Below are positions 1 to 30,173 of a DNA stretch of 30,173 bases, in pieces. Under the pieces are notes generated by a model that was given only the letters and a program-made list of their open reading frames with translations, had not been told where the DNA came from and made no database searches. Positions within the stretch are counted from its first letter, which is position 1. Each line of letters starts with the position of its first letter. Both the position numbers and the translations under genes were made by a program. Source of the DNA: a virus; IMG/VR virus record IMGVR_UViG_3300021957_000193, positions 1 through 30,173 of that record; one strand, written 5' to 3'.

Positions 1-213
1 ATGAACCTTGAAGACGACAAAGAGTTTGTCATTCATTGCTTACGACATACTTGTGCTACTAGGTTAGCTCAATCAGGTAAGGTTGAATTACACATGATTG
101 GACAAATGCTAGGTCATAAGTCATGGAAGATGATAAAACGATACTCCCATTTAATACCTAATAATTTAATGGGTGCAGTAAATGTTCTTAACCGAATTAA
201 TAAATCCGTTTAA
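1..213 (+). CDS. int: Tyrosine recombinase (phage integrase), C-terminal part
   Basis: This is the carboxy-terminal catalytic part of a lambda-type tyrosine integrase, which would insert the phage into and excise it from the host chromosome. Visible family signature: H12-x-x-R15 (second catalytic arginine, in HCLRHTCATR), the LGH motif with H39, and the nucleophilic tyrosine Y48 in the RYSHL motif, all with normal spacing. The first catalytic arginine and the core-binding domain are absent, so the gene begins left of the window. The ATG at position 1 is an internal methionine or an accident of where the window starts. The gene ends 26 bases before the RNA polymerase start. An integrase next to the polymerase gene is known in HTVC019P-type pelagiphages. 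No attP or tRNA fragment is recognisable in the window. Confidence 0.9.
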   Translation: MNLEDDKEFVIHCLRHTCATRLAQSGKVELHMIGQMLGHKSWKMIKRYSHLIPNNLMGAVNVLNRINKSV

Positions 214-239
214 ACATAAATCAACAAATAGGAGAATAC

Positions 240-2684
240 ATGAAACTACTAGAAATAATGCCTACGTATAAAGACCAAGTCCAGACCGAAAAGATGTCTG
301 CTGAAAGGGGTATGAACAGAACAAATAAGAGGAGACTTTCCCACATAGAACGTGGTGAAGAAAGTGTTACATCTTACGGAAAAGTTATTGTTGCAACCAC
401 AGTACGTCCTTTAGCAATAGCCATTGCAGAGTGGATAAAAGAAACAGATAAAAATGTTCACTCAAAACCTCCCATAGCACTTCAATACATCTCCCAAGTA
501 GACCCTTTAATAACAGCTTTGATAACAGCAAAGCATGTAATTAACACTATAACTACTACACAAAAAGTTACTTCTACTGCTATTACTTTAGGTGGTAGGA
601 TTGAAACAGAGATTAGTCTTAAAAACTTTAAATCATTAAATCCAGAACTTTACGAAACTACAAAAAGAGATTTAGATAAAAGGTCTTGGAACTATTCTTA
701 CAAAAGAAGAAAATTAAGAGAGCAGGCAAGAAGAGATAATGTAATGAATTGGCAAGAGTGGTCTACTACTGAAAGATTACATGTTGGTATACAATTACTT
801 GATTTGTTAGTTGTTCATACAGGTTTAGTTGAGATAGGGACTGACCAAGTAAAACATAAAACTTTTAAAGTTATTAGACAAACAGCTAAAACTAAAGAAT
901 GGATAGACAATCGTAATCAGTTTAACGAACTGTTAAACCCAGAGTACCTTCCAATGGTTATGCCTCCAAAATCTGTAGTTGATGGTAAAGTTACAGGTCA
1001 TGGATATTGGACGGCGGAAATGCCAGAGCTAGACCTAGTTAAACAAAAAGGTAAAAAGTTTATCAAAGAGCTAGAAGGACATGCTATGCCAGAGGTAACT
1101 AATGCTGTAAATTTAATGCAAAGCACAGCTTATAAGATAAACCATTTTATTCTTAAAGTTATGCAGAATGCTTGGGACAAGTCACTTTCTATTGGAGGTA
1201 TGCCACCCATAGAAAACCTACAAACTCCTAACAAACCTCACGATATAGACACAAACCCAGAGGCACTCAAAAAGTTTAAGAAAGAAAGTGTCATTGTTCA
1301 CACAGAGAATAACCGAATGGCTTCTAAAAGAATGCTATATGCTAAAATCTTATGGTTGGCTGATTTGTTTAAAAATTATGCTACTTTGTATTTCCCATTG
1401 CAATTAGATTTTAGAGGAAGAGCTTATTGTGTGCCTGCTTTTCTTAACTATCAATCTATTAATGGTGCAAAAGCATTGTTAAATTTTAGTAAAGGTAAAG
1501 CTATCACAAAAGAAAACAGAGGTGTCTTTTGGCTTGCTGTACATGGGTCAAACATGTGGGGTAACGATAAAGTGTCATTAGAAGATAGAGAAAAATGGAC
1601 TATTGATAATCAAGATTGGATTAAACAATGTGCTGAAGACCCTATTGGAAATAGACAGTGGGAAGACGCAGATAATGCTTTTCAATTTTTAGCTTTTTGT
1701 GACGAATGGAACAGATACACACAAACAGGTGACGGATTTATTTCTTATATACCTGTTAACGTAGATGGCTCTTGTAATGGTTTACAAATTTATTCTTTAT
1801 TACTTAAAGATGAAGTAGCAGGTAAATTAGTTAATTGTTTACCTAGTGAGATACCGCAAGACATCTACCAATTAGTAGCTAATGAAGTTATTAAAACTTT
1901 AAAAGTAAAAGCTACCGAAGGAGACCCAATGGCACAGAAATGGTTAGACTATGGAGTAAAGCGTTCAACATGTAAGAGACCTATTATGACAATTTGTTAT
2001 GGGTCTACTAGATATTCTTGTACTGACTTTGTCGTAGAAGATTTAACTAAAAGAAAAGACAAAGGGGAAATGCACCCATTTGATGACATGTTTAAACCTG
2101 CAACATATCTTGCCAAAATAATTTGGGACAGCATAGGTGAAAACTTAAAATCAGCAAGAGTTGGTATGGATTACTTACAAAACAATGCAAGAGTAATTGC
2201 AAAAGAAGGAGTACCTATACATTGGGTTACACCTGTTGGTTTTCCTGTGTACCAATACTATCCAGAAATGAAAAGTAAAAGAGTATGTTCTCATTTGATG
2301 GGTGAAGTCTTTGCACCACAAATAAAAGTGGAGAAAGATGAAACTGATAAGTTGCGTTCAAGAAATGCTGTTGCCGCAAATTATGTACACTCACTAGATA
2401 GTGCTTGCATGGTAAGAACTGTAAATATTGCAAAAGAAAAAGGAATTGAAAACTTTTGTAATGTGCATGACAGTTTTGCTACACATGCTTGTGACATAGA
2501 CAAACTTAATGAAAGCATTAGAGAAGCCTTTGTAGGTATCTTTAAACAAAACTTATTAAGTAGTTTTAAATTAGATGTAGGGTTGCAGTTAGATACAGAG
2601 ACAAAAGAAAAGTTACCTGCAATACCTAAAAGTGGAAACTTGGAATTAGATTTACTACACAAATCTAAGTTTTTCTTTGCCTAA
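240..2684 (+). CDS. T7-like single-subunit DNA-directed RNA polymerase
   Basis: Phage RNA polymerase of 814 residues (T7 gp1 has 883), expected to transcribe the replication and virion genes from phage-specific promoters. All core motifs are present: QLDFRGRAY (388-396); the first catalytic aspartate D509 in NVDGSCNG (T7 D537); K579 and Y587 in the CKRPIMTICYG block (T7 K631 and Y639, same spacing); and HDSFAT with H743 and D744 (T7 H811 and D812). The specificity-loop region after HWVTPVGFPVYQYY keeps the arginine equivalent to T7 R746. By my alignment it has Cys where T7 has N748, so promoter recognition should differ from T7. The start is ATG at 240 with AGGAG at 230-234. It follows the integrase directly. 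No phage promoter-like element lies between them, as expected if host polymerase transcribes this gene. Confidence 0.98.
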   Translation: MKLLEIMPTYKDQVQTEKMSAERGMNRTNKRRLSHIERGEESVTSYGKVIVATTVRPLAIAIAEWIKETDKNVHSKPPIALQYISQVDPLITALITAKHVINTITTTQKVTSTAITLGGRIETEISLKNFKSLNPELYETTKRDLDKRSWNYSYKRRKLREQARRDNVMNWQEWSTTERLHVGIQLLDLLVVHTGLVEIGTDQVKHKTFKVIRQTAKTKEWIDNRNQFNELLNPEYLPMVMPPKSVVDGKVTGHGYWTAEMPELDLVKQKGKKFIKELEGHAMPEVTNAVNLMQSTAYKINHFILKVMQNAWDKSLSIGGMPPIENLQTPNKPHDIDTNPEALKKFKKESVIVHTENNRMASKRMLYAKILWLADLFKNYATLYFPLQLDFRGRAYCVPAFLNYQSINGAKALLNFSKGKAITKENRGVFWLAVHGSNMWGNDKVSLEDREKWTIDNQDWIKQCAEDPIGNRQWEDADNAFQFLAFCDEWNRYTQTGDGFISYIPVNVDGSCNGLQIYSLLLKDEVAGKLVNCLPSEIPQDIYQLVANEVIKTLKVKATEGDPMAQKWLDYGVKRSTCKRPIMTICYGSTRYSCTDFVVEDLTKRKDKGEMHPFDDMFKPATYLAKIIWDSIGENLKSARVGMDYLQNNARVIAKEGVPIHWVTPVGFPVYQYYPEMKSKRVCSHLMGEVFAPQIKVEKDETDKLRSRNAVAANYVHSLDSACMVRTVNIAKEKGIENFCNVHDSFATHACDIDKLNESIREAFVGIFKQNLLSSFKLDVGLQLDTETKEKLPAIPKSGNLELDLLHKSKFFFA

Positions 2685-2688
2685 TCCT

Positions 2689-2886
2689 ATGCACATGTTG
2701 ATAGTAACACTGATACTTATTCCATTTGAAACTGACTTCAAATTGGATAGCCAACTGTATTTTCATAAATTGAAAGTAGCTAATTGTGAGTATGCACCAA
2801 AAACTACGTATCACGATAGTCTCAACAAACATGAAATAGTTATAGATGGTAAAAAATGGCAGTTAGTCGGCACTGTGTGTGGCTAA
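2689..2886 (+). CDS. Small hypothetical protein between RNA polymerase and SSB
   Basis: Unrecognised protein of 65 residues if it starts at ATG 2689. The frame is also open from TTG 2677, which would overlap the polymerase gene, and a second ATG lies at 2695. The N-terminus is hydrophobic (LIVTLILIPF) and could be a short membrane or core segment. The rest is mixed polar and ends IDGKKWQLVGTVCG. No Shine-Dalgarno sequence is visible before any candidate start. The stop codon TAA (2884-2886) lies inside the putative phage promoter at 2883-2900. The position matches the small middle genes before gene 2.5 in T7-like phages, but there is no evidence for a function. It is probably real because it fills the gap exactly and is translated in the operon direction. 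Confidence 0.5.
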   Translation: MHMLIVTLILIPFETDFKLDSQLYFHKLKVANCEYAPKTTYHDSLNKHEIVIDGKKWQLVGTVCG

Positions 2887-2900
2887 CCTTACACTATTAG
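2883..2900 (+). promoter_or_regulatory. Putative phage RNA polymerase promoter before SSB
   Basis: The 18-mer CTAACCTTACACTATTAG. Copies differing at one base lie at 13007-13024 and 27134-27151, each just before a gene block. The 3' half (CACTATTAG) resembles the CACTATAG core of the T7 promoter. By that analogy transcription would begin near 2899-2901, about 50 bases before the SSB start. Promoter function is inferred from repetition, strand, placement and T7 similarity. Confidence 0.75.
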
Positions 2901-2952
2901 AACAATCAACATCAACGGAGAAAACACAGAGAACAATAACAATAAGGACAAT

Positions 2953-3567
2953 ATGAAAAAGCAAACATACAACAAGATTGTAACACCTGTAGGTGTATCA
3001 CAGTATTGTTGGTTAAATACGCCTGACACTAAATTTGATAAAGAGAATGGTGGTCACTTCAAGACTAACTTAATTATCAAAGGTGCAGAGGCAAAGCCAA
3101 TCATCAAATCAATACAAGATGAGATGAAAAAATCTTTAGAAATGGCAAAAGAAAAATCTAAAGGTAAACCTCCCAAACAAGCAAACATGCCTTTTGAGGA
3201 AGAATATGTAGAAGGTAAACCTACTGGAAACGTAATCTTTAAATTCAAAGCTAAAGCAAAAATTATGATGAAGTCTGGTGACGTAATAGACATCAAGATA
3301 CCAATTTTTGATAGCAAAGGCACACCTATGAAAGAGCAAGTATGGTCTGGAAGTGAAATGAAAGTTTCAGCAGAGATGATACCTTACTACACTGCAATGG
3401 CAGGAGCAGGTGTTAGCTTGCGATTAAAAGCGGTACAAATAGCTAAATTAGTTGAAGGTGGGTCTGGTGCAGGAGCAAATGCACAAGGCTTTTCTGAAAT
3501 TAAAGATGGTTATGTTGCACCAGAAGTTACGAAAGAGAATGAAGTACAAGAAATTTCTGACTTCTAA
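2953..3567 (+). CDS. Single-stranded DNA-binding protein (T7 gp2.5-like)
   Basis: Protein of 204 residues (T7 gp2.5 has 232) expected to coat single-stranded DNA at the replication fork and to contact the polymerase and helicase. The call rests on an OB-fold-like pattern opening TPVGVSQYCWLNTPDTKF, a lysine-rich central region (KEKSKGKPPKQA), the segment KIPIFDSKGTP, and an acidic tail ending QEISDF with a C-terminal phenylalanine, the hallmark of gp2.5 proteins. The T7-like position between RNA polymerase and endonuclease I supports it. The start ATG at 2953 follows a purine-rich leader (AATAAGGAC). It is the first gene after the putative phage promoter at 2883-2900. Its 3' end overlaps the endonuclease gene by 29 bases in another frame, suggesting translational coupling. 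Confidence 0.93.
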   Translation: MKKQTYNKIVTPVGVSQYCWLNTPDTKFDKENGGHFKTNLIIKGAEAKPIIKSIQDEMKKSLEMAKEKSKGKPPKQANMPFEEEYVEGKPTGNVIFKFKAKAKIMMKSGDVIDIKIPIFDSKGTPMKEQVWSGSEMKVSAEMIPYYTAMAGAGVSLRLKAVQIAKLVEGGSGAGANAQGFSEIKDGYVAPEVTKENEVQEISDF

Positions 3568-3949
3568 TCAAGTAGGACTTAAATATGGTTTTAGGTCTGG
3601 GCTAGAAATAGCTATCTCACAAGAGTTAGACGCTAATAGTGTAAAGTATGAATATGAGAAGGTTAAATTAACTTATGTTAAACCACAGAAAGCTCATACT
3701 TATACCCCAGACTTTTACCTAAAAGAACAAGATATATTTATTGAAACAAAAGGATTGTTTACTTCAGCAGACAGACAAAAAATGCGTCTTGTTAAAGAAC
3801 AAAATCCAAAACTAGATATTAGATTTGTATTCAGTAATTCAAGAAGTCGAATATCTAAAAAGTCAGCAACTACTTACGCTATGTGGTGTGAGAAATATGG
3901 TTTTAAATATGCTGACAAACATATTCCATTGGAGTGGTTGAATGAATAA
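3539..3949 (+). CDS. Endonuclease I, Holliday-junction resolvase (T7 gp3-like)
   Basis: Structure-specific nuclease of 136 residues (T7 gp3 has 149) that resolves branched DNA and helps degrade host DNA. The T7 catalytic set is fully conserved: E23 (FRSGLE), D58 (TYTPDF), E69 and K71 (IETKG), matching T7 E20, D55, E65 and K67. Further matches are RFVFSNSRSRI and the C-terminal KYADKHIPLEWL. The frame stays open upstream to 3452, but ATG 3539 is chosen because it gives the T7-like N-terminus (GLKYGFRSGLE) and is preceded by a purine-rich GAAAGAG. It overlaps the end of the SSB gene by 29 bases and the next gene by 8 bases. Confidence 0.95.
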   Translation: MKYKKFLTSNQVGLKYGFRSGLEIAISQELDANSVKYEYEKVKLTYVKPQKAHTYTPDFYLKEQDIFIETKGLFTSADRQKMRLVKEQNPKLDIRFVFSNSRSRISKKSATTYAMWCEKYGFKYADKHIPLEWLNE

Positions 3950-4379
3950 CAATAATAGAACAAGAACAGATTTTATAGTCATTCACTCCACAAAGACTAA
4001 AGCTAGTGAAAACTTTAATGCAAAGGATATAACTTTAAAAAATAGAAAAGAAGGTTTTTTCCATAACGCATTCCATTTTATAATTTTAAGAGATGGTAAG
4101 ATTGAAGAGGGCAGACCAGAAGAAATGTCTGGTGCTATTCTTCCTATAAATCAACCATTAATTACTAACCAAAATTCTATCGCCATAGGTCTTGTAGGAG
4201 GCTTATCGGAAGATGGTAAAAGTCTTGATGTTAACTTCACATTTCAGCAATACGTATCTTTACGTGAACTTGTAAAAAAGTTGAAAAAGAAGTACAACAT
4301 TGAGGTAGTGGGTTGCCGAGAGGCAATTAACTCCAATAAATCGTGCATGTCTTTTGATGTGCATTCGATTGTTGATTGA
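3942..4379 (+). CDS. T7 lysozyme-like protein (gp3.5, N-acetylmuramoyl-L-alanine amidase fold)
   Basis: Protein of 145 residues, close to T7 lysozyme (151), an amidase that cuts the peptidoglycan cross-link and also binds and inhibits the phage RNA polymerase. Aligned blocks: FIVIHST (zinc ligand H15), FHFIILRDGKIEEGR, SIAIGLVGGLSEDGK and NKSCMSFD (K133 and zinc ligand C135, T7 K128 and C130). Two important positions differ: the T7 catalytic Tyr46 is F44, and zinc ligand His122 aligns with C125. A short insertion (about residues 66-76) precedes NSIAIGLVGG. Cysteine can bind zinc, so the site may still be metallated, but amidase activity is uncertain. It lies directly after endonuclease I as in T7 and is followed within 10 bases by an intrinsic terminator. 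Confidence 0.9.
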   Translation: MNNNNRTRTDFIVIHSTKTKASENFNAKDITLKNRKEGFFHNAFHFIILRDGKIEEGRPEEMSGAILPINQPLITNQNSIAIGLVGGLSEDGKSLDVNFTFQQYVSLRELVKKLKKKYNIEVVGCREAINSNKSCMSFDVHSIVD

Positions 4380-4385
4380 TTGAGA

Positions 4386-4416
4386 AGCTCCTAGTTAGAA
4401 ATAGCTAGGAGTTTTT
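4386..4416 (+). terminator. Strong intrinsic terminator after the lysozyme-like gene
   Basis: A 10-base-pair stem (CTCCTAGTTA at 4388-4397 with TAGCTAGGAG at 4402-4411, one G-U pair) closes a GAAA tetraloop and is followed by TTTTT (4412-4416). Upstream A residues (4385-4386) can extend the stem into the T run. This is a textbook rho-independent terminator separating the SSB-endonuclease-lysozyme group from the replication genes. Confidence 0.9.
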
Positions 4417-4486
4417 CGCATTTATGGGGTAATGGAGGGAGACTGAAGTTACCTCTTCCCTTTTAAAAAATCCAAAACAAAACACA
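4417..4486 (+). other. Leader of the primase-helicase gene
   Basis: Seventy bases between the terminator and the primase-helicase start. They contain a second, weaker inverted repeat (GGGAGA near 4438 with TCTTCCC near 4458, followed by TTTT) that could be a backup terminator or a 5' hairpin. The last 25 bases are almost entirely A and C with no Shine-Dalgarno sequence before ATG 4487. No copy of the phage promoter element is seen here. Confidence 0.4.
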
Positions 4487-6082
4487 ATGAATACTGAAAA
4501 CGAATTTTTATATCACTCACCATGTGAGAACTGCGGCTCTTCTGACGCCAATGCTGTTTATTCTGATGGACACGCACACTGTTTCTCATGTCAAAAAACA
4601 ACACAAGGACAATCAACAACTATGGAAACTAATACAGAAAAAGAAATTAAATTTATTAAAGGTGAAATATTACCTCTTAATAAACGTCATATAACTTTAG
4701 ACACTGCAAAGAAATATAATTATGAAGTTGGAGCATACTTTGGAAGACCTTGTCATATTGCTAATTATTATAATGATAGCAAAGAGTTAGTAGCACAAAA
4801 ATTACGATACCCCTCAAAAGAATTTCAATGGTTAGGCAATCCTAAAGAAGCAGGATTGTTTGGACAAGAAACTTGCAAAGGAAAAGGCAAGTACATTACT
4901 GTAACTGAAGGCGAAATTGATGCACTTACTATGTCTCAAATACAAGACAACAACAGATGGGACGTTGTATCTATTAAAACAGGTGCGGCAGGTGCAAAAA
5001 AAGATATTCAAAAATCACTCGATTTCTTGGAGGGTTATGAGAATGTAATCTTTATGTTCGACCAAGACGAACATGGGCAAAAGGCGGCGTTAGAATGTTC
5101 TAAAATACTAACCCCAAATAAAGCCAAGATTGCTTCTCTACCACTTAAAGACGCTAACGAAATGTTGTTAGCAGATAAAGCAGAGCAACTTAAACAATGT
5201 ATGTGGAATGCAAAACCATACAGACCTGATGGTATTGTTTTAGGTTCAGAAATTTTTGATGAGATTATGAAAGAAGATGTGATGGTGACAGCACAATATC
5301 CTTTTAAATGTCTTAATATAAAAACACATGGATTAAGAAAAGGTGAGCTTACCACAATAACGGCAGGGACAGGAGTTGGAAAATCATCTTTTTGTAGACA
5401 TGTTGCACTAGATTTATTGAAACAAGGATTTGGTGTTGGTTATATTGCGTTAGAGGAAAGTATTAAAAGAAGTGCATTAGGTATTATGGGTGTTCACCTT
5501 AAAAAACCTTTGCATTTAACAAGAGAAGGAATAAATGAAAAACAATTACAGGAAACTTTTAAATCAACTATTGGTAATGGGAATTTTTATCTATTTAACC
5601 ACTTTGGCTGTACAGTTGCCGACAATTTATTATCTAAAATAAGATATTTAGCAAAATCATGTGAAGTAGACTTTGTAGTATTAGACCATTTACACATGGC
5701 TCTATCTGCATTGGGTGATGAACATACAGGTGATGAAAGAAAACTTATTGATTACTTTGTAAGTAAATTAAGAACACTTGTAGAAGAAACAGGTATTGGA
5801 GTTATTCTAGTATCACATTTAAGACGTAGTGAAGGCGATAAAGGATTTGAAGATGGTAAAGAAGTTACCATGAACAGTCTACGTGGGTCGGCTTCCATTG
5901 GTCAATTATCAGATTTAATTATATCCATAAGTAGGGACATAAAATCAGATAAGAAATTAGCAAAACTTACAATTCTTAAAAACAGATATTCAGGAGAGAC
6001 AGGCAACGCATGTTCTTTATTATATGATTTAGAAACAGGTTGTCTTTCAGAAACTACTCCAGATGTTTTAGATGACTATTAG
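4487..6082 (+). CDS. Primase-helicase (T7 gp4-like)
   Basis: Bifunctional replication protein of 531 residues (T7 gp4 has 566): it makes RNA primers and unwinds DNA as a ring helicase. N-terminal zinc-binding domain: C13-x2-C16 and C32-x2-C35 around YSDGHAHCFSC. TOPRIM primase domain: VTEGEIDAL with E141, E143 and D145, then FMFDQDEHG. C-terminal RecA-like helicase domain: Walker A GTGVGKS with K299, Walker B region FVVLDHLHMA, HLRRSEGDKGFEDG with a following SLRGSASIGQLSD block, and KNRYSGETG. ATG 4487 is chosen because it gives the full zinc finger, although no Shine-Dalgarno sequence precedes it. An internal ATG at 4622 with an upstream AAGGA could yield a helicase-only form. The gene ends overlapping the next start by 11 bases. 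Confidence 0.97.
   Translation: MNTENEFLYHSPCENCGSSDANAVYSDGHAHCFSCQKTTQGQSTTMETNTEKEIKFIKGEILPLNKRHITLDTAKKYNYEVGAYFGRPCHIANYYNDSKELVAQKLRYPSKEFQWLGNPKEAGLFGQETCKGKGKYITVTEGEIDALTMSQIQDNNRWDVVSIKTGAAGAKKDIQKSLDFLEGYENVIFMFDQDEHGQKAALECSKILTPNKAKIASLPLKDANEMLLADKAEQLKQCMWNAKPYRPDGIVLGSEIFDEIMKEDVMVTAQYPFKCLNIKTHGLRKGELTTITAGTGVGKSSFCRHVALDLLKQGFGVGYIALEESIKRSALGIMGVHLKKPLHLTREGINEKQLQETFKSTIGNGNFYLFNHFGCTVADNLLSKIRYLAKSCEVDFVVLDHLHMALSALGDEHTGDERKLIDYFVSKLRTLVEETGIGVILVSHLRRSEGDKGFEDGKEVTMNSLRGSASIGQLSDLIISISRDIKSDKKLAKLTILKNRYSGETGNACSLLYDLETGCLSETTPDVLDDY
4605..4624 (+). promoter_or_regulatory. Possible internal ribosome-binding site and start for a short helicase form
   Basis: AAGGA at 4605-4609 precedes an in-frame ATG at 4622 (residue M46) by 12 bases, slightly longer than ideal. 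The start falls just after the last zinc-finger cysteine (C35), the same arrangement as the T7 gene 4A/4B pair, in which the short form lacks the zinc-binding domain. The full-length start has no Shine-Dalgarno sequence, which makes the internal one stand out. Use of this start is inference. Confidence 0.45.
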
Positions 6083-6296
6083 AAAAAGAACACGACAAGA
6101 AAAAAACAATGCAATTTCTTGGTCATTTATAATTTTAGAAGCTATTGCAAAAGCTAAAAAATATAAAAGAATTATTACACTTGATGTTGCAAAAGACACT
6201 TCAGCTTTGATGGTTGAAGAAGCATTAACACACATGGCAATGAATGGAGAAGAAGCGGCTATGTATGTTCAAGTAAAATTACACACATTACATTAA
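6072..6296 (+). CDS. Hypothetical protein, 74 residues
   Basis: Unrecognised protein of 74 residues. The N-terminus is strongly basic (MTIRKRTRQEKNN), followed by what looks like two or three helices with many Ala, Lys and Met residues (LEAIAKAKKYKRI, MVEEALTHMAMNGEEAAM). No cysteines, no membrane segment and no known motif are seen. The start ATG 6072 overlaps the end of the primase-helicase by 11 bases, so translation is probably coupled. It sits in the gap that holds small genes (4.1 to 4.7) between genes 4 and 5 in T7. The size and tight packing support a real gene. Confidence 0.65.
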   Translation: MTIRKRTRQEKNNAISWSFIILEAIAKAKKYKRIITLDVAKDTSALMVEEALTHMAMNGEEAAMYVQVKLHTLH

Positions 6297-6298
6297 TT

Positions 6299-6580
6299 AT
6301 GAAATTACCTAAAATAAATAAAAAGATATTAGACGCACCTTTTGTATCTCTACATTGGAAAGATATAAACAGTAATTCGGCTTGGCTTACTCTTAAAGAA
6401 GCTACAAATAGCAAAGTAACAATCTGTATTTCAAATGGTTGGCTTCTTAAAAAAGACAATGACGTACATATTGTTGCAGGAGATGTTAATTTTAATGATG
6501 ATGGCTCTTTAGGTGAAGTTGGCAACATAACCACAATTCCAACAGTCAATGTTTTAAAAGTTAAGAAGGTAAAACTTTGA
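6299..6580 (+). CDS. Hypothetical protein, 93 residues
   Basis: Unrecognised protein of 93 residues. The sequence looks beta-rich: alternating hydrophobic strands such as VSLHWKDIN, AWLTLKEATNS, KVTICISNGWLLKK and DVHIVAGDVNFNDDGSLGE. It ends in a basic KVKKVKL tail. One cysteine, no transmembrane segment and no catalytic motif are recognised. It starts at ATG 6299, two bases after the previous stop, and its TGA stop overlaps the TTG start of the DNA polymerase. That stop-start overlap suggests it is co-translated with the polymerase. A small polymerase-associated role is conceivable, but only the position supports it. Confidence 0.65.
   Translation: MKLPKINKKILDAPFVSLHWKDINSNSAWLTLKEATNSKVTICISNGWLLKKDNDVHIVAGDVNFNDDGSLGEVGNITTIPTVNVLKVKKVKL
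6563..6579 (+). promoter_or_regulatory. Ribosome-binding site setting a TTG start for DNA polymerase
   Basis: AAGAAGG at 6563-6569 lies 7 bases before TTG 6577. This is the best Shine-Dalgarno match in the replication block, and the only start that keeps the exonuclease residues D6 and E8; the next methionine codon lies far inside the domain. The TTG overlaps the upstream TGA stop (TTGA). Confidence 0.8.
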
Positions 6581-8274
6581 GATACATCTTTGATATAGAG
6601 ACAAATGGATTTCTCAATGTTTGTGACACAGTACATTGTATTGTTTTAAAAAATATAGATACAGGAGAAATACTTACTCCTAGTAACCAAGAAGCTGTTA
6701 AACTTTTAGAAAACGCAGAATTACTTATTGGTCACAATATAATTAAGTTTGATATTCCAGTATTAGAGAAATTACTTTCCGTTACATTTCGGTGCAAAAT
6801 TTTTGACACATTAGTGGGAACAAGATTACTATTTTCAGACATTAAAGAAAAAGACTTTTCAATAAAAGATTTTCCTAAAGATTGTATAGGTAGACATTCA
6901 TTAAAAGCATGGGGTAATCGTATTGGAGAATATAAAGAACAGATAACAACTGACTGGCAAACTTTTACACCAGAGATGTTAGACTATTGCATACAAGATA
7001 CTGAAGTTACTTATAAACTTTATAAAGTTATAGAAGAAAAAGGTTACTCCCAAGAAGCTCTGGATTTAGAACATGATGTAGCTTCTTTAATATTTAAACA
7101 AGAGCAATATGGTTTTACTTTTAATAGAGAAAAAGCAGAAGCATTATCTGTTAAATTAAAAGCAAGACAAGCAGAACTAGCTGAAGAATTACAAGGTGTG
7201 TTTGAGCCTATAGTTGCTGAAAGATGGTCAACTAAAACAGGTAAAAGATTGAAAGATAGTGTTACTGTATTTAACCCTTCAAGCAGACACCACGTAGCAC
7301 AAAGATTAAAAGATAAGTATGGTTGGGACGCAAAAGAATTTACATCAGATGGTAAAGCTAAACTAGATGATAGTATATTATCTAAACTTCCATATCCTGA
7401 AGCTAAAATATTGTGTGAACATTTTTTATTAAACAAAAGAATTGCACAGATAGCTAATGGTACACAAGCGTGGTTAAAACATGAACGTGATGGTAAAATT
7501 CATGGCACATGTAATACAAACTCTTGTGTTACACAAAGAGCAAGTCATTCATTCCCCAATTTAGGACAAGTACCAAGTACGTCTGCACCATTTGGTAAAG
7601 AGTGTAGAGAATTATTTACAGTACCAAAAGGTAAACGATTAGTAGGTATAGATGTTTCATCTTTAGAAGTAATGATGTTGTGTCATTTTATGTCTAAGTT
7701 TGACAATGGTGCGTACACTAAAGTTGCACTTGATGGTGACATACACACAGAGACACAAAAACTAGCAGGGTTAGACAGTAGAGATTTAGCAAAGCGTTTT
7801 TACTATTGCTTTCTCTATGGTGGAAGTGTGAAAAAAATTGCTGAAGTAATAGGCAAACCATTTAAAGAAGCAGGAAAGATTAAGAAAAGATTTTTAAATA
7901 ACTTACCTGCACTACATAAACTTATAGAAGGCGTACAGTCTGCGGCTGAACGTGGTTATCTAACTGGTTTAGATAAAAGACAGATTAAAGTTAGGAACAG
8001 CTATTCAGCACTTAACACACTTTTACAAAGTGCAGGAGCAATTTTATGTAAGAGATGGTTAGTAGAATTTAATAAAGAAATTACAAAATTTAAGAACGCA
8101 CAGCAAGTTGTATGGGTACATGATGAAATACAAGTTGAGTGTGAAGAGCAAGACGCTGAAGACATTGGCAAGATAGCAGTAGACTGCATTAGACGTGCAG
8201 GTGAACACTTCCAATTAAGAGTGCCGCTAACAGGCGAGTATAAAATTTCAACAAATTGGAGTGGAACACACTAA
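6577..8274 (+). CDS. DNA polymerase I-family replicative polymerase (T7 gp5-like)
   Basis: Family A polymerase of 565 residues with 3'-5' exonuclease (T7 gp5 has 704). Exonuclease: D6 and E8 (FDIETNG), GHNIIKFDIPVL, and CIQDTEVTYKLY. Polymerase: QRASHSFPNLGQVP, motif A GIDVSSLEVMML with D359 (T7 D475), motif B RDLAKRFYYCFLYGG with a tyrosine at the T7 Y526 position, ALNTLLQSAGA, and motif C VWVHDEIQVE with D516 (T7 D654). Between the exonuclease and VFNPSSR (231-237), T7 carries the roughly 76-residue thioredoxin-binding loop. Here only about 20 residues are present (EPIVAERWSTKTGKRLKDS, 210-228). Host thioredoxin is therefore unlikely to be used in the T7 manner. The TTG start is supported by a strong ribosome-binding site. 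It is followed by a nuclease gene with a one-base overlap. Confidence 0.97.
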   Translation: MRYIFDIETNGFLNVCDTVHCIVLKNIDTGEILTPSNQEAVKLLENAELLIGHNIIKFDIPVLEKLLSVTFRCKIFDTLVGTRLLFSDIKEKDFSIKDFPKDCIGRHSLKAWGNRIGEYKEQITTDWQTFTPEMLDYCIQDTEVTYKLYKVIEEKGYSQEALDLEHDVASLIFKQEQYGFTFNREKAEALSVKLKARQAELAEELQGVFEPIVAERWSTKTGKRLKDSVTVFNPSSRHHVAQRLKDKYGWDAKEFTSDGKAKLDDSILSKLPYPEAKILCEHFLLNKRIAQIANGTQAWLKHERDGKIHGTCNTNSCVTQRASHSFPNLGQVPSTSAPFGKECRELFTVPKGKRLVGIDVSSLEVMMLCHFMSKFDNGAYTKVALDGDIHTETQKLAGLDSRDLAKRFYYCFLYGGSVKKIAEVIGKPFKEAGKIKKRFLNNLPALHKLIEGVQSAAERGYLTGLDKRQIKVRNSYSALNTLLQSAGAILCKRWLVEFNKEITKFKNAQQVVWVHDEIQVECEEQDAEDIGKIAVDCIRRAGEHFQLRVPLTGEYKISTNWSGTH

Positions 8275-8678
8275 TGTATAATAAAAAATTTGACCTTGAC
8301 CTAAAGTATGGTCAAGAAAGAGAAAAGCGTTTAGCCTCTATCTTAGATAAAGATAAAACAAAGATAGAAGTTAAAACAGAAAGAGACTGGTGGTTTAAAA
8401 CTGGTAACATTGCTATTGAAATAGAATGTAACGGCAAACCTTCAGGTGTCATGGCTACGAAGTCTGATTACTGGTGTCATATATTGGCAGATGGTGACAA
8501 AGATTATTGTAGATTAATATTTGACACAAAGACAATCAAAAGATTAGCAAAAAAATATATCAAAACCTTAAAGAATGGTGGTGATGGTTGGAGAAGTAAG
8601 TTTGTTCTTGTTCCTTTAGCCGAAATATTTTTGCCAAAAAATTTAAGCAAATCTATGCAGGAAAGGATAGTTAAATAA
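8274..8678 (+). CDS. Putative PD-(D/E)XK-superfamily nuclease
   Basis: Protein of 134 residues that resembles small phage nucleases of the restriction-endonuclease or Holliday-resolvase-like fold. Visible signature: an acidic N-terminal helix (FDLDLKYGQEREKR), the core IEVKTE with E32-x-K34, a TGNIAIEIE strand, and KPSGVMATKSDYW. The order acidic residue, E-x-K and a following conserved G/E strand fits the superfamily, but I cannot confirm all catalytic residues by eye. The frame also opens at TTG 8256, but ATG 8274 overlaps the polymerase stop as TAATG and gives the natural N-terminus. Lying between DNA polymerase and exonuclease suggests a role in DNA processing or host DNA degradation. T7 has no equivalent at this position. 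Confidence 0.65.
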   Translation: MYNKKFDLDLKYGQEREKRLASILDKDKTKIEVKTERDWWFKTGNIAIEIECNGKPSGVMATKSDYWCHILADGDKDYCRLIFDTKTIKRLAKKYIKTLKNGGDGWRSKFVLVPLAEIFLPKNLSKSMQERIVK

Positions 8679-9437
8679 ATGTATAAAAAGAAAAGAGTTT
8701 TGTTAGTTGATGGTGACATACTTGCTTACCAAATCGCTACTAACAATGAGATAGAAACTAACTGGGGTGGTGGCTTATGGACATTACACTCTGATGAAAA
8801 CAGTTGCATAAAACAACTTGATGCAGTCATTGATGATTTAGGTTCTAATTTATCAGCAGATGATTACATAGTTGCACTAACAGATAAGAATAATTTTAGA
8901 AAAGATGTTCTTCCAACTTACAAATCAAACAGAAAAGCAAAGCGTAAACCAATAGTTTTAAATGCTATGCGTAAACACATCATGGATAAACACAATGGTG
9001 TGATATGGAAAAATTTAGAAGCAGATGATGTCATGGGTATTATGGCAACTGAACCTTCACCAGAAGAAGAAAGAATAATTGTTAGCATAGACAAAGACAT
9101 GCGAACTATTCCTGCTTTACTTTCACAAGACGCAACCACTGTAGAACAAATACCAGAGAAGATGGCTAACTATAATTTTATGCTTCAAGTTTTAACTGGA
9201 GATAAGGTTGATGGCTATGATGGTATTGAAGGTGTTGGTATTAAAACTGCTGAAAAGTTAATTAAGAAATATTCTAATGTTACACTTTTAGACCTTTGGA
9301 AAATTGTTAAAGGTATTTACAAAGACAAAGGTTACACCCACGCTGAAGCTCTACAACAAGCTAGAGTTGCAAGAATATTAAGACATGGTGAATACAATAA
9401 GAAAACAGGGAAGGTAAAACTATGGCAGACCAAGTAA
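8679..9437 (+). CDS. 5'-3' exonuclease (T7 gp6-like, FEN/PIN fold)
   Basis: Protein of 252 residues (T7 gp6 has 300) expected to remove RNA primers and degrade host DNA to nucleotides. Metal-binding and fold motifs in order: LLVDGDILAYQ with D11 and D13; FRKDVLPTYKSNRKAKRKP, the arch-type basic segment; LEADDVMG with E114, D116 and D117; VSIDKDM; and LTGDKVDGYDGIEGVGIKTA, the helix-hairpin-helix DNA-binding element with its GDxxDG motif. It starts at ATG 8679 immediately after the nuclease stop codon. Its last 16 bases overlap the next gene. A near-perfect copy of the putative phage promoter (9274-9291) lies inside its 3' part. Its nucleotide products would feed the downstream ribonucleotide reductase. 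Confidence 0.95.
   Translation: MYKKKRVLLVDGDILAYQIATNNEIETNWGGGLWTLHSDENSCIKQLDAVIDDLGSNLSADDYIVALTDKNNFRKDVLPTYKSNRKAKRKPIVLNAMRKHIMDKHNGVIWKNLEADDVMGIMATEPSPEEERIIVSIDKDMRTIPALLSQDATTVEQIPEKMANYNFMLQVLTGDKVDGYDGIEGVGIKTAEKLIKKYSNVTLLDLWKIVKGIYKDKGYTHAEALQQARVARILRHGEYNKKTGKVKLWQTK
9274..9291 (+). promoter_or_regulatory. Candidate internal phage promoter in the exonuclease gene
   Basis: CTAATGTTACACTTTTAG matches the element at 13007-13024 at 16 of 18 bases (CC replaced by TG). It is on the plus strand, 131 bases before the DUF3310 gene and upstream of the speD-like and nrd genes. It lies in coding sequence (codons for NVTLLD), so part of the match could be chance. Confidence 0.45.
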
Positions 9438-9664
9438 AGAAACCAAGCCACTATTTTAGATACAAGATAGAACCAGTCACCTTTATCATGCAAAACAATA
9501 TTCCTTATGCGGAGGGTAACGCAATTAAGTATTTGTGTCGTTGGCGTTTTAAACATTCAACTAAAGAAAAGCAACTTGAAGATTTAAACAAAGCGAAACA
9601 ATACATAGATTTATTAATCGAAAAAGAAACACAAACAGAAATCAAATTAAAATTAGGAAAGTAA
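9422..9664 (+). CDS. DUF3310-like protein
   Basis: Protein of 80 residues with the pattern of the DUF3310 family, common in podoviruses: HYFRYKIEPVTFIMQNNIPY, then EGNAIKYLCRWRFK and an amphipathic helix EDLNKAKQYIDLLIEKE. I recall this family as related to T7 gp1.7, which has been linked to nucleotide kinase activity. That link is from memory and the function here is uncertain. The start ATG 9422 has GGAAGG about 7 bases upstream and overlaps the exonuclease gene by 16 bases. The stop overlaps the next ATG (TAATG). Lying between the exonuclease and the nucleotide metabolism genes fits a nucleotide-related role. Confidence 0.75.
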   Translation: MADQVKKPSHYFRYKIEPVTFIMQNNIPYAEGNAIKYLCRWRFKHSTKEKQLEDLNKAKQYIDLLIEKETQTEIKLKLGK

Positions 9665-10032
9665 TGCTAGAACATAAACATATTATTATTCGTGCTTCAG
9701 TTAAAAAGCCACCCAAAGAACCTGAAGTAATGAAAAAATGGATAAGAAATTTAGTTGAGAAACTAAACATGACACCATTGGGTGACACAGTAGCAGTGTA
9801 TGTAAACAAAAAAGGCAACAAAGGATTAACATGTTTACAAGCCATTGATACATCACACATAGCATTTCATTCTTGGGACGAAGACACACCTGCGGTGGTT
9901 CAGTTAGATGTCTACACTTGTAGTGATTTAAAAAAGCAAACTGTGTTTGACGCATTAGATGAATTTGAACCAATAGGAATTAATTACATGACATTAGATA
10001 GGAAGTACCATTTAGAGGTAACACATATATGA
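9664..10032 (+). CDS. speD: S-adenosylmethionine decarboxylase-like protein (SpeD family)
   Basis: Protein of 122 residues, the size of a prokaryotic class SpeD proenzyme. These enzymes cut themselves before a serine to make a pyruvoyl cofactor and supply decarboxylated AdoMet for spermidine synthesis. Signature seen: DTSHIAFHSWDED (residues 62-74), corresponding to the usual ESH...H(T/S)W(P)E motif, with S64, H65 and H69 conserved, and VYTCSD with C86 at the catalytic cysteine position (usually FTCG). The residue before the cleavage serine is T63 instead of Glu. Some SpeD homologues have shifted to decarboxylating ornithine or arginine, so the substrate is open. speD genes are recurrent auxiliary genes in marine phages. 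It overlaps the DUF3310 stop by one base and nrdA by 4 bases (ATGA). Confidence 0.82.
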   Translation: MLEHKHIIIRASVKKPPKEPEVMKKWIRNLVEKLNMTPLGDTVAVYVNKKGNKGLTCLQAIDTSHIAFHSWDEDTPAVVQLDVYTCSDLKKQTVFDALDEFEPIGINYMTLDRKYHLEVTHI

Positions 10033-11783
10033 TAGATTACGAAAGAGATAATTTACTTACTGACTTTGGTAAGACAACATTAAAAGACAGGTACTTATTA
10101 CCTGATGAACATTCTCCGCAAGATGGATTTATGAGAGCCGCTAAAGCATTCTCTGATAATGATGAGATGGCTGAACGTATTTATAATTACGCTTCAAAAC
10201 TTTGGTTTATGTACTCCACGCCTATTTTATCCAATGGTGGAACTAACAGAGGTATGCCTATTTCATGTTTTTTAAATTATGTTGGTGACAGTAGAGAAGG
10301 TTTAACAGGACACTACACAGAGAACGCATGGCTTGCTTCTATTGGTGGTGGTATTGGTGGCTATTGGGGACATGTAAGAAGTGATGGAACTAAAACATCT
10401 GGTGGTTCACAATCATCAGGTTCAATACCATTTTTACATGTAGTTGATAGTGAGATACTTGCATTCTCACAAGGTAAAACAAGACGTGGAAGTTATGCGG
10501 CATACATGGATATATCACACCCAGAGATAATAGAATTTTTAGAAATGCGTAAGCCTAGTGGCGGTGACATACATAGAAAATGTCTTAACTTACACCATGC
10601 AATAAATATTTCTGATGAGTTTATGCAGTTAATAGAAAAGTGTATTGCTGAACCTACGTATGATGACAGTTGGAATTTAATTGACCCACACACAAACAAA
10701 ACAATAAGAACAATATCAGCTAGAGATTTGTGGCAAAAATTATTAGAAACAAGAGTTGCCACTGGTGAGCCTTACGTTTCATTTATAGATACTATTAATG
10801 AATCTTTGCCTATGCAACAAAAGAAACTAGGATTAAAAGTACATCATTCCAATCTGTGTACTGAAATTACTTTACCTACTAATGAAGAAAGAACAGCAGT
10901 GTGTTGCTTGTCTTCTGTTAATTTAGAAAAGTATGATGAATGGAAAAATAACAGTTTATTTATATCTGATTTAGTTAGATTTTTAGACAATGCTTTAACC
11001 CATTTTATAACACATGCACCAGACAGTGTGTTCAGAGCAAAATTTAGTGCGGCACAAGAAAGAAGTATTGGTTTAGGAGCTATGGGTTTTCATGCTTATC
11101 TGCAATCAAAAAACATACCTTTTGAAAGTGCGTTAGCTAAATCACTAAACATGAAAATGTTTAAAAGTATTAAAGAACAAGCGGTGGAAGAAAGTAAAAG
11201 ACTAGCAATTAAAAGAGGGGAAGCTCCTGACATGGAAGGCACTGGTTTGCGTAATGCACACTTACTAGCCATAGCACCTAATGCTTCTTCTTCTATTATT
11301 TGCGGTACTACTTCACCATCAATAGAACCTTACAGAGCTAATGCTTATGTGCAAAAAACTATGTCAGGTTCTTTTTTAGTTAAGAATAAATATTTAGAAA
11401 AATTATTAGAAAAGAAAGGTATAAACAATGATGATATATGGTCGTCCATTGTCTCTCAAAGAGGCTCGGTCTTACATCTTAAAGAGTTATCTGACTATGA
11501 AAAAGATATTTTTAAAACTGGTATCGAAATAAATCAACAGTGGATAATTGAACATGCGGCAGATAGACAAAAGTATGTATGTCAAGGACAGTCAGTAAAT
11601 GTTTTTGTTCCTGCTGATGTTAACATAAAAGAATTACACGACATGCACATGTTAGCATGGAAGCGTAAATTAAAAACTTTGTATTATTGCAGAAGTGAAG
11701 CAATCAAACGTGCAGAGTTAGTATCAAAAAAAGTAGAAAGAACAATCATACCAGAAGCAGATTGTTTAGCGTGTGAGGGATAA
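10029..11783 (+). CDS. nrdA: Ribonucleotide reductase class I, large (alpha) subunit
   Basis: Protein of 584 residues that would reduce ribonucleotides to deoxyribonucleotides for phage DNA synthesis. Catalytic set (E. coli equivalents in brackets): C80 in PISCFLN (C225), N275, C277 and E279 in SNLCTEITLP (N437, C439, E441), C292 in AVCCLSSVNL (C462), tyrosines Y552 and Y553 (Y730, Y731) in the radical-transfer path, and the C-terminal C579-x2-C582 pair used for re-reduction. The block APNASSSIICGTTSPSIEPY is also typical. It lacks the N-terminal ATP-cone (E. coli NrdA has 761 residues), so dATP feedback inhibition by that domain is absent, as is common in viral enzymes. Start ATG 10029 overlaps the speD stop. 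The separate nrdB downstream marks it as class I. Confidence 0.95.
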   Translation: MIDYERDNLLTDFGKTTLKDRYLLPDEHSPQDGFMRAAKAFSDNDEMAERIYNYASKLWFMYSTPILSNGGTNRGMPISCFLNYVGDSREGLTGHYTENAWLASIGGGIGGYWGHVRSDGTKTSGGSQSSGSIPFLHVVDSEILAFSQGKTRRGSYAAYMDISHPEIIEFLEMRKPSGGDIHRKCLNLHHAINISDEFMQLIEKCIAEPTYDDSWNLIDPHTNKTIRTISARDLWQKLLETRVATGEPYVSFIDTINESLPMQQKKLGLKVHHSNLCTEITLPTNEERTAVCCLSSVNLEKYDEWKNNSLFISDLVRFLDNALTHFITHAPDSVFRAKFSAAQERSIGLGAMGFHAYLQSKNIPFESALAKSLNMKMFKSIKEQAVEESKRLAIKRGEAPDMEGTGLRNAHLLAIAPNASSSIICGTTSPSIEPYRANAYVQKTMSGSFLVKNKYLEKLLEKKGINNDDIWSSIVSQRGSVLHLKELSDYEKDIFKTGIEINQQWIIEHAADRQKYVCQGQSVNVFVPADVNIKELHDMHMLAWKRKLKTLYYCRSEAIKRAELVSKKVERTIIPEADCLACEG

Positions 11784-11908
11784 TGATAGATAGAATTACT
11801 TATTATTTATTAATAAAAATTAGTCATTACTCTAGCAAACTAAATGTATGGTCTTGGCAAAAGTTATGGGGAAATAAAAAAACAGGAAAAGGATATAAAA
11901 AGAAATGA
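11783..11908 (+). CDS. Small hypothetical protein (41 residues) between nrdA and nrdB
   Basis: Very short frame of 41 codons. Its ATG overlaps the nrdA stop as TAATG and its stop overlaps the next small gene (ATGACG over AAATGA). The N-terminal half is hydrophobic and aromatic (ITYYLLIKISHYS); the middle has three tryptophans (VWSWQKLW) and the end is very basic (KKTGKGYKKK). No known motif is recognised. It is not a glutaredoxin (no CxxC), which is the usual extra gene in nrd operons. Exact stop-start packing on both sides is the main argument that it is translated. Confidence 0.5.
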   Translation: MIDRITYYLLIKISHYSSKLNVWSWQKLWGNKKTGKGYKKK

Positions 11909-12063
11909 CGGACAGTAGTATTTTTGATGGAATAGATAAACCAAGACGTAAAAGAAAAAAAAGAAAACAAAAACAAACAGTATTGTGGACAGTGTATCAC
12001 ACTATCCTCGCAGTAGAATTATTAATAATTATTATTATAGAAGGGATAGAATTATTAAGATGA
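11905..12063 (+). CDS. Small single-pass membrane peptide (52 residues) before nrdB
   Basis: Frame of 52 codons. Residues 1-32 are hydrophilic, with a dense basic stretch (KPRRKRKKRKQKQ). Residues from about 29 to 50 form one hydrophobic segment (TVYHTILAVELLIIIIIEG) long enough to cross the membrane, with a few acidic residues. The positive N-terminus predicts an N-in topology. It begins overlapping the previous small gene by 4 bases and ends overlapping the nrdB ATG by 4 bases (ATGA), so it is tightly coupled. The size and single membrane span would be compatible with a holin-like or host membrane-acting peptide, but its place inside the nrd operon is unusual for a holin and no family is recognised. 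Confidence 0.6.
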   Translation: MTDSSIFDGIDKPRRKRKKRKQKQTVLWTVYHTILAVELLIIIIIEGIELLR

Positions 12064-13010
12064 GTTTATTTAAAAGCAGAGCATTTTATAAACCCTTTGA
12101 ATATGATTGGGCTTTCCAAAGTTATGACATGCAACAGAAAATGCATTGGCTTCCAAGTGAAGTACCATTACATGAAGATGTAAGAGATTGGAATGAAAGA
12201 TTAAGTGCAGAAGAAAAAAATTTAATAGGACAAATATTAAAATTCTTTACACAAGGAGATGTAGATATAGCTCAAGCATACCTTGACAAATATATTCCTA
12301 AATTTAAACCACCAGAAATAAGAATGATGTTGTCTGCGATAGCAACTTCAGAAGCTAATCATGCACATAGTTATTCTTTATTAAATGATACGATTGGTTT
12401 ACCTGATAAAGAGTACCAAGCATTTCAAGAGTATAAAGAAATGTCTGATAAACATACATATCTTTTTAAAAGTAAAGGCAGTGGATTAGAAGGACTAGCT
12501 AGAGAGATAGCTTGTTTTTCTGCATTTGGTGAAGGCTTGCAGTTGTTTGCTTCATTTGTAATGTTACTTAACTTTCAAAGATATGGTCGTATGAAAGGTA
12601 TGTGTCAGATTGTTACTTGGTCTATAAGAGATGAGACACACCACGTAGAAAGTATGATTAAATTGTTTCATGCTTTAGTAAAAGAAAACCCAAATATTTG
12701 GACAGAAAAATTTAAAGCAAGTATCTATCAAACAGCTAGAGACATGGTTGACCTTGAAGATAAGTTCATTGATTTAGCTTTTACTATGGGTGGAATAAGA
12801 GGATTAAAAGCTGACGAAGTTAAACAATATATTAGATATATAGCTGATAGAAGATTACTTCAGTTATCTTTAAAACCTAATTATGGTGTTAAAGACAATC
12901 CATTATCGTGGTTAGACTGGGTGTTAAATGGCGTAGAACATGCTAATTTCTTTGAAAACAGAGCCACAGAATACAACAAAGGTACTGTCACAGGTAATCT
13001 TTGGAGCTAA
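12060..13010 (+). CDS. nrdB: Ribonucleotide reductase class I, small (beta) subunit
   Basis: Protein of 316 residues that would carry the di-metal centre and tyrosyl radical for NrdA. Ligands and radical site seen: D67 (FFTQGD), E98 and H101 in SEANHAHSYS, Y105 at the radical tyrosine position four residues after H101, the ACFSAFGEGLQLF helix with a ligand Glu, and RDETHHVESM with Glu and His ligands. Radical tyrosine and carboxylate/histidine spacing fit a class Ia/b-type beta subunit. The frame opens upstream at 11985, but that extension overlaps the membrane-peptide gene. ATG 12060 gives the family N-terminus (YKPFEYDWAFQSY) and has GAAGGG about 12 bases upstream. The stop TAA lies within the second putative phage promoter. 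Confidence 0.95.
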   Translation: MSLFKSRAFYKPFEYDWAFQSYDMQQKMHWLPSEVPLHEDVRDWNERLSAEEKNLIGQILKFFTQGDVDIAQAYLDKYIPKFKPPEIRMMLSAIATSEANHAHSYSLLNDTIGLPDKEYQAFQEYKEMSDKHTYLFKSKGSGLEGLAREIACFSAFGEGLQLFASFVMLLNFQRYGRMKGMCQIVTWSIRDETHHVESMIKLFHALVKENPNIWTEKFKASIYQTARDMVDLEDKFIDLAFTMGGIRGLKADEVKQYIRYIADRRLLQLSLKPNYGVKDNPLSWLDWVLNGVEHANFFENRATEYNKGTVTGNLWS

Positions 13011-13024
13011 CCTTACACTTTTAG
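13007..13024 (+). promoter_or_regulatory. Putative phage RNA polymerase promoter before the head genes
   Basis: CTAACCTTACACTTTTAG, differing at one base from the copy at 2883-2900 and identical to that at 27134-27151. It contains the nrdB stop codon (TAA 13008-13010) and directly precedes an ATG at 13025. It marks the border between metabolism and virion genes, where T7 has late promoters. Confidence 0.75.
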
Positions 13025-13207
13025 ATGAAAAACATAATGGAAGATATACTCTTACCTGAAACAGTAAACGACTTAATAAAGTTGTTGAATAAAGTTTACC
13101 CTGAAAAATCACCTGAATTAAAAGATGATACTAAAACTATCTATTTTAAGGCAGGTCAAAGGGACGTAGTAAAATTTATTAATACACTAAAAGAGAGGGA
13201 TAAATAA
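13025..13207 (+). CDS. Small hypothetical protein before the head genes
   Basis: Protein of 60 residues, acidic and lysine-rich, with LPETVNDLIKLLNKVYPEK and a C-terminal YFKAGQRDVVKFINTLKE segment. Similar small proteins lie just before the connector genes in marine T7-like phages, but no function is known to me. The first ATG (13025) touches the last base of the putative promoter, so a transcript starting near 13024-13025 would be nearly leaderless. A second in-frame ATG at 13037 would give 56 residues and a leader of about 12 bases. Neither start has a Shine-Dalgarno sequence. It ends 1 base before the next gene. Confidence 0.65.
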   Translation: MKNIMEDILLPETVNDLIKLLNKVYPEKSPELKDDTKTIYFKAGQRDVVKFINTLKERDK

Positions 13208-13208
13208 T

Positions 13209-13424
13209 ATGTGCATGTCACCTAAAATTCCTGCACCACCAGTACAGCCTACTCCCCCAAATCCTGTGGACACGTCACAGCAAGTTGGAGAGCAGACTGC
13301 ACCTGAATTGGTAACAGCAAACGAGCAGGATTTAAACATCAAGAAGAAAAAAATAAAGAAATCAGGTACAACTTCTTTAAACACTTCTTCTGGTTTAAAC
13401 ATAGCAACTAACTCTAGTATCTAA
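13209..13424 (+). CDS. Small virion-associated protein, T7 gp7.3-like
   Basis: Protein of 71 residues. The N-terminus is rich in proline (SPKIPAPPVQPTPPNP), the middle is acidic to polar and a basic KKKKIKKSG segment follows. The tail SLNTSSGLNIATNSSI contains the S-L-x(n)-S-G-L-N-I pattern seen at the C-terminus of T7 gp7.3 and related short structural proteins needed for tail assembly or adsorption. The pattern match is short, so the call depends largely on position directly before the connector gene. Start ATG 13209 follows a GAGAGGGAT ribosome-binding site. It ends 3 bases before the connector start. Confidence 0.6.
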   Translation: MCMSPKIPAPPVQPTPPNPVDTSQQVGEQTAPELVTANEQDLNIKKKKIKKSGTTSLNTSSGLNIATNSSI

Positions 13425-13427
13425 TAG

Positions 13428-14987
13428 ATGGAATACGCAGGTAGTTTACAGAAAGCTAATACAGCAAAAGAACGATACAGTAAGTTAACTACAGAAAGAG
13501 AACATTATTTAGATAGAGCAGAAGAGTGTAGTGAATTAACTATTCCTTCTCTTATCAAACCTGATGGTTTTACATCATCAAGTGAATTATACAATCCATT
13601 TCAATCTGTTGGTGCAAGAGGCGTCAACAATCTAGCAAGTAAACTTCTTTTACTTTTGCTTCCCCCAAATTCCCCATTCTTTAGATTACAAATATCTGGT
13701 GATGCAAAAAAAGAATTAGAAGAAAATAAAGAGATGAAAACTGACATAGAGAAATCTTTGTCTGTTATTGAAAAAGAAGTATCAAGTAAAATTGAACAGC
13801 TTGCTTTAAGAGTTTCAGTATTTGAAGCACTAAAACATTTAATTGTTGGAGGTAATGTATTAACTTATTTACCTAAAAAAGGAAGCATGAGAGTATTTCC
13901 TTTATCACAATATGTAGTTAGAAGAGATGCTTCAGGAAATATATTAGAAATAGTTATTAAAGAAAAAGCTAGTATTTTATCTTTAGGTAAAGAAGTAACA
14001 GCACAAGTTATTTCAGACCCAGAGTATAAAGCAGATGAAGAAATAGAATTATACACACATGTTTACAAATTAGATGAAAATGAATTTTATGTTTGTCAGG
14101 AAGTAAACGGAATTAAAATACCAGAAAGTGTTGGTACATTTAAAAAAGAAAGAATGCCTTACCAAGCATTAAGAATGGTTAGAGTTGACAATGAAGATTA
14201 CGGCAGAGGATATGTTGAAGAATTTATTGGTGATTTAAAATCATTAGAAGGATTATCACAAGCACTTGTAGAAAGTGCGGCGGCTTCATCTAAAATAGTA
14301 TTTATGGTGAGACCAAATTCTGTGACTAGAAAAAAAGATTTAGCTATGACTAGAAATGGTGACATCATTACTGGTACGGCTGATGATGTGTCTGTACTAC
14401 AAGCACAAAAACAATATGATTTACAAGTAGTAGAAAAATCTATTGGTAAATTAGAAGAAAGAATGTCTTACGCATTCTTATTACACACAGCAATACAAAG
14501 AGATGCTGAAAGAGTTACAGCACAAGAAATTAGATACATGGCAGAACAACTAGAGACTGCTATGGGTGGCATATATTCATTACTATCACAAGAGTTTCAA
14601 TTACCATTAGTAGCAATACTTATGAAAAGAATGGAACAGTCTAGTGAAATACCAAAATTACCTAAAGGCACAGTTCAACCAACTATTATTACTGGTATTG
14701 AAGCATTAGGTAGAGGAAACGATTTACAAAAATTAAGAGAATTTGTTGCAGAGATAGGAAATCTTGCACAGATAAATCCGCAAGTTGTTCAGGCATTAAA
14801 CCCTGATGATTTAATCAAACGTATCGCTATTGGTTTAGGAATTGATACAGATGGTTTATTAAAATCACAAGAGCAACTAGCAGAAGAACAAGCGGCTGAA
14901 GCAGAGCAAATGGAACAACAGCAAATGATGCAGATGGCAGAAAAAGCAGTTCCTCAAGTCGCAAACAACCTAACTAAACCACAATAA
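13428..14987 (+). CDS. Head-tail connector / portal protein (T7 gp8-like)
   Basis: Portal protein of 519 residues (T7 gp8 has 536), the dodecameric ring through which DNA is packaged and ejected. It follows T7 gp8 almost throughout: ERYSKLTTEREHYLDRAEEC, TIPSLIKPDG, QSVGARGVNNLASKLLLLLLP, FEALKHLIVGGNVLTYLP, RMVRVDNEDYGRGYVEE, RDAERVTAQEIRYMAEQLE and IEALGRGNDLQKL. The C-terminus is glutamine- and methionine-rich (EQMEQQQMMQMAEKA), as is usual for this family. The ATG at 13428 gives the expected N-terminal helix. No strong Shine-Dalgarno sequence is seen upstream, only a short spacer after the previous gene. Confidence 0.97.
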   Translation: MEYAGSLQKANTAKERYSKLTTEREHYLDRAEECSELTIPSLIKPDGFTSSSELYNPFQSVGARGVNNLASKLLLLLLPPNSPFFRLQISGDAKKELEENKEMKTDIEKSLSVIEKEVSSKIEQLALRVSVFEALKHLIVGGNVLTYLPKKGSMRVFPLSQYVVRRDASGNILEIVIKEKASILSLGKEVTAQVISDPEYKADEEIELYTHVYKLDENEFYVCQEVNGIKIPESVGTFKKERMPYQALRMVRVDNEDYGRGYVEEFIGDLKSLEGLSQALVESAAASSKIVFMVRPNSVTRKKDLAMTRNGDIITGTADDVSVLQAQKQYDLQVVEKSIGKLEERMSYAFLLHTAIQRDAERVTAQEIRYMAEQLETAMGGIYSLLSQEFQLPLVAILMKRMEQSSEIPKLPKGTVQPTIITGIEALGRGNDLQKLREFVAEIGNLAQINPQVVQALNPDDLIKRIAIGLGIDTDGLLKSQEQLAEEQAAEAEQMEQQQMMQMAEKAVPQVANNLTKPQ

Positions 14988-14999
14988 TAAAAAGGAAAC

Positions 15000-15737
15000 A
15001 TGGTAGACACAGTAGAGATAAAACAAGACGAGACTACTAGCGAAAAGCCAGTAGAAGAGAATGTTACACAAAGTAAACCTGAAGGCTTACCTGAAAAATT
15101 CAACAGTGTTGAAGATTTAGCAAAGTCATATTCAGAGTTAGAAAAGAAACTTGGTAGCAACAAAGAAGAAGAAGCTCCTAAAGAAGATACTCCTAAAGAA
15201 GAGCCAAAGAATGATTTAGAAATTGCTGAAAAAGCAGTTGAGAGTGCAGGTTTAAATATGGATAACCTAGCAACAGAGTATAATGAAAAAGGTGAGCTAG
15301 ATGCTAAATCATACGAAGCATTAGAAAAAGCAGGTATACCTAAAGATTATGTAAACCAGTTTATTGAAGGTCAAAAAGCAATCGCTGACCAACAAGCAAA
15401 ATCAATTAAAGATATAGTTGGTGGTGCAGATGCTTACACAGAAATGTCTGATTGGGCGGCAAACAATATGACTGACCAAGAAAAGACAGCTTACAATACA
15501 GCCGTTAATTCTAAAGATATAGAAACTGCAAAGTTAGCAGTAGTAGGATTAAAAGCTAAATTTGAAAAAGCAAATGGAAACGAACCTAATCTTGTAGAAG
15601 GTAAAGCTACAGTTTCAGGACAAGATGGTTACAAATCTTGGGCTGAAGTTACAGCCGCTATGTCTGATGACAGGTATACAAAAGACCCTGCGTATCAAGC
15701 ATTAGTGCAAGATAAACTTGCTAAATCGGAATTATAA
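15000..15737 (+). CDS. Capsid assembly scaffolding protein (T7 gp9-like)
   Basis: Protein of 245 residues (T7 gp9 has 307), very acidic and helical, expected to direct procapsid assembly and then leave. The N-terminal 75 residues are low-complexity with Glu, Lys and Pro (KEEEAPKEDTPKEEPKND). The middle has GLPEKFNSVEDLAKSYSELEKKLG, the segment typical of phage scaffolds. The rest is helical with GIPKDYVNQFIEGQKA and a C-terminal domain ending YQALVQDKLAKSEL. Start ATG 15000 with AAAAGGAAAC just upstream. Position between connector and capsid agrees. Confidence 0.92.
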   Translation: MVDTVEIKQDETTSEKPVEENVTQSKPEGLPEKFNSVEDLAKSYSELEKKLGSNKEEEAPKEDTPKEEPKNDLEIAEKAVESAGLNMDNLATEYNEKGELDAKSYEALEKAGIPKDYVNQFIEGQKAIADQQAKSIKDIVGGADAYTEMSDWAANNMTDQEKTAYNTAVNSKDIETAKLAVVGLKAKFEKANGNEPNLVEGKATVSGQDGYKSWAEVTAAMSDDRYTKDPAYQALVQDKLAKSEL

Positions 15738-15739
15738 AA

Positions 15740-15964
15740 ATGTGGTTAGTAGCATTAAGAAAACTGTATGACGCAGAAGTTGCGGAAAGTACAGCAGTCA
15801 TTGACACATTTTTAAAAAATTCTGTTGGTGTTGCAGACCATGATAATTTTATGAAAACTATAAAATCACAGTTTGATAAATTAATACATGCAAAACATGC
15901 AATATCAGAAATAGATAACATAACAGAAGCATCAATAAAAAAAGAAAAAAATGGTAAAAAATAG
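15740..15964 (+). CDS. Hypothetical protein, 74 residues, between scaffold and capsid
   Basis: Unrecognised helical protein of 74 residues: MWLVALRKLYDAEVAESTAV, then FLKNSVGVADHDNFMKTIKS and a Lys/Glu-rich end (IKKEKNGKK). No membrane span and no cysteine. The start at 15740 lies 2 bases after the scaffold stop. Its end overlaps the next small gene by 14 bases. T7 has no gene between 9 and 10A, so this is an addition, and a head-assembly or morphogenesis role is suggested by position only. Confidence 0.65.
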   Translation: MWLVALRKLYDAEVAESTAVIDTFLKNSVGVADHDNFMKTIKSQFDKLIHAKHAISEIDNITEASIKKEKNGKK

Positions 15965-16085
15965 TCTATACGGAAACATCAATAAAAGAAAACGAGCAGG
16001 TACTTCTCGTTCAAAATCAAAAAGTACAATTAGTAAATCTGCATATTCAAATATGAAAAAAGGATTTCCTAAAAAGAAAGCATAG
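15951..16085 (+). CDS. Small basic protein (44 residues) before the capsid gene
   Basis: Frame of 44 codons starting at ATG 15951, overlapping the previous gene by 14 bases. The product is very basic and Ser/Lys-rich: NINKRKRAGTSRSKSKST, then ISKSAYSNMKKGFPKKKA. From memory, short proteins with this kind of K/R-AGTSRSKSxST...Y.NMKxGFPKK pattern recur in marine phages next to capsid genes, but I know no function. The charge suggests nucleic acid or acidic scaffold binding. The distinctive, non-random composition and exact fit before the capsid leader support a real gene. Confidence 0.65.
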   Translation: MVKNSLYGNINKRKRAGTSRSKSKSTISKSAYSNMKKGFPKKKA

Positions 16086-16225
16086 TTGTGCAACGCTTAT
16101 GCGTGGCAACTGCCAACTTTAATTTAGCCAAATAACTTGACCCTCTGCGGAGGACAATCTTGACTAAATAACTTAATTGAAGAGGCTTTTATTAACATTA
16201 ACATCAATAATAAGGAGACACTAAA
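16086..16225 (+). other. Capsid gene leader with two hairpins
   Basis: The longest gap of the window without a gene (140 bases). It holds a hairpin with ACGC (16093-16096) pairing GCGT (16101-16104) and an outer GTTG (16085-16088) pairing CAAC (16107-16110), and a second hairpin CCTC (16142-16145), loop TGCG, GAGG (16150-16153). AAATAACTT occurs twice (16130-16138 and 16166-16174), flanking the second hairpin. No T run follows either hairpin, so neither is a typical terminator; RNA processing or translation control are alternatives. No phage promoter copy is seen. A clear Shine-Dalgarno sequence, AAGGAG (16212-16217), lies 8 bases before the capsid ATG. Confidence 0.55.
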
Positions 16226-17212
16226 ATGTCAAACGCAAGTCCAGTTAAATTCGGAAATGCTAATAGTGGTTCTACTCGTGATGATGCCCTGTTTTTAAAA
16301 GTATTCGCAGGTGAAGTAATTACTTCATTTGACAGAGCTTCAAAAACACAAGGTGCTGATATGGTAAGAAGTATCAGTAATGGCAAATCTGCATCTTTTC
16401 CAGTAATGGGAAGAATAGGTGCGGAGTATCACGCAGTTGGAGCGGAAATATTAGGTTCTGCAGTTAACTCAGCCGAAAAGGTTATTACAATTAATGACCT
16501 TTTAATCTCATCTGTATTCATATCGAATATTGAAGAGGCAAAAAACCATTGGGACGTAAGAAGTGCATACTCTACTGAAATGGGTAGAGCATTATCTTTC
16601 CAAAAAGATAAGCATATCTTACAAACTATTGGTCAAGCAACTCTAGCTAGTGCAAACGTAACTAATGGAGATGCTACAACTAACGTAGTCAACACAGGTA
16701 TCGCATCTTCTACAGATGCTACTGCGGCTAATGCAATGATAGATGCTATCTTTGCGGCGGCTAAAGAACTTGATGCAAACTATGTTCCATCAGAAGGCAG
16801 AAAATGCTTTATGAGATTGGAAGAATACTACAAATTAGCGAATGCTACTAATGCAGTCAATGTTGACTTCAGTGGTGGTGCTAATGGTGGTGTTGCATCA
16901 GGCAAAGTGGCTAAAATTGCAGGAATTGAATTAGTACCAGTTCCTCACTTTGTATCGTCTAACATTACTACAGCTTTACCAGACGCAGGTTCAGCTACTA
17001 ATGGTGGAACGAAACCACAAGCAGTTAACTTGACTAACTTTGTTGCTCTTGTATCTCACCCTTCAGCAGTAGGAACTGTTAAGCTAATGGATTTAGCTGT
17101 TGAAAAGGAATACGACATAAGAAGACAAGGTACGTTAATGGTTGCAAAATACAGCATGGGTCATGGTGTATTAAGACCAGAAGCGGCAGTCGGTATCAAA
17201 GAAGCGGCATAG
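16226..17212 (+). CDS. Major capsid protein (T7 gp10A-like)
   Basis: Protein of 328 residues (T7 gp10A has 345), HK97-fold shell subunit. Matching blocks with T7: DDALFLKVFAGEVITSFDRAS, MVRSISNGKSASFPVMGR, EKVITINDLLISSVFISNIE, NHWDVRSAYSTEMGRAL, AGIELVPVPHF and, near the end, HPSAVGTVKLMDLAVEKEYD and AKYSMGHGVLRPEAA. It has the best ribosome-binding site of the window (AAGGAG), as expected for a highly expressed gene. The stop at 17210-17212 is followed by a hairpin (17227-17252). I see no slippery heptamer near the stop leading to a readable extension, so there is no sign of a T7-like 10B frameshift product. Confidence 0.97.
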   Translation: MSNASPVKFGNANSGSTRDDALFLKVFAGEVITSFDRASKTQGADMVRSISNGKSASFPVMGRIGAEYHAVGAEILGSAVNSAEKVITINDLLISSVFISNIEEAKNHWDVRSAYSTEMGRALSFQKDKHILQTIGQATLASANVTNGDATTNVVNTGIASSTDATAANAMIDAIFAAAKELDANYVPSEGRKCFMRLEEYYKLANATNAVNVDFSGGANGGVASGKVAKIAGIELVPVPHFVSSNITTALPDAGSATNGGTKPQAVNLTNFVALVSHPSAVGTVKLMDLAVEKEYDIRRQGTLMVAKYSMGHGVLRPEAAVGIKEAA

Positions 17213-17226
17213 TCCCTCTTTACTTT

Positions 17227-17252
17227 TGGTGGGGGATTTATTTCCCCCATCA
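17227..17252 (+). terminator. Hairpin after the capsid gene (late terminator candidate)
   Basis: TGGTGGGGGA (17227-17236) pairs with TCCCCCATCA (17243-17252) with one G-U pair and a 6-base loop TTTATT. The stem holds five consecutive G-C pairs. It lies 14 bases after the capsid stop, the position of the T7 late terminator T-phi. Only a weak T-rich tract (TTATTC) follows, so termination is probably partial and would lower expression of tail genes relative to capsid. Confidence 0.75.
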
Positions 17253-17282
17253 TTATTCACACAAAATTTAATTAAAGGATAT

Positions 17283-17891
17283 ATGGCAACACAAATAACA
17301 CCTACTTCAGAATTACAAGCTGTAAACATAATGCTATCTACTATTGGTGAAAGTCCAGTAAATAGTATTACAGGCACTACTACAGTTGATGTAAGTACAG
17401 CAAAAAATATTCTGAATGAGACGTCTATGTCCATTCAATCACAAGGTTGGAATTTTAACACACATGTAAATTACAAATCATTATCATTAGATAGTGATAA
17501 TAAAGTTCCTCTACCCTCAAACTGCGTTAAAGCTGACGCAAACTCTCAATACAGATACTTAAACTACACAATAAGAAATGGAAATTTATATGATTTGGAT
17601 AATCACACAGACGTATTTACTTCAGCACCTTCTGGTGTTGACCTTGTATTAGTACAACAATTTGAACATTTACCAGAATACGCAAGACAATATATTACAA
17701 TGAAATCTGCAAGAAGATTTGCGGCAAGATTTATTGGTGATAAAGAAATTACAACATTAATTGGTCAAGATGAGAATGAAGCTCTTATGGCATTTCATCA
17801 AGCAGATAGTCAAGAAAGTGACATTAACATTCTTGAAGGCGACCAAAATACCCTTAACATAATACACAGACCGAATAGAAGGACTTACTAA
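17283..17891 (+). CDS. Tail tubular protein A (T7 gp11-like)
   Basis: Protein of 202 residues (T7 gp11 has 196), the gatekeeper ring joining connector and tail nozzle. T7-like blocks: ELQAVNIMLSTIGESPVNS, SMSIQSQGWNFNTHVNY, then LPEYARQYITMKSARRFAAR and a C-terminal DINILEGDQNTLNII. The frame is open from TTG 17226, but this would begin inside the hairpin. ATG 17283 matches the family N-terminus and has AAAGGAT immediately upstream. Its last base overlaps the next gene's start (TAATGG). Confidence 0.95.
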   Translation: MATQITPTSELQAVNIMLSTIGESPVNSITGTTTVDVSTAKNILNETSMSIQSQGWNFNTHVNYKSLSLDSDNKVPLPSNCVKADANSQYRYLNYTIRNGNLYDLDNHTDVFTSAPSGVDLVLVQQFEHLPEYARQYITMKSARRFAARFIGDKEITTLIGQDENEALMAFHQADSQESDINILEGDQNTLNIIHRPNRRTY

Positions 17892-20383
17892 TGGGCGGAG
17901 TAGTATCACAATCTATTCCTAATTTCTTAAATGGAATGTCACAACAGACACCCACACAAAGAGGTATTAATCAGGGAGAAGACCAAGTTAATTTACAAAA
18001 TGGTTTAGTAGATGGTTTATCAAAAAGACCACCTTTAGATTATGTAGCTACATTAGATAGTTCTAACATTTATTCTAACAAAACAAAATTTTGGCAAATA
18101 CAAAGAGATGCAGATAATCAATACATTGTAGCTCTATATAATGGTGGTATCAAAGTATTTGATTTAGCAGGTAATGCAAAAACTGTAACAATAGCTAGTG
18201 GTTCAAGTTATCTAACATCAACAAATCCTAGAGAAAATTTTAAATTAGTTAACATTGCAGATTACACATTTTTAGCTAACACAGGAACAACAGTTACAGC
18301 AGATAGTAATACGTCTGCGGCTAAAGTAGAAGAATTTTTAGTTGTTTGTAAACTTACAAACTATGGTAGAGAATATAAAGTTGCATTGAAACACCCATCA
18401 ATGGCACAAGAATTAGAAGTAGTATTTCAATTACCTTCAGGTAGTGATGCGGCTACTGATAGTAAATTTAGAGATACAAATAAAATTACAGACATACTTT
18501 TGTATGGAACAGCAAGCACACACTGGGACAGTAGTGCAAATGGCATAGGATTTAATGTTAGAAGAACTGACACTAATGCTTCTGTGTCTACTACACAAGG
18601 ATTAGCAAATTATTCTGGCTTTACATCTCATTTTACATTTGAAGCATTTGATAGTGTAATTTATGGAAAACCTACTGATGGTAATGCAAACTACACTATA
18701 ACTACATCTGATGGTTCTGGTAACACAGCCATGTATTCTATTAGAGATGAAATACAAGATTTTAGCAAATTACCTTTTTATGGAAAAGAAGGTGTTATTC
18801 TAAAAATTACTGGAGAAGAAGGAGAAACTTTATCTGATTATTATGTAAAGTTTACAGGAAAATCTGGTGTATGGAATGAAACTATTGCACCTGCAACTTC
18901 TGTAGGACTAACTAACTCTACAATGCCACACGCATTAATTAATAATAATAATGGTACATTTACTTTCAAAGAATTAGATTGGACAGATAGAGTATGTGGA
19001 GATAGTGAAAGTAATCCTGACCCAACATTTGTTGGTAAAAAGATTAATAATTTAACTTATTATAAAAATAGACTAGGTATTTTATCTGGTGAAAATTTAA
19101 TATTAACAGAGAATGCTTCATTCTTTAATTACTTTGCAACAACATCTACACAAGTTTTAGATACTGACCCAATAGATATTGCGGCGTCAGGCACACAAGT
19201 TAATACACTTAAAAACTCTGTAGGATTTAATGAAAGTTTATTATTATTTTCTGATACAGCACAATATAAATTAGATAGTTCAGGTGAAAGTATATCACCT
19301 ACAACAGCTATACTTAATGAAGTATCGTCATTTGAACATGATGATAAAGTTACGCCAGTATCAGCAGGTAAGTTTGCTTACTTTGCACAAGCTAGAACAA
19401 ACAACACAGCAATAAGAGAATACTTTGCTGATGATGATACATTAACAAATGATGGATTAGATATAAGTGTATCAGTACAAAATTTAATACCAACTAATTG
19501 CTATCAAATTGTAAGTAATACAACAGAAGACACTTTAATATTTTTAACATCAGACACAGGAGATAGTCAAACAGCTCCTTACAGTGGCACAGTGTCTACA
19601 ACATACGCTAACACAATGTACATCTATAAGTATTTCTTTGATGGTGGAGAAAAAGTACAAAATGCTTGGTCTAAATGGACATTTACAGGTGTTAAGATTT
19701 TAGGTGCTATGTCATTAGAAAGTTTTATTTATTTATTAGTTTCTGAAGGCACTACTACAAAATTAGTTAAAATAGATTTAAGAAATTTAAAAGATACAAC
19801 AATAGGTCATGGAGTTTACATTGACCTTAAAACATCAGTTACAGGTTCGTACAGTAGTACAACAGACTTAACTACGTTTACATCTCCTTATGGAGCTAAA
19901 ACTGGATTAATAGCTGTAGACAGAACAAATGGTAATAATTACACCGCAACAAACACGTCAGGGTCAACTTATACAATCGTTGGAAACCACACAGCGTTAT
20001 ACATTGGTGTGCCTTATGAAAGTAAATATAGAATGTCTACGCAGTTTGTAAGAGAAAACACTGGTAAAGGTTTAATTGCAGTAACTTCAGGTAGATACCA
20101 GATTAGAAACATAACATTTAATTTTGAAAATAGTGGTTACTTCCAAGTAGAAGTCACACCTACAAATAGAGATACATCAACAGCTATTATGAATGGCTAT
20201 GTAATTGGTACGTCTACAAGTATTATAGGACAGCCTGCTATTTCAACAGGAACTTTAAGAGTACCAGTACAATCACAAAATACACAATTTACTTTAGATA
20301 TTAAATCTTCATCTCACTTGCCTATGTATATCGCAGGTGCAGAAGTTGAAGGTTATTATCATAATAGAGCAAGTAGGATTTAA
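17891..20383 (+). CDS. Tail tubular protein B, nozzle (T7 gp12-like)
   Basis: Protein of 830 residues (T7 gp12 has 794), forming the nozzle of the short tail to which fibres attach. The N-terminus is diagnostic: SIPNFLNGMSQQTPTQRGIN, QVNLQNGLVDGLSKRPPLDY. Further family features are FTFKELDWTDRVCGD, NLTYYKNRLGILSGENLILT, NTLKNSVGFNESLLLFSDTA and VSAGKFAYFAQ, and a beta-rich C-terminus ending AGAEVEGYYHNRASRI. Thr, Ser and Asn are abundant. Both ends overlap neighbours by one base (TAATG), indicating continuous translation through the tail and internal core genes. Confidence 0.95.
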   Translation: MGGVVSQSIPNFLNGMSQQTPTQRGINQGEDQVNLQNGLVDGLSKRPPLDYVATLDSSNIYSNKTKFWQIQRDADNQYIVALYNGGIKVFDLAGNAKTVTIASGSSYLTSTNPRENFKLVNIADYTFLANTGTTVTADSNTSAAKVEEFLVVCKLTNYGREYKVALKHPSMAQELEVVFQLPSGSDAATDSKFRDTNKITDILLYGTASTHWDSSANGIGFNVRRTDTNASVSTTQGLANYSGFTSHFTFEAFDSVIYGKPTDGNANYTITTSDGSGNTAMYSIRDEIQDFSKLPFYGKEGVILKITGEEGETLSDYYVKFTGKSGVWNETIAPATSVGLTNSTMPHALINNNNGTFTFKELDWTDRVCGDSESNPDPTFVGKKINNLTYYKNRLGILSGENLILTENASFFNYFATTSTQVLDTDPIDIAASGTQVNTLKNSVGFNESLLLFSDTAQYKLDSSGESISPTTAILNEVSSFEHDDKVTPVSAGKFAYFAQARTNNTAIREYFADDDTLTNDGLDISVSVQNLIPTNCYQIVSNTTEDTLIFLTSDTGDSQTAPYSGTVSTTYANTMYIYKYFFDGGEKVQNAWSKWTFTGVKILGAMSLESFIYLLVSEGTTTKLVKIDLRNLKDTTIGHGVYIDLKTSVTGSYSSTTDLTTFTSPYGAKTGLIAVDRTNGNNYTATNTSGSTYTIVGNHTALYIGVPYESKYRMSTQFVRENTGKGLIAVTSGRYQIRNITFNFENSGYFQVEVTPTNRDTSTAIMNGYVIGTSTSIIGQPAISTGTLRVPVQSQNTQFTLDIKSSSHLPMYIAGAEVEGYYHNRASRI

Positions 20384-20859
20384 TGAAAGAAAACTACGTT
20401 AGAAAAGCAGAATTAAAAGATGCGTTAGAATTAGCACCTAAAATGAGAAAAGGTGACAGGCAAGAAATTATGGCTTCAGATGGAGCAACACCTTTAGAAA
20501 GTTTAGTTGTTCCCTTTACACAAAAGAATGCAAAAATTTATACAATCGTAGGCACAGAAGCAGAAGGTGTGATTGGAATGTTTGGCTCTAGTCCAATTAA
20601 AGAAGAAGGATATGGAATAGTTTGGTTATTATCTAGCGAAGATTTATTTAAGCATATTAAACAATTTATTAAAGAGTGTCCTAAATGGGTAGAGGACATG
20701 AGTAAAGATTATGATTATGTCTACAATTTTGTAGATGAAAGAAATTGGAAAAGTTTAAAATGGTTGCAATTTTTAGGGTTTGAACCAAAAACAAAAATAG
20801 GAGAATACGGCATAGGTAAAATGCCATTTATATTAATGATGAAAGAGGTGAATAAATAA
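20383..20859 (+). CDS. Internal virion protein A (T7 gp13-like, GNAT-like fold)
   Basis: Protein of 158 residues (T7 gp13 has 138). The pattern resembles the acetyltransferase-like fold used by gp13-type proteins: YVRKAELKDALELAPKMRK at the N-terminus, GVIGMFGSSP, GIVWLLSSEDLFKHIKQFIK, VYNFVDERNWKSLKWLQFLG and PFILMMKEV at the end. T7 gp13 is needed for assembly of the internal core; here enzymatic acetylation is not implied. The assignment rests on pattern plus gene order between gp12 and gp14. One-base overlaps at both ends. Confidence 0.85.
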   Translation: MKENYVRKAELKDALELAPKMRKGDRQEIMASDGATPLESLVVPFTQKNAKIYTIVGTEAEGVIGMFGSSPIKEEGYGIVWLLSSEDLFKHIKQFIKECPKWVEDMSKDYDYVYNFVDERNWKSLKWLQFLGFEPKTKIGEYGIGKMPFILMMKEVNK

Positions 20860-21374
20860 TGTGTAACGCATACGCACAGGCAGGTCTAGCAATACTAGGG
20901 CAAGTTAACGCTTATAGAGAAAAGAAAGCACAAAACAAAGCCATTAGAAGAGACCAAGATAATACAAGACGAAATGCCGATAAAGGATATTTACACGACC
21001 TTAACAAAATTGACCAAGAAAAAGTAAGTGCAGATAGAGAAAAAATATTATCAGAAATTAAAACTAAAAAAGAAAGAGAAGGAGAAATTGCTCAAAAGAT
21101 AAATTTAGGTTTTGGTGATGGTACAAAAATTGTACAATCTATTGGAGCTTTATATGATGACGATTGGAATCAGATAAATAGAGAGTATGATAAAGATGTA
21201 CAAACATTTCAAACCCAACAAACAGAAGCCTATGCTAACATGTCTAAAACATACAACAGTTTAACACCACCTACAGACCCATCAAGAACAGGTTTAATTA
21301 TTGGCATAGCTTCAAGTGCTAATCAAGGTTATCAACAAGACCAAAAAGATAAGGCGGCAAAGAAAAATGGTTAA
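20859..21374 (+). CDS. Internal virion protein B (T7 gp14-like)
   Basis: Protein of 171 residues (T7 gp14 has 196), an ejection protein thought to form the outer-membrane pore during infection. The N-terminus MCNAYAQAGLAILGQVNAYRE, with the early MC and Ala/Gly-rich hydrophobic segment, is typical. A long charged helix follows (about residues 25-90, KAQNKAIRRDQDNTRRNADK), then a Gln/Thr-rich region and a Gly/Ala-rich C-terminal stretch (TGLIIGIASSANQG). The last 8 bases overlap the gp15-like start. Confidence 0.88.
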   Translation: MCNAYAQAGLAILGQVNAYREKKAQNKAIRRDQDNTRRNADKGYLHDLNKIDQEKVSADREKILSEIKTKKEREGEIAQKINLGFGDGTKIVQSIGALYDDDWNQINREYDKDVQTFQTQQTEAYANMSKTYNSLTPPTDPSRTGLIIGIASSANQGYQQDQKDKAAKKNG

Positions 21375-23385
21375 ATATACTAGACAATCTACTAACAAAT
21401 ATTATGGTGCAGGAAATTCAGGGTATGTAAGAACAGGAGAAGCGGCAGATGGTTTATCTAAAGCCTTGTCTAATTCTGCACAAACTTTAGGTTATGCAAA
21501 TAATTTAAAATTTGACAGAAAAAAAGATAAAGCTATTGAAAAAATACAAGCATTAGAAGCATCAGGCAAAACTCTTGAAAATATACAATCAGAAATACTT
21601 GCAGGTAAACACCCAGATTTAACAGGCAAATATGTAGAAGCAACTACACAGTTTCATAGTGGTAAAGTAAAAGCGGCAGAAGTTATAGAACAAATGACTA
21701 ACGCAATGGAAACTGACTATGACATTACAAAAGATAATCTTAACGATTTTAGTAAAAAGTTTTTACCTGATATGGAAGGACAAGACAGTTCATTCATGGC
21801 AGGATTTGGTTCATTTTACAATATTTGGAAAAATAACGCAGATATAAAAGATGCGGAAGAAAGAGGACAGTTAGCTTCTGAAAAGAAAATTAGTGAAGTA
21901 AGAAAAGTATTGTCAAAAATTCCTAATGAAGATTTAGATACTAGGTATGTAAAAGAATGGAAATCTTTTGGAACAGTGCTTCGTACAAGTGATAATAAAG
22001 GATTAACTGCCTTTTATAGAAATGAAGAATTAATGGAAGCTATTAGACAAGATGTGGCTTCTATCATTGATACAGCAGAAACTATTGAAGAAATAGAAAG
22101 AGCAGAAAAGATTATGTCTTTAAATTTAGGTAAAGGCAAAAATGGTCAAGAGTTAGGTTCTCTAAACAGTAGAAAAAATAAAAATACAGATGTTTTAAAA
22201 GCGGCATTAACTAATAAAAAAGATGCTGTTATACAAAAAACCAGAAGAGATGATGCCTATAACACAGCTAAAGCAACACAAAATGTGTGGGTAGAAGCAT
22301 TTAAACCTAATGAAGATGGCACACCTAAAAATGCTGTACAATTAGAAGAATTAGCAAAACAAATTACAATAGCAAGTAAAGGTGATGCAGGTACAATCGA
22401 AGCATTTAGAAAATATTTTAATTCTGACCCTGAAAGTAGAGTAATTAAAGATTACAAAGGTTCTCAAGATTTTTTAATGAGTATTTCTACAGGAAATTAT
22501 ACTAGCCATGAAGAAATGGTTAATGATTTTATTGCACAAGACATTCCTCAAGATTTATGGGCTAAAGCAAATGCAAGATGGGACAGGTATGAAGATGCTT
22601 ACAATAAAGGAGCATTAGCACCTATCTATGATACTGACCATCATTACGTAAACACTAAAGATATAATATTAAAAACAGTTGCAGAAAACTACACTGTAAG
22701 TGATGACGGAACTGGAACTAAACAAGCCGCACAATCAGATGTTTTAAGATATGTAAATTTTGAAATTGAAGAACAAGAAATGAGATGGAAAGAAGAGGGT
22801 GTCGCTGTTACTTCTAAAATGAGAAAAGATTTTATATTAGAAGTACAAGATTATGTAAATAAAACTTGGACAGGTAATGATGAAGATAAATTTAAATCAC
22901 CTGAAAATGTGCAGACTATACCTGATGTTAGACTAGACCAAGACATGCAAGAATTTGAAGAAGAAATTGAGCGTGGTGCGGCAGAACAACAAGAAAAAGT
23001 TAACAACACTGTAATATTTCAAAGAGATGCAGGTGATGGTACTTTAGTTGATGTAACACTATCACAGTATGTCAATGAAATAACGGAAAACATAGCAAAA
23101 GCAGGAAAACAAGATTTCTTACTAAAACCTAGAATTGAAGGAATTATTAAACAAGAAGAATTTATAAGACAAGTAAGAGACCCTAAATTTCAAAAATATA
23201 TACAACAAGTTATTGGTTCAGAATTTAATCAAGACATTTTTGCGGCAATGAGTGATGAAGATTTTGGGCGTATTGTAATAACAATCACAGAAAATTTAGG
23301 ATTAATGAAAGGAAGTGATGAAGAAGATACTGACAACATAAACATCATTCAAAATTTAATCGCTAACAGCTACGGACTAAAATAA
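21367..23385 (+). CDS. Internal virion protein C (T7 gp15-like)
   Basis: Protein of 672 residues (T7 gp15 has 747), part of the ejected core that spans the periplasm. Largely helical and highly charged (Lys, Glu, Asp, Gln), with YTRQSTNKYYGAGNSGYV at the N-terminus, EMVNDFIAQDIPQDLW and, near the C-terminus, RIEGIIKQEEFIRQVRDPKF. The frame opens upstream at 21316, but ATG 21367 gives the shortest overlap with gp14 (8 bases) and a sensible N-terminus. The call depends on length, composition and position between gp14 and gp16; no enzymatic motif is seen. Confidence 0.88.
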   Translation: MVKYTRQSTNKYYGAGNSGYVRTGEAADGLSKALSNSAQTLGYANNLKFDRKKDKAIEKIQALEASGKTLENIQSEILAGKHPDLTGKYVEATTQFHSGKVKAAEVIEQMTNAMETDYDITKDNLNDFSKKFLPDMEGQDSSFMAGFGSFYNIWKNNADIKDAEERGQLASEKKISEVRKVLSKIPNEDLDTRYVKEWKSFGTVLRTSDNKGLTAFYRNEELMEAIRQDVASIIDTAETIEEIERAEKIMSLNLGKGKNGQELGSLNSRKNKNTDVLKAALTNKKDAVIQKTRRDDAYNTAKATQNVWVEAFKPNEDGTPKNAVQLEELAKQITIASKGDAGTIEAFRKYFNSDPESRVIKDYKGSQDFLMSISTGNYTSHEEMVNDFIAQDIPQDLWAKANARWDRYEDAYNKGALAPIYDTDHHYVNTKDIILKTVAENYTVSDDGTGTKQAAQSDVLRYVNFEIEEQEMRWKEEGVAVTSKMRKDFILEVQDYVNKTWTGNDEDKFKSPENVQTIPDVRLDQDMQEFEEEIERGAAEQQEKVNNTVIFQRDAGDGTLVDVTLSQYVNEITENIAKAGKQDFLLKPRIEGIIKQEEFIRQVRDPKFQKYIQQVIGSEFNQDIFAAMSDEDFGRIVITITENLGLMKGSDEEDTDNINIIQNLIANSYGLK

Positions 23386-23386
23386 T

Positions 23387-26300
23387 ATGGCAACTTTAAA
23401 TGGCTTTAAAAAAAAGAAGAAGAACACTTTAAAATCAACAGATGCGACTTCAGCATCATCAACAATCCAAAAATTAAGAAAAGTTAATACTGAAGAAGAA
23501 GCTCTTAATGAAATACAAACAGAAGAATTTTATAACACATTAAGAAGTTATTACACACATAGAGATGGAGAAAGTGAGATTACTGCAAGGGGTAATAATG
23601 TATTTTCAAAAATGTCTCATGCAGATTTACTAGAATATTTCTACAACGACAGGTCATGGAGAAACAATAACACAGGTTCTATGACTAAAGATTTAGCCAA
23701 TGCTTTTACAGACAGTGCAGAAAGAAACAAACAGTTAGCTTATATATCTTCTACATATCACGCACTCCCTTCATTTTGGAATGACCCAAATAGAAGTTTT
23801 AGTTCATGGTTATATGACAATGGTGGAGCAATGATAGCTGACCCAGTTAATTTAATATCGTTTGGTATTGGTGGTCAAGCCGCTAAAGTTGCATATAGAA
23901 AAGGTTTAACAGAAGCTCTTAAAGGTAAAGTTGCAGGTCAAATTAATAAAGAAGTTTTACAGGAAACGGCAAAAGTTGCACAAAAAGAAGCTATAGGAAA
24001 AGCTATACGAAAAGGAGCTTTTACAGAAGCTAAAATTGGAGCAGTTGTTGCTACCGCACAGGACACAATGCTTCAACTTACAGAAGTTAAAACAGGCGTT
24101 TCTGATGAGTTTAGTCTTAAAAGAAGTGCTATAGCTACAGGAGCAGGTTTTGGTTTTGGTACTGTGTTTGGAGGTGCATTTGCTTATGGTGGTTTTAAAT
24201 TAGGTATGAGAGGTGCTACCAATACAGCAGTTAAAAACTTAAAAGACATACATGACTATGGAAGAAGTGATATTACAGGTAAACAATTATTTAAAGATTT
24301 AGCAGAACCTAAACCTAATAAAGCATTATACAAAAATTTAGATAAAGCTACAGTAGATAGAATTACAACAGAAAGTCAGCTTGTAGGAAAAACGCTTGAT
24401 GAGAAAATTGGTAATTTAAGAAAAACTATAGGTTCAGGTAAACCTCCTGAAGAAGTTTTAAATTATTATAAATATCCTAAAAAAGTAAGACTACATTTAA
24501 AAAACCTTGCTGACCAAATGGTAAAAGAAGGAAAAATAATTGATGATGTAGTAACTGAAAGATACGCAATTAAACAAGCACAAATTATAGGTTTAGATAC
24601 TAATGCAGTTATTAAACTAGGTAAATCAAGAGCTAAAGATGATAAATTATTGTATGCTGAAATATTAGCACATGGTGATTTACTTGCTAAACAAAGTGAT
24701 GACATAGTTAAATTGTCTAACCAACTTCACAGATTAGACATAACTCCTGCTGAAGAAGCTAAAATATTAAAAGAATTAAATATAAGACAAGCTATTGCAG
24801 GAGAAACTTTAGTTAATCAAAAAGAAATAACTAAAAACGTAGCTAGAGCAATGAGGTTTATGCAAGTAGGTAAGAATGAGGCTAGAGCCGCAGAACTTAA
24901 AATAAATCCTGAAGACCCTACTATGGCAACTTTAAAAACAGGCAAGCCAAAAGAATTTTATAAAGCTATTGCTAAACTACACGATACTGACCAAGTTATC
25001 ATGGCATTACAAAATGCTAGAAAAGTTAATGGTTGGGATTTAGCTTCAGAGTTTATTAATAACAACTTACTATCTTCCCCTGACACACATGCAATTAACA
25101 TTGTATCTGGTCTATTTCAAACACAATGGAAGCCTATAACTATGTTAGTAAGAGCCGCATATTTAAGCCCACAAGATAGTAAAAGAGCAAATCAATTAGC
25201 TAAAGAAGCCGTAGACACTTACATTCATCAAATTCTTTACACTAAAGATGCTCTACTAGCCGCTAAAAGAGGTTTTATGGAAGGTAGAGGTATTCTTGAT
25301 AGTAAGCAAATGAAGTTTGATAATAATATTAGACAAGGACAACTTCAAAAATGGTTACAAGCTACAACAAGACTTATGACTGACAGAATGGGGTCGGTAG
25401 GTGCAGGTCTTGATAAATATGTATTTAAACCAATCGGGTACGCTACAACATTTCCTATGAGAATTTTAAGTGCAGGAGATGAATTTCTTAAAACAATGAC
25501 TTACAAAGCTAGAGTAGCTTCACAAGTTAATACACAAATTAGAGAAGAGACAGGCAAAGGTTTTTGGAAAGGTGTAATTAAAGAAGATGATTACAAAGTT
25601 AGATTTAAAGAATTAGAAGCAGATTATCAAAAAACTGCCTCTGGTGGTGCAATAGAAACTGTTGATATGACAAGTGCTAATATTAAAGATGTAAATAGAT
25701 TACAAGTTAATGACCCCTTACAATATGCTAGAGAAAGTACATACACTCAATCAGCTTATTCATTAAATCCTGAAACAGGTAAAATGGAAGGTGGTGTTAC
25801 TGGAGGTGTTTTATCTTTTACAAGTAAACACAGATGGACAAGAGCATTAGGTTTACACTTTATTAATACTCCTTCTAATTTAATTAAATGGAATTTTGAA
25901 CATTTGCCGTATGCAAACAAATTAGTATTAAGCACACGACATGCTTTAAAAAAAGGTGCTGATGGTAAATATCTTAATCCTGAAGCGGCGGCAGAGGCTA
26001 ACGCTAGAGCAACTATGGGATTTGCATTATGGACAGCCGCATTTGGTGCAGTAGCATCAGGAAAAATTACTGGTGGTGGTTCAAGAAATTATAGAGAAAA
26101 TATTGAAAGAGAAGCTAACACAGGTTGGCAACCATACTCATATAAAACAAATGATGGCAGATATATTCAGTTAAATAGGGCTGACCCTGTAATGATGCCT
26201 TTCTTTATTATGGCAGATTTACAAGACAGCATGAATAAGTTTTTAAGATATAATGAAGATATACCTGAAGCAGTCCAAAAAGACATGACTGAATTATCTA

Positions 26301-27130
26301 TGGGAGTTTTAACTTCTTTATTTAGAAATCTTAATTCTAAATTTTATATGAAAAATATTATTGAAACTGCAAACTTTATATTTAGTGATGATTTTGTTTC
26401 TACAAGGTCGCCTGACAAAGTTAGTGCTTCTGTATTAGCTAGAGCTTTTTATAAAGTTATGCCTTTATCTGGTGGTTTAAGATACATGAGTAGAATTGAT
26501 GAAGATTACCAAAAAGAATTATTTACTCTAAATGATAGATTATTAGCTTTAAATCCATTTAAAAATAAAGATGGAATTATGCCTAAACGTAATATGTATG
26601 GTGAAGTAATTGATAGAGACAAAGGTTGGTTGTTTGGACTGGGTGGAAAAACAGGTCTATGGTCTTCACCTTTTGCTATGACTAACACTAACAATCCTGC
26701 AATACAAAAGTTTTATGAAAATAGAGATTTTAAATATGTACCACCTTCAAAAATAGATAGAAAATCAGGAGTAGATTTAAGAACTATTAGAAATGAAAAA
26801 GAACAAACTGCTTATGACAGATGGAGAGAACTTACAGGACAAGTTACTTTACCTTATGAAGGTCAAAAATTAACCTTAAAACAATTAATAGAAAAAGTTA
26901 TTCAAGACCCTAAAAGCAGATTATATAAAAGAGCTGATGGAACTGTAGGTGGCATTGATGAAAGACAAAAGTTTATATTAGAGTATGTCCATAAAGCAGA
27001 AGCAAAAGCTAAAAAACAATTATTAAAAGAGTTTCCTAATATTAAGCAAATGCAAAAAGACAGAAAAACTCTTAAAAAGAATGCTAAAAAGAAAGCTAAA
27101 AAGAATTATATTGAGATACTTACTCAATAA
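23387..27130 (+). CDS. Internal virion protein D (T7 gp16-like), without lytic transglycosylase domain
   Basis: The largest protein of the window, 1247 residues (T7 gp16 has 1318), an ejection protein that extends into the host membrane. The N-terminus is basic (FKKKKKNTLKS) and is followed by YHALPSFWNDPNRSFSSWLY and an Ala/Gly-rich hydrophobic region around residues 240-275 (TGAGFGFGTVFGGAFAYGGF) that could insert into a membrane. Later blocks include NNNLLSSPDTHAINIVSGLF and DKYVFKPIGYATTFPMRILS, and a very basic end (KKNAKKKAKKNY). T7 gp16 starts with a soluble lytic transglycosylase domain; I find no such signature in this N-terminus. Start ATG 23387 lies one base after the gp15 stop. 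The putative promoter for the fibre gene begins 4 bases after its stop. Confidence 0.9.
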   Translation: MATLNGFKKKKKNTLKSTDATSASSTIQKLRKVNTEEEALNEIQTEEFYNTLRSYYTHRDGESEITARGNNVFSKMSHADLLEYFYNDRSWRNNNTGSMTKDLANAFTDSAERNKQLAYISSTYHALPSFWNDPNRSFSSWLYDNGGAMIADPVNLISFGIGGQAAKVAYRKGLTEALKGKVAGQINKEVLQETAKVAQKEAIGKAIRKGAFTEAKIGAVVATAQDTMLQLTEVKTGVSDEFSLKRSAIATGAGFGFGTVFGGAFAYGGFKLGMRGATNTAVKNLKDIHDYGRSDITGKQLFKDLAEPKPNKALYKNLDKATVDRITTESQLVGKTLDEKIGNLRKTIGSGKPPEEVLNYYKYPKKVRLHLKNLADQMVKEGKIIDDVVTERYAIKQAQIIGLDTNAVIKLGKSRAKDDKLLYAEILAHGDLLAKQSDDIVKLSNQLHRLDITPAEEAKILKELNIRQAIAGETLVNQKEITKNVARAMRFMQVGKNEARAAELKINPEDPTMATLKTGKPKEFYKAIAKLHDTDQVIMALQNARKVNGWDLASEFINNNLLSSPDTHAINIVSGLFQTQWKPITMLVRAAYLSPQDSKRANQLAKEAVDTYIHQILYTKDALLAAKRGFMEGRGILDSKQMKFDNNIRQGQLQKWLQATTRLMTDRMGSVGAGLDKYVFKPIGYATTFPMRILSAGDEFLKTMTYKARVASQVNTQIREETGKGFWKGVIKEDDYKVRFKELEADYQKTASGGAIETVDMTSANIKDVNRLQVNDPLQYARESTYTQSAYSLNPETGKMEGGVTGGVLSFTSKHRWTRALGLHFINTPSNLIKWNFEHLPYANKLVLSTRHALKKGADGKYLNPEAAAEANARATMGFALWTAAFGAVASGKITGGGSRNYRENIEREANTGWQPYSYKTNDGRYIQLNRADPVMMPFFIMADLQDSMNKFLRYNEDIPEAVQKDMTELSMGVLTSLFRNLNSKFYMKNIIETANFIFSDDFVSTRSPDKVSASVLARAFYKVMPLSGGLRYMSRIDEDYQKELFTLNDRLLALNPFKNKDGIMPKRNMYGEVIDRDKGWLFGLGGKTGLWSSPFAMTNTNNPAIQKFYENRDFKYVPPSKIDRKSGVDLRTIRNEKEQTAYDRWRELTGQVTLPYEGQKLTLKQLIEKVIQDPKSRLYKRADGTVGGIDERQKFILEYVHKAEAKAKKQLLKEFPNIKQMQKDRKTLKKNAKKKAKKNYIEILTQ

Positions 27131-27133
27131 TCC

Positions 27134-27151
27134 CTAACCTTACACTTTTAG
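27134..27151 (+). promoter_or_regulatory. Putative phage RNA polymerase promoter before the tail fibre
   Basis: CTAACCTTACACTTTTAG, identical to the copy at 13007-13024. It fills the only gap in the tail region (27131-27184) and lies 34 bases before the fibre ATG, which has AAGGAAA upstream. T7 likewise has a late promoter (phi 17) just before its tail fibre gene. Confidence 0.78.
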
Positions 27152-27184
27152 TAAACCCAAACCAAAAATTAAGGAAAATCATAC

Positions 27185-29500
27185 ATGGCAAATAGTTTTG
27201 TACGTTATACAGGTAATAACAGTACAACATCATATTCTATTCCTTTTAGCTATAGAAGCACTGCTGACCTTATAGTTACCCTATCTGGGTCAACTACAAC
27301 AGCTTTTACGTTAAATGGTGCAGGGACTACTTTAACATTCACTTCTGCACCTGCACAAGATGCGGCTATTGAGATTAGAAGAAAAACATCTCAAGGTACA
27401 AAATTAGTAGATTATGCTTCTGGCTCTGTACTTACAGAGAATGATTTAGATACAGATAGTGACCAAGCATTCTTCATGTCGCAAGAAGCGATTGATGATG
27501 CAGGTGACGTTATTAAAATATCAAACACAGATTTTCAATGGGACGCACAAAGCAAAAGATTAACTAATGTGGCAGACCCTACGGCGGCACAACATGCGGC
27601 TACAAAGAATTATTTAGAAAACACTTGGCTATCAGCTACAGATAAAGCTAATTTAACTACAGTAGCAGGTGTAACATCTAAAATTGCTTTATTAGGAACT
27701 TCAGATGCAATAGCAGATATGAACACTTTGGCTACGTCAGATGTTATATCTGATATGAACACACTAGCTAATAGTGATATTATAAGTGACCTTAATACTT
27801 TAGCAACTTCTGATATTGTGTCAGACATGAACACACTAGCAACTTCAGCTAACGTGACTAACATGGCTACACTAGCAGGAATAAGTGGATTAAGTACATT
27901 AGCGGCTAACAATACTAATATTACATCTTTAGCAGGTAAAACTACAGAATTAGGATTATTAGGAACGAGTGCCGTTGTAGCAGATTTAGCATTACTAGGT
28001 ACTTCTGATGTTGTAGCTGACATGGCTTTATTAGCAACTTCTGATGTTATATCAGACATGAATACACTTGCTACTTCAGATATTATTTCAGACTTAAATA
28101 CTTTAGCTTCATCAGGAATTGTTGAAGACTTAAATATTTTAGCAACTTCAGCAAATGTCACAGCAATGGGATTACTTGGAACAAGTGCTGTAGTGACAGA
28201 CATGGATTTATTAGGTACTTCATCTAATGTTAGTGCTATGGCAACACTAGGCACATCTACAAATGTATCTAACATGTCTACACTTGCAGGTATTTCTAGT
28301 TTAAGTAATTTAGCATCAGCACATGCGGCAGTATCAACTGTAGCTACAAATTTAGCGGCAGTACAAAACTTTGCTGACGTATATAGAATTGCAAGTTCAG
28401 CACCTACAACTTCATTAACAGTTGGAGATTTATATTTTGACACAACTGCAAATGAATTAAAAGTTTACAAATCGTCAGGTTGGGCGGCGGCAGGTTCTAC
28501 AGTAAACGGAACTTCAGCAAGATTTAATTATACAGCAACCGCAAATCAAACAACATTTACTGGTGCGGACACAGCAGGAAACACACTTGCTTATGACGCA
28601 GGTTTCGCAGATGTCTACCTAAATGGTGTAAGATTATCAGCAAGTGATATTACAATTACTTCAGGTACTTCTGTAGTTCTAGCTTCAGGTGCGGCAGTAG
28701 GAGATATTATAGATATAGTTGGTTATGGAACATTTAATGTAGCGGCAATAAATGCTTCAGTAATTAATGCAGGAACAATTAACATAGACAGATTACCAAG
28801 TATTACTAATGCTAAACTAGCAGGTTCAATAGAAAATGCTAAATTATCTAATTCAGCAATTACAATAAATGGTTCAGCAGTATCTTTAGGTGGTGCAGTT
28901 ACAGTTGGAGAGACTAAGCCAACAGTAGCCAATGTATCTCAAACGATTGCTCCTGCAACAGCTACAACAATAACTATTACAGGAACAAACTTTGTATCAA
29001 TACCACAAGTAGACTTTATTAATGGTTCTACTGGTGCTGTAACAAGAGCAAACACAGTATCATTTACAAGTGCAACATCACTTTCAGTAAACTGTACTAT
29101 AGCTACAGGAAACTATTATGTCAGAATTGAAAACCCAGATGGTAACGCAGGAAGAAGCACAAACAATATTATTACTGCTTCTGTAGCACCTACTTGGACT
29201 ACATCAACAGGTGCATTAGGAACTTTTGCTGGTAATTTTTCAGGAACACTTGCGACAGTTGCAGGTACTTCAGATAGCACAGTTGCATTTTCAGAGACAA
29301 CTTCTGTACTTACAGGTGCAGGGGTAACTTTAAATACATCAACAGGTGCATTAACAACAACAGATTTTGGTGCTAGTTCAACTACACCAACAACTTACAA
29401 TTTTACATTGAGATTAACAGATGCCGAAGGTCAAACAGCAGATAGAGCTTTCTCTATGACTTCTAGCTTCGGTGCAACGGGGGGAGCGCAATTTAACTAA
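27185..29500 (+). CDS. Tail fibre protein with T7 gp17-like N-terminus, 12-residue repeats and an IPT-like domain
   Basis: Fibre protein of 771 residues. Residues 1 to about 140 match the T7 fibre anchor domain that binds the tail nozzle (FVRYTGNNSTTSYSIPFSYR, then DFQWDAQSKRLTNVADP and AAQHAATKNYLE). Residues about 166-376 are two blocks of a degenerate 12-residue repeat, consensus DMNTLATSDVIS. A compact segment TSLTVGDLYFDTTANELKVY and a beta-rich GFADVYLNGVRLSASDITI region follow, then an IPT/TIG-like immunoglobulin fold (about 576-661, TTITITGTNFVSIPQVDFI) and a terminal Ig-like domain (FTLRLTDAEGQTADRAFS). It would position receptor-binding parts. The stop overlaps the next gene's ATG by one base. 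Confidence 0.9.
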   Translation: MANSFVRYTGNNSTTSYSIPFSYRSTADLIVTLSGSTTTAFTLNGAGTTLTFTSAPAQDAAIEIRRKTSQGTKLVDYASGSVLTENDLDTDSDQAFFMSQEAIDDAGDVIKISNTDFQWDAQSKRLTNVADPTAAQHAATKNYLENTWLSATDKANLTTVAGVTSKIALLGTSDAIADMNTLATSDVISDMNTLANSDIISDLNTLATSDIVSDMNTLATSANVTNMATLAGISGLSTLAANNTNITSLAGKTTELGLLGTSAVVADLALLGTSDVVADMALLATSDVISDMNTLATSDIISDLNTLASSGIVEDLNILATSANVTAMGLLGTSAVVTDMDLLGTSSNVSAMATLGTSTNVSNMSTLAGISSLSNLASAHAAVSTVATNLAAVQNFADVYRIASSAPTTSLTVGDLYFDTTANELKVYKSSGWAAAGSTVNGTSARFNYTATANQTTFTGADTAGNTLAYDAGFADVYLNGVRLSASDITITSGTSVVLASGAAVGDIIDIVGYGTFNVAAINASVINAGTINIDRLPSITNAKLAGSIENAKLSNSAITINGSAVSLGGAVTVGETKPTVANVSQTIAPATATTITITGTNFVSIPQVDFINGSTGAVTRANTVSFTSATSLSVNCTIATGNYYVRIENPDGNAGRSTNNIITASVAPTWTTSTGALGTFAGNFSGTLATVAGTSDSTVAFSETTSVLTGAGVTLNTSTGALTTTDFGASSTTPTTYNFTLRLTDAEGQTADRAFSMTSSFGATGGAQFN
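27680..28315 (+). repeat. 36-base coding repeat array in the tail fibre
   Basis: About 16 units of 12 codons, in two runs separated by a short non-repeat segment near residues 237-256. The protein pattern is (D/N)-(M/L)-x-x-L-(A/G)-T-S-x-x-(V/I)-(S/A). The bases diverge between units while the residues are kept, so the array is old or selected, not freshly amplified. The antisense strand is also open (27610-28443), a by-product of the repeat composition. Confidence 0.85.
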
Positions 29501-30173
29501 TGGCTAATACATATTTAACAAAAACATTTTCATCAGGTGGTAATCAAAGAATATGGACTTTGAGCTTTTGGGTAAAATTAAATAGAGGAACAGGTGAAGA
29601 TAATTATATCTTAACTTATGCTCAAGGTTCAGGTGCTACTCCAAGAGGTTCAATGGAATTTAGAAGTGATGCAAATGGAAACACTTTTAGAGTAGGATTT
29701 AATCCCACAGGTTCAAGTTGGATTAATTGTGATGTAGATAATAGAAAATTCCGTGATTATTCAGCTTTTTACCACGTGGTTGTTGCAGTAGATACAACAC
29801 AATTAACAGCTTCAAATAGAGTTAAAATTTATATTAATGGTGAACAACAAACAGTATCAACTCAACCAAGTCAAAATTTTGATACTGGTTTTAACCATAC
29901 TCATCAAACAAGTTTTGGTAGATATGAAAACGCAGATAGCTCTTATTTTGATGGAGTATTATCACATATTCATTTTATTGATGGAACACAATATAATGCA
30001 TCAAGTTTTGGTTCTACAGATAGTACAACTGGTGAATGGAAAATTAACACAAGTCCGTCAGTAACTTATGGTTCAAATGGTTATTTTATTTTAAAAGATG
30101 GTAATTCAGTAACAGACCAATCAGGTAATTCTAACGACTTTACATTAGGTGGTGGTACACTAAGTCCTACTGA
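29500..30173 (+). CDS. LamG/concanavalin-like fibre or receptor-binding protein, 5' part
   Basis: An open frame starting at ATG 29500 (TAATG overlap with the fibre stop) stays open to the window edge, giving the first 224 codons. The sequence has the pattern of a jelly-roll lectin (LamG-type) domain: RIWTLSFWVKLNRGTG, SMEFRSDANGNTFRVGFNP, AFYHVVVAVDTTQ, NRVKIYINGEQQ and SYFDGVLSHIHFIDGTQYNA, followed by DQSGNSNDFTLGGGTLSPT. Such domains bind glycans and occur in marine phage tail proteins. It is probably a second fibre component or receptor-binding protein acting with the upstream fibre. The stop lies outside the window, so full length and C-terminal domains are unknown. Confidence 0.82.
   Translation, partial: MANTYLTKTFSSGGNQRIWTLSFWVKLNRGTGEDNYILTYAQGSGATPRGSMEFRSDANGNTFRVGFNPTGSSWINCDVDNRKFRDYSAFYHVVVAVDTTQLTASNRVKIYINGEQQTVSTQPSQNFDTGFNHTHQTSFGRYENADSSYFDGVLSHIHFIDGTQYNASSFGSTDSTTGEWKINTSPSVTYGSNGYFILKDGNSVTDQSGNSNDFTLGGGTLSPT

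Follow-up and report, generated by a model that had tools for sequence, protein, structure and literature searches.

T7 lysozyme, the product of gene 3.5, is the textbook example of a protein that is both lytic and regulatory. The DNA analysed here (the whole stretch of 30,173 nucleotides, referred to as the window) encodes a homologue in which residues of the amidase site are replaced, raising the question of whether this protein still cuts peptidoglycan and, if it does not, what it is kept for.

A gene 3.5 homologue with an altered amidase site

The 30-kb window is a piece of a Pelagivirus genome (Autographiviridae, SAR11 phage) related to HTVC019P. Its closest relative is the uncultured phage MedDCM-OCT-S35-C6 (S35C6, AP013542.1), whose gene 3.5 copy is 99.3% identical. 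The genes run from an integrase end through a T7-type RNA polymerase (RNAP), a gp2.5-like protein, endonuclease I and gene 3.5 to a primase-helicase, the RNAP-2.5-3-3.5-primase order being that of T7:

240-2684, + strand: single-subunit RNA polymerase of the T7 type, presumed to be the partner of gp3.5
2953-3567, + strand: gp2.5-like single-stranded DNA-binding protein
3539-3949, + strand: gp3 endonuclease I (start taken from S35C6)
3942-4379, + strand: gene 3.5 homologue, 145 aa, T7-lysozyme fold with a broken amidase site

The open reading frame at 3942-4379 is a real gene overlapping gene 3 by 8 nt. Its product matches Pfam Amidase_2 (44 bits) and the PHROG 822 amidase (E 2.6e-41), and phmmer aligns it with T7 lysozyme (1ARO/1LBA) at an E of about 6e-19, covering both altered sites. 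The predicted fold is that of T7 lysozyme (pLDDT 85, pTM 0.83), and the best PDB match of the model is 1LBA (TM 0.82, 2.2 A). The protein thus belongs to the T7 lysozyme family (gp3.5/Amidase_2) by sequence and predicted fold. It shares with T7 lysozyme (gp3.5; 1LBA, 1ARO) the position between endonuclease I and primase, a single domain of about 145-150 aa, and equivalents of H17, K128 and C130. In contrast to T7 lysozyme, it lacks the catalytic Tyr, His122 and His68, and it has a shorter N-terminal tail and a longer loop at residues 62-81. The positions concerned are the following:

3984-3986, + strand: codon of H15 (T7 zinc ligand H17), invariant among all homologues
4071-4073, + strand: codon TTC of F44, replacing the T7 catalytic Tyr46
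4125-4184, + strand: rebuilt loop, residues 62-81 (MSGAILPINQPLITNQNSIA), which exceeds the T7 loop by 5 aa and replaces H68
4314-4316, + strand: codon TGC of C125, replacing the T7 zinc ligand His122
4338-4346, + strand: codons of K133 and C135 (T7 K128 and C130), retained here and lost among relatives

F44 stands opposite Tyr46, and C125 aligns with His122, exactly as a first-pass annotation of this DNA had claimed; K133 and C135 are kept, as it had also stated, and so is H15. The loss of His68, in the loop that is 5 residues longer, had been overlooked. Further changes relative to T7 are C18 to S and G45 to A. Where a zinc N-acetylmuramoyl-L-alanine amidase has a catalytic tyrosine and the zinc ligands His, His and Cys, the window protein has Phe44 and His, Cys and Cys. 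No substitute Tyr or His is found near the active site by sequence, the only tyrosines being Y104 and Y118 and the other histidines H41, H45 and H141; the filling of the site by another residue of either kind was therefore ruled out. A sequencing error or a private mutation was also ruled out, since the same residues occur in three further homologues (L002-L004), in S35C6 and group-wide.

Loss of the site across pelagiviruses and a second endolysin

The survey covered 354 gp3.5 homologues, drawn from named phages and the viral collection, 142 of them from pelagiviruses and 212 from other phages (T7-like, HTVC011P-like, CRP-361-like and related phages, VP4, Limnohabitans phage, RHEph21 and Chosvirus), the non-pelagivirus sample coming from three queries plus a few named phages. 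The complete H17/Y46/H122/K128/C130 set occurs in none of the 142 pelagivirus homologues. In all 212 homologues from other Autographiviridae H17, Y46, H122 and C130 are retained, and K128 in 210 (two have Thr). The Phe and Cys of the window protein are thus shared by its relatives, the substitutions being group-wide among pelagiviruses. Position 46 is Phe in all but four of the 142 sequences. The HTVC019P clade (n=60) mostly reads H-F-C-K-C at positions 17/46/122/128/130: H15 and C125 are invariant, C135 is nearly so (Ser in one member), and K133 is present in 51 members and replaced by N or I in nine. The HTVC142P clade has Phe46, lacks K128 throughout and has lost C130 in about 40% of its members, while HTVC109P retains H17 alone of the five residues. 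Four homologues (L035, L036, L037 and L040) have regained Tyr46, yet their His122 is still Cys and K128 is mostly gone. HTVC011P, which also infects SAR11 without being a pelagivirus, is intact at all five positions, so the SAR11 host alone is not the cause of the loss.

A tree of 121 rows unites the pelagiviruses in a single clade (SH-aLRT 99) on a long branch. Parsimony on this tree assigns two changes to Y46, one loss on the stem and one return from F to Y in the L035/L040 group, and two, seven and four changes to H122, K128 and C130, respectively. Tyr46 disappeared a single time, at the base of the pelagiviruses, and H122, K128 and C130 eroded later, separately, in sub-lineages. This order is the one expected if the loss of the tyrosine had ended the amidase function and left the other residues free to drift. 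Other, otherwise conserved, positions have changed in pelagiviruses as well (C18, W41, G45, C80 and P131). The titles and abstracts of the open-access literature searched do not report the loss of the gp3.5 amidase site in pelagiviruses.

Published mutants bear on what the tyrosine is worth. According to PMC8124813, which cites Cheng 1994, Y46F by itself abolishes the amidase activity of T7 lysozyme, and the equivalent Y78F does the same in PGRP-LB (PMC8124813). In Ts2631, Y58F retains 10% and H131N 3% of activity (PMC4573324). Together with the group-wide loss of the site and the presence of another endolysin (see below), these mutants strongly support a loss of amidase activity, where the first-pass annotation had suspected a reduction, and the window protein is very probably not an amidase. 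The accompanying suggestion that a cysteine could still hold zinc is possible for the HTVC019P clade, whose members hardly vary at H15, C125 and C135. Group-wide, zinc would be dispensable, because sister lineages dropped C130.

If gp3.5 does not cut peptidoglycan, another protein would have to. A lysozyme gene lies directly behind terminase in HTVC019P, HTVC022P, HTVC142P, Eistla and S35C6. The glycoside hydrolase family 24 (GH24) motif is E-8x-C-5x-T, and the S35C6 and HTVC019P lysozymes fit it. A profile built from such proteins finds a GH24 muramidase in 16 of 19 pelagivirus records. Two more (G015 and G018) have a Pesticin-family lysozyme-fold protein at the GH24 site, which brings the muramidase to 18 of the 19; the remaining record is a 31-kb piece (G044). 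Two records had been set aside, one error-rich with many stops (G013) and one in which no terminase was found (G003). The GH24 profile has no match in 20 non-pelagivirus records, including T7, HTVC011P, CRP-361 and VP4, and PF00959 alone matches none of the non-pelagivirus records scanned. An apparent absence of the second endolysin from part of the HTVC142P clade proved wrong, the genes being either GH24 ones missed by a first Pfam scan or Pesticin-family ones. The Pesticin-family lysozyme fold (PF16754) stands in place of GH24 behind terminase at L218 (3352-3930) and L219 (1088-1702).

The pelagivirus group therefore carries another endolysin, which T7 does not. The GH24 proteins (HTVC019P gp59, HTVC022P gp54, S35C6 BAQ94175) are the likely lysis enzymes of these phages; they differ from gp3.5 in fold, bond specificity and their late position, and are swapped for the Pesticin-family fold in some pelagiviruses. 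Judging from its close relatives, the window phage would have its second endolysin in the region beyond the 30-kb window. As the pelagiviruses are one clade, site loss and second endolysin count as a single evolutionary event and not as a statistical correlation.

These data also bear on the alternative that gp3.5 has remained an amidase, its chemistry weakened or changed, in which H15, C125 and C135 would form a His-Cys-Cys zinc site and another residue or water would stand in for the tyrosine. The conservation of these three residues and of K133 within the HTVC019P clade speaks for such a site, and some PGRP-LB ligand mutants retain partial activity (PMC8124813). We nevertheless regard this alternative as quite improbable in view of the T7 and PGRP-LB tyrosine mutants, the lack of a further Tyr near the site in the sequence, the erosion of K128 and C130 in the HTVC142P clade and of all but H17 in HTVC109P, and the second endolysin.

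Selection, retention and the presumed partner

Pelagivirus gp3.5 is under purifying selection with a dN/dS of about 0.16: the median for gene 3.5 is 0.17 in one pelagivirus clade and 0.15 in the other, compared with 0.18 for the HTVC011P group, whose site is intact. Each of the 63 pelagivirus RNAP loci that extend far enough downstream has an intact gene 3.5 (141-145 aa), and structural positions G40, G54, G59, R60, N73, G83, G84, Q99, L103 and F133 are invariant among the pelagivirus rows of the tree. It is very hard to reconcile this constraint, the absence of frameshifts and the complete conservation of structural Gly, Asn and Gln positions with a functionless gene that is decaying and awaiting deletion, even though gene loss is often preceded by the loss of one activity and the branch to the pelagiviruses is long; we give that explanation almost no credence.

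A further constraint lies beside the former active site. All 20 residues of loop 62-81 are invariant among the 60 HTVC019P-clade sequences (permutation p about 1e-4), with synonymous variation of 0.31 in the loop versus 0.22 in the rest of the gene. Since synonymous sites vary more here than elsewhere, the constraint acts on the protein. The loop sequence is absent from the sister HTVC142P clade. In T7 lysozyme, loop 59-72 packs against the N-terminal tail that helps bind RNA polymerase (PMC5445346). Pelagiviruses have a tail shortened by 3-4 residues, and in the HTVC019P clade the loop has gained 5.

The proposal that transcription control is the main reason for keeping the protein is plausible, if unproven. 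T7 lysozyme does not require zinc to inhibit RNAP (PMC5445346). T7 gp3.5, expressed alongside the replication genes, also promotes replication and packaging (PMC8365609). A protein that has lost its amidase activity could therefore still regulate. On the other hand, the N-terminal tail, which in T7 contributes RNAP-binding residues 2-7, is 3-4 residues shorter and different in the window protein. A long tail of the T7 type is not universal in the family, because the intact HTVC011P and CRP-361 are also short-tailed. Among the lysozyme-contact positions of T7 RNAP (PMC5445346), the window RNAP keeps E309, H726, V728, Q852 and L853; contacts 720 and 721 are deleted and most others are changed. 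Retention of the T7 interface, looked for as proof of RNAP binding, was not found, and such proof is not claimed. We also observed that pelagivirus RNAPs lack a 12-residue stretch corresponding to T7 710-721, which contains two lysozyme-contact residues. The dN/dS of the HTVC142P clade is 0.087 in the N-terminal half versus 0.204; as evidence for RNAP binding this is weakened by the same, less strong, trend in an intact group.

Site loss, selection, retention and the separate muramidase suggest that another enzyme probably took over lysis, leaving gp3.5 with a non-lytic job. The pelagivirus ancestor would have lost the catalytic tyrosine, disabling the peptidoglycan-cutting site; cell lysis would have passed to the separate muramidase encoded behind terminase; and gp3.5 would have been retained most likely to bind the phage RNAP as a brake on transcription, perhaps also helping, as in T7, the switch to replication and packaging. 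We consider it moderately probable that pelagivirus gp3.5 is such a pseudo-amidase, kept for likely RNAP control, and we infer the RNA polymerase to be its partner. A more specific version can be offered only tentatively: the two jobs of T7 lysozyme may have been split in nature, with an acquired muramidase taking charge of lysis first and gp3.5 then becoming a dedicated non-enzymatic RNAP regulator, its binding surface moved from the N-terminal tail to the rebuilt, invariant loop above the former active site.

A non-catalytic gp3.5 might instead have another partner, with peptidoglycan fragments or a phage or host protein bound through loop 62-81 and no role at the RNAP. The invariance of this loop beside the old active site, in the face of variable synonymous sites, would suit such a partner, as would the failure to retain T7-type RNAP contacts. 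Amidase folds without catalysis are kept for binding or regulation in PGRP-SA and PGRP-LC, and inactive PGRP-LB mutants still bind peptidoglycan (PMC8124813). However, each pelagivirus RNAP locus tested still has the gene in its RNAP-2.5-3-3.5 neighbourhood, and the sister HTVC142P clade does without the loop sequence. Furthermore, non-catalytic PGRPs typically lack the zinc Cys but retain the Tyr, the reverse of gp3.5, where the Tyr went first and the window protein keeps the Cys. Another partner is, on balance, unlikely.

On the preferred reading, in which gp3.5 is a pseudo-amidase with a likely role at the RNAP, a phage group naturally without the lytic half would let the worth of the regulatory half be studied alone, and in phages whose hosts are the most abundant bacteria of the ocean. 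Pelagivirus genes annotated "lysozyme" or "amidase" at this position are probably misnamed, the real endolysin being the one behind terminase. Lysozyme toxicity is a known problem in T7-type expression systems (PMC10138996), for which a non-lytic RNAP inhibitor, if gp3.5 is one, could serve as a gentle repressor.

Transcription context and neighbouring genes

Two elements flank the gp2.5-gp3-gp3.5 unit:

2883-2900, + strand: putative phage RNAP promoter motif CTAACCTTACACTATTAG, heading the gp2.5-gp3-gp3.5 unit
4381-4418, + strand: stem-loop directly behind gene 3.5, 17 bp with a GAAA loop

Exact copies of the motif CTAACCTTACACTWTTAG lie on the + strand before the gp2.5-3-3.5 unit (2883-2900), behind nrdB (13007-13024) and before the tail fibre (27134-27151), with a weaker copy at 9274-9291; the window holds five matches with up to 3 mismatches versus 0.18 expected. 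The motif also occurs in S35C6 and as a single exact copy each in HTVC019P and HTVC022P. It sits at gene-block borders and is probably the pelagivirus RNAP promoter. Further near copies were noted in S35C6 (L065), two of them in tandem at 29310 and 29327.

The hairpin behind gene 3.5 (-23.2 kcal/mol, z -6.25), described in the first-pass annotation as a strong terminator, is real, conserved and covarying. In the HTVC019P clade, where it overlaps the gene 3.5 stop codon, 98.7% of cells are paired and 4 pairs carry double changes; for the HTVC142P clade the figures are 96% and 8 of 12 pairs. Both results lie above shuffled and slid controls. The L132-type sub-lineage of the HTVC142P clade (7 distinct sequences) does not share the hairpin in this form and stood outside that alignment. 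The terminator label itself holds less well: the U-tract that follows has five residues in the window, whereas many relatives have three at most, and the stem-loop may equally well serve RNA processing or stability. Some read-through is to be expected, because no copy of CTAACCTTACACTWTTAG lies between the stem-loop and the primase gene. Rfam gave no match within the window. Over codons 111-145 (4272-4376), the last 35 of gene 3.5, synonymous variation is roughly halved, as if an RNA element extended into the coding end.

Elsewhere in the window, an S-adenosylmethionine decarboxylase gene (9664-10032) adjoins the ribonucleotide reductase genes; this auxiliary metabolic gene is annotated in S35C6 and Eistla too. 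The tail fibre gene (about 27610-28443) has many LATSDxxxDMNT-type repeats, which also yield a long chance open reading frame on the minus strand.
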